From Streptomyces puniciscabiei (GTDB taxonomy: Bacteria > Actinomycetota > Actinomycetes > Streptomycetales > Streptomycetaceae), in assembly GCF_006715785.1 (NCBI RefSeq), contig NZ_VFNX01000001.1, positions 2,184,501 to 2,248,500 of the forward strand: 64,000 nt of DNA. Reading direction: 5' to 3'. The position numbers were made by a program, and so were the translations under genes. The notes beneath the pieces are model-generated. The model had not been told where the DNA came from and did not search any database. It was given only the letters and a program-made list of their open reading frames with translations. Positions within the stretch are counted from its first letter, which is position 1. Each line of letters starts with the position of its first letter. Of the stretch, positions 1 through 64,000 are shown in pieces.

Positions 1-1
1 G

Positions 2-649
2 GCCATCGCCAAGGAGGCCGGGGTCTCCGTCGGCAACGCCTACTACTACTTCGAGGGCAAGGAACACCTGATCCAGGGCTTCTACGACCGGATCGCCGCC
101 GAGCACCAGGCGGCGGTCCGCGAGGTCCTGGAGCGGGAGACCGACCTGGAGGCGCGGCTCGCGGGCGTGCTGACCGTCTGGCTCGACATCGCCCGCCCCT
201 ACCACGAGTTCGCCGTGCAGTTCTTCAAGAACGCCGCCGACCCCGACAGCCCGCTCAGCCCCTTCTCCCCGGAGAGCGAGCACGCCCGCGAGCAGGCCAT
301 CGCCGTCCACCGCGAGGTGCTGGCGGGCTCCAAGTCCAAGGTCGCCCCCGAACTGCGGGAGGTGCTCCCGGAGTTGATGTGGCTCTCCCAGATGGGCCTG
401 GTCCTGTACTGGGTCTTCGACCGGACGGAAGGGCGCGAGCGCAGTTACCGCCTGGCCCGCCGGGGCGCCCGGCTGACCGCACGCGGCGTGGCGCTCGCCC
501 GCTTCCGCGTGTTGCGCCCCCTGGTCCTGGAGGTCCATGAGCTGTTCACGGACTTCCTGCCCGGCATGACGAAGGCACTGCCGGATCCCCGTACCAAGGG
601 GACCGGGGGAACCAGGGGGGCCAAGGGGCGCGGCGAGCCGGCCGGCTGA
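2..649 (+). CDS. TetR family transcriptional regulator (5' end missing)
   Basis: Only the last 215 residues are present; the frame is already open at base 2. The first residues (AIAKEAGVSVGNAYYYFEGK) are the end of a TetR-type helix-turn-helix, with the recognition helix and the usual Y-Y-F-x-x-K motif, so about 30 N-terminal residues lie outside the window. The rest is an all-helical ligand and dimer domain with a basic, low-complexity end (GTRGAKGRG). The stop TGA directly abuts the stop of the convergent solute-binding gene. TetR proteins usually repress a neighbouring gene; which one cannot be told here. Confidence 0.9.
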   Translation, partial: AIAKEAGVSVGNAYYYFEGKEHLIQGFYDRIAAEHQAAVREVLERETDLEARLAGVLTVWLDIARPYHEFAVQFFKNAADPDSPLSPFSPESEHAREQAIAVHREVLAGSKSKVAPELREVLPELMWLSQMGLVLYWVFDRTEGRERSYRLARRGARLTARGVALARFRVLRPLVLEVHELFTDFLPGMTKALPDPRTKGTGGTRGAKGRGEPAG

Positions 650-2209
650 TCAGATCCACTGCAGACGCCACAGACGGAACACGCCCGTGCCGTCGTCCAG
701 GTACTGACTGCCGCCCACGTCCTCGGTGCTGACCACGTACTCCTTGCGCTGCCACAGCGGGATCAGCGGGACGTCCTGGGCTACGTCCGCCTGGATGTCC
801 TTGAAGTCGTTCGCGGCCCGGCTGCGGTCGGCGTACCGCTGGCTGTCCTGGATGAGACTGTCGACCAGCTTGTTGCTGTACCCGGTGCTCATCGTGGAGC
901 CCGTGCCGACGAGCGCGGCGCCGAAGGTGTCCGGGTCGGGATAGTCGGGCACCCAGCCGACCGCCCACGCGTCCATCTTCCCGGCGGCCCAGCGCTTCTG
1001 GAAGTCGGTCCACTCGTACCCCTGGACGTCCACCTTGAACAGGCCGCCGGCCTCCAGCTGCCGCTTCAGCGCCGCGGCCTCCTGCTCGCCCACGCCCCGG
1101 TTCCTGCCGTAGCCGAACGTGAAGCGCACCGGCAGGCTGACCCCGGCCTGGCTGAGCAGCGCCCGCGCCTTCTGGACGCTCTGCGTCGGGTAGTCGTCGA
1201 AGTACGACGTGGTGTGGCCGGTGATGCCGGTCGGGATCAGCGAGTACAGCGGGTCGACCGTGCCCTCGTAGACGGTCGAGGCGAGCTGCTCGCGGTTGAC
1301 CAGCCAGGCCATCGCGCGCCGCACCCGCACGTCGTGCAGGGGGGAGTCGGCGCGCGTGTTGAGGTACAGGTTGCGGGTCTCGGCGCTGTCGGACTCGGTG
1401 ACCCGCTGGTTGGGGTCGCTCGGGTTCAGCTGGGAGAGCACGTCCGGCGGCAGCTCCCGGGTGGCGACGTCGACCTGCCCCGCCTTCCAGGCGCTGTCGA
1501 GCTTCGCGGAGTCGGCGTAGTACCGCAGCTCGATCGGGCGGCCGGTGCCGGTGAGATAGCCCCGGTAGTGGCCGTTCGGCTCCAGGACGGCCTTGTCGTT
1601 GCTGGTGTACGACGTCAGGGTGTACGGGCCGGTGCCGTCGACGTCGGTGCCCTTGCGCAGGGAGTCGGCCGGGTACTTCTCCTTGTCCACGATCGCCCCG
1701 GCGCCCGTGGCGACCTTCAGCGGCCAGGTGGCGTCCGGGGACGACAGATGGAACGTGACGGTCGTCGCGCTGTCGGCGGTCACCGAGCCGAGCGTGGAGA
1801 ACAGCGAGGCCGGGCCGACATCGGAGTTGATCTTCTTGACCCGGTCGAAGGAGTACTTCACGTCCTCGGCCGTCATCGCGCGTCCGCTCGGGAAGGTGAT
1901 CCCGGAGCGCAGCGTGCACCGGTACGTCCGCAGACCGCCGCCCTCGAAGGCGCAGCTCCGCGCCGCGTCCGGGACCGGCTCGACGCCGCCCGTCTCGAAC
2001 GTCAGCAGCGACTGGAAGACATTGCTGAACAAGGCCCAGGAACCGGCGTCGTAGGCGCCCGCCGGGTCGAGGTCCGTGACGGCGTCCGTCGTACCGACCG
2101 CGATGGTCTTGTTCTGGTTGTCCTGCGACGGCAGCAGCTGCCAGCCGCCGATTCCCGCGATCGCGAGCACGAGCAGTGCCACGAGAACGCGCATGCGAAC
2201 AGATCGCAT
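650..2209 (-). CDS. ABC transporter family 5 (peptide/nickel type) solute-binding protein
   Basis: A 519-residue extracytoplasmic binding protein of the OppA/DppA class (SBP_bac_5). It starts with a basic-hydrophobic export segment (MRVLVALLVLAIAG) that has no lipobox cysteine, so it may stay anchored by an uncleaved signal. The body carries typical family features: DPAGAYDAGSW near the N-terminus, the LRSGITFPSGRAMTAEDVKYS block, and YPDPDTFGA near the C-terminus. An upstream in-frame ATG at 2257 exists, but ATG 2209 has a GGGGAGGG ribosome binding site at good distance and starts exactly at the signal segment. No permease or ATPase gene is adjacent, so it is an orphan in this window; the substrate is unknown. 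Confidence 0.88.
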   Translation of the reverse strand: MRSVRMRVLVALLVLAIAGIGGWQLLPSQDNQNKTIAVGTTDAVTDLDPAGAYDAGSWALFSNVFQSLLTFETGGVEPVPDAARSCAFEGGGLRTYRCTLRSGITFPSGRAMTAEDVKYSFDRVKKINSDVGPASLFSTLGSVTADSATTVTFHLSSPDATWPLKVATGAGAIVDKEKYPADSLRKGTDVDGTGPYTLTSYTSNDKAVLEPNGHYRGYLTGTGRPIELRYYADSAKLDSAWKAGQVDVATRELPPDVLSQLNPSDPNQRVTESDSAETRNLYLNTRADSPLHDVRVRRAMAWLVNREQLASTVYEGTVDPLYSLIPTGITGHTTSYFDDYPTQSVQKARALLSQAGVSLPVRFTFGYGRNRGVGEQEAAALKRQLEAGGLFKVDVQGYEWTDFQKRWAAGKMDAWAVGWVPDYPDPDTFGAALVGTGSTMSTGYSNKLVDSLIQDSQRYADRSRAANDFKDIQADVAQDVPLIPLWQRKEYVVSTEDVGGSQYLDDGTGVFRLWRLQWI

Positions 2210-2439
2210 GGTGGTGCCCTCCCCAGGCCCTTCAAAGGCCCTACCCCTGGCCAGCACGATTTCGCCACCCCCTAGTGGCGCGGCTCACCTAATCACACGG
2301 GTTTCGCCCGGGGGAAGGGCTTTCTGACCAGATGGGGAAAGAACTTACCGAGGCGTTGTTTCCCCCGGGTTTCACAGCGTCTTCACAGGTGTGGGAGCGG
2401 TTTCGGCCAGGGGGCGGCGCGGCTCGGGGCTGGTGCGGC

Positions 2440-3738
2440 TCACGCGCGCGTGGCGGCCAGCTGGACGACCGTCACGTCCGACGGTGCCCCCACACGGGTG
2501 GGCGGCCCCCAGGCGCCGGCGCCCCGGCTGACGTACAGCTGGGTGTCGCCGTAGCGGTCGAGACCGGCGACGGTCGGATTGGCGGCGGCCGCGAGGAGGT
2601 TGCCGGGCCAGAGCTGGCCGCCGTGGGTGTGCCCGGACAGCTGCAGGTCGACGCCGTACCGGACGGCCTCGTGGATCTGCGCCGGCTGGTGCGCGAGCAG
2701 CACGCACGCGCGTGCCGGGTCCCGGTCGCCGAGCGCCTTGCCGAAGTCCGGTCCCTGGCCCTCGCTCTCGCCCGCCAGGTCGTTCACCCCGGCCAGGTCG
2801 AAGTACGGCAACTCGGTGCGGGCGTTCTCCAACGGGTGCAGGCCGAAAGACCGCACCTCGGCCACCCACTGCTCGGCGCCGGAGAGGTACTCGTGGTTGC
2901 CGGTGACGAAGTAGGCGCCGTGCCGCGCGCTGAGCCGTGCGAGGGGTGCTGCGGCCGGGCCCAGGTTCTTGACGCTGCCGTCCACCAGGTCGCCGACGAC
3001 CGCGATCAGGTCGGGCCGGGTGGCGTTGACGGTGTCGACGACCCGCTGCGCGAAGTCGCGGCCGAGGATGGGGCCGAGGTGGATGTCGCTGACGACCGCG
3101 ATGCGGAAACCGTGGGCCGCGCGCGGGAGTTTGGCCAGGGGGACGGCGACGTGTCGCACGCGCGGTCCGCGGAGCACTCCGTAGGTTCCGCAGCCGACGG
3201 TCGCTGTGGCTGCGGTTGTGGCTGCGGCGGCTACGACTCTGGATACGAAGAGGCGGCGCGTGGGAGCCGTTGTCGCAGTGGGCGTACCAGGGGGCTCCGC
3301 CCCCTGGACCCCCGGCCTTTGCCCACCCGCCACCCGACTCGGTTGGCCGAGAGGTGAAGCGACAAGGTTCTCGCTCGGTTCGCTGAGAGGCGCTGCCGTC
3401 TCGTCCTGACGTCTGCTGCGGTGTTCCAAGAAGCGGCGGAGAAGGGGGCGTACGACCTCTCCCGCCAGTACCGCCGGCAGCAGGTACAGGGCGACGGCCA
3501 TCCACAGGAAGCCGGGCCAGGCGAGGGTGCGCTGGAGCCAGAAGGGGGCGGCGGAGTGCTCGGTGAGCAGGGCCGCGAGCATCAGGAGCGGGCCGGTGAC
3601 GAAGAGCACCGTGCCGGCGCGGCGGGCCGGGCCGGGGCCTCGCGTGGTGTCGCGGACCAGGCGCCGCCAGACGTACCTGTGCAGGCCCGCCACGACGGCC
3701 AGGGCGGCGACGGCGACGAGCGCGAGGACGACGACCAT
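2440..3738 (-). CDS. Membrane-anchored metallophosphoesterase
   Basis: About 432 residues. The N-terminal third has several hydrophobic segments (MVVVLALVAVAALAVVAG; TVLFVTGPLLMLAALL; GFLWMAVALYLLPAVL), then a proline-rich linker and a calcineurin-like phosphoesterase domain. All metal-binding motifs are visible in order: SDIHLG, GDLVDG, GNHEY, a lone His in LLAHQP, and SGHTHGGQLWP. This layout is that of the YkuE/YaeI-like membrane phosphoesterases; the substrate is unknown. The frame stays open upstream to 4041, but the ATG at 3738 begins the hydrophobic segment and lies 8 bases after the stop of the small gene 3747-3986, suggesting translational coupling. Confidence 0.88.
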   Translation of the reverse strand: MVVVLALVAVAALAVVAGLHRYVWRRLVRDTTRGPGPARRAGTVLFVTGPLLMLAALLTEHSAAPFWLQRTLAWPGFLWMAVALYLLPAVLAGEVVRPLLRRFLEHRSRRQDETAAPLSEPSENLVASPLGQPSRVAGGQRPGVQGAEPPGTPTATTAPTRRLFVSRVVAAAATTAATATVGCGTYGVLRGPRVRHVAVPLAKLPRAAHGFRIAVVSDIHLGPILGRDFAQRVVDTVNATRPDLIAVVGDLVDGSVKNLGPAAAPLARLSARHGAYFVTGNHEYLSGAEQWVAEVRSFGLHPLENARTELPYFDLAGVNDLAGESEGQGPDFGKALGDRDPARACVLLAHQPAQIHEAVRYGVDLQLSGHTHGGQLWPGNLLAAAANPTVAGLDRYGDTQLYVSRGAGAWGPPTRVGAPSDVTVVQLAATRA

Positions 3739-3746
3739 CCCGGAGG

Positions 3747-3986
3747 CTATGACGCGCGGCGCAGTGCGCGCAGTCCGCGCAACCCGATGCCCCCGATGAC
3801 CGTCCCCAATACGAAGGAAACGACCGCCAGCAGCAGGTGCACCCAGAAGTAAGCGGTCGGGTGGCCGTGATCGAAGGCGAGCCCGCTGCTGTCCTTGACC
3901 AGGTTCTTGACGAAAGTGACCCAGATGACCCAGGACCACACCCCGAAGGCGAGCAGGAACCAGGAGACCGGGCGGCTGAGCTTCAT
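3747..3986 (-). CDS. Small two-TM membrane protein, function unknown
   Basis: A 79-residue protein with two predicted membrane helices (residues about 7-26 and 46-70) and a basic C-terminal end (RGLRALRRAS). I know similar small proteins from Streptomyces genomes but no function. It lies directly upstream of the metallophosphoesterase, in the same direction and 8 bases apart, so the two probably form an operon. It is divergent from the carboxypeptidase gene at 4078, with about 90 bases between the starts. Codon usage is normal for the window. Confidence 0.75.
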   Translation of the reverse strand: MKLSRPVSWFLLAFGVWSWVIWVTFVKNLVKDSSGLAFDHGHPTAYFWVHLLLAVVSFVLGTVIGGIGLRGLRALRRAS

Positions 3987-4077
3987 GCGACCAGTATCGC
4001 CGTTCGCCGTCCGGTTCCGTGTCGGGGGTGAGGTGGGTCATGGGACTTCGCAGCCGACAAAAGGTACGTTCTCGACC

Positions 4078-5307
4078 GTGTCCGCACCGAAGACGACCGG
4101 CCGGCGATCCCTGCTGGTCACCTCAGCCACCCTGCTGTCGCTGTCCGCCACCGCGCCCGCCGCCCTCGCCGCCCCCGCCCCCTCCGCAGACCCGACGGCC
4201 ACGCCCCCGGCCCGGATGTCGACCGTGGGCGGTGTTCGGCTGGGCCAGCCGGGCACGCAGGTCAACCTCGCGCCGGGTGTCCCGGTGCTGCCGAAGGACA
4301 TCACCGCGCGCTCCTGGATCGTCACCGACGCCGAGTCCGGCGAGGTGCTCGCCGCACACAACGCGCACTGGCGGCTGCCCCCGGCGAGCACGCTGAAGAT
4401 GCTGTTCGCCGACACCCTGCTGCCCCGCTTCCCGAAGGACGAGAAGCACAAGGTGGTGCCGGCCGACCTCGCGGGCATGGGCGTCGGCTCCAGCGTGGTC
4501 GGGATAAAGGAGGGGCACACCTACTCCGTCCACGACCTGTGGCTCGGGGTCTTCCTGCGCTCGGGCAACGACGCCGTGCACACGCTGGCCTCGATGAACA
4601 ACGGCGTCGCGCAGACCGTCAAGGACATGCAGGACCACGCCGACGAACTGCAGGCCCTGGACACGCACGTGGTCTCGCCCGACGGCTACGACGAGCCGGG
4701 GCAGGTGTCGTCGGCGTACGACCTGACGCTGATCGCCCGGTCCGGGCTGCAGAAGAAGGACTTCCGCGACTACTGCTCGACCGTCAGCGCCAGGTTCGAG
4801 TCGCGCGAGATCCGCAACACCAACCGGCTGCTGAGCGGTGACCCGGACGTGCCCGTCTACCAGGGCATCGCGGGCGTGAAGAACGGCAACACCACCAACG
4901 CGGGCGCCACCTTCACCGGGGTCGCCGAGCGGGGCGGCAGGGTGCTGCTCGTCACGGTGATGCATCCGGAGAAGGCCGAGCACAACGAGGTCTACAAGGA
5001 GACGGCCAGGCTGTTCGACTGGGGTTTCCAGGCGGCCGGCAAGGTCAATCCGGTGGGCGAGCTGGTGCCGCCGAAGAGCGTCCTGCCGAGCCCGGGGGCA
5101 AGCGCGTCCGCCGGGGACTCCGCGAAGGGCGGCGGATCCGGCGCCAGGCCGGTGGCCGGTGCCACCGCCGGCTCCGGCTCCGGCTCCGGCATCGGCACCG
5201 CCGCCGCCATCACGGGCGGCGTGCTGGTGCTGCTCGCGGGCGCGGCGTTCCTGGTCAACCGCCGGTGGCCGCTGCCGGACCTGATGCGCCGTCGGCCGCG
5301 CCCCTAG
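4078..5307 (+). CDS. D-alanyl-D-alanine carboxypeptidase (penicillin-binding protein, S11 family)
   Basis: A 409-residue DacA/DacC-like enzyme that trims the terminal D-Ala of peptidoglycan stem peptides outside the membrane. The catalytic motifs are S104-T-L-K107, S-G-N at about 162, and K-N-G at about 268 in place of the usual KTG. It starts with a twin-arginine-like basic signal (TTGRRSLLVTS, then an Ala-rich cleavage region APAALAAPAP) and ends with a Ser/Gly linker, one TM helix and a basic tail. The start is the GTG at 4078 after an AAAGG; an ATG far upstream at 3895 would overlap the divergent gene. The 3' end overlaps the convergent YihY gene by 53 bases. Confidence 0.9.
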   Translation: MSAPKTTGRRSLLVTSATLLSLSATAPAALAAPAPSADPTATPPARMSTVGGVRLGQPGTQVNLAPGVPVLPKDITARSWIVTDAESGEVLAAHNAHWRLPPASTLKMLFADTLLPRFPKDEKHKVVPADLAGMGVGSSVVGIKEGHTYSVHDLWLGVFLRSGNDAVHTLASMNNGVAQTVKDMQDHADELQALDTHVVSPDGYDEPGQVSSAYDLTLIARSGLQKKDFRDYCSTVSARFESREIRNTNRLLSGDPDVPVYQGIAGVKNGNTTNAGATFTGVAERGGRVLLVTVMHPEKAEHNEVYKETARLFDWGFQAAGKVNPVGELVPPKSVLPSPGASASAGDSAKGGGSGARPVAGATAGSGSGSGIGTAAAITGGVLVLLAGAAFLVNRRWPLPDLMRRRPRP

Positions 5308-6169
5308 GGCCCCGGTCCTCCTTGCTGCGCGTCGCCGTCCAGGAGGCGCAGAACAGCGCGAGTTTGGCGGTGAGGTTGAGCCACAGCAGCAGCGCCACGG
5401 GGACGCCGAAGGCACCGTACATGCTCTTCGCGGCGACCCCCTGGATATAGCCGCTGAGCAGCAGTTTCAGCAGTTCGAAGCCGACCGCGCCGAGCAGGGC
5501 CGCCACCAGCAGGCGGCGGCGCGGCGGCTCGACGCCGGGCAGCAGGGTCAGGACGTAGAGCAGGACGAGGAAGTCGGCGAGCGCGGCGACGGCGAACGCG
5601 GCGATCCGCAGCAGCACACTGCCCCAGCCGTGCTCGGCCAGACCGAGGGTGCGCGACACGAGTCCGACGGCGGCCGAGGCGAGCGTGGACACGGCGAGCG
5701 TGACCAGCACGGCCCCGCCTAGGCCGAGGAGGATGCCGGCGTCCTTGGCCTTGGCCACCACCGGATTCTGCTGCTGGTCCGGCAGCTCCCACACCGCGCG
5801 CAGGCAGTCCCGCATCTGGCCGACCCAGCTGATGCCGGTCAACAGCAGCAGGGCGCCCGCGATGACGCCGACGGATCCGGCGTTGTCCACGAGCGAGGTC
5901 AGGTCCAGGCGGCTGGAGAGGACGCCCGGGAACTGCTCGGCGATCTTGTGCTCGACGGTCTTCTGCCGGGCCGGGCTGAGCGTGGCGGCGCTGACCGCGG
6001 CGACCAGGGTCAGCAGCGGGAACAGCGCCACGAAGCTGATGAACGTCATCGCGGCGGCCAGTCGCGTCCACTTCACCCGGTCCAGCCGTTCGTAGCAGTG
6101 CCACGCGTGCGTCTCCGTCAGCCGGGCCACGAGCGGCCCGATGCCGGGGAGTCTCTTCAGCCAGTCCAT
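5255..6169 (-). CDS. YihY/BrkB family inner membrane protein
   Basis: 304 residues with about six TM helices in the arrangement of the YihY/UPF0761 (formerly BrkB, once misnamed RNase BN) family. Family marks are AAAMTFISFVALFPLLTL near residue 40, GISWVGQMRDCLRAVWELP in the middle, and YGAFGVPVALLLWLNLTAK near residue 260. The C-terminal 25 residues are hydrophilic and Gly/Ala-rich. It is a single gene whose 3' end overlaps that of the carboxypeptidase by 53 bases in a convergent arrangement. Molecular function is not established for the family. Confidence 0.88.
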   Translation of the reverse strand: MDWLKRLPGIGPLVARLTETHAWHCYERLDRVKWTRLAAAMTFISFVALFPLLTLVAAVSAATLSPARQKTVEHKIAEQFPGVLSSRLDLTSLVDNAGSVGVIAGALLLLTGISWVGQMRDCLRAVWELPDQQQNPVVAKAKDAGILLGLGGAVLVTLAVSTLASAAVGLVSRTLGLAEHGWGSVLLRIAAFAVAALADFLVLLYVLTLLPGVEPPRRRLLVAALLGAVGFELLKLLLSGYIQGVAAKSMYGAFGVPVALLLWLNLTAKLALFCASWTATRSKEDRGPRGAADGASGPAAATGG

Positions 6170-6285
6170 GATCCGTACCTGCCCCCGACCGCGCGCTCGT
6201 AAGACATCCCACTAATCACCCATTGTGTGGAGCGGCCGAATGTTCAGTAACTAATCCCTCATATAGGGACGATACGGTCAGCAGC

Positions 6286-7032
6286 ATGCGACGATCCGAC
6301 GTCACGGAACACGGTCTCCCCCACTCCCTGCTCGTCCTCGGCGGCACGTCCGACATCGCGCTGGCCACCGCGCGCCGGCTGATCGCCCGCCGCACCCGCA
6401 CGGTATGGCTGGCGGGCCGCCCCTCACCGGCCCTGGAACAGGCTGCCGAGAGCCTGCGCGCACTCGGCGCGGACACCCGTACCGTCGCCTTCGACGCCCT
6501 CGACCCCGAGTCCCACGAGACCGCCCTCGGCAAGGTGTTCGCCGAGGGCGACATCGACCTGGTGCTGCTCGCCTTCGGCATCCTCGGCGACCAGGCCCAC
6601 GACGAGCGGGACCCGGTACGCGCCGTCCAGGTCGCCCGGACCAACTACACCGGAGCCGTCTCCGCCGGCCTGGTCGCCGGCCGCGCCCTGCAGGCCCAGG
6701 GGCACGGCTCCCTCGTGGTCCTCTCCGCCGCCGTCGGCGAGCGGGCCCGCCGCACCGACTTCATCTACGGCTCCAGCAAGGCCGGCCTCGACGCCTTCGC
6801 CCAGGGCCTCGGCGACGCCCTCCACGGCACGGGCGCCCACGTCATGGTCGTACGGCCCGGGTACCTGCGGGACGCAGGGCCGCTGTCGACGACTCCGGAG
6901 GCGGTGGCGACGGCCATCGAACTGGGGCTGCGCAGACGCTCGGAGGTGGTGTGGGTGCCGGGGGCGCTGCGGGTGGTCATGTCGGCGCTGCGGCACACGC
7001 CACGGGCTCTGTTCCGAAGGCTGCCCGTTTAG
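6286..7032 (+). CDS. Short-chain dehydrogenase, DprE2-like (decaprenylphosphoryl-2-keto-ribose reductase type)
   Basis: 248 residues, the length of mycobacterial DprE2. It has the NAD(P)-binding LLVLGGTSDIALATARRL and the catalytic Ser (LSAAVGE) with Y-x-x-x-K (YGSSK). DprE2 reduces decaprenylphosphoryl-2-keto-erythro-pentose to the arabinose form in mycobacteria, acting with the FAD oxidase DprE1. No DprE1 gene is present here, so the substrate in this organism is uncertain. An ATG 63 bases upstream is in frame, but ATG 6286 fits the family start. The upstream 100 bases contain an AT-rich stretch (ATATAGGGACGATACGG) that could be the promoter. Confidence 0.82.
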   Translation: MRRSDVTEHGLPHSLLVLGGTSDIALATARRLIARRTRTVWLAGRPSPALEQAAESLRALGADTRTVAFDALDPESHETALGKVFAEGDIDLVLLAFGILGDQAHDERDPVRAVQVARTNYTGAVSAGLVAGRALQAQGHGSLVVLSAAVGERARRTDFIYGSSKAGLDAFAQGLGDALHGTGAHVMVVRPGYLRDAGPLSTTPEAVATAIELGLRRRSEVVWVPGALRVVMSALRHTPRALFRRLPV

Positions 7033-7041
7033 CCTCCGGCC

Positions 7042-7623
7042 CTACGACACCGCGCTACGGCCCAATCCCCGAACCGCACCGGCCTGCGACGGCACCACGG
7101 ACCCCCCGAACGTGAACTCCCGCAGCTTGCGCCACACCCCGTCGGCCCCCTGCTCGTACAGCGCGAAACCCGTGCACGGCCACTGCGCGTCGAAGCCGGC
7201 CAGCTCCTCGAACGCCCGGTCCATCGCCGCCTCGTCGATGCCGTGCGCGACGGTGACATGAGGGTGGTACGGGAACTGCAGGTCACGCGCCACCGGCCCG
7301 GAGGCGTCCCGGACCCGCTGCTGCAACAGGGTGCACTCCTCGGCGCCCTGGACGACGCGGACGTAGACCACCGGGGAGAGCGGACGGAACGTGCCGGTGC
7401 CGGACAGCCGCATCGGGAACGGCCGCCCGCTCGCGGCGACCTCGGTGAGGTGCCTCTCGACGGCCGGCAACTCGCTCTCGTCGACCTCGGTCGGCGGCAG
7501 CAGCGTGACATGCGTGGGGATGCCGTGAGCCGCGGCGTCGCCGAAGCCCGCGCGCCGCTCCTGGAGCAGGCGGCCGTGAGGCTCCGGGACCGCGATCGAC
7601 ACGCCGATCGTTACGGTCCCCAC
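7042..7623 (-). CDS. 2'-5' RNA ligase family protein (2H phosphoesterase superfamily)
   Basis: 193 residues with the two H-x-T motifs that define the 2H superfamily: HVTLLPP at about residue 38 and HVTVAHG at about residue 123. These two histidines form the active site that opens 2',3'-cyclic phosphates or acts as RNA ligase/phosphodiesterase in ThpR-like enzymes. Length is normal. It is convergent with the SDR gene (9 bases between stops) and lies downstream of trpS on the same strand, 168 bases away; that gap holds nothing I recognise. The physiological RNA substrate is unknown. Confidence 0.85.
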   Translation of the reverse strand: MGTVTIGVSIAVPEPHGRLLQERRAGFGDAAAHGIPTHVTLLPPTEVDESELPAVERHLTEVAASGRPFPMRLSGTGTFRPLSPVVYVRVVQGAEECTLLQQRVRDASGPVARDLQFPYHPHVTVAHGIDEAAMDRAFEELAGFDAQWPCTGFALYEQGADGVWRKLREFTFGGSVVPSQAGAVRGLGRSAVS

Positions 7624-7791
7624 GTCGTCTCCTGTCGTCGCGTCTGTTGTGTTCTCAGTCGTCCGGGTATCGACTGTACGACCACGGTCGTCCTCGGGGC
7701 AGGCGCAGCGGAAGTGATGTGCAGCGCTCTGCCCGACAGGACGTGTGTACGGTCGTGCGCCTCGGCGCCGGTCCGTGCGTCTGCGTGCCCC

Positions 7792-10426
<2,635 letters not shown>

Positions 10427-10462
10427 GGGGACCTCCGGACGGCGTGCGTACAGCGTTCACGT

Positions 10463-10546
10463 TCGGCCCAGGCGCACGGCACACATCAGACTCGGGCCGC
10501 TCCCCGATGGTCCGTCCCATCCCAGCGCGCCAGTCACGGCCCGCTG
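10463..10546 (-). promoter_or_regulatory. ZTP (pfl motif) riboswitch in the glyA leader
   Basis: On the minus strand the leader contains GGGCCGTGACTGGCG, a hairpin closing with ACCATCGGGGAGCGGCCC, a short linker, then GTGCGCCTGGGCC. These are the conserved first-domain core (GUGACUGGCG), the closing GGGGAGCG and the CCUGGGC pseudoknot loop of the pfl/ZTP aptamer. It ends about 37 bases before the glyA ATG. ZTP riboswitches sense the purine intermediate analogue that builds up when 10-formyl-THF is short and turn on one-carbon genes such as glyA and purH. The expression platform is not obvious; control at the GGAGG site is likely. Confidence 0.85.
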
Positions 10547-10640
10547 ATCAGCCTACCGGGCGGAGCACGCGGCCAGGTTCCTCGGTCCACCATGCGAGCG
10601 ACGGTAGGAAGGAGGTCCCCCCTCGTCACCGGAGGCCGCC

Positions 10641-11846
10641 GTGACCACTGCGGAAGACCTGATCGCCGCCGCCGACGCGCACAGCGCGCACACCTACCAC
10701 CCGCTGCCGGTCGTCGTCGCCACCGCCGAGGGGGCCTGGATGACGGACGTGTCGGGCCGCCGCTACCTGGACTTCCTGGCCGGCTACTCGGCGCTGAACT
10801 TCGGGCACCGCCACCCGCGGCTGGTGGCGGCGGCGCGGGCCCAGCTGGAGCGGGTGACGCTGACCTCCCGGGCCTTCCACCACGACCGGTTCGCCGCGTT
10901 CTGCACCGAGCTGGCGGAGCTGTGCGGGATGGAGTCGGTGCTGCCCATGAACACGGGGGCGGAGGCCGTCGAGAGCGCGGTGAAGACGGCCCGGAAGTGG
11001 GGGTACCGGGTGAAGGGGGTGCCCGCGGAGATGGCGAAGATCGTCGTCGCGGGCGGCAACTTCCACGGCCGTACGACGACGATCATCAGCTTCTCCACCG
11101 ACCCCGATTCCCGGGCGGACTTCGGGCCGTACACGCCGGGGTTCCAGATCGTCCCGTACGGCGATCTGACCGCGATGCGTCAGGCGATGACGGAGAACAC
11201 CGTGGCGGTGCTGCTGGAGCCGATCCAGGGCGAGAACGGGGTGGTCGTGCCGCCGGAGGGCTATCTGGCCGCCGTCCGTGAGCTGACCCGCGAGCGGAAC
11301 GTGCTCTTCGTCGCCGACGAGGTCCAGTCGGGTCTCGGCCGCACCGGGCGGACCTTCGCGTGCGAGCACGAGGGGGTGGTCCCGGACATGTACGTGCTGG
11401 GCAAGGCGCTGGGCGGCGGGATCGTGCCGGTGTCGGCGGTGGTGTCGAGCGCGGAGGTGCTCGGGGTGTTCCGGCCGGGCGAGCACGGCTCGACGTTCGG
11501 CGGGAATCCGCTGGCCTGCGCGGTGGCGCTGGAGGTGATCGCGATGCTGCGCACGGGCGAGTTCCAGGCGCGGGCGGCCGAGCTGGGCGAGCGGTTGCAC
11601 CGGGACCTGGGCGCGCTGCTCGACACGGGCGCGGTGACGGCGGTGCGCGGGCGCGGGCTGTGGGCGGGCGTGGACATCGCGCCGAAGGCCGGCACGGCGC
11701 GGCAGGTCTCCGAGCGGCTGATGGAGCGCGGGGTGCTGGTGAAGGACACCCACCGCGCCACCGTACGCCTCGCTCCGCCGCTGGTGATCGGCGAGGAGGA
11801 ACTGGAGTGGGGGCTGGAGCAGCTGCGGACCGTCCTGGGGACCTAG
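10641..11846 (+). CDS. rocD: Ornithine aminotransferase
   Basis: 401 residues, a class III PLP aminotransferase. Features specific for ornithine aminotransferase are GYSALNFGHRHPR, NTGAEAVESAVKTARKWGY, GNFHGRTTTIISFS, EPIQGENGV, DEVQSGLGRTG and the PLP-lysine motif VLGKALGGG. It converts L-ornithine and 2-oxoglutarate to glutamate semialdehyde and glutamate in arginine breakdown and proline synthesis. The start is a GTG at 10641 after CCGGAGG. Its TAG stop overlaps the convergent stop of the next gene within a shared CTAG. No other arginine catabolism gene is adjacent. Confidence 0.93.
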   Translation: MTTAEDLIAAADAHSAHTYHPLPVVVATAEGAWMTDVSGRRYLDFLAGYSALNFGHRHPRLVAAARAQLERVTLTSRAFHHDRFAAFCTELAELCGMESVLPMNTGAEAVESAVKTARKWGYRVKGVPAEMAKIVVAGGNFHGRTTTIISFSTDPDSRADFGPYTPGFQIVPYGDLTAMRQAMTENTVAVLLEPIQGENGVVVPPEGYLAAVRELTRERNVLFVADEVQSGLGRTGRTFACEHEGVVPDMYVLGKALGGGIVPVSAVVSSAEVLGVFRPGEHGSTFGGNPLACAVALEVIAMLRTGEFQARAAELGERLHRDLGALLDTGAVTAVRGRGLWAGVDIAPKAGTARQVSERLMERGVLVKDTHRATVRLAPPLVIGEEELEWGLEQLRTVLGT

Positions 11847-13027
11847 AGGATCACATGCGGCAGGAAGCGGGCGTACTCGTCGGTGATCAGGCCCGAGGAC
11901 TCGCGGATGCCCAGGCCGGCGGCCTCGTCCTGGACGACCCACGCGCCGAGGACGACGTGGTTGCCGTCGAAGGCGGGCAGGGGCGCGAGCTGCTGGTAGC
12001 AGCAGGGCTCTTCGCGGAGTACGGGGGGTGCGCCCGGCCGGTGCACGGTGACGCCCTCGCCCTCGCGGCCGAGCAGCGGCTTGGCGACGTAGCCGGGTGC
12101 ACCGGCCAGCTCGCGGGGGCCGTCGAGGTAGGCGGGGAGGAGGTTGGGGTGGCCGGGGTACAGCTCCCAGAGGACCGCCAGCAGGGCCTTGTTGCTGAGC
12201 AGCATCTTCCAGGCGGGTTCGATCCACAGGGTGCTGCCGGTGCCGCCGCCGTTGTCGAGGGTGTCCAGGACGTGCCCGCCGAACGCGTCGGTGGTGAGCC
12301 ACTCCCAGGGGTAGAGCTTGAAGATGCCGCGGATGAAACGGAGCTGGTTGTCGACGAAGCGGCCGGAGAGGGTGTCCCAGCCGATCTCCTCCATGGACAG
12401 CCAGTCGGTGTCGAGGCCGGCCTGTTCCGCGGTCTCCTTCAGATAGGCGACCGTCATCAGGTCCTCGCCGAGTTCGTCGGCCGAGGAATGGGCGAAGTGC
12501 AACGGGCTGCCGGGGGGCAGCAGCGCGGCCTGGGTCCGCCAGGCCTCGACGAGGCGTTCGTGCAGGGAGTTCCACTGGTCGGCGCCGGGGAAGCGATCCT
12601 CCATCCAGAACCACTGCGGCGAGGCCGCCTCGACCAGCGAGGTCGGGGTGTCGGCGTTGTACTCGAGCAGCTTCGCGGGGCCGGTGCCGTCGTAGCGGAG
12701 GTCGAACCGGCCGTAGACGGAAGGGAGTTCGGCGCGGCGCCGCCAGGCCTCGGTGACGGCGGCGGTCACGCGCGGATCGGTGATGCCGAGGTCGGCGAGC
12801 CGGTCGCGCGCCACGATGTGCTCGGCGGCCGCGAGGCACATGCGGTGCAGCTCCTCGACGGTCTCCTCCAGCGCCTCGACCTCCGCCAGGGAGAAGACGT
12901 AGTAGGCGCTCTCGTCCCAGTAGGGGCGCAGGGAACCGTCGGGGTGGCGGGTGAGGGGGTGGACGAGCCCCTGCGCCTCGACGGTCTGCTGCCAGCCGGG
13001 GCGGGGAGTGGTGGTACGGCGTTCCAT
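11843..13027 (-). CDS. Glutathionylspermidine synthase-like ATP-grasp ligase (YgiC/YjfC type)
   Basis: 394 residues resembling the synthetase domain of glutathionylspermidine synthase (GSP_synth family). Recognisable segments are YGRFDLRYDGTGPAKLLEYNADTPTSL, EDLMTVAYL, a central basic/aromatic stretch (FIRGIFKLYPWEWL), NKALLAVLWELYPGHPNLLP and KPLLGREGEG in the ATP-grasp fold. Actinobacteria do not make glutathione, so the real substrates are unknown. The frame extends to 13144, but that part overlaps the upstream lipoprotein gene; ATG 13027 lies 13 bases after the lipoprotein stop. The pairing of a small lipoprotein and this ligase mirrors E. coli ygiB-ygiC. Confidence 0.85.
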   Translation of the reverse strand: MERRTTTPRPGWQQTVEAQGLVHPLTRHPDGSLRPYWDESAYYVFSLAEVEALEETVEELHRMCLAAAEHIVARDRLADLGITDPRVTAAVTEAWRRRAELPSVYGRFDLRYDGTGPAKLLEYNADTPTSLVEAASPQWFWMEDRFPGADQWNSLHERLVEAWRTQAALLPPGSPLHFAHSSADELGEDLMTVAYLKETAEQAGLDTDWLSMEEIGWDTLSGRFVDNQLRFIRGIFKLYPWEWLTTDAFGGHVLDTLDNGGGTGSTLWIEPAWKMLLSNKALLAVLWELYPGHPNLLPAYLDGPRELAGAPGYVAKPLLGREGEGVTVHRPGAPPVLREEPCCYQQLAPLPAFDGNHVVLGAWVVQDEAAGLGIRESSGLITDEYARFLPHVIL

Positions 13028-13040
13028 GGCCCGGTACCGG

Positions 13041-13382
13041 TCAGCCGCCGGAGCTGTGGTGGCCGCCGCCGAAGCCGCCGCGGTGCACCCCGCTGCCGCC
13101 GTGGCTGCCGCCCGAACCCGACCTGGGCCTGGTGAAGGAGCCACCGCTCACCCAGGAGCCCTTCTTCTTGCCGCCGTAGTACCAGCCGCCGTCGACGGAC
13201 GCCTTGACGGACGTGCAGTTCTTGTCGGAGACGACCTTGTAGCCCTTGGCGTAGGTGTAGCTGTCGCGGTCGACGCAGCGCTTGTCCGGGTCGGACGAGC
13301 AGGCGGTGAGGGCGGCGGCCAGCAGGCCCACGCCGCCGAGGACGACCGTGCCCGAGCGCAACCGCCGCTGGGTGTCAGCCAT
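13041..13382 (-). CDS. Small Gly/Ser/His-rich lipoprotein
   Basis: 113 residues with a signal and lipobox (LLAAALTACSS; Cys28), a short core with a second pair of cysteines (KRCVDRD, DKNCTS), and a C-terminal third very rich in Gly, Ser and His (GGSHGGSG, GGGHHSSGG). It sits 13 bases upstream of the glutathionylspermidine-synthase-like gene. Small lipoproteins before this ligase are a recurring arrangement in bacteria (YgiB/DUF1190 before YgiC), so it may be a surface partner or target; that is inference. No known domain is visible. Confidence 0.8.
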   Translation of the reverse strand: MADTQRRLRSGTVVLGGVGLLAAALTACSSDPDKRCVDRDSYTYAKGYKVVSDKNCTSVKASVDGGWYYGGKKKGSWVSGGSFTRPRSGSGGSHGGSGVHRGGFGGGHHSSGG

Positions 13383-13499
13383 GTTCGTGTCTCCCCCGTG
13401 TCCGGATACGAGTGGCCTGATGCCGGCCGCCAGCCTAGAGAACGGTAAGAGCGCAGGCCACAGGGGGTGGCCGGATCAGCCGTCTCCTAGAGTCCCTTT

Positions 13500-14342
13500 G
13501 TGGTCTTTGGAATGGTGTGCGCCCTTGGCGCGGCGGTCTGCTTCGGCACCGCGACGGTGTTGCAGGCGGTGGCCGCGCGGGCGGCGGGCACGGACGGGGG
13601 TGGCGGCGAGGCGGCACTGCTGCTGCGGGCGCTCAGGCAGTGGCGGTACATCGCCGGACTCGCGCTGGACGGGCTCGGCTTCCTGTTCCAGATCGCGGCG
13701 CTGCGGTCGCTGCCGATCTATGCGGTCAGCGCGGCCCTGGCGGCGAGTCTGGCGGTGACCGCGGTGGTGGCGGCGCGCCTGCTGCGGGTGCGGCTGAACG
13801 GCACGGAGTGGAGCGCGGTGGCCGTGGTCTGCGCCGGGCTCGCCATGCTGGGGCTGGCGTCCGGGCCGGAGGGCGGCGAGGGCGGCTCGGACGGGTTGCG
13901 GTACGTGATGCTCGCCGTGGCGGTCGGGATGCTGCTGCTCGCGTTCGCGGCCGGGCGGCTGTCCGGACCGGCGCGGCCGCTGGTGCTCGGCCTGGGGGCC
14001 GGGTTCGGGTTCGGGGTGGTGGAGGTGTCGGTGCGGCTGATCGACAGTCTGGCGCCGGTGGATCTTGTGACCAACCCGGCGGCCTACGCGCTGCTGATCG
14101 GCGGGGGCGCCGCGTTCATGCTGCTGACGTCGGCACTGCAGCGGGGGTCCGTGACGACCGCCACCGCCGGCATGGTGATCGGCGAGACCATCGGTCCGGC
14201 CGCGGTGGGCGTGGTGTGGCTGGGGGACCGTACGCGCGAGGGGCTGACCTGGCTGGCGGTGCTGGGGTTCCTGGTGGCCGTGGCGGGTGCGTTGGCGTTG
14301 GCGCGGTTCGGGGAGGCCCCGGTGGCGGCCGAGGAGGGCTGA
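13500..14342 (+). CDS. DMT/EamA-like integral membrane protein
   Basis: 280 residues with about nine hydrophobic helices and short polar loops, matching the drug/metabolite transporter superfamily in layout. The N-terminal helix MVCALGAAVCFGTATVLQA and the repeat near the C-terminus (VIGETIGPAAVGVVWLGDRT) are typical of EamA-related transporters of actinobacteria. The start is GTG 13500, which gives MVFGMV; an internal ATG at 13512 is an alternative. It stands alone between convergent and divergent neighbours. The substrate cannot be inferred. Confidence 0.82.
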   Translation: MVFGMVCALGAAVCFGTATVLQAVAARAAGTDGGGGEAALLLRALRQWRYIAGLALDGLGFLFQIAALRSLPIYAVSAALAASLAVTAVVAARLLRVRLNGTEWSAVAVVCAGLAMLGLASGPEGGEGGSDGLRYVMLAVAVGMLLLAFAAGRLSGPARPLVLGLGAGFGFGVVEVSVRLIDSLAPVDLVTNPAAYALLIGGGAAFMLLTSALQRGSVTTATAGMVIGETIGPAAVGVVWLGDRTREGLTWLAVLGFLVAVAGALALARFGEAPVAAEEG

Positions 14343-14448
14343 CCTCCTGGCCGGCCTCGCGCCTGACCTCCTGGCCGGCGTATGGGGCGCCGTCGGACCC
14401 AACAACCTTATGCGGCAAGGCTGTTGACACGCCCGTAGGGTCACGGGC

Positions 14449-14976
14449 ATGCGCCCCGTCGACGACCCCTCCTACCGGGACAACCCGCACCTGAACGCCT
14501 GGCTGGACACCGCCCGAGCCGACTTCACGGCCCTCGCCGAACGGACCGGCGGCCAGTGGGACTTCTCCCCCGGCTCCCTCCCCCGCCTCGAACGCCTGGT
14601 CCTGGACCGCTACACCACCTGGGAAGAGCAGTACGACGACCGGCGGGGCCCGTTCCTGCGGGCGGTCGCCTGGTACCTGGGCGAAGTCCTCGTACGGCAC
14701 CACGGTGCGGTCTGGGTGTGGCCGCCCGGCATCCCCTGCCCCGGCCGGGAACGGTCGTGCCCGTCCCTGACCCACCCGTACGACCGGCTCACCGGGCCGG
14801 AGGCCGAAGCCGTCGCCGCGTCGGAGGAGGAGGGCGAGTCCCTGCTGCCGACCGTCGACCCGCACCAGATCGTCGGCGCCCTCCACCGGGCGGAGAACTC
14901 CCGTCTGGGTGACGCCCTGGAGCACTTCGGGGGATGGCGCGACGGCCTCGCGCCCTGGCTGCCGTCGGGCACCTGA
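14449..14976 (+). CDS. Conserved hypothetical protein
   Basis: 175 residues, soluble, with no signal or TM segment. The sequence begins MRPVDDPSYRDNPHLNAW and has conserved-looking Trp/Tyr-rich parts (RAVAWYLGEVLVRHHG, WVWPPGIPC). I recognise it as the kind of protein found in many Streptomyces genomes without known function. Start ATG 14449 follows a short AT-containing leader. Upstream (14343-14448) is a duplicated 16-base block containing CCTCCTGGCCGGC, probably a spacer repeat. It is convergent with the MocR gene, 15 bases between stops. Confidence 0.7.
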   Translation: MRPVDDPSYRDNPHLNAWLDTARADFTALAERTGGQWDFSPGSLPRLERLVLDRYTTWEEQYDDRRGPFLRAVAWYLGEVLVRHHGAVWVWPPGIPCPGRERSCPSLTHPYDRLTGPEAEAVAASEEEGESLLPTVDPHQIVGALHRAENSRLGDALEHFGGWRDGLAPWLPSGT

Positions 14977-14991
14977 GCGGCCGGAGCGCGG

Positions 14992-16380
14992 CTACGGCAG
15001 CACCCTGCACAGCGCGTCCAACGCCCCGGCCCACGCACTGTCCGGGGGTGTCGCATACCCCACGACCAGCGCGTCCAGCGGCTCGGTGACGGCCTCCGGG
15101 TGGCGGTGGAAGGCGAGGCCGTGCAGGGCCAGCCCCTGCCAGGTCGCGGCCTGGATCACCGGCTGTTCCATGCCGGCCGGCAACCGCAGTACCGCGTGCA
15201 GGCCGGCGGCGATGCCGGTGACCGTCACCTCGGTGGCGCGGGCGGAGACGGCGGCGGCGAGGGCGTCGCGGCGGCGCCGGTAGCGCAGCCGGGAGGAGCG
15301 GACGTGACGGTCGTACGCGCCGGAGGTGATGAACTCGCCGAGGGTGAGCTGGTCCAGCGCGCCCACCGTGTCGATGCGGCCCTTGGCCGCGACCACCTCC
15401 TCCGTCAGGGCCGTCGGCAGCACCATCCAGCCCAGCCGCAGGCCGGGGGCCAGGGACTTGCTGGCGGTGCCGAGGTAGATCACGCGATCGGGGTCGAGGC
15501 CCTGGAGGGCGCCGACGGGCTGGCGGTCGTAGCGGAACTCGCCGTCGTAGTCGTCCTCCAGGACCAGGCCGCCGGTCCGCCGCGCCCAGTCCACGACGGC
15601 CGTGCGCCGGTCCGGGTGCAGGGGCGTGCCCATGGGGAACTGGTGGGCGGGGGTGAGGAGGACCGCGTCGGCGTCCGTCAACGCGCCGGTGTCCGTGCCC
15701 AGTCGGTCGTACGGGAGGGCGGGAGTCGCCAGGCCCGCGGCGCGCAGCAGGTCCCGGTGCGCGTCCAGGCCGTACGACTCGACCGCCACCGAGCGCGCCC
15801 CGCGCGCCCGCAGCACCGTGCCGAGCAGCCCCAGGGCGTGCGAGAAACCTGCGGTGATCAGGACGGAGTCCGGGTGGGCGCGCACGCCGCGGGCGCGGGC
15901 GAGATAGCCGGCGACGGCTTCGCGCAGCTCGGGGCGGCCGCGCGGGTCGCCGTAGCCGAGGGCTTGGTAGGGGGCCGTGGTCAGGGCGCGGCGGGCGGCC
16001 TTGAGCCATTCCGTGCGGGGGAAGGCGGCCAGGTCCGGGGTGCCGGGGATGAGGCTGTGGGTGGGGCGGGCGGCTTCCCGGCGCGGGGGTGCCGAGTCCG
16101 CCGGCGGGACGACGGCCCGGTCCGCCACGCGTGTGCCGGAGCCCTGGCGGGCGGTGAGCCAGCCCTCCGCCACCAGGTCGGCGTACGCCTCGGCCACGGT
16201 GTTGCGGGCGATGCCGAGGTCGGCGGCGAGGGAGCGGGAGGAGGGCAACCGGGTGCCGGGGGCGAGGCGGCCGGTGCGGACGGCGTCGCGCAGGGCGTCG
16301 GTCAGGCCCCGGCGCAGTCCGCCGGAGCCGGCCGGTTCGAGGTGCAGGTCGACGCCCAGAGTGGCCCAGGATTCCACCAT
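14992..16380 (-). CDS. MocR/PdxR-type regulator (GntR HTH fused to aminotransferase domain)
   Basis: 462 residues. Residues about 22-85 form a GntR winged helix (LRDAVRTGRLAPGTRLPSSR and LGIARNTVAEAYADL); residues about 110-460 form a class I aminotransferase domain with the PLP-lysine motif GTASKSLAPGLRLGW and EDDYDGEFRYD. MocR proteins bind PLP or its amino-acid adducts and control genes of vitamin B6, GABA or amino-acid metabolism. It is divergent from the AhpD-like gene at 16428, with 47 bases between starts, so that gene and its followers are the likely target. Confidence 0.9.
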   Translation of the reverse strand: MVESWATLGVDLHLEPAGSGGLRRGLTDALRDAVRTGRLAPGTRLPSSRSLAADLGIARNTVAEAYADLVAEGWLTARQGSGTRVADRAVVPPADSAPPRREAARPTHSLIPGTPDLAAFPRTEWLKAARRALTTAPYQALGYGDPRGRPELREAVAGYLARARGVRAHPDSVLITAGFSHALGLLGTVLRARGARSVAVESYGLDAHRDLLRAAGLATPALPYDRLGTDTGALTDADAVLLTPAHQFPMGTPLHPDRRTAVVDWARRTGGLVLEDDYDGEFRYDRQPVGALQGLDPDRVIYLGTASKSLAPGLRLGWMVLPTALTEEVVAAKGRIDTVGALDQLTLGEFITSGAYDRHVRSSRLRYRRRRDALAAAVSARATEVTVTGIAAGLHAVLRLPAGMEQPVIQAATWQGLALHGLAFHRHPEAVTEPLDALVVGYATPPDSAWAGALDALCRVLP

Positions 16381-16427
16381 GGAAATGGACCATACTCCTG
16401 GGCTGCCTCGCTCCTAGGGTCGAGGGC

Positions 16428-16928
16428 ATGACCACTGCACAGGAAAGCACCGAGTACGCCACCGAGCAGGCCCCGCGACTGGCCTGGGCCAAGCACGCCC
16501 CCGAGGTCTACAAGGCGATGATCCGGCTGGAGACCGCCGCCAGGCAGGGGCTGGACCCCAAGCTGTACGAGCTGGTGAAGATCCGCGCCTCGCAGCTCAA
16601 CCACTGCGCGTTCTGCCTCGACATGCACACCAAGGACGCGCTCGCGGCCGGTGAGAGCGTGCAGCGGATCGTCCAGCTCGGCGCGTGGGAGGAGTCGCGG
16701 CACTTCTACACCGAGAAGGAGCTGGCCGCGATCGAGCTGACCGAGGCGGTCACCGTCCTGACCGACGGCTTCGTGCCGGACGAGGTGTACGAGCGCGCCG
16801 CCGAGCACTTCGAGGAGGCCGAGCTGGCCCAGCTGATCGCCGCCATCGCGGTGATCAACACCTGGAACCGGTTCGGGGTGACCACCCGGATGGCCCCGGG
16901 CCACTACCAGCCCGGGCAGCACACGTGA
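16428..16928 (+). CDS. AhpD-like carboxymuconolactone decarboxylase family protein
   Basis: 166 residues, an alkylhydroperoxidase AhpD core protein with the redox C-x-x-C and its His partner (HCAFCLDMHTKDA at about residue 61). The fold is all-helical and usually hexameric; members reduce peroxides or act as oxidoreductases. It is the first gene of a short plus-strand operon that includes a degenerate second copy (overlapping by 4 bases, ACGTGAGC) and a PEP mutase-like gene. The divergent MocR gene suggests PLP-sensing control. Copy 1 and copy 2 share the segments NHCAFCLDMH, ALTEAVTVLT and GFVPDEVYE. Confidence 0.9.
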   Translation: MTTAQESTEYATEQAPRLAWAKHAPEVYKAMIRLETAARQGLDPKLYELVKIRASQLNHCAFCLDMHTKDALAAGESVQRIVQLGAWEESRHFYTEKELAAIELTEAVTVLTDGFVPDEVYERAAEHFEEAELAQLIAAIAVINTWNRFGVTTRMAPGHYQPGQHT

Positions 16929-17394
16929 GCCGTACACAACTGCTGGACCGCGAGGTCGGCCGGGCGATGTCCGCGCTCAGCGCGGCCGCGAAAAAGGGGC
17001 TCGGTGATCCGTCCTCGCCGAGCTGGTGATGATCCGCGCCTCGCAGATCAACCACTGCGCCTTCTGCCTCGACATGCACCTGCGGCTGGCCCGGAAGCAC
17101 GGTGAGTCCGAGGACCGGATCCAGCTCCTCAACGCCTGGGAGGAGACCGAGGACCTCTACAGCGAGCGGGAGCGCGCCGCGCTCGCACTGACCGAGGCGG
17201 TCACCGTGCTGACTGGGGGCACCTCCCGGACGAAGTCCGGGGGAGGCTTCGTGCCGGACGAGGTGTACGAGCACGCCGCCAAGCACTTCGACGAGGCCGA
17301 ACTCGCCCATCTCATCGGCCTGATCACCGCCATCAACGGCTGGAACCGGATCATGGTCAGCCGCCGGATCGTACCAGGGGGCTACCAGCCGTGA
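16925..17394 (+). pseudogene. Second AhpD-like gene, frameshifted
   Basis: A tandem paralogue of the preceding gene. Reading from GTG 16925 gives MSRTQLLDREVGRAM and ends at a TGA near 17029, just after GLGDPSSPSW. The rest continues in the next frame as VLAELVMIRASQINHCAFC through to the stop at 17394. One base is missing (or extra) near 17006: skipping to the other frame after GLGD restores the family sequence. The C-terminal part keeps C-x-x-C and could be made separately from ATG 17026 or 17029, but it would lack the N-terminal helices. It also carries an 11-codon hairpin insertion. A sequencing error cannot be excluded. Confidence 0.7.
17212..17247 (+). repeat. Small palindromic insertion inside the second AhpD-like gene
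   Basis: Compared with copy 1 (CTGACCGACGGCTTCGTG), copy 2 has about 33 extra bases between LT and GFVPDEV. The extra DNA is an imperfect hairpin, CCTCCCGGAC-GAA-GTCCGGGGGAGG, preceded by GGGGGCA. It keeps the frame (adds about GTSRTKSGGG). Elements with this core (CTCCCGGAC GAA GTCCGGGGGAG) are, to my knowledge, common dispersed repeats in Streptomyces. Confidence 0.65.
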
Positions 17395-18122
17395 GCAAGG
17401 TGGACGCGTTCCGCGCACTGCACCGCAACCGCCCCCAGGGCGATCCGCTGATCCTGCCCGGCCCCTGGGACGCCGCCAGCGCGCGGGTGCTGGCGGAGGC
17501 CGGGTTCCCGGCGCTGGCCACGCCGAGCGCCGGGGTGGCCGCCTCGCTCGGGTACGCGGACGGGGCCACGCCGGCCGACGAGATGTTCGCCGCGGTCGCC
17601 CGGATCGCGCGGGCGGTGGACGTGCCGGTCTCGGCGGACGTCGAGGGCGGGTACGGCCTCGCGCCGAAGGAACTGGTGGAACGGCTGCTGGAGGCGGGTG
17701 CCGTCGGCTGCAACCTCGAGGACTCCGACGGGGGTGTCCTCAAGGACCCGCACGAGCAGGCCGAGTTCCTCGCCGAGGTCCGCTCGGCCGCCGCCGACCG
17801 GCTGTTCGTCAACGCCCGCGTGGACGTCTTCGTGCACGGCGACCAGGATCCCGAGCGGGCCATCGAGCGGGCCGCGCTGTACGTGGCCGCGGGCGCGGAC
17901 TGCGTCTATCCGATCCTCGCCCCGGCCGGCGTACTGCCCCTGCTGCGGGCCGGCATCCAGGGCCCGCTGAACGCCCTGGCCCGGCTGGACGGCGACGGCT
18001 GGGCCGGCCCCTCGCCCGCCGAACTCGGCGAACTCGGGGCCGGCCGCGTCACGTTCGGACCGGGACTCCAGCGGCGGGCCATCGCCGCGGTCCAGGACAT
18101 CGCCAACCTCCTCAAGAGGTAA
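17391..18122 (+). CDS. Isocitrate lyase/PEP mutase superfamily protein
   Basis: 243 residues forming one TIM barrel of the ICL/PEP mutase family. The metal/substrate motif is visible as SADVEGGYG (D-x-E-x-G-Y-G), followed by NLEDSDGG and later FVNARVDVF. The KKCGH motif of true isocitrate lyase is absent, so this is a member of the PEP mutase/oxaloacetate hydrolase-like branch that breaks or rearranges C-C or C-P bonds of small keto acids. The start GTG overlaps the stop of the AhpD-like pseudogene (GTGA), showing an operon. The exact substrate is unknown. Confidence 0.87.
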   Translation: MSKVDAFRALHRNRPQGDPLILPGPWDAASARVLAEAGFPALATPSAGVAASLGYADGATPADEMFAAVARIARAVDVPVSADVEGGYGLAPKELVERLLEAGAVGCNLEDSDGGVLKDPHEQAEFLAEVRSAAADRLFVNARVDVFVHGDQDPERAIERAALYVAAGADCVYPILAPAGVLPLLRAGIQGPLNALARLDGDGWAGPSPAELGELGAGRVTFGPGLQRRAIAAVQDIANLLKR

Positions 18123-18128
18123 GGGCGT

Positions 18129-19094
18129 TCAGGACAGCCACTGCCTCCACACCTCGGGGTGGCTGTCCACCCACCTCTTCGCCGCGTCCTGGGGCGACAG
18201 CTTCTGGTCGGCGATCATCAGGGAGACCTCGTTCTGGTCCTCGGTCGTCCACCGGAACTTCTTCAGGAAGGCCGCCGCCTTGCCGCCGGACTTGGCGAAG
18301 CCGGCGTTGAGGTACTTCTGCAGCGGGGTGTGCGGGTAGGCGCAGGCGACCTTCGCCGCGTCCGCGTCGCAGCCCTCCTTGTACGGCGGCAGCTTCACCT
18401 CCGTCATGGGGACCTTCTTGAACAGCCACTGGGGGGCGTACCAGTAGGTCAGGAAGGGCTTCTTCGCCTTGGCGAACTGTTTCATCTGGGTGATCTGGGC
18501 GGCCTCGGAGCCGGCGAAGACGACCTGGTAGTCCAGCTTCAGGTTCTTCACCAGGGCCTTGTCGTTGGTGACGTAGGACGGGGAGCCGTCCATCAGCTGG
18601 CCCTTGCCGCCGCTCTCCGCGGTGCGGAAGAGGGAGGCGTACCTGTCGAGGTTCTTCCAGTCGGTGATGTCCGGGTGCTGCTTGGCCAGGTAGGTGGGGA
18701 CGTACCAGCCGATGTGGCCGGTCACGCCGAGGCCGCCGCCGCGCCGAATCGTCTTCTTGTCCTCGACGTACCGCTTCTCCTGGTCCGGGTGTCCCCAGTC
18801 CTCCAGGATGGCGTCGACCCGGCCCTGGCTGAGCGCGTCCCAGGCGGGCACCTCGTCGACCTGGACGGTGTCGACGCGGTAGCCCAGCTTGTGCTCCAGG
18901 AGGTACTGGGCGACGGCCACGTTGGACTGCGCGCCCACCCAGGACTGCACGGACAGGGTGACGGTCTTCGAGCCCTTGGCGTTCGCGAACGGGCTGGCCT
19001 GCTTGGTCATGTCGGCGGCACCGCAGCCGGTGAGCAGCGACACGGTGGCCGCTCCGGCGGCGATCAGTGCCGTCCTGCGCTTGAGCTTCGTCAT
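18129..19094 (-). CDS. Glycine betaine/choline ABC transporter substrate-binding lipoprotein
   Basis: 321 residues with a lipobox (AATVSLLTGCGAAD) and the OpuAC/ProX-type fold. Family features are TVTLSVQSWVGAQSNVAVAQYLLE near residue 44, DAILEDWGHPD, GHIGWYVPTYLAK and LTYWYAPQWLFKK, the Trp/Tyr residues that build the aromatic cage for quaternary amines. Last gene of the betaine operon; its ATG lies one base after the permease stop. It captures glycine betaine, proline betaine or choline outside the membrane and delivers it to the permease. Confidence 0.92.
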   Translation of the reverse strand: MTKLKRRTALIAAGAATVSLLTGCGAADMTKQASPFANAKGSKTVTLSVQSWVGAQSNVAVAQYLLEHKLGYRVDTVQVDEVPAWDALSQGRVDAILEDWGHPDQEKRYVEDKKTIRRGGGLGVTGHIGWYVPTYLAKQHPDITDWKNLDRYASLFRTAESGGKGQLMDGSPSYVTNDKALVKNLKLDYQVVFAGSEAAQITQMKQFAKAKKPFLTYWYAPQWLFKKVPMTEVKLPPYKEGCDADAAKVACAYPHTPLQKYLNAGFAKSGGKAAAFLKKFRWTTEDQNEVSLMIADQKLSPQDAAKRWVDSHPEVWRQWLS

Positions 19095-19095
19095 G

Positions 19096-21033
19096 TCACG
19101 CTCCCTTCCTCGCGCGTCGCCCCGTCGGCTGGGTCACCCGGTCGAGCATCAGGCCCAGGCAGACGATCGCGGCGCCGGCCACCAGACCGGTCGCCAGGTC
19201 GCCCTGGGCGAGGCCGAAGGCCACGTTGTAGCCGAGGGCGCCGCCGCCGACCAGGCCGCCGATGATGACGACGGCGAGCACCAGGACCACGCCCTGGTTG
19301 ACGGCGAGCAGCAACGACCGTTTGGCCAGCGGGAGTTGGACCTGCCACAGCTGCTGCCGGCCGGTCGCGCCGAGCGAGCGCGCCGACTCCAGCGCGGCCG
19401 GGTCGACCTGGCGCAGGCCCTGCGCGGTGATCCGGACGACGGCGGGCAGCGCGTAGACGACGGCCGCGGCGACGGCGGGAGCACGGCCGACGCCGAACAG
19501 GGCGACGACCGGGATCAGGTACACGAACTGCGGCATGGTCTGGAACACGTCCAGGACCGGGCGCAGGGCCCGTTCGACGCGGTCGCTGCGGGCGGCGGCG
19601 ATGCCGGTCGCGAAACCGAGGACGAGGGTGACGGCCACGGCGGCGAGCACCTGGGAGAGCGTGTCGAGGGCCGGCTCCCAGACCCCGAGCACCCCGATCG
19701 CGGCCATCGCGAGGACGGCGGTCAGGGCGGTGCGCCAGGTGCCGATCGACCAGGCCAGGGCGGCGACGATCAGCAGCACCGACCACCAGGGCAGCCACTG
19801 CAGGCCGCCGCGCACGGGGTCCAGGATCCAGGTGGTGAAGTGGCCCGCCCAGTCGGCCGTACCGCCGATGACCGGGACGCCGGAGTAGAGGTGGTTGGTC
19901 ATCCAGTCGACGGCGCGGTTGACCGGTTCGGCGATGTCCAGGGTCCAGCCGGAGGGCCAGTCGAGGCGGCCGATGAGCCGGGCGGCCAGGGCGACGGCCA
20001 CGGTGACGGGCAGGGCGTAGGCCCAGCCGATGGTCCTCGGGCGCGTGGTGCCCCCGCCGGCGCCCGCGCCCGCCGCCGCGGTCACGCGGTCCAGGACGAT
20101 CGCCAGCAGCACGATCGGGATGCCCGCGGCGAGGGCCTGGCCGACGTCGACCGAGGCGAGCGCCTGGTAGACGCGGTCACCGAGGCCGCCGGCGCCGATG
20201 ACCGATGCGATGACGGCCATGGACAGCGCCATCATGATCGTCTGGTTGAGCCCGAGGAGGAGTTCTCCCCGGGCGAGCGGGATGCGGGCGGTCAGCAGCC
20301 GCTGGCGGCGGGTCGCGCCGAGCGACTCCACGGCCTCCAGGACCTCGGGGTCGGCGCCGCGCAGTCCGAGCGCGGTGAGGCGGGCCATCGGCGGTGCGGC
20401 GTACACCACGGTGGCGAGCACGGCCGCGGGGACGCCGATGCCGAAGACCAGGACGACGGGGAGGAGGTAGGCGAAGGCCGGGAGCACCTGCATGGTGTCC
20501 AGGACCGGGCGCAGGGCGCGGTCCAGGCGGTCGGACAGGCCGGCGGCGAGGCCGAGCAGCGCGCCGACGGCCACGGAGGCGAGGACCGCGACGACCATGA
20601 GCGCGAGGGTCTGCATGGTCGGCACCCACATGCCCAGGGCGCCGCACGCCAGGAAGGCGAGCGCCGTGCCGGCGGCGAGACGGGGGCCCGCGAAGCGCCA
20701 GGCGAGCAGGGCGCCGAACGCCGTGACCCCGGCCCAGCCCGCGGCGAGCAGCGTGAGGTAGACGGCGCGTACGGCCATGACGACGGCGTTGCTGATGTAG
20801 CCGAAGAAGTACAGGAACAGGGGGTGGCTGTCGCGGTTGTCGATGACCCAGTTGCTGGCGCCGGTGAGGGGCTTGTCCAGGCTGACGGTGAGGTGCTGCG
20901 GCCACGACCCGCCGTGCAGGAGCGGGAGCAGTACGGCGGTGATCAGCGCGAGGAGGAGCAGTTTCGCCGTGGTTCTGCTCCTGAGGACGCGGGGGATGTT
21001 CGTGCGGGAGGCCGGGACGGTGAGCGTTGCCAT
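19096..21033 (-). CDS. Glycine betaine ABC transporter permease, two permease domains in one chain
   Basis: 645 residues. The chain holds two copies of the ProW-type permease domain, each with about six helices and one EAA loop: EAVESLGATRRQRLL (first half) and ESARSLGATGRQQLW (second half). Corresponding segments also repeat (RALRPVLDTMQVLPAFAYL and RALRPVLDVFQTMPQFVYL). Bacterial betaine permeases normally have one domain per chain and dimerise; here one chain supplies both halves. The start ATG 21033 overlaps the ATPase stop by one base (TGATG), giving tight coupling. The frame stays open upstream, but only inside the ATPase gene. Confidence 0.92.
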   Translation of the reverse strand: MATLTVPASRTNIPRVLRSRTTAKLLLLALITAVLLPLLHGGSWPQHLTVSLDKPLTGASNWVIDNRDSHPLFLYFFGYISNAVVMAVRAVYLTLLAAGWAGVTAFGALLAWRFAGPRLAAGTALAFLACGALGMWVPTMQTLALMVVAVLASVAVGALLGLAAGLSDRLDRALRPVLDTMQVLPAFAYLLPVVLVFGIGVPAAVLATVVYAAPPMARLTALGLRGADPEVLEAVESLGATRRQRLLTARIPLARGELLLGLNQTIMMALSMAVIASVIGAGGLGDRVYQALASVDVGQALAAGIPIVLLAIVLDRVTAAAGAGAGGGTTRPRTIGWAYALPVTVAVALAARLIGRLDWPSGWTLDIAEPVNRAVDWMTNHLYSGVPVIGGTADWAGHFTTWILDPVRGGLQWLPWWSVLLIVAALAWSIGTWRTALTAVLAMAAIGVLGVWEPALDTLSQVLAAVAVTLVLGFATGIAAARSDRVERALRPVLDVFQTMPQFVYLIPVVALFGVGRAPAVAAAVVYALPAVVRITAQGLRQVDPAALESARSLGATGRQQLWQVQLPLAKRSLLLAVNQGVVLVLAVVIIGGLVGGGALGYNVAFGLAQGDLATGLVAGAAIVCLGLMLDRVTQPTGRRARKGA

Positions 21034-22133
21034 CAGACCGCCTCCGGGCTGGTGCGGGGGGCGGGTACGCACGCGTCGATGCCTGCCACGACGTCCAGCA
21101 GGAGTTCGTGGTCCACGGTCCCGACGCAAGTGCCGTCCTCCACCACGCACGCCGGTGTGCCGGTCTCGGCCACGGTCCTGATGGCGTCCGCGACCACCGC
21201 GTCCGGGGTGAGGGCGCCCGGGTGCTCCGTGCCGCCGCAGTCGCCCGGCTTCATCGCCGTACGGACCGTCATCACCTGCTCGCGCGGGACGTCCCGGACG
21301 AACTCGCGGACGTAGTCGTCGGCCGGGGAGCCCACGATCTCCTCCGGGGTGCCGAGCTGGACGACCCTGCCGTCGCGCATCAGGGCGATGCGGTCGCCCA
21401 GCTTGAGCGCCTCGGACAGGTCGTGGGTGATGAAGACCATCGTGCGGCCCTCCTCGCGGTGCAGGCGGGCCACCTCGTCCTGCATGTCGCGCCGGATGAG
21501 CGGGTCGAGGGCGCTGAAGGGCTCGTCGAAGAGCAGGACCTCGGGATCGACGGCCAGAGCCCGGGCCAGGCCCACGCGCTGGCGCTGGCCGCCGGAGAGT
21601 TCGGCGGGGCGGCGGTGTTCCATGCCTTCGAGGCCGACCTTGGTGACGACCTCGGCGGCCCGCTCGCGCCGCTCGGCCTTGCCGACGCCCTGGATTTCCA
21701 GGCCGTAGGCCACGTTGTCGAGGACCGTGCGGTGCGGGAGCAGGCCGAAGTGCTGGAAGACCATGGCGGCCCGGTGCCGCCGCAGTTCGCGCAGGCGGCC
21801 CTTGTCCATCGCGCGGACGTCCTCGCCGTCGATGGAGATCGTGCCGGCCGTCGGTTCGATCAGCCGGGTGAGGCAGCGGACCAGGGTGGACTTGCCGGAG
21901 CCGGACAGGCCCATGACCACGAAGACCTCGCCCTTGCGGACGTCGAAGGAGACGTCACGGACGGCCGCCGTGCAGCCCGTGCGGGCGCGCAGGTCGGCGG
22001 GTTCCAGGGTGCTGAGCTCCGCGTCGGCGGGGATCCGCTGCGGCTTGGGACCGAAGACCTTCCACAGGCCGTTGACGGAGAAGACGGGCGCGGCGGTGGT
22101 GGGCGGCTTGCGGGTGGGGACGGTGCGGGTCAT
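21033..22133 (-). CDS. Glycine betaine ABC transporter ATP-binding protein
   Basis: 366 residues of the ProV/OpuAA type. Walker [11 protein letters not shown]-loop [13 protein letters not shown], signature [15 protein letters not shown], Walker [13 protein letters not shown] and the H-loop FITHD are all present. The C-terminal part (about residues 285-350) looks like a reduced CBS-type regulatory region, as in betaine transporters that sense osmotic strength. The N-terminus has an insertion ([20 protein letters not shown]) characteristic of this actinobacterial subgroup. It overlaps the GMC oxidoreductase stop by 4 bases (ATGA). Confidence 0.94.
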
Positions 22134-23662
22134 CGGGCGTCACCTCCGATCAGGTCGACGGCCTTCTCCCCGACCATGAGCACCCCGATCATCGGGTTCA
22201 CGGCGGTCATGGTCGGGAAGACGGACGCGTCGGCGATGCGAATGCCGTCGAGGCCACGGATCCTCAACTCCGGGTCCACTACGGCCAGTTCGTCGTCGGC
22301 GGCGCCCATCCTGCAGGTGCCGGCCGGGTGGTACACGGTATGCGCGACCTTGCGGGCGTACTCGCCGAGTTCGGCGTCGCCCCGGACCTCGGGACCGGGA
22401 CACACCTCGCGCTTGAGCCAGCCCGCGAGCGGCTCGGTCTTCGCGATCTCACGGGCGATACGGATGCCGTCGACCAGGGTCCGGCCGTCGTAGTCGTCCT
22501 CGTCGGTGAAGTAGCGGAAGTCGAGGGCGGGCTTGACGGACGGGTCGGCGCTGGTCAGGTAGAGGCGGCCGCGGGACTTCGGCTTGGGGATGTTCGGGGT
22601 CATCGAGACGCCGTACCGCGGGCGTTCGTAGCCGAGCCGCTCCGGGTTGTCCGTGAACGGGATCTGGTAGAAGTGGAACATCAGGTCGGGGCCCGCGTGT
22701 CCGGGGTCGCGGCGCACGAACAGGCCCGCGTCGGAGTCCATCGCGGAGTTCTCCGGAATCGGGCCGTGGGTCTCCCAGACGATGACCGACTCGGGGTGGT
22801 CCAGGAGGTTCTCGCCGACGCCGGGCAGGTCGTGGACGACCGGGATACCGAGGGCCTCGAGGTCGCCCCGGGGGCCGATGCCCGAGTGGAGGAGCAGACG
22901 CGGGGAGTCGACGGCGCCCGCGCACAGGACCACCTCGTTCCGGGCCCGGATCAGCAGCTCCTCGCCGTCCTTGGTGCGCACGTGGACGCCCTCGGCCCGG
23001 CCCCCGGTGAGCTCCAGCCGGTACGCCCAGGTCTCCAGGAGGATCGTCAGGTTCGGGCGCTCGTCCATCACCGGGTGCAGGTACGCCACCGACGCCGAGG
23101 ACCGCTTGTTGTTCTCGGGGTGGTAGGCGAGGTCGAAGAAGCCGACGCCCTCGGTGAACGGCTTGCGGTTGAAGCCCTCGATGCGGGGTACCCCGAGCGC
23201 GGCCTGGGCGGCGTCGACGAAGTCGCGGGCGATGGCGTTCCGGTCCTTCTCGTCGACGGAGACGATGTTGTTCTTCAGGCGGGCGAAGTAGGCCTCCATG
23301 GGCACGGCGCCCCACCCCTTGGCGCCGGCCTCCTCCCACTCGTCCCAGTCGGACGGCAGCGGCTTGAAGGAGATCAGCGTGTTGTGGGAGGAGCAGCCGC
23401 CGAGGACGCGGGCGCGGCTGTGCCGGATGTGGGAGTTGCCGCGCGGCTGCTCCACGGTCGGGTAGTCGTAGTCGAGGTCGCCGCCGAGCAGGCCCATCCA
23501 GCGGCGCAGGGTGAGGACGTCGTCGCGGCCGACGTCGCTCGGGCCGCCCTCGATGACGGCGACGGTGACGTCCGGGTTCTCGGTGAGGCGGGAGGCGATG
23601 ACGGAGCCCGCGGTGCCGCCGCCGATGACGACGTAGTCGTAGACGTGGGGGGTGTGGGGCAT
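22130..23662 (-). CDS. betA: GMC family choline dehydrogenase
   Basis: 510 residues, a flavoprotein of the glucose-methanol-choline oxidoreductase family. N-terminal FAD-binding [20 protein letters not shown] signature 1 region [18 protein letters not shown], signature 2 [18 protein letters not shown], and the C-terminal active-site [10 protein letters not shown] and [13 protein letters not shown] are visible. In this operon, between betaine aldehyde dehydrogenase and a betaine transporter, choline to betaine aldehyde is the natural reaction. Start ATG 23662 is chosen because it begins the FAD domain; sequence upstream is not family-like. The length is slightly shorter than E. coli BetA (556). 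Confidence 0.85.
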
Positions 23663-23708
23663 GGGGGTACTACTCCAGGGGGTGTTTCCGGGGGCGAAGA
23701 GGTGGGGC

Positions 23709-25229
23709 TCAGCCGGCGAACCAGCGCACCGGCTTCGGCGCGAGGTTCTGGTAGACGTGCTTGGTCTCGCGGTACTCGGCGAGTCCGGCGGGCCCCAGCT
23801 CACGGCCGGTGCCGCTCTTGCCGAAGCCTCCCCACTCCGCCTGCGGCAGGTAGGGGTGGAAGTCGTTGATCCAGACGGTGCCGTGGCGCAGCCGGCCGGC
23901 GACGCGGCGGGCCCTGCCCGCGTCGGCGGTCCAGACGGCGCCGGCGAGGCCGTACTCGGTGTCGTTGGCGAGGAGTACGGCCTCCTCCTCGGTGCGGAAG
24001 GTCTCGACGGTGAGGACCGGGCCGAAGACCTCCTCGCGGACGACCCGCATCTCGCGGTGGCAGGCGTCGAGGACGGTCGGCTCGTAGAAGTAGCCGGACT
24101 CGGGGCGCTCCGGTGACGGCTCGGGCCGCTTGCCGCCGCAGCGCAGTACGGCGCCCTCCGCGAGCGCGGAGGCGACGTACGCCTCGACCTTGGCGCGCTG
24201 CTGCTCGGAGACGAGCGGGCCGCACTCGACGCCGTCCGCGGTGCCGCGCCCGAGCCTGATCCTCCGGGCCCGGCGGGCGAGTTCGGCGACGAAGCGGTCC
24301 CTGACCGACTCCTCGACGATGAGCCGGGCGCCGGCCGAGCAGACCTGGCCGCTGTGGATGAAGGCGGCGTTGAGGGCCTGGTCGACGGCGGTGTCGAAGC
24401 CTTCCTCGGTGGCGCAGGCGTCGGCGAAGACGACGTTGGGGTTCTTGCCGCCGAGTTCGAGGGCGACCTTCTTCACCGTCGGGGCGGCGGCCTGGGCCAC
24501 CTTGGTGCCGCTGACCAGGCCGCCGGTGAAGGAGACCAGGTCGACGTCGGGGTGCTCGGCGAGGCGGGCGCCGACGGTGTGGCCGGGGCCGGTGACGATG
24601 TTGGCCACTCCGGCGGGCAGGCCTGCCTCCGCCAGCAGCTCGATCAGCGCGACGGTGGTCATCGGGGTGATCTCGCTGGGCTTGATCACGAAGGTGTTGC
24701 CGGCGGCGAGCGCCGGGGCGATCTTCCAACTGGCCTGGAGAAGCGGGTAGTTCCAGGGGGTGATCAGCGCGCAGACGCCGACCGGCTCGTGCACGACGAC
24801 GCTGTGGATGTCGGGGGAACCCGCGTCCACGACCCGGCCCGGCGCCTCGGCGGCGACCACGTCGGCGAAGTAGCGGAAGGCGTCGGCGACACAGTCGATG
24901 TCGATCCGCCCCTCCTCGACCGTCTTGCCCGCGTCCCGGCTCTCCAGCAGCCCGAGCTCCTCGCGGTCGCGTACGAGGAGGTCGGCGACGCGGCGCAGCA
25001 GGGCGGCGCGCTCGGCGACCGGGGTGTGCGGCCAGGGGCCGTGGTCGAAGGCCCGCCGGGCCGCGGCCACCGCGCGCTCGGTGTCCTTCTCGTCACCCTC
25101 GGCGACCACGGCGAACGGCCGGGCGTCCGCGGGGTCGAGGATCTCGCGCGTCGCGCCGGAGATCGCCGCCAGCCACTCGCCTCCCGCGTGGATGGTCGCC
25201 TGGGCCTGTCGTGCCGTTCTGTCCGCCAT
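23709..25229 (-). CDS. betB: Betaine aldehyde dehydrogenase (aldehyde dehydrogenase superfamily)
   Basis: 506 residues. The active-site motifs are visible: catalytic Glu in LELGGKNP, catalytic Cys in SGQVCSAG, the PWNYPLL and KPSEITP cofactor segments, and EVFGPVL near the C-terminus. It oxidises betaine aldehyde to glycine betaine with NAD(P). It is the first gene of the operon betB-betA-ATPase-permease-binding protein, 46 bases before betA. ATG 25229 has GGAAGG about 11 bases upstream; ATG 25259 is in frame but has its G-rich site too close. The operon promoter should lie in 25260-25480. Confidence 0.9.
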   Translation of the reverse strand: MADRTARQAQATIHAGGEWLAAISGATREILDPADARPFAVVAEGDEKDTERAVAAARRAFDHGPWPHTPVAERAALLRRVADLLVRDREELGLLESRDAGKTVEEGRIDIDCVADAFRYFADVVAAEAPGRVVDAGSPDIHSVVVHEPVGVCALITPWNYPLLQASWKIAPALAAGNTFVIKPSEITPMTTVALIELLAEAGLPAGVANIVTGPGHTVGARLAEHPDVDLVSFTGGLVSGTKVAQAAAPTVKKVALELGGKNPNVVFADACATEEGFDTAVDQALNAAFIHSGQVCSAGARLIVEESVRDRFVAELARRARRIRLGRGTADGVECGPLVSEQQRAKVEAYVASALAEGAVLRCGGKRPEPSPERPESGYFYEPTVLDACHREMRVVREEVFGPVLTVETFRTEEEAVLLANDTEYGLAGAVWTADAGRARRVAGRLRHGTVWINDFHPYLPQAEWGGFGKSGTGRELGPAGLAEYRETKHVYQNLAPKPVRWFAG

Positions 25230-25390
25230 GATCGGTGTTGCCTTCCGTTCCTGATCCATGTCCCTGTGTCACTGACGTGTCACGCTCGGGGACCGTCGCC
25301 GCCTGCCCAGGACCGGCACCTCGCATGCGCAATCGATGGCGGAAAGTGCGCGGGGTCACATCAACGCGCACCAGATCACTCAACCCGTCG

Positions 25391-25442
25391 ACCATTTAAT
25401 TGCAGTAATTACGGAATACAATTGCCTGTGTATTTACAATTC
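25391..25442. promoter_or_regulatory. AT-rich divergent regulatory block before the betaine operon and 25493 ORF
   Basis: About 50 bases with roughly two thirds A+T in a window that is mostly above 70% G+C. It contains the palindromes GTAATTAC and CAATTG and a spaced direct repeat TACAATTGCC / TACAATTCCC, 18 bases apart. It lies between the divergent genes betB (start 25229) and the small ORF at 25493. It most likely holds promoter and operator elements for one or both; no specific factor can be named. Confidence 0.45.
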
Positions 25443-25492
25443 CCCCGAATGCCCCAAAGCCCACCTCCATCGGCCGTCGTTAGGTGACCGTG

Positions 25493-25663
25493 ATGCGATT
25501 GGACTGGCACGCGGCCGAGGATCATAAGACGACCATGCTGCGCTGGAGCGGCGACGCGGACGTCACGTCATGCTCGGACCTGCTCGATGATTTCCTTACG
25601 AAAATCAACTCGATGGAAAATGAATACCGGCGGACGATGGCAGCTCTGTACAGGGCGTCCTGA
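25493..25663 (+). CDS. Small hypothetical protein (56 aa)
   Basis: An open frame from ATG 25493 (GTG 25484 is an in-frame alternative) to TGA 25661-25663. The product begins MRLDWHAAEDHKTTML, is acidic in the middle (SCSDLLDDF) and ends RTMAALYRAS. It has no signal or TM segment and lower G+C than its neighbours. It lies 23 bases before the DUF2637 gene, which has a GGAGG site, so the two could be one transcript. No family is recognised; it may be a real small protein or a leader frame. Confidence 0.4.
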   Translation: MRLDWHAAEDHKTTMLRWSGDADVTSCSDLLDDFLTKINSMENEYRRTMAALYRAS

Positions 25664-25686
25664 GGCGGGGGTACGGAGGTAGAACG

Positions 25687-26298
25687 ATGGAGACCTGGAA
25701 CGTCCCGGACCAGGACATCGCGCCGAACGACTGGGACCCGGTCGAGGAACTGGCCCAGATACTGTCCACGCCGACCAGCGTGAGCCCCGTCACCCCCCTG
25801 GACCTGCCGTCCCCGCGCAGGAACAACCGCCGACGGGTCCGTCACGAGTCCCATCTGCTCGACGGCGGCCGCAGCCTCACCCACATCACGCTGCTGATCG
25901 CGACGGTGACCGTCTGCGCGCTGTGCATGCTGGGCTGGTCCGTCTGCTACTCGTACTGGCAACTGCGCGGAATCGCGTCGTCGGTGCTGCCGACGAGACT
26001 GGCGCAATGCTGGCCGCTGACGGTGTACGGGCCGTGGTTCGTGGCCGCCCTGTCCGTACTGCGGGCCACCGCTCAGCGCCGCAGTGCGCGGCGTTCCTGG
26101 TGCGTGGTGCTGGCCGCTTCGGCGCTGGCCGTGGGGCTGTGCGTCAGCCACTCGTCGCATGCGCTGCTCTCGTTAGTGATCTTCGGAATTCCGCCGGTCA
26201 CCGCTCTGGTGTGTTTCTGGGAGCTCGTCGGCCAGATCTCGACCAGGAACCGTCCCCGGCACGCCACGAACACCGATCCGCCGGACCCCACGCCGTGA
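25687..26298 (+). CDS. DUF2637-type four-helix membrane protein, contains a TTA codon
   Basis: 203 residues. The first 60 are polar; about four TM helices follow (residues about 67-85, 98-125, 138-152, 158-178), with a short basic/polar tail. The pattern LLIATVTVCALCMLGWSVCYSYW and the later SHSSHALLSLVIFGIPP match DUF2637 proteins, common in Streptomyces and on their plasmids, function unknown. Leu163 is encoded by TTA (26173-26175), so translation should depend on the bldA tRNA. The start ATG follows GGTACGGAGG. A perfect 22-bp hairpin lies downstream. Confidence 0.78.
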   Translation: METWNVPDQDIAPNDWDPVEELAQILSTPTSVSPVTPLDLPSPRRNNRRRVRHESHLLDGGRSLTHITLLIATVTVCALCMLGWSVCYSYWQLRGIASSVLPTRLAQCWPLTVYGPWFVAALSVLRATAQRRSARRSWCVVLAASALAVGLCVSHSSHALLSLVIFGIPPVTALVCFWELVGQISTRNRPRHATNTDPPDPTP

Positions 26299-26333
26299 CC
26301 GGGTGCACCGCTTGCCCGCAGTGAGGCGTTCAT

Positions 26334-26383
26334 GAGGACCCGCCGGCCGGCTACCACGCCCGGTAGCCGGCCGGCGGGTCCTC
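26334..26383. terminator. Bidirectional terminator with perfect 22-bp stem
   Basis: The left arm 26334-26355 and right arm 26362-26383 are exact reverse complements (22 bp, core CCGCCGGCCGGCTACC), loop ACGCCC. It sits between the convergent DUF2637 and DinB genes and covers the last codons and stop of the DinB gene. There is no U-tract, as is usual for Streptomyces hairpin terminators. Confidence 0.8.
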
Positions 26384-26926
26384 GCTCACGCGGCCGTCGA
26401 GCGACTCCCGGATCAGGTCGGCCTGGCCCACGTGACGGGCGTACTCCTCGATCATGTCGACCAGGAACCGGCGCAGGCTCGGCCGCTCGCCCCGGCGTGA
26501 GGTGTACGCGACCAGGCAGCCGGCGCCGCCCTCCGCCACCGCCCGCCGGATGTGCGCACGGGACCGCGCGACGGACGCCCGCCAGAGCGCGTACAGCTCC
26601 TCGGGAGTGTCCTCGGCGGCCGAACGCCACTCCCAGTCGGGCTCGGCGTCCCAGTCCACCCCGGCCCAGGGGGCGGGGAGCTCCTCCCCCAGCAGCCGCG
26701 CGGTGAAGTACTCGTCCTCGACCAGGGCGAGATGCTTCAGCAGTCCGCCCAGCGTGACGGAGGAAGGGGGCAGGGTCGCGGCCAGGGCGGTCGCGTCCAG
26801 GTCCGCGCACTTCCAGGCCAGCGTCCTGCGCTGCCGTTCCAGGGAGCCCAGCAGGGTGTCGATCTCGGTGCCGGCGACGGGCGGTTCGTACGCGACGGGT
26901 GCGGTGTCGTCTGTCTCGATCGTCAT
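26351..26926 (-). CDS. DinB/YfiT-like four-helix protein
   Basis: 191 residues of the DinB superfamily (DUF664-like in actinobacteria). Features are LERQRRTLAWKCADLDATAL, the first metal-ligand region GGLLKHLALVEDEYF, and the C-terminal FLVDMIEEYARHVGQADLIRE. Such proteins are metal-dependent thiol transferases that in actinobacteria may use mycothiol. The frame stays open to 27052, but ATG 26926 is the natural start; it is divergent from the WYL regulator (59 bases apart). The last codons form one arm of a 22-bp hairpin terminator. Confidence 0.85.
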   Translation of the reverse strand: MTIETDDTAPVAYEPPVAGTEIDTLLGSLERQRRTLAWKCADLDATALAATLPPSSVTLGGLLKHLALVEDEYFTARLLGEELPAPWAGVDWDAEPDWEWRSAAEDTPEELYALWRASVARSRAHIRRAVAEGGAGCLVAYTSRRGERPSLRRFLVDMIEEYARHVGQADLIRESLDGRVSEDPPAGYRAW

Positions 26927-26985
26927 GCCCGGCACGCTACGGTCGGTTCCGGACGACCAACTGCCGCAATACGGAGGGCTTTTCG

Positions 26986-29010
26986 GTGGGTTACGACTCG
27001 ACGCCGTACGACACGGTGTCACACGTGGACGACCCGGTGCCGTACGACACACCGGCGCGCGACGACAGCCCGACCGCCCGTGCCCTGATCGCCCTGGAGC
27101 TGCTGCAGGGCAGCCCGGGCATCACCGCCGCCCGGCTCGCGGAGCGGCTCGGGGTGTCCGAGCGGGCCGCCCGGCGGTACGTCGCCATCCTGCGCGAGGC
27201 CGGGATCCCGGTGGAGTCGGCGCGCGGCCCGTACGGCGGTTACCGGCTCGGCAGGGGCGTCCGGCTGCCACCGCTGGTGTTCTCGGCGCGGGAGGCGCTC
27301 GCCCTGGTGATGGCGGTGCTGGACGGCCATCACGACGCGGCGGATCCGGCCGGGCCGGTGGGCGCGGCGCTCGGCAAGCTGCTGCGGGCGCTGCCGGAGC
27401 CGGTCGCCGCGCCCGCCGCCGCGGTCCGCACGGTGGACACCCGCGGCGGCGATCCCCACGCCTCCGCCCCCGCTCCGGACACCACGGCCGCCCTCGTCGG
27501 GGCCGCGGCCGGCCGGCGACGGCTGCGCCTCGGCTACGACCTCGGGCGCAGGGGCGTACGGGAGATGGAGGTGGACCCGTGGGCGGTGGTGGTCCGGCAC
27601 GGCCGCTGGTATCTGCTGTGCTGGTCGCACACGGCTCACGCGCGCCGGGTGCTGCGGCTGGACCGGGTCACCTCGGTCGCCGCGCTGGACTCCGGCTTCA
27701 CTCCCCCGCCCGGCCTGGACCCCCTGGAGACCGTCGAGGAGCATCTCTCGGAGGGCTGGGCACACGCGGTGGAGGTGCTGATCGACGCGCCGGCCGCGGA
27801 GGTCGCCGAGTGGCTGCCCCGCAGTCTGGGCCGGCCCGAACCCCTCCCGGACGGTGGCACCCGCCTGGTGGCCACGACCGATGAGCCGGCCTGGTACGTC
27901 CGGCAGATCGGCCTGCTCCCGGTGCCGTACCGGATCGCCGGCTCGGCGGAGGTGCGCCGGGCCGCTCGGGAGCTGGGCAGCCGGCTGCTGTCCGCGGCGG
28001 GGGGCGAGGGCGTGCGGGCCGACCAGGGCACGGGGATCGACGGCACGGGGATCGACGGCACGGAGGTCTCTGACTACAGTCAAAGAATGACAGCCTTTGA
28101 CCAGGGTGAAGGAACACCGGTCCGGGCGGAGGACGTGGCCGCCTTCCGCCGCTTCAACCGGTACTTCACACGCCGTATCGGCGTCCTGGACGACCATTAC
28201 CTCGGCCAGGACCGCCCGCTCGGCGAGGCCCGGCTGCTGTTCGAGATCGGTGACGGGGTGTCGCTGCGGGAGCTGCGCGGGCGGCTCGGTCTGGACGCCG
28301 GGTATCTCAGCCGGATGGTGAAGGCGCTCCAGGCGCAGGGCATGGTCCGGCTCGCGGTGCCCGCGCACGACAACCGACTGCGGATGGCCGAGCTCACCCC
28401 GGCCGGACACGCGGAGGTCGCCGAGCAGCAGCGCCGGGCCGATGCCCTGGCCGCCGGCGTCCTCGAAGGCCTCACCCCGGCCCAGCGGGCCGAGCTGGCC
28501 GGGGCCATGGCGACCACGGAGCGGCTGCTGCGGCTGGCCGGGATCACCGTGGAGAGCGTCGACGGCGCCTCGCCGGACGCGCGGGCCTGCCTGGACGCCT
28601 ACGCGGCGGACATCGACGCGCGCTTCCCCGAGGGCTACGACAAGGCGGCCCTGGTACGTCCCGAGGAGGTGACCGGGGAGGCCGGCGCCTTCCTGGTGGC
28701 GTACGAGGAGCGGCGGCCGGTGGGGTGCGGGGCGCTCAGAAGCCTGGCACCCGGGGCCGGTGAGATCCGGCACGTGTGGGTGCACCCGGAGGCGCGCCGG
28801 CTGGGGCTCGCGCGGCGGCTGCTGGCGGGGCTGGAGCGGGAGGCACTGCGGCGGGGCCTCGCGGTCGTACGCCTGGACACGCACACCGTGCTCACCGAGG
28901 CACAGGCGATGTACCGGGCGTGCGGGTACACCGAGATCCCGCGCTACAACGACGACGTCTACGGCGGGCACTGGTTCGAGAAGCGGCTACTTCCCGGCGG
29001 CGGCGCCTGA
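26986..29010 (+). CDS. WYL-domain regulator in frame with a MarR-GNAT protein (apparent fusion)
   Basis: One open frame of 674 residues from GTG 26986, which has GGAGGG at good spacing. Residues about 25-80 form an HTH_11 winged helix (GITAARLAERLGVSERAARRY). Residues about 150-300 form a WYL domain with WYLLCWSHTAHARRVLRLDR. A Gly/Asp/Thr linker with a duplicated 15-base unit (ACGGGGATCGACGGC twice) follows. From about residue 368 come a MarR domain (LRELRGRLGLDAGYLSRMVKAL) and a GNAT acetyltransferase (HVWVHPEARRLGLARRLLAGLE). MarR-GNAT proteins of about 307 residues usually stand alone, so this is either a true fusion or two genes whose separating stop was lost. The 3' end overlaps the convergent LysR gene by 24 bases. 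Confidence 0.65.
   Translation: MGYDSTPYDTVSHVDDPVPYDTPARDDSPTARALIALELLQGSPGITAARLAERLGVSERAARRYVAILREAGIPVESARGPYGGYRLGRGVRLPPLVFSAREALALVMAVLDGHHDAADPAGPVGAALGKLLRALPEPVAAPAAAVRTVDTRGGDPHASAPAPDTTAALVGAAAGRRRLRLGYDLGRRGVREMEVDPWAVVVRHGRWYLLCWSHTAHARRVLRLDRVTSVAALDSGFTPPPGLDPLETVEEHLSEGWAHAVEVLIDAPAAEVAEWLPRSLGRPEPLPDGGTRLVATTDEPAWYVRQIGLLPVPYRIAGSAEVRRAARELGSRLLSAAGGEGVRADQGTGIDGTGIDGTEVSDYSQRMTAFDQGEGTPVRAEDVAAFRRFNRYFTRRIGVLDDHYLGQDRPLGEARLLFEIGDGVSLRELRGRLGLDAGYLSRMVKALQAQGMVRLAVPAHDNRLRMAELTPAGHAEVAEQQRRADALAAGVLEGLTPAQRAELAGAMATTERLLRLAGITVESVDGASPDARACLDAYAADIDARFPEGYDKAALVRPEEVTGEAGAFLVAYEERRPVGCGALRSLAPGAGEIRHVWVHPEARRLGLARRLLAGLEREALRRGLAVVRLDTHTVLTEAQAMYRACGYTEIPRYNDDVYGGHWFEKRLLPGGGA
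28068..28085. promoter_or_regulatory. Palindromic operator at the WYL/MarR junction
   Basis: CTCTGACT-AC-AGTCAAAG: the inner TGACT/AGTCA arms are exact and the outer CT/AG also pair. It lies one base before the internal ATG 28087. MarR-type regulators commonly bind such short inverted repeats in their own promoters; the link to this protein is inference. Confidence 0.5.
28087..29010 (+). CDS. Possible separately translated MarR-GNAT protein from an internal start
   Basis: The ATG at 28087 begins MTAFDQGEGTPVRAEDVAAF, the usual start of Streptomyces MarR-GNAT proteins, and gives 307 residues, the normal length. A palindrome (28068-28085) sits immediately before this ATG, as expected for an autoregulated MarR promoter, and GGAGG occurs at 28062-28066, rather far away. 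The downstream frame encodes an HTH of MarR type and an acetyltransferase with the acetyl-CoA loop RRLGLARR. It may therefore be an independent gene lying in frame with the WYL gene. Confidence 0.5.
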   Translation: MTAFDQGEGTPVRAEDVAAFRRFNRYFTRRIGVLDDHYLGQDRPLGEARLLFEIGDGVSLRELRGRLGLDAGYLSRMVKALQAQGMVRLAVPAHDNRLRMAELTPAGHAEVAEQQRRADALAAGVLEGLTPAQRAELAGAMATTERLLRLAGITVESVDGASPDARACLDAYAADIDARFPEGYDKAALVRPEEVTGEAGAFLVAYEERRPVGCGALRSLAPGAGEIRHVWVHPEARRLGLARRLLAGLEREALRRGLAVVRLDTHTVLTEAQAMYRACGYTEIPRYNDDVYGGHWFEKRLLPGGGA

Positions 29011-29913
29011 CACCTCGGTCATCAACTCCCGTACGCAGGCGCGCAGCCAGGCGTGGGCGGGATCGGCGTCGTGCCGGGGGTGCCAGGCGAGACCCACCTC
29101 GACCTTGGGGAGTTCCAGGGGGACCTCGAAGACGACGAGGCCGAGGGCGTCCGCCATCGGGCGGCCGTAGGCGGTGGTCAGCCCGATCAGGTCGGTCTCG
29201 CGCAGCACGAACAGCGAGGCCGGGAAGGTACCGACGCTGCCCACCACCCGGCGGCTGAGGCCGAGTTCGGCCAGGGCGTCGTCGACCGGGCCGCGCTGCC
29301 TGCCGCGCCGGGAGACGACGAGGTGACCGGCCTGCCCGGCGAACCGCTCGGGCGTCAACTCCCCCTCCAGCAGGGGGTGTCCGGACCGTACGACGCCCAG
29401 CATGCGCTCCTCGTACACCGTCTCCACATGCACCTCGGGGGCGGTGGTGTCGATCACCCCGACCTCCAGGTCGGCGGTGCCCTGGCGCAGGAACGGAGCG
29501 TCCACATGGCTCTCGGACAGGAAGCGCAGACGGACGCCGGGGGCCTCGCGGGCGACGCGGGCGAAGAGGGCGGCGCCGTGCGTGGCCCAGACGGCGTCGT
29601 GGCCGAGGATCGTGAAGGTACGGGAAACCATCCGCAGGTCGGTGTCGCGGCCCGGCGCGAACAGGGCCCGTGCCCGCTCCACCACCGCGCCCACCTCGGC
29701 CCGTACGGCCAGCGCGTGCGGAGTGGGCACCATCCGGCGTCCGGCCCGCACCAGGATCGGATCGCCGAGCGCCTTGCGGATGCGGCCGAGCGTGCGGCTC
29801 ATGGCGGGCTCGGACAGATGCAGCCGGCGGGCGGCACCCTGCACGCTCTGTTCCTCCAGCAGCACGTCCAGCGCGACCAGCAGATTCAGGTCCAGCCCGG
29901 TGGATTGCGTCAT
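28987..29913 (-). CDS. LysR family transcriptional regulator
   Basis: 308 residues, the standard LysR length. The N-terminal winged helix reads LDLNLLVALDVLLEEQSVQGAARRLHLSEPAMSRTLGRIR and is followed by the two-lobed effector domain. The start ATG at 29913 faces the MFS gene start (30012), a divergent arrangement typical of LysR regulators with their target, so it probably controls the MFS exporter. The 3' end overlaps the GNAT end by 24 bases. The effector is unknown. Confidence 0.93.
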   Translation of the reverse strand: MTQSTGLDLNLLVALDVLLEEQSVQGAARRLHLSEPAMSRTLGRIRKALGDPILVRAGRRMVPTPHALAVRAEVGAVVERARALFAPGRDTDLRMVSRTFTILGHDAVWATHGAALFARVAREAPGVRLRFLSESHVDAPFLRQGTADLEVGVIDTTAPEVHVETVYEERMLGVVRSGHPLLEGELTPERFAGQAGHLVVSRRGRQRGPVDDALAELGLSRRVVGSVGTFPASLFVLRETDLIGLTTAYGRPMADALGLVVFEVPLELPKVEVGLAWHPRHDADPAHAWLRACVRELMTEVSGAAAGK

Positions 29914-30011
29914 GTGCAGGTATCCCTTGCGAAGGTTGCACTGGAATGCAGGTCACCGCTGAGCCTACGGTGAGGGCGATCCCACCACCTCCGAAGCTCC
30001 CGGGAGGAGCC

Positions 30012-31493
30012 GTGCCCGCGCACGCCCTGAAACGCCCCACCCTGCTCGCGCTGTGCGCCTGCGTCCTGGTCGCCCAGAGCATGGTCGCCGCCATCAACCT
30101 CCTCATCCCGCAACTGAGTTCGTCGTCGCTGCACCCCTCGCACACCGAGATCCTGTGGACCGTCGACGCCTACGTCATCGTCTTCGCGGGCCTGCTCATC
30201 CCGGCCGGCGCGCTCGGCGACCGGTACGGCCGCAAGGGCGCCCTGCTCACCGGGCTCGCCCTGTTCGCGGCGGGCGCCGCCACCAGCGCGCTCGCGACCG
30301 GCCCCGCCATGCTGATAGCGGGCCGGGGGCTGTCCGGCGCCGGAGCGGCCCTGATCACCCCGGCCACCCTCTCGATCCTGATGCAGCTGTCCGCGCCGGA
30401 ACGCCGCGTCCGCTCGATGGGCGCCTGGACGCTGTCGATCGGCCTGGGCGGCGCGGCCGGCAACCTGGGCGGCGGACTGGCCGGGCAGTTCCTCACCTGG
30501 CGCGCCCTGTTCGCGGTGATGGTCCCGCTGGCCGCCGTACTCGCCGCGGCCGCCGCGCTCACGGTCCCGCGCACCGAACGCGCCACCGCCGCCCGCCCCG
30601 ACCCGCTCGGCACCCTGCTGCTCACCGCGGGCCTGGTCGCGGTCCTGTTCGGCATCATCGAGGGCCCGACGTACGGCTGGGGCTCCGCGCGCATCCTCGG
30701 TGCCTTCGCGGCGGGCGCGCTGCTGATCGCGGCCTTCACCCTGCACGCCCTGCGCTCGGCGGCGCCCCTCTTCGACCCGCGGGTCTTCGCCTCGCCCCGC
30801 CTGCGCTCGGCCTCCCTCGGCACGGCCACCGCGTTCTTCGGCCTGTTCTCCCTGTTCTTCGTCAACTCGCAGTACCTGCAGGGCGTGAAGGGCTTCGGCC
30901 CCGCCGTCACGGGGGTGGCGATCATGCCCCTGGTCTTCGGGATGGCCGCGTCCCAGAAGCTGGCCACCCGCTGGGCCGGCCACCCGCGCGCGGTCATCGG
31001 CGTCGGCCTCGCCCTCATCGGCCTCGGCCTGCTCGGCGCGTCCACGGCCGACGCCGGCACGCCCTACGCGGTGTTCGTCTGCTGGCTCCTGGTCATCTCC
31101 GCCGGCGCCGGCCTCTCCATGCCGGCCCTGACCATCGGCGTGGTCACTTCCCTCCCCGCCCACCAGGCGGGCCTCGGCTCCGGCCTCGGCACGACGGCCC
31201 GGGAGACGGGGGCCGCGCTGGGCGTCGCCGTCACCGGCACGGTGCTGTCGGCCCACGCCGACCTGCTCCACGGCATGGGCCCGGCGCTGCGGACGGTGGG
31301 GGTGGTGGTGCTGGGGGCCACGGCGCTGGTGGTGGCGGGATATGGAAAGCGCCCTGAAGGGAAGCGCCCCAAAGGGGCGCGGGGCTCTGCCGGATGTGCG
31401 GCTACCGCCGCGCGGGCGCGAGCAACCCACCGCATACCCGCAGACGGCAAACGCCCGGCACCCCTACCGCGGGATGCCGAGCGTTTGCCGTAG
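30012..31493 (+). CDS. MFS drug-efflux transporter (DHA2-like)
   Basis: 493 residues with about 14 TM helices. Major facilitator motif A is visible as GALGDRYGRKGALL after helix 2, and the helix-5 region GRGLSGAGAALITPATLSIL is typical of EmrB/QacA-type exporters. GTG 30012 is chosen for its strong GGGAGGAG site; ATG 29946 is in frame but lacks one. The last 45-50 residues after AGYG are hydrophilic and come from a dispersed repeat and a terminator hairpin, so the ancestral stop was probably earlier. Divergent from a LysR regulator. The substrate is unknown. Confidence 0.88.
   Translation: MPAHALKRPTLLALCACVLVAQSMVAAINLLIPQLSSSSLHPSHTEILWTVDAYVIVFAGLLIPAGALGDRYGRKGALLTGLALFAAGAATSALATGPAMLIAGRGLSGAGAALITPATLSILMQLSAPERRVRSMGAWTLSIGLGGAAGNLGGGLAGQFLTWRALFAVMVPLAAVLAAAAALTVPRTERATAARPDPLGTLLLTAGLVAVLFGIIEGPTYGWGSARILGAFAAGALLIAAFTLHALRSAAPLFDPRVFASPRLRSASLGTATAFFGLFSLFFVNSQYLQGVKGFGPAVTGVAIMPLVFGMAASQKLATRWAGHPRAVIGVGLALIGLGLLGASTADAGTPYAVFVCWLLVISAGAGLSMPALTIGVVTSLPAHQAGLGSGLGTTARETGAALGVAVTGTVLSAHADLLHGMGPALRTVGVVVLGATALVVAGYGKRPEGKRPKGARGSAGCAATAARARATHRIPADGKRPAPLPRDAERLP
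31350..31445 (+). repeat. Dispersed GC-rich Streptomyces hairpin repeat, copy B
   Basis: Plus strand: GAAGCGCCCCAAAGGGGCGC, GGGGCTCTGCCGG, ATGTGCGGCTACCGCCGCGC and GGGCGCGAGCAACCCACCGC. The order and spacing of blocks match copy A (8899-8968, minus strand). Here it is read through as the C-terminal tail of the MFS gene (GKRPKGARGSAG and onward). Confidence 0.6.
31445..31490. terminator. Bidirectional terminator between the MFS gene and mdh
   Basis: A 20-bp stem with two mismatches: CGGCAAACGCCCGGCACCCC, loop TACCGC, GGGATGCCGAGCGTTTGCCG. It overlaps the last codons of the MFS frame (stop 31493) and ends 15 bases after the mdh stop (31506). It is well placed to end both convergent transcripts. 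Confidence 0.75.
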
Positions 31494-31505
31494 CTCCGGA
31501 ACTTC

Positions 31506-32582
<1,077 letters not shown>

Positions 32583-32663
32583 TCAGGCTATCGCGCATCC
32601 GGCATGCGAGACGTCCCGGGCCGTGTGGATCACCCCACAAGTCGGGGATGCGTCGAACGAAAG

Positions 32664-32709
32664 GGCGGCCGCCCGTCCGGGAGAGGGGGAGAGGACGGAG
32701 GCGGCCGCC
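32664..32709. terminator. Hairpin between the DUF2690 gene and mdh
   Basis: GGCGGCCGCC CGTCC and GGACG (GA) GGCGGCCGCC can form a 15-bp stem with a two-base bulge around a G/A-rich loop. It lies about 290 bases downstream of the DUF2690 gene stop and upstream of the mdh promoter, so it may terminate the former. No U-tract. Confidence 0.35.
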
Positions 32710-32846
32710 AGGTGGGGGTACCGAACGTGCCGGACTCCCGTGGGGGGTATTGGGCCGCCTGCCCAGAATCCGGCCCGCCATGCACCCGGTCCCGGAATTT
32801 CATCCTCCCGATTCCCCGCACGTCGTACGCCGGATGTGCCGCGGCC

Positions 32847-32934
32847 CGTATGCGCTGCTCAGAGCGGCCGTATGCGCTGCTCGGGGCGCCCGCCGGCCCT
32901 CCTCGGGGCGCCCGTCGGCCCTGCTCGGGGCGCC
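32847..32934. repeat. Four 22-base tandem repeats in a 506-base intergenic region
   Basis: Units start at 32847, 32869, 32891 and 32913. The first two begin CGTATGCGCTGCTC and the last two CG(C/T)CGGCCCT(C/G)CTC; three end GGGGCGCC and the first ends AGAGCGGC. There are no spacers. The whole gene-free stretch 32496-33001 otherwise holds the mdh leader palindrome, one hairpin and no recognisable gene. Confidence 0.7.
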
Positions 32935-33001
32935 CGTTCCGCCACACGCCGGGCGGCGGGAGTGCCCCGGCCCGCCCCGTTCGGCGTCGGTCGCCGATCC
33001 C

Positions 33002-34585
33002 CTATGTGGTGCACCCCGTGCGCCCGGACGCCAGGATCGCGCAGGCCTTGGCCTCTGCCGCGTTCTTCACGGCGACCATCGGGGTGTAGGCGATGGTGTC
33101 GCCGGCGCCGGAGGTCTGGCCGGTCTGCCGGGCCTTCCCGGCGGACACCTGGACCTCGTCGCCCTGGGCGGCACCGGTGATGCGGCCCCAGGCGGTGCCG
33201 CAGGCCTTGCTGTAGCGGACCTCCAGGGTGGTGGTGCCGACGGTGGCGGTCTTGGCGGTGGTCACCAGTTCGCCGCTGCACCCCATGGCCTCGGCGTCCT
33301 TGCCGTCACAGGCGGAGCCGGCGCACTTGACCCCGGGCGGCGGGGTCGCGTGCGCGGTGGCGCTGGGGGACGGCCGCTTGCCGGCGTTCGCGTGCTTGGC
33401 GCCGCCCCGGTCGGTGAAGAAGAAGACGGCGCCGATGACGACGAGCACGCCGACGAGCCCCGCGAGGAACATGATCACCCGCTGCCGGCCGGCCTTCCCC
33501 GGTGCCGGGGTGCCGACGCCGGTGGGGCCGGGCTCAGCCGGCCGGCCGTCGTACGGGCTCGGGGTGGCCGCGGTCCAGCCGGGGCCCTCGGGCGAGCCGG
33601 CGGGCCGCGCACCGTTCGCGGCGGTGGCACCGGCCCCCGCGCGCGCCCCGGCTCCGGGGCGGGCGCTCGCCTTGGACGGGCCCTGATACCCGGCCAGACC
33701 CCAGGAGTTGGCGCCCGCGGCCCCGCCGCGCCCGGCGCCGTCCCGGCCGGCCGGACCCGGGCCCGCGTCGCCGGCCGGCCCCCGCCCAGCCGCATCGGCC
33801 GTCCCCCGGCCCGCTCCGTCGGCTGTACCCGGACCTGCCGCGTCGGCGGTCCCGAGGCCCGAGCCGCCGCCCGGCACCCCGGCCGCACCGCTCCCCGAAC
33901 CGTCACCGGCCGAGCCACTACCCGAACCGTCGACCGCCCCGCGCCCCGCACCACCGGCGGAGCCACGACCGGAACCGCCGACCGGGCCACGCCCAGAACC
34001 ATCGGCCCGACCAGAACCCTCGCCCCGACCGGAGCCGTCGGCCCGATCACGCCCCCCGGCCCGATCAGGACCTGCCGCCCGATCACGGCCGTCGCCCCGC
34101 TCACGCCCCGCGCCCTCCCGCGCGTCGGCGTCAGGGGCCGTCGGCTGGGCGGGGATCGTCGGGGAGACACCGGCCGGACCGGCGATCCCCGTGGCCGCGC
34201 CGGCGCCCTTGCGGCCGGACGGGCCGCCGGTCGCCTCCGCCGCGCCGAACTCCCCGAGCGCGGCGCGCGCCTGGGAGATGCGGATCGCCTCCATGGTGCG
34301 GTCGTGCCGCATCTCGGCCCGGCTCCAGGCGCGTTCGGCCAGCTCCCACATCGTGGTCAGATGCACCAGGTTGGTGCCGGTGACCTCGGCGAGCGCGACG
34401 ATCGCCCCCTTGGGCGCGAGCAGCCGGCCGCCCAGGTAACGCTCCCAGGACGTCTTGCTGTAGCCCGTGCGGTCGGCGAGTGCCGCGACGCTCAGGCCGC
34501 TGCGGTCCACGAGCCGCCGCACCTGCTGGGTGAACTCCTTGATCTGCGGATCCAGTTCCTCCGGCAGATCTTTCCAACGAGGCAT
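33002..34585 (-). CDS. HTH protein with long low-complexity linker, TM helix and extracellular DUF2690 domain
   Basis: 527 residues. Residues about 1-70 contain an XRE-type helix-turn-helix (SGLSVAALADRTGYSKTSWERYL). Residues about 115-370 are a Gly/Ala/Arg/Pro/Asp-rich linker with many GSGRG and DGAGRG units. One TM helix follows at about 393-413 (VIMFLAGLVGVLVVIGAVFFF). The outer domain has six cysteines and CAGSACDGKDAEAMGC plus LEVRYSKACGTAWGRI, matching DUF2690. Such proteins may link an external signal to DNA or to cytoskeletal partners (RodZ-like layout); this is inference. Start ATG 34585 follows GGGGGGAAG. Confidence 0.82.
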   Translation of the reverse strand: MPRWKDLPEELDPQIKEFTQQVRRLVDRSGLSVAALADRTGYSKTSWERYLGGRLLAPKGAIVALAEVTGTNLVHLTTMWELAERAWSRAEMRHDRTMEAIRISQARAALGEFGAAEATGGPSGRKGAGAATGIAGPAGVSPTIPAQPTAPDADAREGAGRERGDGRDRAAGPDRAGGRDRADGSGRGEGSGRADGSGRGPVGGSGRGSAGGAGRGAVDGSGSGSAGDGSGSGAAGVPGGGSGLGTADAAGPGTADGAGRGTADAAGRGPAGDAGPGPAGRDGAGRGGAAGANSWGLAGYQGPSKASARPGAGARAGAGATAANGARPAGSPEGPGWTAATPSPYDGRPAEPGPTGVGTPAPGKAGRQRVIMFLAGLVGVLVVIGAVFFFTDRGGAKHANAGKRPSPSATAHATPPPGVKCAGSACDGKDAEAMGCSGELVTTAKTATVGTTTLEVRYSKACGTAWGRITGAAQGDEVQVSAGKARQTGQTSGAGDTIAYTPMVAVKNAAEAKACAILASGRTGCTT

Positions 34586-35032
34586 CGCTTCCCCCCTACT
34601 TTCCCCCGTCCTGGCTACCCACAAGGATGCACTCCCTAAGGATCCCAGTTCCCGGAGTGGGGGCGCGCGGGAGCACGGACGGCGCGCGGACACCGTAGCG
34701 GAACGGTCACTTCCGTGCCACAGCGCAAGGACAGCCGTTGAACAGGGGATTCACGGGCGGAAGGCTGAGTACGGCGGCGGTTCGCCTCCCTTCGGGGGTG
34801 GGGGCGAGCTGCCGCTCAGCCGCCCGGGCTCACCGTCCATCACGAGCGGGCGGGGCGTCAGCGGTCGCATCGCCGCAGGGTAACGCCCGAGGCCGGAGGC
34901 GGGAGTCAACCCTGGGGGGTAGTACGGAAGTTGCAGCGACCGGCGGCCCGCCACCCGGGGTGGTGGGGGAGTTCGGTCCGCCGGTGGACGCGGGGCCCGG
35001 GCGGGCGGCCGTACCGTCGGGGTACGGGGGAA
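34586..35032. other. Gene-free stretch upstream of the DUF2690 gene
   Basis: About 450 bases with no frame that looks like a protein, no tRNA and no riboswitch that I recognise. It should hold the promoter of the DUF2690 gene (minus strand). The stretch is GC-rich with several short G-runs and small inverted repeats (GGGGTACCGT-type elements near 35010), but nothing that can be assigned. Confidence 0.4.
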
Positions 35033-35075
35033 CGCCGGTGGCCCGCGTCCCGGGGGGAGGCGCGGGCCACCGGCG
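35033..35075. terminator. Terminator after folD-DUF3017
   Basis: Exact 15-bp stem CGCCGGTGGCCCGCG / CGCGGGCCACCGGCG around a 13-base loop, 12 bases beyond the DUF3017 stop on the minus strand. It ends the folD operon. Confidence 0.8.
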
Positions 35076-35087
35076 TCGCGGACTCGG

Positions 35088-35579
35088 CTATTTGTTGCTG
35101 ATCGTGACGTGCAGGAGATCCTTCAGGAACGGGATCTCGAGCCACGGTTTGGGCTGGGCCATCATCGCCAGCAGGACGATCGCGAGGCCGAGGACGCCGT
35201 AGGTGGCGATGTCCGTGAAGCGGGAGCGTACGGCGAGCATGCCGACGCTCGGAAGTATCCAGCGCAGGACCGCGCCGGCCAGCAGGGCCGCGCCGATCAG
35301 CAGGGTGCCGGCGCGGAACACGTCGAGGGCGGTCAGCAGCAGACCGCACGCGACCCCGCCGAGCACCACGAGCAGGGGCCACTGCCGTGCCGGGGCCGGG
35401 GCGTCACCGGACGCGGCCCGGCCGCCGCCCTCGGGCCGCGCGGTGTCCCTGGTGATCCGTGGGAAGCGGCGGGTGGTCCGCTCCGGACGCTCCTCGGCGT
35501 CGTGCGCCCCGCGGGCGACCGCGCCCGCGCTCTGCGTGCCGCGGGTGACCGCCCCCGCGCGGGCTCCCTCAGCCGGCAC
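35088..35579 (-). CDS. DUF3017 membrane protein
   Basis: 163 residues. The first 65 are polar and rich in Arg, Gly and Ala; three hydrophobic helices follow (about 68-84, 90-106, 128-142), ending [17 protein letters not shown]. This matches the DUF3017 family, which is found next to folD in many actinobacteria. The start ATG overlaps the folD stop by 11 bases, so the two are translated together. The function is unknown; the constant partnership with folD is the only clue. Confidence 0.85.
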
Positions 35580-36423
35580 TGCGCTCCGCCGCCTCGACCA
35601 CGTTGACCAGCAGCTGCGCCCGGGTCATCGGGCCCACGCCACCGGGGTTCGGAGAGATCCAGCCGGCCACCTCGACGACGTCCGGGTGGACGTCACCCAT
35701 GATCTTGCCCTCGGCGTTGCGGGAGACACCGACGTCCAGGACGGCGGCGCCCGGCTTGACGTCCTCGGCCCGGATCAGGTGCGGGGAGCCGGCCGCGGCG
35801 ATGACGATGTCGGCCCGCCTCAGGTGGGCGGACAGATCGCGGGTGCCGGTGTGGCACTGGGTCACGGTGGCGTTCTCGCTGCGCCGGGTGAGCAGCAGCG
35901 GCATGGGCCGGCCGATGGTGACACCGCGGCCGACGACCACGACCTCGGCGCCCTTGATCTCCACCCCGTGGGCCCGGAGCAGGGAGAGGATGCCGTTCGG
36001 GGTGCAGGGCAGCGGGGCCGGCTCGTTCAGGACCAGCCGGCCCAGGTTCATCGGGTGGAGCCCGTCGGCGTCCTTGGCGGGATCCATCAGCTCCAGGATG
36101 CGGTTCTCGTCGATGCCCTTGGGCAGCGGCAGCTGGACGATGTAACCGGTGCAGGCCGGGTCCTCGTTCAGCTCCCGTACGACCGCCTCGATCTCCTCCT
36201 GGGTGGCCGTGCCCGGCAGCTCGCGCTGGATGGAGGCGATGCCGACCTGCGCGCAGTCGCGGTGCTTGCCGGCGACGTACTTCTGACTGCCGGGGTCGTC
36301 CCCGACCAGGATCGTGCCGAGGCCGGGCGTGACGCCCTTCTCCTTCAGCGCCGCCACGCGGGCGGTCAGATCGGACTTGATCGCGGCTGCGGTGGCCTTG
36401 CCATCGAGAATCTGGGCGGTCAT
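35569..36423 (-). CDS. folD: Bifunctional methylene-THF dehydrogenase/methenyl-THF cyclohydrolase
   Basis: 284 residues, the normal FolD length. Family segments are [24 protein letters not shown] with the catalytic Lys (Y-V-x-x-K), [26 protein letters not shown], the NADP loop [13 protein letters not shown] and [13 protein letters not shown]. It converts 5,10-methylene-THF to 10-formyl-THF in the cytosol, feeding purN/purH. I looked for a ZTP riboswitch in its leader and saw none. Its promoter must lie in 36424-36685, shared with the divergent gene at 36686. Confidence 0.96.
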
Positions 36424-36507
36424 GCCCCCATCCTCGCGGATGACCCGCCCCCGGTTCCAATCCGGGTGGCCGGACGTCCTGCGGCATTGTCAGCAGATGA
36501 TCGATGA

Positions 36508-36525
36508 TGTTGCACTTGCACAACA
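36508..36525. promoter_or_regulatory. Operator-like inverted repeat between folD and the 36686 gene
   Basis: TGTTG-CACTTGCA-CAACA: exact 5-base arms with a partly symmetric centre that also contains the direct repeat TTGCAC TTGCAC. It lies about 85 bases upstream of folD in a 262-base divergent intergenic region. The assignment is weak. Confidence 0.25.
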
Positions 36526-36685
36526 CCTGCGGTATCCGGCTGGACAAGTCAGGAACCGGTCAAGAACGATGGACATCACAGTGCAGCGGGCAGCTCGACG
36601 GGGGGACGGACCGCATCTGTAGAAACTCTCCTCCGTGCAGTGCCGCGCCTCGTCCCCGCACTAGAGCAACGGAGGAACCACCACC

Positions 36686-37252
36686 ATGAGCTTCGGCGAC
36701 CCGAACAATCCCTACGGCCCCCCGCAGGGGCAGCAGCAGGGATACGGCTACCCGCAGGGCCAGCAGCCCCAGTACGGCTACCCCCAGGCACCGCCCGTCC
36801 AGCAGCCGTACGGCGCCGGCGCCCCGATGACCGCCATGCCGGGCAACGTCAGCGCGGCCCGCGTGATGATGTGGGTGATCGTCGGCCTGCAGGTGATCGG
36901 CGTGGCGCTGTTCGCGTTCTACGCGGCGGTCGTGAACCACGCGAAGAACGACAGCACCATGCAGAACGACGCCTCTTTCCAGAAGGTCATGGACTACGGG
37001 ACCGGCGTCCTGGTGGCCTTCGCGGTGTTCGCCCTCGCCTGGGGTGTGTTCGCAGGCGTACTCGCGGCGAAGTTCAACACCGGCGGCAACGGCGTCCGCA
37101 TCACCACCATGGTGTTCGCCATCATCACCGCGGTCCTCGGCCTGTACCCGTTCGTCGTCGTGGGCCTCGTCCACACGGTGCTGGCCATCCTGGTCGCCTG
37201 CTTCGTCGGCGGCTCCAACGGCAAGGCGTGGTTCAACCGCCCGCGCTACTGA
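36686..37252 (+). CDS. Membrane protein with Gly/Gln/Tyr/Pro-rich N-terminus
   Basis: 188 residues. Residues 1-50 are low complexity (repeated YGYPQGQ and YGPPQ). After that come about four TM helices (residues about 58-78, 103-125, 136-150, 154-172). The pattern of a PGQY-rich cytoplasmic head and a small helical bundle is common for actinobacterial envelope proteins of unknown function. ATG 36686 follows CGGAGG. It is divergent from folD and terminated by a hairpin at 37295-37333. No family is named with confidence. Confidence 0.78.
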   Translation: MSFGDPNNPYGPPQGQQQGYGYPQGQQPQYGYPQAPPVQQPYGAGAPMTAMPGNVSAARVMMWVIVGLQVIGVALFAFYAAVVNHAKNDSTMQNDASFQKVMDYGTGVLVAFAVFALAWGVFAGVLAAKFNTGGNGVRITTMVFAIITAVLGLYPFVVVGLVHTVLAILVACFVGGSNGKAWFNRPRY

Positions 37253-37294
37253 ACCCGCCCGCGCGACGGAACAGTTCGCGCCATTTCAACACCG

Positions 37295-37333
37295 AGGGCC
37301 GTGTCTCACCCGTCCAGGGGGAGGCACGGCCCT
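37295..37333 (+). terminator. Terminator after the 36686 membrane gene
   Basis: AGGGCCGTGTCTC, loop ACCCGTCCAGGGG, GAGGCACGGCCCT: a 13-bp stem with one G-T pair, 43 bases after the stop codon. Confidence 0.7.
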
Positions 37334-37405
37334 GGTGTGTCCCCCTAGGCTGGCCGGTGCGGCCAGACCCGGCCGGGGTGGCCGTCAGGCACGGGGAGAC
37401 GCACC

Positions 37406-38161
37406 TTGTACAGCATCATCGTCGTACCTCCGCCGACCCCGGAGGACCGACAGGACCGCACCACCCAGATCCGGCTCGCACCCGGTGAGCGCCTCAGCTT
37501 CGGACGGGCGTCCGGCAACGATCTGACGATCCCGCACGACGGGGTCTCCCGCCGGGCCGGGGAACTCAGCGCCCAGGGCGCGTTCTGGATACTGAGCAAC
37601 CTGTCCGCGCGGCAGACCTACGTGGTGGAGAACCCGGAGGGCGCCGGCGAGCACATCAAGGTCGGCCCGGGCCGGCTGGACGCGCCGATCCCCTTCGAGT
37701 TCTCGCGGATCGTGCTGCCCGCCGCCGGTGACCTGCTGACGATCGAGGTGTGGGCGCCGCGCCACGACTATCTGCGGGAGGGGGCCGGGCCGGACGGGGA
37801 CACCACCGCGCCCGCCTTCTCCGTCGACCGCACCAAGCGCTACTTCGCCGTCCTGGCCGCCCTGTGCGAACCCCGGCTGCGCGGCGATCCGCACGCCCCG
37901 CTGCCCACGGTCGACCAGGTCGTCGACCGGCTGCGCCCCGCCTGGCCGGCCGCGTCGCGCACCTCGGTGCAGTGGAACATCGACTACCTGGCGGTGAAGC
38001 TGCGGCTCAAGCCCGGCCCGGAGACCGCGGACACCGGTCCCCGCCTCAACGGCAAGAAGGAGTCCCTGGTCTCCCTGGCCCTGCGCTTCGATCTCGTACG
38101 GGAGGACGACCTGGTGGTGCTGTCCGCCGCCTCCGCCGACGCCGGCCGTACGACCCGGTGA
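37406..38161 (+). CDS. FHA-domain protein coupled to the kinase gene
   Basis: 251 residues from a TTG start that follows CGGGGAG; the product begins MYSIIVVPPPTPED. Residues about 25-110 form a forkhead-associated domain (LAPGERLSFGRASGNDLTIPHDGVSRR, with the G-R and S-R motifs of phosphothreonine binding). Residues about 130-240 look like a winged-helix segment (KRYFAVLAALCEPRLRG; SVQWNIDYLAVKLRLK) similar to that in other Streptomyces FHA proteins. Its stop overlaps the start of the Ser/Thr kinase (GTGA), so it is probably the substrate or adaptor of that kinase. Confidence 0.8.
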   Translation: MYSIIVVPPPTPEDRQDRTTQIRLAPGERLSFGRASGNDLTIPHDGVSRRAGELSAQGAFWILSNLSARQTYVVENPEGAGEHIKVGPGRLDAPIPFEFSRIVLPAAGDLLTIEVWAPRHDYLREGAGPDGDTTAPAFSVDRTKRYFAVLAALCEPRLRGDPHAPLPTVDQVVDRLRPAWPAASRTSVQWNIDYLAVKLRLKPGPETADTGPRLNGKKESLVSLALRFDLVREDDLVVLSAASADAGRTTR

Positions 38162-39699
38162 CCGAGCCGTACGCCGTACCGGTGCCACGGGGCTACCGGG
38201 TCGGCGCCTGGGAGGTGCGCGAGCCGATCGCGACGGGCGCCTTCGGCAGCGTGTACGCGGGCCGGCGCACCGGCGGCCCGGCGGAGCTGCCCGCCACCGC
38301 CGCGCTGAAGTTCCTGCCCACCGGCACCGGCACCCCGCGCCAACTGGCCCATCTGCGCGACCTCATCGAGCGCGAGATCGACCTGCACCGGCGGCTCAGC
38401 CGGCCGCGGCTGATCCGGATGTACGAGTCGCTCGTCGTCGACGACCCGGACCGCCCCGAACTCGACGGCGCCACCGTCCTCGTCCTGGAGCGGGCCGAGG
38501 GCTCCCTGTCCGCGCTGCTCGCCGCCGCACCGCGCCCGGCCGCCGGTCCCGCCCTGCTCGCCCAGGTCTGCGAGGGGCTGGCCCAGCTGCACCGGGCGGG
38601 CTGGGTGCACGGGGATCTGAAACCGGCCAATGTGCTGCTGATGGCGGACGGTTCGGCGCGGCTCGCCGACTTCAACATGGCCGCCGAACTGGAGGGCACC
38701 CACGCCTACACCCCGGCCTTCTCCACCCCCGACTACACCCCGCCCGAGCTGCTGTGGGCGGAGATCGGCGAACGGGGCCGCCGTATCCGCCCGTCCGCCG
38801 ACGTCTGGGCCTTCGGCGTGCTCGCCCATCTCGTCCTCACCGACTCCTTCCCGCTGTCCGGCGCCACCCCGACGGCCCGCCGCGACGCGGCCGCCGCGTA
38901 TGCCCGCGGCACCGACGAACTGCGCCTGTCCCCCGAACTCCCCGACGCCTGGCGGGAGATCGTGCGGCACTGCCTGGCCCGCACGCACGCGGCACGCATC
39001 GGCACCGAGGCGCTGCTGCGGCGCGTCGAGGCGGCCGCCGGTACGGGCCGCTCGCCGCGCCTGCCCCGGCTGTTCCCGCGCCGCGGACGCCGGCGGGCGC
39101 TGGTCGCGGGCGCCGCGGCCGCCACCGCAGCCGTGGCGGCCCTCGGCTACGGCATCAGCACCTGGGCCGCGGGCGGCGGCCACGACACGCACGGCAACGC
39201 CCGCGACGCGTCCTACGGCGCCTCGGAACTGCGCACCGACCAGGGCATCCCGGTCGTCTACCGCAGGCTCGTCGTGGACTCCGCCCACGCCTGCCCCGAG
39301 CCCGACGTCACGCCCGCGCTCATGGCGGCGATGCTGAAGGCCGAGAGCAACTTCGACCCGAACCTCTCCGACCCGGCCAAGCACGAGTTCGGCATCGCCC
39401 GCTGGACCCCCGCCGTCCTGCGCTGGTACATGCGCGACGACGGTGTCCCCGCCTCGGCCACGCCCACCCCGCCCCTCACCCCCTCCGTCTCCATCCCGGC
39501 CATGGGCCGCTATCTCTGCTTCATCGCGCCCCACCTGAAGGCCGGCCTGCCCGGCGACAAGCGGGTGCTGCTCGCGGCCGCCTACCGGACGTCGTACGCG
39601 AAGGTGAACGACGCGGGCGGAGTTCCCCCGAAGTACCGCGACTACTGCGCCCGCGTCGCCCACTACCTCAAGGAGTACGCGCCCGAGGGCAAGAAGTGA
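38158..39699 (+). CDS. Transmembrane Ser/Thr protein kinase with extracellular transglycosylase-like (SLT) domain
   Basis: 513 residues from GTG 38158. Residues about 15-290 are a protein kinase: glycine loop ATGAFGSVYAG, Lys in AALKFL, catalytic loop WVHGDLKPANVLL (H151-G-D153) and D171-F-N-M in place of DFG. One TM helix lies at about 312-335. Residues about 360-510 resemble a lytic transglycosylase fold: Glu396 in MLKAESNFDPN, FGIARWTP, LAAAYRTSYAKVN and PPKYRDYCARVAHYL. The outside domain may bind or cut peptidoglycan and so signal to the kinase and the FHA partner. A kinase-SLT fusion is unusual; PASTA domains are the usual sensors. Confidence 0.85.
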   Translation: MTEPYAVPVPRGYRVGAWEVREPIATGAFGSVYAGRRTGGPAELPATAALKFLPTGTGTPRQLAHLRDLIEREIDLHRRLSRPRLIRMYESLVVDDPDRPELDGATVLVLERAEGSLSALLAAAPRPAAGPALLAQVCEGLAQLHRAGWVHGDLKPANVLLMADGSARLADFNMAAELEGTHAYTPAFSTPDYTPPELLWAEIGERGRRIRPSADVWAFGVLAHLVLTDSFPLSGATPTARRDAAAAYARGTDELRLSPELPDAWREIVRHCLARTHAARIGTEALLRRVEAAAGTGRSPRLPRLFPRRGRRRALVAGAAAATAAVAALGYGISTWAAGGGHDTHGNARDASYGASELRTDQGIPVVYRRLVVDSAHACPEPDVTPALMAAMLKAESNFDPNLSDPAKHEFGIARWTPAVLRWYMRDDGVPASATPTPPLTPSVSIPAMGRYLCFIAPHLKAGLPGDKRVLLAAAYRTSYAKVNDAGGVPPKYRDYCARVAHYLKEYAPEGKK

Positions 39700-39815
39700 C
39701 CCTGAGACTTCCGAGGTACCGGCGCAGGGGTACGGCTGCGACGGTGGAACCACTCCGCCACGGACCACTCGGCCCGGCGGAACGACCGACACCGTTCGTT
39801 CACATGGGGGAACAC

Positions 39816-40286
39816 GTGAACATCGCCAAGCCCGCCGCGCTGCTCGTCGCGGCCACCGCACTGCTCGCCGGCTCCACGGTCGCGGCCACCGCGGCCGCAC
39901 CGGACGGCACCCGGGTCACCGGCGTCCAGCAGGTCGCCGACCAGGTCCTCGCGGGCCACCCGAAGCCCCTTTCGGCCTCCGCCGAGCAGGTCCGCTACGA
40001 CGGTCTCACCCTCACCAAGGCCCCGAAGGGTCTGGCCGCCAAGAAGGACCTGGACTGCGCCTACGGCCACCTGTGCATGATCGTCAGGGGCACCAAGTTC
40101 GACTTCTACAAGTGCCAGACCTGGAACGTCACCAACTGGACCGGTGACGGCCCGTTCACCAACAACCAGACGCCGGGCACCGTCGCGAAGTTCTTCAACC
40201 AGGACGGCAGCGTCCGCTGGACCTCGACGGCGTACGAGGCCGGCACGGCGACGTGGGACCCGATCTGGTCCCTGCGCCCCTGCTGA
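39816..40286 (+). CDS. Secreted peptidase inhibitor I36-like protein
   Basis: 156 residues with a signal peptide (ALLVAATALLAGSTVAATAAA) and a small Cys-rich domain (CAYGHLCMIVRG, FYKCQTWNV, WSLRPC: four cysteines) typical of the peptidase inhibitor I36 / Streptomyces metalloproteinase inhibitor (SMPI) type beta-gamma crystallin fold. GTG 39816 follows GGGGGAA; ATG 39804 is in frame but overlaps that site. It lies 116 bases after the kinase gene on the same strand and may be separately expressed. A terminator follows. The target protease is unknown. Confidence 0.78.
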   Translation: MNIAKPAALLVAATALLAGSTVAATAAAPDGTRVTGVQQVADQVLAGHPKPLSASAEQVRYDGLTLTKAPKGLAAKKDLDCAYGHLCMIVRGTKFDFYKCQTWNVTNWTGDGPFTNNQTPGTVAKFFNQDGSVRWTSTAYEAGTATWDPIWSLRPC

Positions 40287-40298
40287 CCCGGACAGGCC

Positions 40299-40338
40299 GA
40301 CGGCCTCCGGCTCCCTCGGGGGAGGGCCGGAGGCCGTC
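40299..40338. terminator. Bidirectional terminator between the I36 gene and purH
   Basis: GACGGCCTCCGGC / GCCGGAGGCCGTC form a perfect 13-bp stem, extended by partial pairing of CTCCCTC with GGGGGAGG. It lies 12 bases after one stop and 15 bases from the purH stop. Confidence 0.8.
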
Positions 40339-40353
40339 ACGCGTACAGGGTGC

Positions 40354-41934
40354 TCAGTGGAAGAAGTGGCGCGTGCCCGTGAAGTACATCGTCACGCCCG
40401 CCTTCTTGGCGGCCTCGACGACCTGCTCGTCACGGATCGAACCGCCCGGCTGGACGATCGCCCGGACACCGGCGTCGATGAGGATCTCCGGGCCGTCGGG
40501 GAAGGGGAAGAACGCGTCCGAGGCGGCGTAGGAGCCGCGCGCCCGCTCCTCGCCGGCCCGCTCGACGGCCAGCTTGCAGGAGTCGACCCGGTTGACCTGT
40601 CCCATGCCGACGCCGACCGAGGCGCCGTCCTTGGCGAGCAGGATGGCGTTGGACTTCACCGCGCGGCACGCCTTCCAGGCGAAGGCCAGCTCCTTCAGCT
40701 CCTCGTCGCTCAGAGCCTCGCCGGACGCCAGCGTCCAGTGGGCCGGGTCGTCGCCCTCGGCCTGGAGCCGGTCGGTGACCTGGAGCAGGACACCGCCGTC
40801 GACCTGCTTGGCCTCGACCCGGTTGCAGGGCGCGCCCGGAGCCTTCAGGACCCGGATGTTCTTCTTCTTGGTGAGGGCCTCCAGGGCCCCCTCCTCATAG
40901 TCCGGGGCCACGATGACCTCGGTGAAGATCTCCGCGACCTGCTCGGCCATCTCCCGGCTCACCGGCCGGTTGACGGCGATGACACCGCCGTACGCGGAGA
41001 CCGGGTCGCAGGCGTGCGCCTTGCGGTGCGCCTCGGCGACGTCCGAACCCACCGCGATACCGCAGGGGTTGGCGTGCTTGATGATCGCGACGCACGGGTC
41101 GTCGTGGTCGTACGCGGCACGGCGGGCGGCATCCGTGTCCGTGTAGTTGTTGTACGACATCTCCTTGCCGTGCAGCTGCTCGGCGTCCGCGAGCCCGCCG
41201 CTGCCGTCGACGTACAGGGCGGCCGGCTGGTGCGGGTTCTCGCCGTAGCGCAGCGTGTTCTTGCGCTCGTAGGTGGCACCGAGGAAGTGCGGGAACCGCG
41301 ACTCGTCGACGGGGGCGTAGGAGGACGCGAACCAGCTCGCGACCGCGACGTCGTACTCCGCCGTGTGCCGGAACGCCTCGGCGGCCAGCCGCTTGCGGGC
41401 GGCGAGGTCGAAACCGCCGTTCTGCACGGCCGAGAGCACGTCGGCGTACCGCTCCGGGCTGGTGACCACCGCGACGGAGGGGTGGTTCTTGGCGGCGGCA
41501 CGGACCATCGACGGGCCGCCGATGTCGATCTGCTCCACGCACTCGTCGTCCGAGGCGCCGGAGGCGACCGTCTCGCGGAACGGGTAGAGGTTGACGACGA
41601 CCAGGTCGAACGGCTCGACGCCCAGCTCGGCGAGCTGCTCGCGGTGGCTGTCCAGCCGCAGGTCGGCGAGGATACCCGCGTGCACCCTGGGGTGCAGGGT
41701 CTTCACCCGGCCGTCCAGGCACTCGGGGAAGCCGGTCAGCTCCTCGACCTTGGTGACGGGGACGCCGGCGGCCGCGATCCGGCCTGCGGTGGACCCGGTG
41801 GAGACGAGCTCGACACCGGCCTCGTGCAGCCCGCGCGCCAGGTCTTCCAGCCCGGTCTTGTCGTAGACGCTGACGAGCGCGCGGCGAATGGCCCGCTTGG
41901 TGCTCTCGGCCGTGACTGTGCTCTCGGCGGTCAC
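40354..41934 (-). CDS. purH: AICAR transformylase/IMP cyclohydrolase
   Basis: 526 residues, the normal length of bacterial PurH. The N-terminal IMP cyclohydrolase domain ([33 protein letters not shown]) and the C-terminal formyltransferase domain ([35 protein letters not shown]) are both complete. It carries out the last two steps of purine synthesis using 10-formyl-THF. The GTG start overlaps the purN stop by four bases (GTGA), so purN-purH is an operon. No ZTP riboswitch precedes this operon. Confidence 0.96.
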
Positions 41935-42569
41935 TGGATTACTACCTTTCGTCCCTCAATGCGATAGCCGTGGCGGGCGAGCCGCCCCACGACCTCGACG
42001 AGCAGCCTTCGCTCGACTTCCTTGATGCGCTCGTGCAGCGCGCTCTCGTCGTCCTCGTCCCGGACCTCGACCACGCCCTGGGCGATGATCGGGCCGGTGT
42101 CGACGCCGTCGTCGACGAAGTGGACGGTGCAGCCGGTGACCTTGGCGCCGTACGCGAGCGCGTCGCGGACGCCGTGGGCCCCCGGAAAGCTGGGCAGCAG
42201 GGCGGGGTGCGTGTTCACGAACCGCCCGCCGAAGCGCGCGAGGAACTCCTTCCCCACGATCTTCATGAACCCGGCGGAGACCACGAGGTCCGGCTCGTAC
42301 GCGGCCACGGCCTCGGCGAGGGCGGCGTCCCACTCCTCGCGGCTCGCGTGGTCCTTGACCTTGCACACGAAGGTCGGCAGCCCGGCCCGCTCGGCGCGGG
42401 CGAGCCCCTCGATGCCGGCGCGGTCGGCCCCTACGGCGACGATCCGGGCGCCGTACTCCTCGGCTCCGGTGCGCTCGATCTCGTCCAGGAGCGCCTGCAG
42501 ATTGGTGCCGGATCCGGAGACCAGCACGACGAGGCGCTTGACCGCTGGGCCGGCGGGGGTGGCGGCCAC
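41931..42569 (-). CDS. purN: Phosphoribosylglycinamide formyltransferase
   Basis: 212 residues. Family features are [53 protein letters not shown] (with the catalytic Asn/His region) and [19 protein letters not shown] (the conserved Asp). It transfers a formyl group from 10-formyl-THF to GAR in purine synthesis. The GTG start at 42569 follows AAAGGGCCCC. The leader contains a good promoter candidate and a perfect 14-base palindrome. Confidence 0.96.
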
Positions 42570-42616
42570 GATGGGGCCCTTTCTGGGGTGGCGACGGTTC
42601 GGGCCGGCGCTTTGTA

Positions 42617-42681
42617 CATTCGTACGAATGCGTTACGCCCCTCGATACAGGGAAGTCTACGAAGCGGCCGACCGTCAGCAA
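42617..42681 (-). promoter_or_regulatory. purN promoter candidate with palindromic operator
   Basis: On the minus strand TTGCTG (42681-42676), a 16-base spacer and TAGACT (42659-42654) form a sigma70-like promoter. About 25 bases downstream is CATTCGT-ACGAATG (42617-42630), a perfect 14-base palindrome in the leader, 48-61 bases before the GTG. Its position after the -10 box suits a repressor. The rest of the 304-base divergent space (42570-42873) has a GCCCCCGTCCCGTGGGGGC hairpin near 42710 and no gene. Confidence 0.5.
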
Positions 42682-42873
42682 CGATACCGGCACTCGGGAA
42701 GGCCCCCACGGGACGGGGGCGTGGCCGGAAGGTAGCGTTCGCAGGGAATCACGCAAGGATCACGAAGGGCAGCCTCGGGAACGCGGTCGTCGTACGGTGC
42801 GTTGTCGGGGTGGAAGCTCATTTCGGACAGGCGTGTGCACAGCCGTATTCACCTAGGGGAAGACGCTCTTTTG

Positions 42874-43713
42874 ATGCCCGATCGCAGCCTGCGAGTCCTC
42901 ACGTTCCCTCTCGGCCCGAACCGGGGAGGCGAGCGTGGCACCGTGCTGCGAGAGCGGCCGGCCTCGCCGCCGGAGGCTCCCCGTGGCGGACAGGGCGGGC
43001 ACTCGGGTTCCGGCGGGCACGGCGGCCCTGCGGGGCACGGTGCCCCGGGTGGTGACGGACGCGGCGGTGGGCGGCAGGACGACAACCCCTTCGCGCCGCC
43101 GCCCGAGGGCGCCCCGGACCGGCCCTGGCAGCCCCGCCACCCCGAGGGCTCCCAGGGCTCCGGTCACGGGACGGGCCCCGGGGGCGGCTCCCCGTGGGGC
43201 AACCAGTGGAGCGACCGCCAGCCCGGGCGCTCCCCCGGCGGTTTCGGCGAGCGGCCCGGCGGCGGCCCCCAGGGTCCCGGCGGAGGGGCCGGCCCCGGCG
43301 GCATGCGCTGGGATCCCACCGACCCCGCCCAGCGCCGTGCGCGCTACGCCCTGCTGTCCGGCATGTGGGCCGTCTTCTTCGCCCTGTTCAGCTGGCCCTA
43401 CGTCTCCCTGCTGCTGGGCGCACTGGCCCTGTACTGGGGCGTCAGCGCCCTGCGCGCCAAGCCGCGCAGCGCGAACCCCGACACCCCGGCGCCTCCGCCG
43501 GGCGCGGGCCGGCCCCAGGTCACGGCAGCCGTCGGCGGCCTGGTCACGGCATCCCTGGCCCTGGTGCTGGTGGCCTCGACGTTCACCATCCAGTTCGTCT
43601 ACCGCGACTACTACACCTGCGTGACCGACGCCTTGACGCACGAGGCGAAGCAGTCCTGCGACCGGCTCCTGCCGCAGGAGCTGCGCGGCGTCCTGGGAGC
43701 CGGGAACAGCTGA
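42874..43713 (+). CDS. Membrane protein with long Gly/Pro-rich N-terminus (Rv0954-like)
   Basis: 279 residues. The first 150 are low complexity ([25 protein letters not shown]); then come two or three TM helices ([35 protein letters not shown], then [20 protein letters not shown]) and a 40-residue outer part with two cysteines ([17 protein letters not shown]). In mycobacteria a similar protein lies between sucD and perM. The frame is open to 42802; TTG 42871 or ATG 42874 after AGGGGA are likely starts. The function is unknown. Confidence 0.75.
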
Positions 43714-43840
43714 GGCTCCGCTTGGGGGCGCGGGTTGGGTCCAGTGGTGCTGGGGGCTGGATGGGGTCCAGATCCGCTGGGTGCCGGTGGGGCGAGGTGG
43801 GTCCCACAGGGCTGTTTGACCGCCGGTGGATCCGGCGGGG

Positions 43841-44060
43841 CCAGTCGGGGCTGCGGGTCCGATAGCGCCGGTGGCTCCGGCAGGGGCAAGGGGGGCCGAT
43901 GGAGCCCCGTGAGTGTGACAGGCCCAGTCGGGGCTGCGGGCCCGATAGCGCCGGTGGCTCCGGCAGGGGCAAGGGGGGCCGATGGAGCCCCGTGAGTCTG
44001 GCAGGGCCAGTTGGGGATCCGATGGAGCCCGTGAGCCTGGCAGGGCCAGTTGGGGCCCTG
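43841..44060. repeat. 83-base tandem repeats in a non-coding gap
   Basis: Between two convergent genes (43714-44077, no gene). The block starting CCAGTCGGGGCTGCGGG and running through CGGTGGCTCCGGCAGGGGC and GATGGAGCCCCGTGAG recurs with an 83-base period (starts at about 43841, 43924 and a shortened 44007), then a 39-base partial unit at 44046. The first two copies are nearly identical, showing recent duplication. Confidence 0.7.
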
Positions 44061-44077
44061 GTGCCGGTCCAGCCGGG

Positions 44078-46228
44078 TCAATGAGGGGTCGCCGTGTCCG
44101 GGGGTTCCGGAGTGCCGGGGGATGGGTCGGCGAGGTCCGGCTGAGAGGCCGGCGAGGGTGTTGGCTCCGCGCCAGGGGTTGGCTCTGCAGGGGGCGTCGG
44201 CTCTGCGCAAGGCAGTGGCTCCGAAGGGTGCGGTGCCCCCTCGCGAGGCGTTGACTCGGCCAGGGGCTTTGACTCCGCGCGAGGCGTTGACTCGGCCAGG
44301 GGCTTTGACTCCGCGCGAGGCGTTGACTCGGCCAGGGGCTTTGATTCCGCGCGAGGCGTTGACTCCGCGCGGGGCGCCGGCTCCGCAGGAGGCCTTGACT
44401 CCGCGCGAGGCGTTGACTCCGCGCGGGGCGCCGGCTCCGCAGGAGGCCTTGATTCCGCGCGAGGCGTTGACTCCGCGCGGGGCGCCGGCTCCGCTACCGG
44501 CGCCGAAGGGTCTGCGGGGGCGGGTAGGTCGCGGGAGGCGGCTGCCTCTCGCAGGGCCGCCCAGCGTGACGCGCGGGCCAGGTCGTCGTGCCAGTCGGGC
44601 GGGAACGGGTCGTCGGTCGGAAGGACGTCGTACAGCTCCTCTTCGTCGGGCGCGGACACCTCCGGCCGGATGGCAGGGCTCCTGCTCTTGCCGGACTCGT
44701 TGCCCTGGGCCGATTCCTTGGCCTTCGCCGATTCCCTGCCCATGCCCGCCAGACCCTTGCCCTTGCCGTTGGCGGTCCCCTCGTCCGGCTCCGCCTTCTT
44801 GCCCTCGGCCGTGATCTTCGCCTGCGTCGTCCCCTGGTCCCTTCCGCTCCCGGAGTTCCCCGTCTCCGCCCCTGTCCCCTGCGTCGGGATCGCGCCGCCC
44901 CGAGCGCCGCGCCCACGCCACAGCCGCCACGCCCGTACGATCAGCGCCACCGGCATCCCGAACAGCGCCGTCCACGCCCCCGCCGCTCCCCCCGTCTGCC
45001 ACCACACCGGTCCGAAGCGGGCCAGCGCGGACACGCCGAGCGGGCCGCCGGACAGGTCGGCGAGCAGGGCGAGAGCCGCCGCGCAGAGCACCGCGGTCAG
45101 CAGCACCATCCCGGCGGTACGGGCGGCCGACCAGCGGGCCGACGCCGGCGCGCCCGGCTCCGGCCGCCGCACCGCCCCGCGCGCCACGAACCACCCCGCC
45201 GTCATCCCCGCCGCCACCGGCACCAGCCCCGCCGCCCAGTTCGGCAGCGTCCCGGCCCCCGCGTCCGGCACCGCCGCCAGCAGGGGGAACGGTGGCAGCA
45301 GCGGGGCCGGGTCGGAGGCGAAGGGCTGCACCCCGTGCCCGACACCGAGCAGGAAGCCGGGGCCGAGGGCGTAGGACGCGGCCCACACCGCCGCGTTGGG
45401 GATGAGCGCGATGCCGAGCAGCAGCACCGCGAACCGTCCCGTCCAGCCCTCCGTCAGCAGGAGGAAGGACGCCTGCGCCACCCCGCCGTGCCACACCAGC
45501 GACACGGCGAGCGCCAGCGCCCCGCCGCCGAGGAGCACCGCCGTGGCCGCGCCGGTGGCCCGTACGGCCGTACCCAGCCGGGCGCGTGCGTCCTCGCCGA
45601 ACACCATCCGCCGCACCGGTCCCGGCAGCACCACCAGCGCACTGAGCACCGGCTCGCGCGGACGGTCGTACGCCGCCCACACCCCGGCCGCCGCCGAGCC
45701 CGCCGCGACCAGCGGAAGACACACCGTCACCCACGACCAGGAGGGCTGCAGTTCACCGCCCGAGCAGTACAGCGCGACCGCGCCGCCGACGCCGAGGTAA
45801 CCGAGGACGACCCCCGTCCACACCGTGTACGCCGGAACCGGCGGCGGTCCGTCGGCGTCGGCGGGGGCGTCCACCGCGTCCCTGGCCGCCCGGTACACCA
45901 GCCACACGGGCAGCGCCAGCAGCAACAAGGGGGTGACACCCACCGGCATGGGCGCGCCGGAGAGCGTGTCGGTGCGGACCAGTTCGACGCCGTGGGCCAG
46001 CAGCCACAGCGCGCCGGCGACATGCAACGCGCCGCCCGGACCGCTGTCCGGGTACGGCGAGCTGACCCACAGCACCATCAGCAGCGCGGCGAACGAGGCG
46101 AAGCCCAGTCCGGCCGCGACGGCGCCGCCCAGCAGGCTCGCGGCCAGTCCGGGCTCGCGGTCCCGCATCCAGGTCAGCAGGGGCGACAGCGAAGGTCGGC
46201 GAACGGTCATCGGGATCACGCACGCCAT
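44078..46228 (-). CDS. perM: DUF6350/PerM-like polytopic membrane protein with repetitive cytoplasmic tail
   Basis: 716 residues. The first 440 contain about ten TM helices (for example [21 protein letters not shown] and [18 protein letters not shown]), matching the actinobacterial DUF6350 family that includes mycobacterial PerM, needed for cell division under stress. The last 270 residues are soluble: first Lys/Glu/Gly-rich, then tandem units [12 protein letters not shown] and [18 protein letters not shown]. The gene lies between sucD and purN as in mycobacteria. ATG 46228 or 46210 could be the start. The tail repeats are not found in PerM as I know it. Confidence 0.8.
44245..44495 (-). repeat. 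Nested 36- and 54-base coding repeats in the PerM tail
   Basis: Three 36-base units (44245, 44281, 44317) encode [12 protein letters not shown]; then 54-base units (44353, 44407 and a partial 44461) encode [18 protein letters not shown]. The units share the core GAGGCGTTGACTC (plus strand) and differ at only a few bases, so the array is recent and in frame. Confidence 0.85.
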
Positions 46229-46324
46229 GCTCCCAATGACACACGCTTTCCGGTCGTAACAGGCGAACTTCCGTAGTGTCGCTCAAAATACGATTATGTT
46301 CTATTTCTCACGGAAGGGTGTGCG

Positions 46325-47392
46325 GTGACGACGCAGAGCACCGCCGGTCCGCTGCCACCGCCGAAGGAGCGCCGACGTCTGCGCCGTTCCCGGTCGCTGA
46401 CACAGGCTCAGTTCGCCGCGCGCGTCGGCGTCCGCCGCTCGACGCTGCGCGCGTGGGAATCCGGCCGCCGCGTCCCGCAGGGCAGCGAGGGCGCGGCGTA
46501 CGCCGGACTGCTGGCGACGTTCGCCCTCCAGGAGACGGCCGAGAGGGCGACAGCGGCCGACGCGGGCCGGGAGACACCCCCGGCCGGCACGCCCGGTCCC
46601 CTGACGCCCGCTCAGGCCTTCGACGAGCTGTACGCGTTCTGCGCCCCCGCCCTCGTACGCCAGGCCTATCTGCTCACCGGGCGCCGGGAACTGGCCCGCG
46701 AGGCCGTGGCGCGGGCGTTCCAGCTGGCCTGGCAGTGCTGGCCCGAGGTGGCCCGGGACCGGGATCCGGGAAGCTGGGTGCGGGCGGCGGCGCACGACTG
46801 CGCGCTCTCGCCCTGGCACCGCTTCCGGCCCCGGTACCGGCACCCGGAGCCGCCGCCCGCCGGCCCGGCCGACCGGGCGCTGCTGTGCGCCCTGCTGGAC
46901 CTGCCGCCGACGTACCGGCGCACGCTCGTCCTGTACGACGGTGTGGGCCTCGACCTGCCGGAGACGGCGGCGGAGACGGAGGCGAGCACACCGGCCGCCG
47001 CGAAGCGGCTGACCCACGCCCGCGAGGCGCTCGCGGCGCGGCTGCCGGAGCTGGCGGACCCCGCCGAGCTGCATCGCCGGCTGCGGGCACTGGCCTCCGC
47101 GGAGCGCCTGCACGCCGCCCTGCCGGAGCCGGTGCGGCGGGAGGGCGAACGGCGGAACGCGTGGTGGAGCCGGGCGGCGATCGCGTCCACGGTGACGATC
47201 GTCGGCGCGACGACGCTCACGCTGTGGTCGGCGCCGACGCACTACGAGGCGCCGCTCGCCCCGGCGCAGGCCGTGCAGGGGGTTCCGCCGGTGGGGGTGA
47301 TGGGACCGCTGTCGCGGGAGGAGCAGCAGCTGCGTGCGAAGTTGCGGGGGGCCGCCGAGGGGCCCGAAAGGCTGACACCGCAGCCCCGGTGA
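46325..47392 (+). CDS. Hybrid protein: XRE HTH, sigma factor-like region, TM helix
   Basis: 355 residues from GTG 46325 after GGAAGGG. Residues about 17-70 are an XRE helix-turn-helix (LTQAQFAARVGVRRSTLRAWESGRR). Residues about 98-165 resemble ECF sigma region 2 (VRQAYLLTGRRELAREAVARAFQLAWQCW), and about 185-240 resemble region 4 (LLDLPPTYRRTLVLYDGVGLDLPETAAETEAS). A TM helix at about 282-300 and a short outer tail follow. It may be a membrane-tethered regulator derived from a sigma factor. The upstream 46285-46310 is AT-rich (promoter). It is divergent from perM. Confidence 0.75.
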   Translation: MTTQSTAGPLPPPKERRRLRRSRSLTQAQFAARVGVRRSTLRAWESGRRVPQGSEGAAYAGLLATFALQETAERATAADAGRETPPAGTPGPLTPAQAFDELYAFCAPALVRQAYLLTGRRELAREAVARAFQLAWQCWPEVARDRDPGSWVRAAAHDCALSPWHRFRPRYRHPEPPPAGPADRALLCALLDLPPTYRRTLVLYDGVGLDLPETAAETEASTPAAAKRLTHAREALAARLPELADPAELHRRLRALASAERLHAALPEPVRREGERRNAWWSRAAIASTVTIVGATTLTLWSAPTHYEAPLAPAQAVQGVPPVGVMGPLSREEQQLRAKLRGAAEGPERLTPQPR

Positions 47393-47423
47393 GCGCCGTG
47401 TCCCTGCGGGCGGACGAGAACGC

Positions 47424-47460
47424 CGGTGGGCCCGCCCCAGCCAAGGGAACGGGCCCACCG
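47424..47460. terminator. Bidirectional terminator after sucD
   Basis: Exact 11-bp stem CGGTGGGCCCG / CGGGCCCACCG around a 15-base loop, between the convergent hybrid regulator (stop 47392) and sucD (stop 47496). Confidence 0.75.
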
Positions 47461-47495
47461 ACGTTCAGCTCAGAGGCTGAGCGGCACTACGAGGT

Positions 47496-48380
47496 TCAGC
47501 CGCCCAGGATCTCGCGGGCGAGCTTCGCCGTCTCGGTCGGGGTCTTGCCGACCTTGACGCCCGCGGCCTCCAGGGCCTCCTTCTTGGCCTGTGCGGTGCC
47601 GGAGGAGCCGGAGACGATGGCGCCGGCGTGACCCATGGTCTTGCCCTCGGGCGCGGTGAAGCCCGCGACGTAACCGACGACCGGCTTGGTCACGTTCTCC
47701 TTGATGAACGCGGCCGCCCGCTCCTCGGCGTCGCCGCCGATCTCACCGATCATCACGATGAGCTCGGTCTCCGGGTCGTCCTGGAACGCGGCCAGGGCGT
47801 CGATGTGGGTGGAGCCGATGATCGGGTCGCCACCGATGCCGACGGCGGTCGAGAAGCCGATGTCACGCAGCTCGTACATCATCTGGTAGGTCAGCGTGCC
47901 GGACTTCGACACCAGGCCGATGCGGCCCGGCTTGGTGATGTCGCCCGGAATGATGCCGACGTTCGACTGGCCCGGGGTGATGATGCCGGGGCAGTTCGGG
48001 CCGATGATGCGGGTCTTGTTGCCCTTCTTGCCGGCGTACGCCCAGAAGGACGCCGTGTCGTGCACGGCGATGCCCTCGGTGATGACGACGGCCAGCGGGA
48101 TCTCGGCGTCGATGGCCTCGACGACCGCGTCCTTGGTGAACTTCTCCGGCACGAAGATGACGGAGACGTTGGCACCGGTCTTCTCGATGGCCTCGGCGAC
48201 GGTGCCGAAGACGGGTACCTCGGTGCCGTCGAAGTCCACGGTCTGACCCGCCTTGCGCGGGTTCACGCCGCCCACGACGTTGGTGCCGTCACCGAGCATG
48301 AGCTTGGTGTGCTTCATGCCGGTGGAGCCGGTCATGCCCTGGACGATGACCTTGCTGTCCTTGTTGAGCCAGATAGCCAT
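47496..48380 (-). CDS. sucD: Succinyl-CoA ligase alpha subunit
   Basis: 294 residues. The CoA-binding [19 protein letters not shown], the [11 protein letters not shown] segment, [11 protein letters not shown] and the phosphohistidine loop [14 protein letters not shown] are visible. With SucC it makes succinate and ATP from succinyl-CoA in the TCA cycle. It is 28 bases downstream of sucC; the ATG follows GAGGACACC. The hairpin at 47424-47460 ends the operon. Confidence 0.97.
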
Positions 48381-48408
48381 GGTGTGTTGGTGTCCTCGTC
48401 CTGAGTGC

Positions 48409-49587
48409 TTACTTGGCGGCGGCCAGCTCGGCGGCCTTGTCGGCCGCGCCGTCCATGGTGTCGACGCGCTGCACCAGCGGGTGGTTGGCGTCGGTGAGGA
48501 TCTGCCGGCCCAGCTCGGCGTTGTTGCCGTCGAGGCGGACGACGAGCGGCTTCTCGACCTTCTCGCCGCGGTCCTCCAGGAGCTTCAGGGCCTGCACGAT
48601 GCCGTTGGCGACCTCGTCGCAGGCGGTGATGCCGCCGAAGACGTTGACGAAGACGGACTTGACGTCCGGGTCGCCCAGGATGATCTCCAGGCCGTTGGCC
48701 ATGACCTGGGCGGAGGCGCCACCGCCGATGTCCAGGAAGTTGGCGGGCTTGACGCCACCGTGCTTCTCACCGGCGTACGCGACGACGTCCAGGGTGCTCA
48801 TGACGAGACCGGCGCCGTTGCCGATGATGCCGACCTCACCGTCGAGCTTGACGTAGTTGAGGTTCTTCTCCTTGGCGGCGGCCTCGAGCGGGTTGGCCGC
48901 GGCCTTGTCGTGGAGCTCCTCGAAGTCGGGGTGACGGAACTCGGCGTTGTCGTCGAGCGACACCTTGCCGTCGAGGGCGATGACATCGCCGGAGGCGACC
49001 TTGGCCAGCGGGTTCACCTCGACCAGGAGGGCGTCCTCCTTGATGAAGGTGTCCCACAGCTTGACGAGGACGTTCGCGACCTTGTCCGCGACCTCGGCCG
49101 GGAACTTCGCGGCCGCGACGATCTCGCGGGCCTTGGCCTCGTCCACACCGTCGATCGGGTCGATCGGCGTCTTGGCGACGGCCTCCGGACGGGTGGCCGC
49201 CACCTCCTCGATCTCCATGCCGCCCTCGACGGAGGCGATGGAGAGGAAGGTGCGGTTGGCACGGTCGAGGAGGAAGGAGACGTAGTACTCCTCGAGGATC
49301 TCCGGAGCGGTCTCGGCGATCATGACCTTGTGGACCGTGTGGCCCTTGATGTCCATGCCGAGGATGTCCGTCGCGCGGGCGACGGCCTCGTCCGCGGAGG
49401 CGGCCAGCTTCACGCCACCGGCCTTGCCGCGACCACCGACCTTCACCTGCGCCTTGACGACGGACTTGCCGCCCAGACGCTCGGTGATCTCGCGCGCCGC
49501 CTCAGGCGTGTCGATGACTTCACCGGCCAGCACCGGTACATCGTGCTTGGCGAAGAGGTCCCTCGCCTGGTACTCGAACAGGTCCAC
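48409..49587 (-). CDS. sucC: ADP/GDP-forming succinyl-CoA ligase beta subunit
   Basis: 392 residues. It has the ATP-grasp nucleotide domain ([46 protein letters not shown]) and the C-terminal ligase domain ([27 protein letters not shown], here with EKHGG, and [16 protein letters not shown]). It pairs with SucD. ATG 49587 follows AGGGACGGAA. The leader (49588-49830) should contain the promoter; a CRP-like site lies 181-194 bases upstream. Confidence 0.97.
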
Positions 49588-49767
49588 GCGCTTCCGTCCC
49601 TATCAGTGATCTCGCGGTTCGTTGGATGCGTGGGCGTGCCGCGAAGGGCAACGTGACGTCCGCTTGTCACTAGGGGGGCGCACACGGTGTCCGAGCGCGC
49701 GGCATGTCCGTCTCGCAGGTTATCGCCGGTTGCGGGGGCTCCCTAAATCGAGGGTCACACCCGAGCG

Positions 49768-49781
49768 GTGATACCTGTCAC
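49768..49781. promoter_or_regulatory. CRP-like site upstream of sucCD
   Basis: GTGATACCTGTCAC fits the pattern GTG-N6-G-N-CAC reported for Streptomyces Crp and the classic TGTGA-N6-TCAC(A/C) on the other strand. It lies about 30-45 bases before a -10-like GATAACCT on the minus strand. Short sites like this arise by chance, so this is only a candidate. Confidence 0.35.
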
Positions 49782-49829
49782 ATGATGCCGGGTTTCCTGA
49801 CACGCCGTGCCGCAATCGGGGTGGTGTGC

Positions 49830-49867
49830 GAGGCCTCACCGGGCTGGGGTTGACCCGGTGAGGCCTC
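49830..49867. terminator. Terminator after the 50014 secreted protein gene
   Basis: Exact 14-bp stem GAGGCCTCACCGGG / CCCGGTGAGGCCTC around CTGGGGTTGA, about 150 bases after the stop of the secreted protein gene on the minus strand and upstream of the sucC promoter. The rest of the gap 49868-50013 is GC-rich with more small hairpins and no gene. Confidence 0.7.
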
Positions 49868-50013
49868 TGGGGCGGCCCCGGTGGTGCCGGGGCCGGGGCG
49901 GTTGATCCCCACCCCAATGGGGACCACCCGCCCGGGCCGCGGGGCCCCGGCCGGACGCGCCGACGGCATTCGGCCGTCCGGGTCCGGACACCCCGCGGAG
50001 CGGTTCGGGGCAC

Positions 50014-52146
50014 TCAGCCCTGGTACTGGATGCCCTGTGCGGCGCCCGGCACGCCGTACCCGTCCGGGACACCCCGGAAGTGCGGGAGGTCCGGCTGCTC
50101 CCGGAGGCCCTGGAGGCTTGGGAGGCCGCGGGAGTCCTGGAGGTACGCCGGTACGGCCGTACGGGTGACCCCTGCGCCCCCGTCGACGGCGTGCCCCGCC
50201 AGCGAGCCGCCGGCGTCCCGCACCGTGCCATGGACGTCCTGGGCGAACCCTCCGGCCCGCTGGACGACCGGAGCTGCCGTACCGGCGACCCCGGCCACGA
50301 AGGGCCCGGTCCCGCCCGCGACGCCATGAGCCAGCCCGGTGGTGCTCCCGGCGACGCCGTCGGCCACCGGCAGCACGGTCCCGCCGACCTGACCGGCCAC
50401 GGGAGCCACGGTCCCGGCCACCTGGTACGCGGTGCCCGTCGCGGTCCCGGCCACCTGGTACGCGGTGCCCGTCGCGGTCCCGGCCGCCTGGTACGCGGTG
50501 CTCGTGGCGGTGTCCGCCGTCTGCGTGACCGTGGACGTGACGGTGCCGGTGAGCGGGGCCGTCGCGCCGGTGACTCCGGCCGCGAAGGGCGGCACCTGAG
50601 CGGTGACGCCGCCGGCGAAGGCTCCGGTCTGCGCGGTCAGACCGTGCGCGAGCGGGGGTACGGCGCCGACGGCACCGCCCGCGAAGGGCTGGACATCACC
50701 GGCCACACCGTGGCCGAGGGCGCCCGCGTCCGCGACGGCCTGCCCGGCGACCGGCACGACCCCGTGCACGGCACCGGCGGCCACCGGCGGCAGCACCGCG
50801 TCCGTGGCGTCCTGCGCGACCTGCCCGGCCAGTCCGCCGGCGTACGCCGTGGCACCCGCGGCCACCGGCCGCACATCGCCTGCGGCGCCCAGGGCGACCC
50901 CGTGCACCCCGGACACGGCGCCCCCGGCCGTCCCGTACGCACCGGACACAGTGCCCCCGGCAGTCCCGTACGCACCGGGGGCGGTGTGCGCGGCGGTTCC
51001 GTATGCCCCCGACACGGCGGCCCCGGCGGTCCCGTACACCCCCGATACTGCGCCCTCGGCGACGCCCAGTGCCCCGGAGACCGTGCCCCCGGCGGCCGAG
51101 TGCACGGCGGGCACGGCGTGCCCGACGGTCCCGTACCCGCCCGCCGCCGCGTGCGCTGCCGTGCCCCGCAGGCCCGTCACAGCCTGGCCGGCGACCGGCA
51201 CCGCACCGTTCAGTGCCGTGGCGGCCACCGGGGGAAGGGCGGCGTCGGTCGTCTCGTCCACCACCGGGGTGACCGCACCGGGCACGGCCCGGACCGTGCC
51301 GACGACCCGCTGCGCGGCGCCCGTGGCCGTACCGGTGATGTGCGCGGGCACACCCGCGACGGAGGCCTCGGCCGCGCCGGCCGCCCCGGCCGCCATTGCG
51401 CTCACGGCGTGCGCGGCACCGGCGGTCCGGCCCTGCGCCGCGGCGACGGTCTGCTGCGCCGTCGTCCGTACGGCGCCCTCGACACCCTGCGCCTTCAGGC
51501 GGGCGGCCGTCTGGGCGGCCTGGAGCTTGGTCTGGGCGGCGGCCAGCGCCTGCTCCAGCTCGGGCGCGAAGGAGGAGAGCGGGCCGAAGAGGTAGTCGAT
51601 CTCGTCCTGCGGGGTGACGTGGGGGACGGCCCGGGAGGCGGTCCGGGCGGCGTGCGCAGCCGTGTGGGCGGCATGGGCGGCGGGTCCGGTGACGTGCGTG
51701 CCGTCGGCCTGGACACGGGCCTGCACGTGCGGCTGCGCCTTACGGGCCGCCTGAGCGCCCTTGACCGCCTCGGCACCCCGGATCTTCGCGGCGGCCGGGA
51801 CCTTGGCGTCGACGTAGCGGCGGGCCTGGTCGGCGGTGCCGGTGGCGGTGGACGCCGTCGAGGTGAGCGAGGTGGAGGAGGCGGCCGGGGCGGCGGGGGT
51901 GGCCGCGGTGGCCGTGCCGGTCAGGCCGGAGACGGTGCCTGTGACGGTGTTCTGAACTCCGGACACGGTGTCATGGACGCCGCTGAGGACGCCGTCGACC
52001 GTCCCGGCGACGCTGTCGGTGCCCGCGTCCGGGACGGAGACGGAGCTGGTGGACAGCTCGTCGGCGCTGGCGACGGCCGAGCCGAGCGCCCACGCGCCGG
52101 TGACACCGGCGGCTATCACGATCGAACGGCGGATGTTCTTGTTCAT
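50014..52146 (-). CDS. Large secreted Ala/Gly/Val-rich repetitive protein
   Basis: About 710 residues. A signal peptide (MNKNIRRSIVIAAGVTGAWALGSAVASA) is followed by a Thr/Ser/Ala-rich stretch, a helical part with VTPQDEIDYLFGPLSSFAPELEQAL, and about 450 residues of degenerate repeats: GAYGTAGG(A/T)VSG, PVAGQAV and ATGTAYQVAG units. No cysteine is apparent and no LPxTG or TM end is seen, so it should be released. It could be a structural surface or matrix protein. ATG 52146 is chosen because it begins the signal peptide; the AAAGGA site is 13 bases upstream. No family is recognised. Confidence 0.72.
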   Translation of the reverse strand: MNKNIRRSIVIAAGVTGAWALGSAVASADELSTSSVSVPDAGTDSVAGTVDGVLSGVHDTVSGVQNTVTGTVSGLTGTATAATPAAPAASSTSLTSTASTATGTADQARRYVDAKVPAAAKIRGAEAVKGAQAARKAQPHVQARVQADGTHVTGPAAHAAHTAAHAARTASRAVPHVTPQDEIDYLFGPLSSFAPELEQALAAAQTKLQAAQTAARLKAQGVEGAVRTTAQQTVAAAQGRTAGAAHAVSAMAAGAAGAAEASVAGVPAHITGTATGAAQRVVGTVRAVPGAVTPVVDETTDAALPPVAATALNGAVPVAGQAVTGLRGTAAHAAAGGYGTVGHAVPAVHSAAGGTVSGALGVAEGAVSGVYGTAGAAVSGAYGTAAHTAPGAYGTAGGTVSGAYGTAGGAVSGVHGVALGAAGDVRPVAAGATAYAGGLAGQVAQDATDAVLPPVAAGAVHGVVPVAGQAVADAGALGHGVAGDVQPFAGGAVGAVPPLAHGLTAQTGAFAGGVTAQVPPFAAGVTGATAPLTGTVTSTVTQTADTATSTAYQAAGTATGTAYQVAGTATGTAYQVAGTVAPVAGQVGGTVLPVADGVAGSTTGLAHGVAGGTGPFVAGVAGTAAPVVQRAGGFAQDVHGTVRDAGGSLAGHAVDGGAGVTRTAVPAYLQDSRGLPSLQGLREQPDLPHFRGVPDGYGVPGAAQGIQYQG
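50398..50510 (-). repeat. 33-base coding repeats in the 50014 gene
   Basis: The plus strand reads GTCCCGGCCACCTGGTACGC plus GGTGCCCGTCGCG three times in a row (last unit slightly changed). On the coding strand this gives A-T-G-T-A-Y-Q-V-A-G-T units. The copies are nearly identical, so the array is recent. Confidence 0.7.
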
Positions 52147-52350
52147 TGCGTGCGTCAAGTCCTTTGGACATGGCCGGAAACGGCCGGGATCGGCTGGGGG
52201 TGCCGTCCGGAGACCGCTGAACGCCGGTCGCGCTGACGCTTCGACGGCTGACGGTGCTCGACAGCGCTGATCGCTGGAGGGTCCGGACGGACGGGCAGAC
52301 CTGTTCCGCCCCCGCTCGACAGGTCCGTGGCGGGAGGTCGGCCCTGCTGC

Positions 52351-53292
52351 CTAGCCGGGGAAGACGGGGATGTCCCGGTGCCGGTCCCGGGTGCGGGGCG
52401 CGTCGACGCGCGCCGTGGCGCCGGGCGCGAGCCGCAGGGGCGCCCGGTCGTCGAGGGTGACGGCGTGCGCGTCGCCGTGGCGGGACGCGCTGCCGTCAGC
52501 GGCCTGCTTGCCCAGCACGCCGTCGGAGTCTCCGCTGGGCGCGGGCCGGCCGGGAACGCCCGGGACGGCGGCCCGGTGGCGCGCGAAGGTGCGCGCCACG
52601 CGCTGCGGCACGGCGACGGCCACCGGGCCGTACACGCCGCCCGGCGCCGGTGCGCCGACGGCCGTACGACCCTGGGCGCGGGCATGCCCCTGCTTCGGCC
52701 GCTCCACCGGAGCGGGCGCCGTCGTACCGCTGGGCCTTTGCGGGCCCGGCGCCGTGGACTTCGGCCCGGGCGCCAACCGGGTCGGCGCGCCGGCGACTTG
52801 AGCGAGGCCGGGCAGGGGCAGGGAGGGCGCCGAGGTCCTGGGCCGGTCGGCCACGGCCACGGCTTGGGCGGCCGAGGCCTCGACAGACCGGGAAACGGTC
52901 GTGAGCACGTCGCGTACGGGGGTGACGGCCTGTCCGCCGACGGTGGGGACCTGCACGGTGCCCCGCTCGACCGCCGTGCGGACCACCTGCACCGCAGGTA
53001 CGGCCCGCACCGCAGGTACGGCCTGTACTGCCGGTACGGCCTGTGCCACACCCTCGTGCCCGGCGGTCCCCTCGGACCGCGCGGAGGCCGCCTGCTGCGG
53101 CGACGACGCCGGTGCCGGCGCCCCGTCGGCCGCGTGCGCCTGTTCGCCGCAGAGGAAGCCCAGCGCGAACAGTCCACCCACCAGCAGCGTCAGTTGGAGC
53201 GCACGCCGCCCGGCCGCCGTACGCAGCACGCGCACGGTGGTACCAAGGAGGGCTGCTGGGAAGGTCAAGGAGCTGAATCCTCGGCTCGGCAC
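52351..53292 (-). CDS. Secreted Ala/Pro/Val-rich protein of unknown function
   Basis: 313 residues from GTG 53292. A long basic N-region (TTVRVLRTAAGRRALQ) precedes the hydrophobic segment LTLLVGGLFALGFLCGEQAHAA, probably a signal peptide. The mature part has the repeat VPAVQAVPAVRAVPAVQ and a stretch TVGGQAVTPVRDVLTTVSRSVEA resembling the PVAGQAV repeats of the downstream gene. The end is basic with DRHRDIPVFPG. It is 204 bases upstream of that other secreted gene on the same strand; both may be surface proteins made together. No known domain. Confidence 0.68.
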   Translation of the reverse strand: MPSRGFSSLTFPAALLGTTVRVLRTAAGRRALQLTLLVGGLFALGFLCGEQAHAADGAPAPASSPQQAASARSEGTAGHEGVAQAVPAVQAVPAVRAVPAVQVVRTAVERGTVQVPTVGGQAVTPVRDVLTTVSRSVEASAAQAVAVADRPRTSAPSLPLPGLAQVAGAPTRLAPGPKSTAPGPQRPSGTTAPAPVERPKQGHARAQGRTAVGAPAPGGVYGPVAVAVPQRVARTFARHRAAVPGVPGRPAPSGDSDGVLGKQAADGSASRHGDAHAVTLDDRAPLRLAPGATARVDAPRTRDRHRDIPVFPG

Positions 53293-53396
53293 GACATGGG
53301 CTCCGCCGATCCTTGCACGCGACGCCGGAGCCCGCGCAAGCCCCCTGTTACCGATGGGTAGTCATGTCCCTTTTCTCGCCCCTTTCGTGTCCGGAG

Positions 53397-54575
53397 TCAC
53401 ACCGTGTCCGGTATGGGAAGCGGCCGCTTCTCCAGTGCGGCGGCCATGACCTCGGGGAACAGGTCCGGTGTGCACGCGAAGGCCGGTGCGCCGAGCGCGG
53501 CGAGCGCAGCCGCGTGCTCCCGGTCGTACGCGGGCGCGCCCTCGTCCGACAGCGCGAGCAGCGCCACGAACTGCACCCCGGACGCCTTCATCGCCGCCAC
53601 CCGCTTGAGCATCTCGTCGCGGATGCCGCCCTCGTAGAGGTCGCTGATCAGCACGACCACGGTCTCGGCGGGCCGGGTGAGCTGTGACTGGCAGTAGGCC
53701 AGCGCCCGGTTGATGTCCGTGCCGCCGCCGAGCTGGGTGCCGAACAGGACGTCGACCGGGTCGTCCAGCTGGTCGGTGAGATCGACCACCGCCGTGTCGA
53801 AGACGACCAGCCGAGTGCTGATCGACCGCATGGAGGCGAGGACCGCACCGAACACGGACGCGTAGACCACGGACGCGGCCATCGACCCGGACTGGTCGAT
53901 GCAGAGGATGACTTCCTTCTTCACGGACCGGGCGGCCCGCCCGTATCCGACGAGGCGTTCCGGCACGACCGTGCGGTACTCGGGCAGGTAGTGCTTGAGG
54001 TTGGCGGCGATGGTGCGGTTCCAGTCGATGTCGTGGTGGCGCGGGCGGCTGATCCGCGCGCTGCGGTCGAGGGCGCCGGTGAGGGTGGCCCGCGTACGGT
54101 TCGCGAGCCGCTTCTCCAGGTCCTCCACGACCTTGCGCACGACCGCGCGTGCCGTCTCCCGCGTCGTCTCCGGCATCGCCTTGTTCAGCGAGAGCAGCGT
54201 GCCGACCAGGTGCACGTCCGCCTCCACCGCTTCCAGCATCTCCGGCTCCAGCAGCAGGGCGGCGAGGCCGAGGCGGTCGATGGCGTCGCGCTGCATGACC
54301 TGGACGACGGAGGACGGGAAGTACGCACGGATGTCCCCGAGCCAGCGCGCCACCGACGGCGCCGAGGCCCCGAGCCCCGCCGAACGGCCGTGCCCCGCCT
54401 GCGGCTTGTCGCCCTTGCCGTAGAGCGCGGCCAGCGTGCCGTCCATCGCCGCGTCCCGCCCGGACAGCGCGCATCCGGTGCCGTCCGCCTGCTCCCCACC
54501 GAGCACCAGCCGCCAGCGCCGCAACCGCTCCCGCGCCGGGTCGAGCACCTCGGTCGATGTCGGTCCGGTCGTCAT
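53397..54575 (-). CDS. VWA-domain protein of the MoxR/DUF5682 cluster (YehP-like)
   Basis: 392 residues, cytosolic (no signal or TM). The N-terminal half is helical and charged (RARATLTGALDRSARISRP, HHDIDWNRTIAANLKHYLPEYRT). The C-terminal half is a von Willebrand A domain with a complete metal site: D-Q-S-G-S-M (CIDQSGSMAAS), the Thr in LGGGTDINRAL and the Asp in LISDLYEGG. In MoxR systems the VWA protein usually brings the AAA+ ATPase to its target. Its ATG overlaps the DUF5682 stop by four bases. It is the last gene of the MoxR-DUF5682-VWA operon. Confidence 0.88.
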   Translation of the reverse strand: MTTGPTSTEVLDPARERLRRWRLVLGGEQADGTGCALSGRDAAMDGTLAALYGKGDKPQAGHGRSAGLGASAPSVARWLGDIRAYFPSSVVQVMQRDAIDRLGLAALLLEPEMLEAVEADVHLVGTLLSLNKAMPETTRETARAVVRKVVEDLEKRLANRTRATLTGALDRSARISRPRHHDIDWNRTIAANLKHYLPEYRTVVPERLVGYGRAARSVKKEVILCIDQSGSMAASVVYASVFGAVLASMRSISTRLVVFDTAVVDLTDQLDDPVDVLFGTQLGGGTDINRALAYCQSQLTRPAETVVVLISDLYEGGIRDEMLKRVAAMKASGVQFVALLALSDEGAPAYDREHAAALAALGAPAFACTPDLFPEVMAAALEKRPLPIPDTV

Positions 54576-57040
54576 GTGCCCACCTCCACAAGGCGTTTGG
54601 CGTCTGCCGTCTCGGGCTGTCCGTCCAGGCCGAGCAGCAGCCGCAGTACCGGTAGTACGGCGTCGGCGCGCCCGGTGTCCGGCTCGGCGGCGAAGCCGGG
54701 GGTCACGGCTCCGTGGGCCGCCTGGTCCCCCGGTCCGCGCCGGACCAGTTCGCCGAGCGTTCTGCGCACCCCCGGCTCGTACGCCGCGAACGTGCGCCGC
54801 AGCAGCGGCAGTACGTCCGTGAACGCCTCCGCCGGCACCCCGGTCAGCCAGCCGTCCACCAGGCCTAGCAGCCGCTCGTCGTGCACCAGCAGCAGTCCGC
54901 CCCCGCCGCCGACGAAGCCCTCGATCCAGGCGGCGGCGTCGGCGGGCGGCGTCCCCGGCGACAGCGCGAGCCCCATCAGCCGCGCCGCCTCCTCGGGTCC
55001 CAGCTCACCGTCGTCCAGCAGCAGCCGCACCGCCCGCCCCCGGAGCACCCCGGGCACACTGTCACGCGAGGACAGGATCCGCAGCACCGCTCGCCAGCGG
55101 CCGCGCAGTTCACCGTGCCCGGCACCGGGGACGGCACCGCCATCCGCACCGCCCCCGATACGCCCACCGGCCCCGGCGCCGGTCGCGGTCGGTGTCTCCG
55201 CCAGCAGCCCCACCGCTGTGTGCACGCCGTCCACATGGCCGCGCATCTCGTTGGCCGCGTCCGTGTCGAGCGCGGCGCACGCCGGGGGCAGGCCGACGAA
55301 GACGCGTTCGGCGAGGCCCACGGCCACGCCGGCCAGCGCGCGGGTGTCGGTGCCGCGCACGTCGCCGTACCGCAGGGAGCGGACCAGGGCGGGCAGGGCC
55401 TGGGCGAGATGGCCCACGTCGGCGTCGAGCGCGGCCCGGTCGGCGAGCACCCGCATGACCACGGGCAGGGCGTCCGGCAGCCCGGCGAGCAGGCACTGCT
55501 CGGCGAGCGCGGTGACGTCGGCGAGAGTGCGCGCGGCCGTCGCGTCCGCCTCGGCCTTCGCCTGTGCCGCGCCCAGTACGGTCGTCCCCCACACGCCCGC
55601 CTCGGCGACCCGCACCGACAGCTCGGGTTCCCAGCGCAGCCGCCACGTCTCCCGGAAGGTGCCCGTGCTCCCGCGTGACCGCGTCGGCTCGCCCCAGTCG
55701 ACGCCGAGCAGCCGGAGCCGGTGCAGCAGCCTGCTGCGGCCGGCGTCGGTGTCGCCGCGCAGGTCCAGCTCGAGTTCGCGCTCCAGCGCCTCGGGTTTGA
55801 GCCGCAGCGAACGCTGCTGCCGCGTCAGGTCGCGCTGCAGCGGCACCGCGGGCGCCGACTCCGGGACCTCCCCGAGGACGTCCCCGACCACCAGCCGGTC
55901 GTGCACCAGCGCCAGCGGCACGTCCGAGCCGTCGCCCATCACCGCGCGCACCGCGTCGGTGGTCTCACCCAGGCCGGGCAGCGGGCGCCCGCGCAGTGCC
56001 GCCAGGGTCTCGGCGAGCCGGACGGCCTCGATGACGTGGGCGGAGGACACGATCCGGTCCTCCTCGCGCAGCAGCCGCGCCACCTTGGTCAGCCACCGCT
56101 CGACCGGCCGGTCGGGGGCGTGGAACAGATGGCCGTACCAGCCCGGCGAGTCGATGCCCGCGCCGTACCCGCTGGACCGGGCGAGCCTGCGGTGGGTCCA
56201 GGGCACCCAGGTCAGGTCCGCCTTGACCTTGGGCAGCCCCTTCAGCAGGGACCGGTCCGCGGTGACCGTGGTCCTCTCGCGCAGGGCGGGCACATGCCAG
56301 GCCCCGCAGACCACGGCCACCTCGTCACCGAACTCCTTGCGCGCGGCGCGCAGCCGGAGCCGCATGTGCGCCTCGCGGACCAGGTCCCGGGAGTGCCCGC
56401 CCACGCCGTACCGCTCGCGGAGGGCGCCCATCGCCTCCTCCAGTGCGCCGAAGGGCGAGAAGGGGTCCCGCTCCCCCGGGCCCCGGTGCTCGACCACGTC
56501 CTCCCACCAGCGTTCGGGATCGTCGTACCCGGCGGCCTCGGCAAGCACGGCGAGCGGGTCGACCCGGACCTGCTCACCGCCGTCCCGTCCGTCACCGGCG
56601 CGCTGCGGATCCTCCGCGGTGCTCTTCTCTTCCTCCCCCTCCCGCTCGCTCCCCCGCCTCTCTTTCTCCTCCCTCTCTCTTCCCTGCCATGCGAGCGTGT
56701 GCGCGGCCGGCAGGTCGATGAAGTGGGCCGGGACGCCGTGCCGCAGGGCCCAGCGGATCGCCACCCATTCGGGGCTGAACTCGGCGAACGGCCAGAAGGC
56801 CGAGCGGCCCGGCTCATCGACGGCATGGGCGAGCAGGGCGACCGGGGGCCGCAGTTCGGGGTCGGCGGCCAGCGGGATCAGCGCGTCGGCCTCGGGCGGC
56901 CCCTCGATCAGGACGGCGGCGGGCCGGGCGGCGTCCAGGGCGCCGCGCACCGCGCGGGCGGAGCCGGGGCCGTGGTGCCGCACGCCCAGCAGGAGCGGTC
57001 CGCAGCCGTGCGCCCTCGGCCAGCGCGTGTCGTCGGTCAT
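54572..57040 (-). CDS. DUF5682 family protein (YehM-like)
   Basis: 822 residues. The N-terminal part resembles a TraB/EreA-like domain: LLLGVRHHGPGSARAVRGAL with the H-H-G-P-G-S motif, VLIEGPPEAD, HFIDLP, and later VVCGAWHVPAL. A charged Glu/Arg/Lys insertion lies at about 138-175. The C-terminal half is helical and Leu/Ala-rich. This is the DUF5682 family, found beside MoxR and VWA genes. The function is unknown; the motifs suggest a hydrolase-like site. It overlaps its neighbours by four bases on both sides (ATGA), so stoichiometric production is likely. Confidence 0.82.
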   Translation of the reverse strand: MTDDTRWPRAHGCGPLLLGVRHHGPGSARAVRGALDAARPAAVLIEGPPEADALIPLAADPELRPPVALLAHAVDEPGRSAFWPFAEFSPEWVAIRWALRHGVPAHFIDLPAAHTLAWQGREREEKERRGSEREGEEEKSTAEDPQRAGDGRDGGEQVRVDPLAVLAEAAGYDDPERWWEDVVEHRGPGERDPFSPFGALEEAMGALRERYGVGGHSRDLVREAHMRLRLRAARKEFGDEVAVVCGAWHVPALRERTTVTADRSLLKGLPKVKADLTWVPWTHRRLARSSGYGAGIDSPGWYGHLFHAPDRPVERWLTKVARLLREEDRIVSSAHVIEAVRLAETLAALRGRPLPGLGETTDAVRAVMGDGSDVPLALVHDRLVVGDVLGEVPESAPAVPLQRDLTRQQRSLRLKPEALERELELDLRGDTDAGRSRLLHRLRLLGVDWGEPTRSRGSTGTFRETWRLRWEPELSVRVAEAGVWGTTVLGAAQAKAEADATAARTLADVTALAEQCLLAGLPDALPVVMRVLADRAALDADVGHLAQALPALVRSLRYGDVRGTDTRALAGVAVGLAERVFVGLPPACAALDTDAANEMRGHVDGVHTAVGLLAETPTATGAGAGGRIGGGADGGAVPGAGHGELRGRWRAVLRILSSRDSVPGVLRGRAVRLLLDDGELGPEEAARLMGLALSPGTPPADAAAWIEGFVGGGGGLLLVHDERLLGLVDGWLTGVPAEAFTDVLPLLRRTFAAYEPGVRRTLGELVRRGPGDQAAHGAVTPGFAAEPDTGRADAVLPVLRLLLGLDGQPETADAKRLVEVGT

Positions 57041-58209
57041 GCGCTCACCTCCCGGCAGGCGCGGTAGAAGTCCGTCCAGCCCTCGCGCTCGCGGACGACC
57101 GTCTCCAGGTACTCCTGCCAGACGACCCGGTCGGCCGCCGGGTCACGCACGACGGCACCGAGGATGCCGGCGGCGACATCGCCCGGCCGCAGCACACCGT
57201 CCCCGAAGTGCGCGGACAACGCCAGACCGTTGGTGACGACGGAGATCGCCTCTGCCGTGGACAGCGTGCCGCTGGGCGACTTCAGCTTGGTGCGGCCGTC
57301 GGCGGTGACGCCGTCGCGCAGCTCACGGAAGACGGTCACGACCCGGCGGATCTCCTCGATGCCGTCGGGCGCGGCCGGCAGGTCCAGCGAGCGGCCGATC
57401 TGCTCGACCCGGCGGGTGACGATGTCGACCTCGGCGTCGGCACTCTCCGGCAGCGGCAGCACCACGGTGTTGAAGCGGCGGCGCAGTGCGCTGGAGAGGT
57501 CGTTGACCCCTCTGTCCCGGTCGTTGGCGGTGGCGATGAGGTTGAACCCGCGGACCGCCTGGACCTCCTGGCCCAGCTCCGGGATGGGCAGGGTCTTCTC
57601 GGACAGGATCGTGATCAGCGTGTCCTGGACGTCGGCCGGGATACGGGTCAGTTCCTCCACGCGGGCTGTCATGCCCTCAGCCATGGCGCGCATGACGGGG
57701 CTGGGCACGAGGGCGTCGCGGCTCGGCCCGTGCGCGAGCAGCTGCGCGTAGTTCCAGCCGTAGCGGATCGCCTCCTCCGGGGTGCCGGCCGTGCCCTGCA
57801 CCAGCAGGGTGGAGTCACCGCTGACGGCGGCCGCGAGGTGCTCCGAGACCCAGGTCTTGGCGGTGCCGGGCACGCCGAGCAGGAGCAGGGCGCGGTCGGT
57901 GGCGAGTGTGGTGACGGCGACCTCGACGATCCGGCGCGGGCCCACGTACTTGGGGGTGATCACGGTGCCGTCCGGCAGGGTGCCGCCGAGCAGGTACGTC
58001 GCCACCGCCCACGGCGACAGCTTCCAGCGAGCCGGGCGCGGACGGTCGTCCTGCGCGGCGAGTGCGGCGAGTTCGGCGGCGAAGGCGTGCTCGGCGTGCG
58101 GTCGCAGCGCCTGCGCGGTCCCGGACGCGCCCTCACCGGCGGTCGGTTCGGCGGTGGTCGGTCGCACGGGCGCAGACGCAGACGTGGCAGAAGCAGACAT
58201 GGCTGACAT
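57037..58209 (-). CDS. MoxR-family AAA+ ATPase (YehL-like)
   Basis: 390 residues. An Ala/Ser/Thr-rich N-terminal end leads to the AAA+ core: Walker A LLGVPGTAKTW (G-x-P-G-T-A-K-T), the segment GTAGTPEEAIRYGWNYAQLLAHG, sensor/Walker B region RIPADVQDTLITILSEKTLPIP, NLIATANDRDRGVNDLSSALRRRFN with sensor 1 and the arginine finger. It is a chaperone-like ATPase working with the VWA protein. ATG 58209 follows GGAGGGG; it is the first gene of the operon and divergent from the SWIM gene (132 bases apart). Confidence 0.9.
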   Translation of the reverse strand: MSAMSASATSASAPVRPTTAEPTAGEGASGTAQALRPHAEHAFAAELAALAAQDDRPRPARWKLSPWAVATYLLGGTLPDGTVITPKYVGPRRIVEVAVTTLATDRALLLLGVPGTAKTWVSEHLAAAVSGDSTLLVQGTAGTPEEAIRYGWNYAQLLAHGPSRDALVPSPVMRAMAEGMTARVEELTRIPADVQDTLITILSEKTLPIPELGQEVQAVRGFNLIATANDRDRGVNDLSSALRRRFNTVVLPLPESADAEVDIVTRRVEQIGRSLDLPAAPDGIEEIRRVVTVFRELRDGVTADGRTKLKSPSGTLSTAEAISVVTNGLALSAHFGDGVLRPGDVAAGILGAVVRDPAADRVVWQEYLETVVREREGWTDFYRACREVSA

Positions 58210-58341
58210 GGCTGAGGCCCCCTCCAGCTCGGCCGGTTCGGATCTGGCATCCACCGTGCACCACGCCACTGACAATCGCCCTGACCTGCGCAAACGCCCA
58301 CGTCGGACGGATTGTCAGTGGCGGGACCTACCGTCGGAGAC

Positions 58342-59697
58342 ATGACTGAGCAGGGGGTGCGCTGGACCGCGGACCAGGTGCTGTCACTGGCGCCTGACGC
58401 CGCGTCACGCAAAGCGGGAGGCAAGCTCGGCACGGCCGGTCCGTGGTCCGAGGCGGGGAGCGGAGAGGGGACGGTGTGGGGGCTGTGCAAGGGCAGCGGC
58501 AGCAGGCCTTACCAGACGGTGGTCGATCTCGCCGACCCGGCCGGACCGGCGTACAAGTGCAGTTGCCCGAGCCGTAAGTTCCCGTGCAAGCACGCGCTCG
58601 GACTGCTACTGCTGTGGACGGGAGACGACGGCACGGTGCCTGCGTCCGCCCAGCCGCCGGACTGGGCCGAGCAGTGGCTCGCGGGCAGACGCAGGCGCGC
58701 CGAGAACAAGCAGGGCCCGGGCGAAGGCAGTTCCGCGGGCGGGGCCGCCGATCCGGAGGCGGCCCGGCGGCGGGCCGAGCGCCGGGCCGAGCGGGTCACC
58801 GCGGGTGCGACCGAGCTGGAGCAGCGCCTCGCGGACCTGCTGCGCGGCGGCCTGGCCGCAGCCGAGCAGGCGGGGTACGGCCTGTGGGACGAGACGGCGG
58901 CCCGCATGGTCGACGCCCAGGCCCCCGGACTGGCCTCGCGGATCCGGGAGTTGGGCGCGATCCCGGCATCGGGCGCGGGCTGGCCGGCCCGGTTGCTGGA
59001 GGAGTGCGCGCTGCTGCACCTGCTCGACCAGGGCTGGTTGCGCCGCGACCACCTGCCGGACGCCCTCGCGGCCACGGTCCGCTCCCGGCTCGGCCTGCCC
59101 GCCGCGGCGGACGGTGCCCCTCTCCGCGACCGCTGGCTGGTCCTCGCCCAGTACGACACGGTGGACGCGAAGCTGACGACCCGCCGGGCATGGCTGTACG
59201 GAGCCGGCTCGGGCCGCACCCGGCTGCTGCTGTCCTACGGCGCGGCCGGCCGGGCTCCGGAGCTTTCCCTGCCGGTCGGGCTGGCCCTGGACGCGGAGCT
59301 GTCCGCCTATCCGGGATCAGGCCAGTCCCGGTCCGCCCTGGGCGAGCGGTTCTCCCCGCCCGCACCGGCGGCGTTCCGCCCGCCGGGCACAAGCACGGCC
59401 GAGGCGGCGGCCCGGTACGGCGAGGCGCTGCGCGACGACCCCTGGCTGGAGTCCGTCCCGGTGACCCTGGACCGGGTGATACCGGTCCCGGACGGCGACG
59501 AGTGGCAGCTCGCCGACGCCGACACCGACCTTGCCCTGCCGCTGACCCGTGCCGCCCGCTCCCGCCCCGGCCTGTGGCGGCTGGTCGCCCTGTCCGGCGG
59601 CGCCCCGGTCACGGTCTTCGGCGAGTGCGGCCACCGCGGCTTCACCCCGCTCACGGCCTGGCCGGGCGGCACGGGCGAGGCGGTGCCACTGTGCTGA
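58342..59697 (+). CDS. SWIM zinc finger protein (YehQ-like)
   Basis: 451 residues. The SWIM motif is visible at about residues 73-86 as YKCSCPSRKFPCKHALG (C-x-C-x6-C-x-H). It is followed by a Gly/Arg/Ala-rich charged linker and a C-terminal region of unknown fold (WLVLAQYDTVDAKLTTRRAWLYG; ITVL-type strands). SWIM domains bind DNA or proteins. It is divergent from the MoxR gene and followed by the DUF5691 gene after 55 bases. ATG 58342 follows TCGGAGA, rather close. Confidence 0.87.
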   Translation: MTEQGVRWTADQVLSLAPDAASRKAGGKLGTAGPWSEAGSGEGTVWGLCKGSGSRPYQTVVDLADPAGPAYKCSCPSRKFPCKHALGLLLLWTGDDGTVPASAQPPDWAEQWLAGRRRRAENKQGPGEGSSAGGAADPEAARRRAERRAERVTAGATELEQRLADLLRGGLAAAEQAGYGLWDETAARMVDAQAPGLASRIRELGAIPASGAGWPARLLEECALLHLLDQGWLRRDHLPDALAATVRSRLGLPAAADGAPLRDRWLVLAQYDTVDAKLTTRRAWLYGAGSGRTRLLLSYGAAGRAPELSLPVGLALDAELSAYPGSGQSRSALGERFSPPAPAAFRPPGTSTAEAAARYGEALRDDPWLESVPVTLDRVIPVPDGDEWQLADADTDLALPLTRAARSRPGLWRLVALSGGAPVTVFGECGHRGFTPLTAWPGGTGEAVPLC

Positions 59698-59752
59698 CCG
59701 GCATGCCGGAACGCGCTCACACCCCTCGCAGACTCCCAGGAAAGGAAACGCG

Positions 59753-61447
59753 ATGAACGGGACGGCCTCGACCGGCGTGAACACCATGGCACCCGCAAGC
59801 TCCTGGGAAGACCTCGTCACCACGGCTCTCCTCGGCACCGACCGGCGCCCCCCGGCGTACGCCCGGTCCGGCCGGGAGGCGCCCCTGGCGCTGCTCGACG
59901 AGGCCGCCGTGGCGACCGTACGGCGGCGCGCCGGGCTGCGGCCCGCGCGGGCGGCACGCCGGCCGGACCCGGCGCCCGAGGACCCCCGCCCGGCCCTGCC
60001 CCCGGCGGCGGCCCGCAGACTCGCCACACTGCTGGCCGACCGTTCCGGCGGCGGAAGCGGTGGCCGCCGGGGCAGCTCACCGGACCTCATGGAGCTGCTC
60101 CCCCAGTGGCTCGCGGCGGCCAACGCGCACGGATACGCGGCACCTCCGCAGACGCTCCCCGCCCTGCTGGACGCGGCCCGGGGCCGTACGGACCTGCGCC
60201 CGGCGGCGCTGGCGTTCGCGGGACCGCGGGCGCTGTGGCTGGCCCGGCTGAACGCGGACTGGCGCTTCGCGCTGCGCGCGGCCCCCGGCGGCGGTGCCAC
60301 GCTGCCCGGGCCCGGCGACACCGAGGCGGTGCGCAGGCTGTGGCAGGAGGGGCTGTTCGCCGAGCGGGTGGCCCTGCTGGGCGCGCTGCGCGCCGCTGTG
60401 CCCGCGCTCGCGCGTGAGCTGCTCGCGTCGACCTGGCCGACGGAGCGGGCGGAGGACCGGCTGATGTTCCTCGACTCGCTGCGCACGGGCCTGTCCGCCG
60501 CGGACGAGCCGTTCCTGGAGCAGGCCTTGGGCGACCGCAGTCGCAATGTGCGTGCTACGGCGGCGGAACTGCTGTCGGCGCTGCCCGCTTCGGCCCTCGC
60601 CGCGCGCATGGCCGTACGGGCTGCGGCGTGTGTGGCCCTCGATCACGCGGGGAACTCGCCGGCGATCGTGGTGGAGGCGCCGCTCGAGTGCGACTCAGGC
60701 ATGGAGCGGGATGGTGTGGTGGCCACACCTCCCGCGGGCAGAGGGGAACGGTCATGGTGGCTGGGGCAGTTGGTGGAGGCGGCGCCGCTGGGCACGTGGC
60801 CGGGGCGGCTCGGCGGACGTACGGCGGAGCAGATCGTGGCGCTGCCGGTGACGGACGGCTGGCAGGGCGAACTGCACGCGGCCTGGTGCCGGGCCGCCGT
60901 GCGGCAGCGGGACGCCGAGTGGTCGAGGGCGCTGCTCGGCTCACCGTCGGCGCCCGAGGCCGGCGGGCCGGGCGCGGTGTCGCTGGCGGAGCGCGCGAAG
61001 CTGCTGGCCACCCTGGACCGGGCGGAACGGGCCGCGTGGGTGGCCGGGTTCATCGCCACGCACGGACTGTCGGAGGCGTTCCAGCTGCTCGGGGTGTGTG
61101 CGGTGCCCTGGGCCGCGCCGCTGGGCCGGGCTGTCGTCGACGCGCTGAACATCGCGCGCGACGCGGGCAGTTACCCCTGGAGCTTCAGCGGAGTGATGGG
61201 GCTGGCCGAGCGCTGCCTGGACCCCGCGGAGGCCACCCGGCTCGAGGCGCTGCTGGCGATACCGGACGAACGGGAGGACGCCGCGCCGGGAGCCGGCGGC
61301 TACTGGGCGGAGGCGTTCCAGCGGCTGGTGACCACGCTGCGGCTGCGGGCGGAGATGGCCGCGGAACTCGCCCCGGGCCGCTCCCCGCTCACCGGACCGT
61401 CGGCCCGACCGCCGCAGGCAGCCGATCAGCCGGACGCGGCGGGCTGA
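59753..61447 (+). CDS. DUF5691 family protein
   Basis: 564 residues, all-helical and rich in Ala, Leu and Arg. It begins [17 protein letters not shown], a hallmark of the family that accompanies SWIM and MoxR genes, and has HEAT-like stretches ([45 protein letters not shown]). No enzyme motif is seen; it may be a scaffold. ATG 59753 follows AAAGGAAA. It follows the SWIM gene in the same direction, and its 3' end overlaps the convergent B12-protein gene by 22 bases. Confidence 0.85.
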
Positions 61448-61845
61448 CGGACGTTCTCCCGCACCCACTCCACGATCGACGCGGTCGTCGCGCCCGGCGT
61501 GAAGATCTCCGCGACGCCCTTCTCCTTCAGCGGCGGAATGTCCTCGTCCGGGATGATGCCGCCGCCGAAGACGAGGATGTCCTCGGCCTCGCGCTCCTTG
61601 AGCAGGTCGATCACCGCGGCGAACAGCGTGTTGTGCGCGCCGGACAGGATGGACAGGCCGATCGCGTCGGCATCCTCCTGGATCGCGGTGTCCACGATCT
61701 GTTCCGGCGTCTGGTGGAGCCCGGTGTAGATGACTTCCATGCCGGCGTCGCGCAGGGCACGCGCGATGACCTTGGCCCCCCGATCGTGGCCGTCGAGCCC
61801 CGGCTTGGCGACGACCACGCGGATCGGACCGGCTGCCACACCCAT
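61426..61845 (-). CDS. icmB: B12-binding small subunit of an acyl-CoA mutase (IcmB-like)
   Basis: 139 residues consisting of one cobalamin-binding Rossmann domain. The base-off motif is visible as [18 protein letters not shown] (D-x-H-x-x-G), with [11 protein letters not shown] and [19 protein letters not shown] further on. This is the size of IcmB, the small subunit of isobutyryl-CoA mutase, which pairs with a separate large subunit (IcmA) to interconvert isobutyryl- and n-butyryl-CoA. No large subunit gene is in this window. ATG 61845 is preferred over upstream ATGs as it starts the domain. Its 3' end overlaps the DUF5691 gene. Confidence 0.85.
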
Positions 61846-62070
61846 CACTGCCTCCATCAAACGACCACGGAAGCGATCGCTTCCGTCCGTAACGACAAGT
61901 ACCGCACTTTTGGCGCGTTCCGCCACCCGTCGCGAAGTGAACGAACGTTATCTCCAGCATCCCGCAACCGGCAGTTTTACGGTGCGCAGCGAGGGGGAAA
62001 TCACATGGTGGGACATGAGGGCACACGGGGGATCGAGCCGTCCTCCGGCGTGCCGACAGGAGGTCGGCCC

Positions 62071-62922
62071 ATGAAGGTCACCGGAGTACTGCCACTCCTT
62101 CTCCCGTTCTGCCGGCGCCTGTGGCCCGGCAGAGTCGCCGGAATCTCCGTGGCGCTGCTCAAGGCGACCGCCCTCGAGGCCGCGATCCTGGCCGGTCATC
62201 TGCTGCTGTATCCGACCGGCCTCACCCAGGAGCGGCGCTCCCCGGTCCTGCCCGCCCAGGGCGGCACCGCCCGGCTGCCGGTCCGCCCCGGCCCGCCGGT
62301 GGTGCTGCTGCACGGTTTCATCGACAACCGCTCGGTGTTCGTGTTATTGCGCCGCAACCTCGCCCAGCATGGCAGGCAGCGCGTCGTATCGCTCAACTAC
62401 TCCCCGCTGACCTGCGACATCCGCGCCGCCGCCGAGCTGCTCGGCCGGCACATCGAGGAACTCTGCGAGCGCACCGGCAGCGACCGGGTCGACATCGTGG
62501 GCCACAGCCTCGGCGGGCTCATAGCCCGTTATTACGTGCAGTGTCTGGGCGGTGACCTCCGGGTGCGTGTCCTGGTCACCCTGGGTACACCGCATGCGGG
62601 GACCAGCGCGGCACCGCTGGCCAACGCCCATCCGATCGTGCGCCAGATGCGGCCCGGTTCCGGGGTGATCGAGGAGCTGGCCCGGCCCGCGCCCGGCTGC
62701 CGTACCCGGTTCGTCAGCTTCTGGAGCGACCTGGATTCCGTGATGGTGCCACTGGAGACGGCCTGCCTGGACCACCCCGACCTCGACGTGCAGAACGTCC
62801 GGGTGACCGGCATCGGGCATCTCGCCCTGCCCGTGCACCCCGCCGTCGCGGCCGGGATACGCGAGGCCCTCGACTCCCCGCACCCCGAGGACCGGGTCAC
62901 GGGCGGTCTGACAGTGGCGTGA
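62071..62922 (+). CDS. Lipase/alpha-beta hydrolase, with TTA codon
   Basis: 283 residues. After an N-terminal hydrophobic segment (GISVALLKATALEAAILAGHLLLY, anchor or signal) comes a lipase fold: oxyanion VVLLHGFIDN, nucleophile elbow IVGHSLGGLIARYY with the catalytic Ser, Asp in FWSDLDSVMVP and His in GIGHLALP. It resembles the class of secreted Streptomyces triacylglycerol lipases or acyl esterases. Leu92 is TTA (62344-62346), so translation should need the bldA tRNA. The AGGAGG site precedes ATG 62071. It is divergent from the B12 protein (225 bases apart). Confidence 0.85.
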   Translation: MKVTGVLPLLLPFCRRLWPGRVAGISVALLKATALEAAILAGHLLLYPTGLTQERRSPVLPAQGGTARLPVRPGPPVVLLHGFIDNRSVFVLLRRNLAQHGRQRVVSLNYSPLTCDIRAAAELLGRHIEELCERTGSDRVDIVGHSLGGLIARYYVQCLGGDLRVRVLVTLGTPHAGTSAAPLANAHPIVRQMRPGSGVIEELARPAPGCRTRFVSFWSDLDSVMVPLETACLDHPDLDVQNVRVTGIGHLALPVHPAVAAGIREALDSPHPEDRVTGGLTVA

Positions 62923-63143
62923 CGCCCGACGACCGGGTGACGCACAGGTGGCGAACAGCGACCGCACATCGAACGGCAATCGAACTCTCGGCCAAACTCG
63001 TGTCCGGCGCCCCCCGAAACGCCGCCGATTGCCCGTTTACGGCGGGCGCGAAACCACCCGAAGATTGTCGCGCCCAGGTACCGGCGGGTACAGTCGCCGC
63101 ACTGCTCTGGCAGCCCCTGTTGTCGAGGCGAAAGAGAAGTTGG

Positions 63144-64000
63144 TGAACGACCGTCACCCGTCGGGGACCATGACCACCCCGGCTCCGGCTTCCGACGCCT
63201 CCACCGCGCACTACGCGCCGTACGGCACGTATGAAGCCCCCTACGGCGACCTCACCACGTACGGCGGCTACGGCACCACCGGTTTTCCGGACGGCACCGG
63301 CACCTTCTCCACGGACCCACTCTTCGGCAGCATGCCCGGCGAGCAGGGCACCGGCTCGTACGACAGCAACCAGTGGCAGACCGGCCAGACCCTGAACTAC
63401 GACCCCTACGCCGCCCAGCACCACGCCGCCTACGACTCCGGCGTCCATGACTCCACCGCCTGGACGATCCCGGCCCAGGCGAGGGGCAACGACATCAGCG
63501 GGCAGTGGGACACGAGCGCATGGTCGCCGCCCGAGCAGTCCGGCATCGCCGACCCCACCCAGCAGTGGTCGTGGGGCACCCAGACCTTCGAGTCGGGCAC
63601 GTTCGACGCCACCCAGTGGAATTCCGGCGGCCAGGCCGTGCCGGCAGAGGCCGGGCACGCTGCTGAACCGTTCGGCCAGCAGCCGACCGGCGCCTTCGAC
63701 CGGGTCGGCGACCCGCAGGCGACCGCGGCCTACCCGCAGGTGCCGTACGACCAGACCCCCTACGAGGACGAGGCGCCGTACGAGGGCACCGCGTTCGGTG
63801 AACAGCACACCGAGGACGAGGAGTCGGGCGCCCCGGTCGAGGCGCCCGCCGGGCCCGGTCTGCTGGACGACCAGGAGGAGAGAGCGCCGGCGACCCGGGC
63901 CGGCGCGCGCAGCGCCGCGCGCTCCCGCCGTCGTACGACCGCCAAGCGCTCCGCGCTGCTCACCGTCGCCGTGCCCTCGGCCTGTGTGATGGGCGTCGCC
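63144..64000 (+). CDS. Large low-complexity cytoplasmic head of a membrane protein (3' end missing)
   Basis: At least 285 residues. From GTG 63144 the product begins MNDRHPSGTMTTPAPASDAS, is rich in Tyr, Gly, Gln, Thr and Asp (YGTYEAPYGDLTTYGGYG; DPTQQWSWGTQTF), turns acidic, then basic (ARSAARSRRRTTAKRS), and enters a hydrophobic segment (ALLTVAVPSACVMGVA) where the window ends. Large heads of this kind precede the TM helix in Streptomyces M23-type peptidases; I recall such a gene near icmB, but the catalytic part is outside. The upstream 220 bases (62923-63143) hold no gene I recognise. Confidence 0.72.

Follow-up and report, generated by a model that had tools for sequence, protein, structure and literature searches.

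A divergent MoxR/DUF5682/VWA and SWIM/DUF5691 gene cluster of Streptomyces puniciscabiei, a probable form of the radiation-induced ddrTUVWX operon

The window analysed here, a 64,000-nucleotide stretch of the Streptomyces puniciscabiei genome, contains five genes arranged as two divergent groups; Pfam searches bear out the cluster first described by a sequence-only reading of the same DNA. Three genes lie on the minus strand and encode a CoxE-like VWA protein related to YehP (53397..54575, 392 residues; VWA_CoxE, 210 bits), a DUF5682 protein related to YehM (54572..57040, 822 residues; 1017.6 bits, with the full model covered) and a MoxR-type AAA+ ATPase related to YehL (57037..58209, 390 residues; AAA_5, 127.7 bits). 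On the plus strand are a SWIM zinc-finger protein (58342..59697, 451 residues; 26.9 bits against a cut-off of 19.6) and a helical DUF5691 protein (59753..61447, 564 residues; 579 bits). Both of the ATGA overlaps noted earlier, VWA/DUF5682 and DUF5682/MoxR, are real, and the reported divergent gap of 132 bases is exact (58210-58341) provided that MoxR starts at ATG 58209. An in-frame GTG is available earlier for DUF5691 at 59549; the ATG at 59753, which sits behind AGGAAAGGAAA, is the better start.

The VWA_CoxE domain occupies residues 157-376 of 392. The motifs DQSGSM, GGGTD and SD are all present, in agreement with the earlier description of an intact metal site. In an alignment of five proteins DQSGSM, GGG and D312 of these MIDAS-type motifs are invariant; within GGGTD the T is replaced in D. 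taeanensis and the following D in E. coli. The MoxR protein carries a Walker A motif (GVPGTAKT), EE at Walker B and RRRF. It matched seven PDB sequences, its relatives there including midasin and NorQ, the latter being the small ones. The SWIM motif, CSCPSRKFPCKH, corresponds to residues 73-84 (58558..58593, plus strand, within the SWIM gene), and its C-x-C-x6-C-x-H pattern is invariant in seven aligned proteins from four phyla. The predicted structure of DUF5691 (pLDDT 85.2) is almost entirely helix.

DUF5682 has an N-terminal alpha/beta domain with the motifs RHHxP, ExP, DLP and GxxH, and a helical C-terminal half (predicted structure, pLDDT 87.3). Among 85 sequences E46, P48, D109, G246 and H249 are invariant and R21, H22, H23 and P25 are at least 90% conserved; catalysis, as judged from these residues, is plausible. 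The protein had been called TraB-like, a label not confirmed here: TraB is absent among its Pfam matches up to E 1, and hhalign against the TraB protein YbaP paired CGAWHV with VGALHL at a probability of 0.4%, which is not significant. The PDB search found no sequence relative at E 1, and structural comparison covered mainly the helical C-terminus. No paper in the collection searched mentions DUF5682 by name, and a search for DUF5691 or DUF4132 gave matches by DUF4132 alone.

The divergent region (58210..58341) had been proposed as a promoter region, but a PafBC-type site inside it had been overlooked. The site, TTGTCAGTG-N8-TACCGT (58312..58334, plus strand), faces SWIM and ends 7 nt before its ATG. 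It is an exact match to TTGTCRGTG-N8-TANNNT, which we take to be the PafBC/RecA-NDp DNA-damage promoter consensus. A second, weaker site, TTGTCAGTG-N8-CACGGT (58253..58275, minus strand), faces MoxR and has C, not T, as the first base of its -10 element. Together the two facing sites make a perfect 14-base inverted repeat (left arm 58264..58277, right arm 58310..58323).

Exact matches to the consensus number 41 in the S. puniciscabiei genome, against 0 for the reversed control. Among those that follow the remaining 40 sites are recA, uvrA, uvrB, pcrA/uvrD, radA, dnaX, ruvC, mgsA/rarA and alkZ, together with some genes that have no repair tie (those for ribosomal protein S6, FolB and a luciferase-like enzyme). 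The genome has Pup_ligase matches at C1:5794316 and C1:5800919 and two adjacent WYL matches at C1:5804513 and C1:5805505, 2.3 kb after a Pup-ligase match; by family and position the WYL genes are likely to be pafB and pafC. PMC11804915 describes PafBC as activated by ssDNA, and PMC5656591 reports lower MoxR1 and MoxR2 in an M. smegmatis pafBC mutant. A RecA-NDp promoter also precedes the UV-inducible SCO6735 of S. coelicolor (PMC5087735).

The SWIM-side motif matches the consensus exactly in 66 of the 76 named loci (nearly all from Streptomyces) and in all 16 further loci of the same genus; the nine-base half facing MoxR is present in 69 of the 76. In other families the motif occurs with at most two mismatches in 15/28 loci, compared with 1.6% of random windows drawn from the same loci, and 14 of these 15 hold it in one register, all 14 belonging to one family (f17). 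It is absent, within two mismatches, from the remaining 13 of the 28, three of which (L055, L056 and L058) have a one-mismatch site farther upstream; the Nonomuraea and Nocardia loci gave 0/2. DNA-damage control of the cluster is well supported by sequence. The earlier suggestion of a role in stress gains from this motif and from the Deinococcus literature, which sharpen it to DNA damage.

A gene-neighbourhood survey shows that the genes co-occur. Across 296 genomes of the class, every genome with DUF5691 also carries DUF5682 (63/63), so that DUF5691 was never found without it; the two lie within 8 kb of each other in 60 of the 63, and in the other three they are on different contigs with one gene at a contig end. 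The five genes are divergent in Streptomyces loci, whereas other actinobacteria, Deinococcus, Rhizobium and Hymenobacter have the single operon SWIM-DUF5691-MoxR-DUF5682-VWA. Methylosinus has this order too, with the VWA gene unannotated. SWIM and DUF5691 are fused in one frame in 7/44 SWIM ORFs, and likewise share one frame in Hymenobacter HDW8, and DUF5682 is fused to VWA in a second cluster of the S. puniciscabiei genome itself. The five-gene architecture is identical in all 68 complete named loci. The view of the cluster as a complete machine is supported by the co-occurrence, the shared operon order across phyla and the fusions; on this sequence evidence the five genes are one system.

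This system had been described as having no known role, which overlooks a related and named Deinococcus operon. ddrTUVWX of Deinococcus deserti (Deide_18730-18690) belongs to the RDR regulon and is radiation-induced under IrrE/DdrO (PMC5552922, PMC2669436). Four of its five genes (Deide_18730, 18720, 18710 and 18690) are reported to be radiation-induced, IrrE-dependent and located behind an RDRM (PMC5552922); the fifth, Deide_18700, is not named in the text of that paper. The annotated operon of D. taeanensis has the same five families in the same order plus one small extra gene, and from it the presence of DUF5691 and DUF5682 in D. deserti is deduced. When scored against an RDRM consensus, the best 17-mer upstream of the D. 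taeanensis operon (4732-4748, which leaves 19 bases to the start of SWIM) matched at 12/17; it is suggestive only, because 4 of 200 shuffles scored at least 12. At the S. puniciscabiei locus the five families are linked and, by sequence, a damage-regulator promoter site is present. We consider it probable that the cluster is the Streptomyces form of ddrTUVWX, one DNA-damage-induced protein machine. The operon is absent from D. radiodurans and D. geothermalis, so damage induction is not proof of a role in repair.

We propose that PafBC, which is ssDNA-activated in mycobacteria, would turn on the SWIM-DUF5691 transcript, whose start probably lies at or beside its ATG, and would probably also activate the oppositely oriented MoxR-DUF5682-VWA transcript. 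As in RavA-ViaA and NorQ-NorD, a ring of the MoxR ATPase would be the motor and the VWA protein its substrate adaptor, and DUF5691 may be a helical scaffold through which the SWIM zinc finger is attached to the motor. Targeting would fall to the SWIM protein, which would recruit the complex to damaged DNA or a repair protein, and the motor would remodel or extract a target protein at that site; we infer the motor action and the targeting part of SWIM by analogy with their families, and the target protein is a guess. The N-terminal alpha/beta domain of DUF5682, where conserved H, H, E, D and H residues lie at the ends of strands, would probably act on that target as a hydrolase or modifying enzyme, a putative hydrolase activity that conservation alone suggests.

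A tentative and rather doubtful extension of this model would be a pan-bacterial damage machine with a core of MoxR, VWA, DUF5682 and SWIM, in which DUF5691 and DUF4132 are alternative scaffolds and control passes to one of three unrelated damage regulators, PafBC, DdrO or LexA, according to phylum. DUF5682 would then be a new damage-site hydrolase fed by the MoxR/VWA motor, for example removing DNA-stuck proteins, and the machine would have been overlooked so far because its parts carry DUF names. In E. coli a LexA-like box precedes yehF, at a distance of about 8 kb from yehL on its upstream side; we take yehF to be the molR of LexA lists. The box is weak alone: 13 of its 20 bases agree with the consensus, and yehM contains a 14/20 site. 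The LexA assignment of molR rests mainly on the papers that list it among LexA genes. At alphaproteobacterial and Iodobacter loci none of the LexA box patterns tried was found near the operon starts.

Other explanations are less probable. The machine might be a cofactor-insertion or enzyme-maturation chaperone for one enzyme, in the style of NorQ-NorD or CbbQ-CbbO, with damage control incidental. NorQ is indeed among the PDB matches of MoxR, the E. coli neighbourhood was once linked to molybdate via MolR, and there are weak ncbifam matches to ViaA, GvpN and MadB, although these fall far below the curated cut-offs (23.1 against 500 bits, 32.4 against 266.8 and 43.1 against 475, respectively). 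We regard this as unlikely: the NorQ-NorD, RavA-ViaA and CbbQ systems are not known to have SWIM, DUF5691 or DUF5682 partners, the annotated neighbourhoods examined offer no obvious shared target enzyme, and PMC8533742 reports no response of moeA and moeB alongside the Deinococcus genes. An AAA+ motor, an adaptor and a possible hydrolase would also suit a general proteostasis machine, for which DNA damage is only one of many stresses that call for the clearance of damaged protein, and the Deinococcus regulon answers both radiation and desiccation, which harm proteins as well. The promoter type, however, groups the cluster with recA, uvrA and uvrB, and SWIM fingers are associated with DNA or DNA-repair partners, which makes this account very unlikely. 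Least credible is the proposal that two loosely related operons merely share the divergent region, the inverted repeat being another regulator's operator and the PafBC likeness chance. The perfect 14-base repeat and the atypical -10 facing MoxR could be read in this way, but the genes form gapless single operons elsewhere, 14 of the 28 loci from other families retain the motif (at most two mismatches) in the same place before SWIM, the genomic sites, several of them at DNA-repair genes, contrast with an empty control, and DUF5691 always accompanies DUF5682; we judge it highly improbable.

The sequence-only reading had also raised a role in conflict. One version would be a MoxR-vWA system, triggered by DNA damage, that acts against phage or brings about programmed death through DUF5682 as its effector. 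The ternary conflict systems are built around MoxR-vWA pairs (PMC7159879), a MoxR ATPase adjoins a vWA protein here as it does there, damage control would fit a phage alarm, and a related cluster lies on a mobilizable Iodobacter plasmid beside restriction genes. Those systems, however, add a VMAP, iSTAND, FtsH or propeller partner and effector domains; none of these partners was found in the five proteins (Pfam, E up to 1), bpMoxR scored 22.9 bits, below its cut-off of 27, and PADLOC models matched 0/5 proteins at E 0.01. Great variability is a hallmark of the ternary systems, which differ in the effector domains that follow the vWA domain (PMC7159879), whereas all 68 complete named loci here share one architecture and the VWA domain extends to residue 376 of the 392, leaving no C-terminal effector. 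A conflict role is therefore quite unlikely, and a DNA-damage-induced machine of the ddrTUVWX type is the reading we retain.

Relatives of these genes are annotated as of unknown function in Deinococcus (ddrTUVWX) and as the uncharacterised yeh genes in E. coli. With a shared DNA-damage theme to link them, a question put in the literature in 2009 can be tested directly in common laboratory strains. Because its switch resembles a damage alarm, a cluster without a name becomes a DNA-damage system open to test. Should the machine act at damaged DNA, the bacterial damage response would gain an AAA+ remodelling step and possibly a new family of hydrolases. The PafBC-type regulon, moreover, can be read from the Streptomyces genome sequence and contains unstudied members.

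Comparison with known systems places the cluster among several relatives. The E. coli set, yehI-yehK-yehL-yehM-yehP-yehQ, keeps the MoxR, DUF5682 and VWA homologues in this order and continues with a SWIM gene. The earlier equation of the partner set with yehLMPQ holds for YehL (39% identity), YehM (28%) and YehP (36%), but for YehQ the likeness is confined to the SWIM match, blastp giving no hit at E 0.01; DUF4132 (yehI) lies alongside, and none of the six proteins scanned matches DUF5691. The second, 'type B' cluster of S. puniciscabiei (G000:C1 6508-6519 kb, L066) likewise has MoxR, DUF5682 and VWA and an exact PafBC-type site before its first gene; in contrast, a DUF4132 gene and a 1668-residue protein replace DUF5691, DUF5682 and VWA are fused, and a Pfam search with the last protein gave nothing at E 0.01. 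Another type B cluster is the one on the Iodobacter plasmid. With RavA-ViaA and NorQ-NorD the likeness is that of a MoxR AAA+ protein with Walker A beside a VWA protein with MIDAS motifs. ddrTUVWX differs in being a single operon under the repressor DdrO with IrrE, whereas the S. puniciscabiei genes are divergent and have a PafBC-type activator promoter. Both comprise five genes under DNA-damage control, this being predicted for S. puniciscabiei; in ddrTUVWX the SWIM gene, to which the S. puniciscabiei SWIM protein is the counterpart by alignment, comes first, the MoxR-like gene (Deide_18710) third and the CoxE-like VWA gene last.

The five genes of the cluster span 53397-61447 of the window and form two divergent arms. 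The minus-strand arm runs leftward from MoxR (57037-58209; AAA_5, 127.7 bits) through DUF5682 (54572-57040; 1017.6 bits) to VWA (53397-54575; VWA_CoxE, 210 bits), and the plus-strand arm runs rightward from SWIM (58342-59697) to DUF5691 (59753-61447; 579 bits). SWIM scores 26.9 bits against a cut-off of 19.6; the other four matches lie far over their curated cut-offs. The two ATGA overlaps among MoxR, DUF5682 and VWA and the intact VWA metal site (DQSGSM and GGGTD), both described in the sequence-only reading, are present. MoxR has intact Walker A (GVPGTAK) and RRRF motifs; its Walker B, usually DE, is EE in all six aligned proteins. The SWIM motif CxCPSRxFPCKH is invariant in seven aligned proteins. 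Beside the cluster, a gene for a B12-binding-domain protein (61426-61926, minus) converges on the DUF5691 gene, the two ends sharing 22 bases, and a 714-residue Ala/Gly/Val-rich open frame (50014-52158, minus), with a start that by eye resembles a signal peptide, lies in the 2-kb stretch with the highest GC content in the window (78%).

The same reading had proposed a complete machine, and as a claim of one system this is upheld by co-occurrence, common gene order and fusions. Profile searches of 296 genomes of the class matched DUF5682 in 75 at E 0.001 (73 pass the cut-off) and DUF5691 in 63, all 63 being among the 75. The two families lie within 8 kb of each other in 60 of these 63 genomes; in the remaining three they are on separate contigs, one match being at a contig end. 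Sixty loci were examined at length, 47 with window-type DUF5682 and 13 of type B (a related cluster with DUF4132) or more distant. All five genes were found by tblastn in 43 of the 47; L044, L050 and L063 run into a contig end; the DUF5691 of L052 was missed by tblastn and is partial by Pfam. Among 80 named loci (78 Streptomyces by title), 68 have all five genes in divergent arrangement and 12 have partial sets. The five genes are thus divergent in Streptomyces loci, whilst in the other actinobacterial families examined the genes found are co-directional, in the order SWIM-DUF5691-MoxR-DUF5682-VWA. This order is also annotated in Deinococcus taeanensis and Rhizobium, and recurs in Methylosinus, with VWA detected by tblastn only.

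Fusions tell the same story of one system. SWIM and DUF5691 share a single open frame in 7/44 SWIM frames (L056, L058, L060, L061, L062, L064, L079); GC-rich DNA can give long frames by chance, but here one frame reads both domains. The two are also merged into one gene in Hymenobacter HDW8. DUF5682 is fused to VWA in the genome's own second cluster (L066) and, judged by frame length, in six further loci. On a Hymenobacter radiodurans plasmid (L213), the DUF5682 annotation is split into three overlapping pieces and that of SWIM and DUF5691 into two, reflecting either a broken copy or sequencing errors; unlike L213, the sister plasmid L216 has all three whole.

Type B clusters keep MoxR, DUF5682 and VWA and carry DUF4132 in the place of DUF5691, so DUF5691 and DUF4132 look like alternative partners. 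Examples are L066, Iodobacter, Allorhizobium, a Streptomyces atratus plasmid and E. coli yehI-yehQ. The last gene is an annotated SWIM gene in the three proteobacterial clusters, and in the two Streptomyces clusters it encodes a protein lacking family assignment. The E. coli yeh genes had been offered as the same partner set; this holds for MoxR, DUF5682, VWA and SWIM, but the cluster is type B, with DUF4132 (yehI) instead of DUF5691. L066 (G000:C1, about 6508-6519 kb) comprises a DUF4132 gene, a gene for a 1668-residue protein, MoxR, the DUF5682-VWA fusion and the unassigned last gene, which by eye resembles SWIM; an exact PafBC-type site precedes the cluster. A 20-base LexA-like box in E. 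coli K-12 (CTG-N10-CAG, agreeing with the consensus at 13/20 bases) stops 7 nt short of yehF, which we take to be part of molR; yehL lies 8 kb beyond on the same strand, a candidate LexA link. MolR is stated to be described as a LexA regulon member (PMC8533742), and molR is listed as a LexA or SOS gene (PMC4576408, PMC3978071).

The divergent gap between MoxR and SWIM is 132 bases long. Within it, at 58312-58334, lies TTGTCAGTG-N8-TACCGT, which stops 7 nt upstream of the SWIM ATG and has the form of the RecA-NDp promoter used by PafBC. PMC6789036 and PMC8223512 name this motif. SCO6735, with a reported RecA-NDp promoter and UV induction, has CTGTCAGTG-N8-TACGGT six bases ahead of its ATG, as given in a primer (PMC5087735). 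The 9.15-Mb genome, which its protein matches place in Streptomyces, holds 41 exact sites, and the reversed-pattern control gave 0. A rough scripted rule, taking the first long GC3-rich open frame as the gene behind each site, assigned 38 proteins to the 40 other sites; two sites gave none. A start codon lies 5-9 nt past the motif at 25/40. Among the families listed for these 38 proteins (first 25 of 61 and first 25 of 121) are RecA, UvrA, UvrB, PcrA/UvrD, RadA, DnaX, RuvC, MgsA/RarA and AlkZ, together with the unrelated ribosomal protein S6, FolB and a luciferase-like enzyme. The 40 sites (L001-L008, L100-L131) read as a damage regulon with unstudied candidates: SUKH-4 and DUF4253 proteins by Pfam tally, and a helical-repeat (L129) and a propeller-like protein (L131) by eye only. 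Two adjacent WYL matches lie 2.3 kb after a Pup-ligase match, where pafBC would be expected. The window has a WYL-domain match of its own (27484-27678, plus) within a 750-residue open frame.

The site is conserved. Seventy-six of the named loci have both SWIM and MoxR (the 4/80 lacking one were omitted). Of these 76, 66 carry an exact SWIM-facing site and 70 carry one with at most one mismatch; in 69 the nine-base half TTGTCAGTG points towards MoxR, usually with CANNNT as the -10. A second set comprises 16 same-genus loci examined at length, drawn from 26 same-genus genomes with DUF5691 besides the window's own genome. All 16 have an exact SWIM-facing site, and 14 have a MoxR-facing site with at most one mismatch; some species may be common to both sets, and related species do not count as independent. 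Thirty-one loci come from other families, 28 of them reaching the SWIM gene. The site lies upstream of SWIM in 15/28 (3 exact, 4 with one mismatch, 8 with two), against a random-window rate of 1.6% for up to two mismatches in the same loci, and in 14 of the 15, all from family f17, it keeps a single register, 6-8 nt ahead of the start codon. Just upstream of SWIM, the other 13 loci have no site within two mismatches; three of these (L055, L056, L058), where the start is poorly placed, have a one-mismatch site further upstream. At that register, 3/4 loci of family f18 carry a degenerate site (3 or 4 mismatches), as if the promoter had drifted with its regulator; the Frankia-like L060, L062 and L064 read TGTCGGA...CANNNT there. 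All five genes are present in the named loci of Nonomuraea and Nocardia, in which no PafBC-type site was found. A MoxR-strand site within one mismatch occurs in 5/13 type B or more distant loci (L066, L067, L070, L075, L078), four of the five being exact; the S. atratus type B cluster has a site with one mismatch.

MoxR ATPases with a VWA partner act as motor and adaptor (RavA-ViaA, NorQ-NorD), and NorQ and midasin are sequence relatives of this MoxR. In known cases, a SWIM finger binds either DNA or a repair partner. DUF5691 is predicted to be helical (model pLDDT 85.2), and DUF5682 to combine an alpha/beta domain at its N-terminus with a helical C-terminal half (pLDDT 87.3). In the predicted DUF5682 model the conserved polar residues H22, H23, E46, D109 and H249 fall just after strands 16-20, 42-45, 105-107 and 241-246, where an active site would usually sit. 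PafBC is activated by single-stranded DNA in mycobacteria (PMC11804915). The data here support only that the genes form one system and that its promoter is of the damage type. The simplest model that we propose is that damage would induce a remodelling machine. SWIM and DUF5691 would bring it to damaged DNA or a repair protein, the MoxR/VWA motor would act on the target there, and DUF5682 may hydrolyse it.

Induction by damage is reported for a related operon. The D. deserti operon Deide_18730-18690 is named ddrTUVWX, and four of its five genes are radiation-induced and IrrE-dependent (Table 2 of PMC5552922); Deide_18700 is not mentioned in the text of that paper. An RDRM precedes the first gene in each analysed Deinococcus having the operon (PMC5552922), which D. 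radiodurans and D. geothermalis are reported to lack (PMC5552922, PMC2669436). In D. radiodurans, drA0165-drA0166 (DUF4132) and dr2173 are raised by DdrO depletion and not in irradiated irrE-deleted cells (PMC8533742). It is possible that the five genes are instead a damage-induced defence, close to the conflict response suggested from sequence. That suggestion gained nothing from PADLOC, which matched 0/5 proteins, and a Pfam scan of the five showed neither hallmark of the ternary MoxR-vWA systems, namely a third component and a vWA protein with variable effector domains (PMC7159879).

The MoxR and VWA members of ddrTUVWX were proposed in 2009 as a possible chaperone system (PMC2669436). The kind of system is known, as both the genes and their radiation induction have been described in Deinococcus. 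As far as the open-licence literature searched tells, what is new is that the actinobacterial form has a PafBC-type promoter, that the Streptomyces form is rearranged and divergent, and that ddrTUVWX, yehLMPQ and the type B clusters are joined in one theme.
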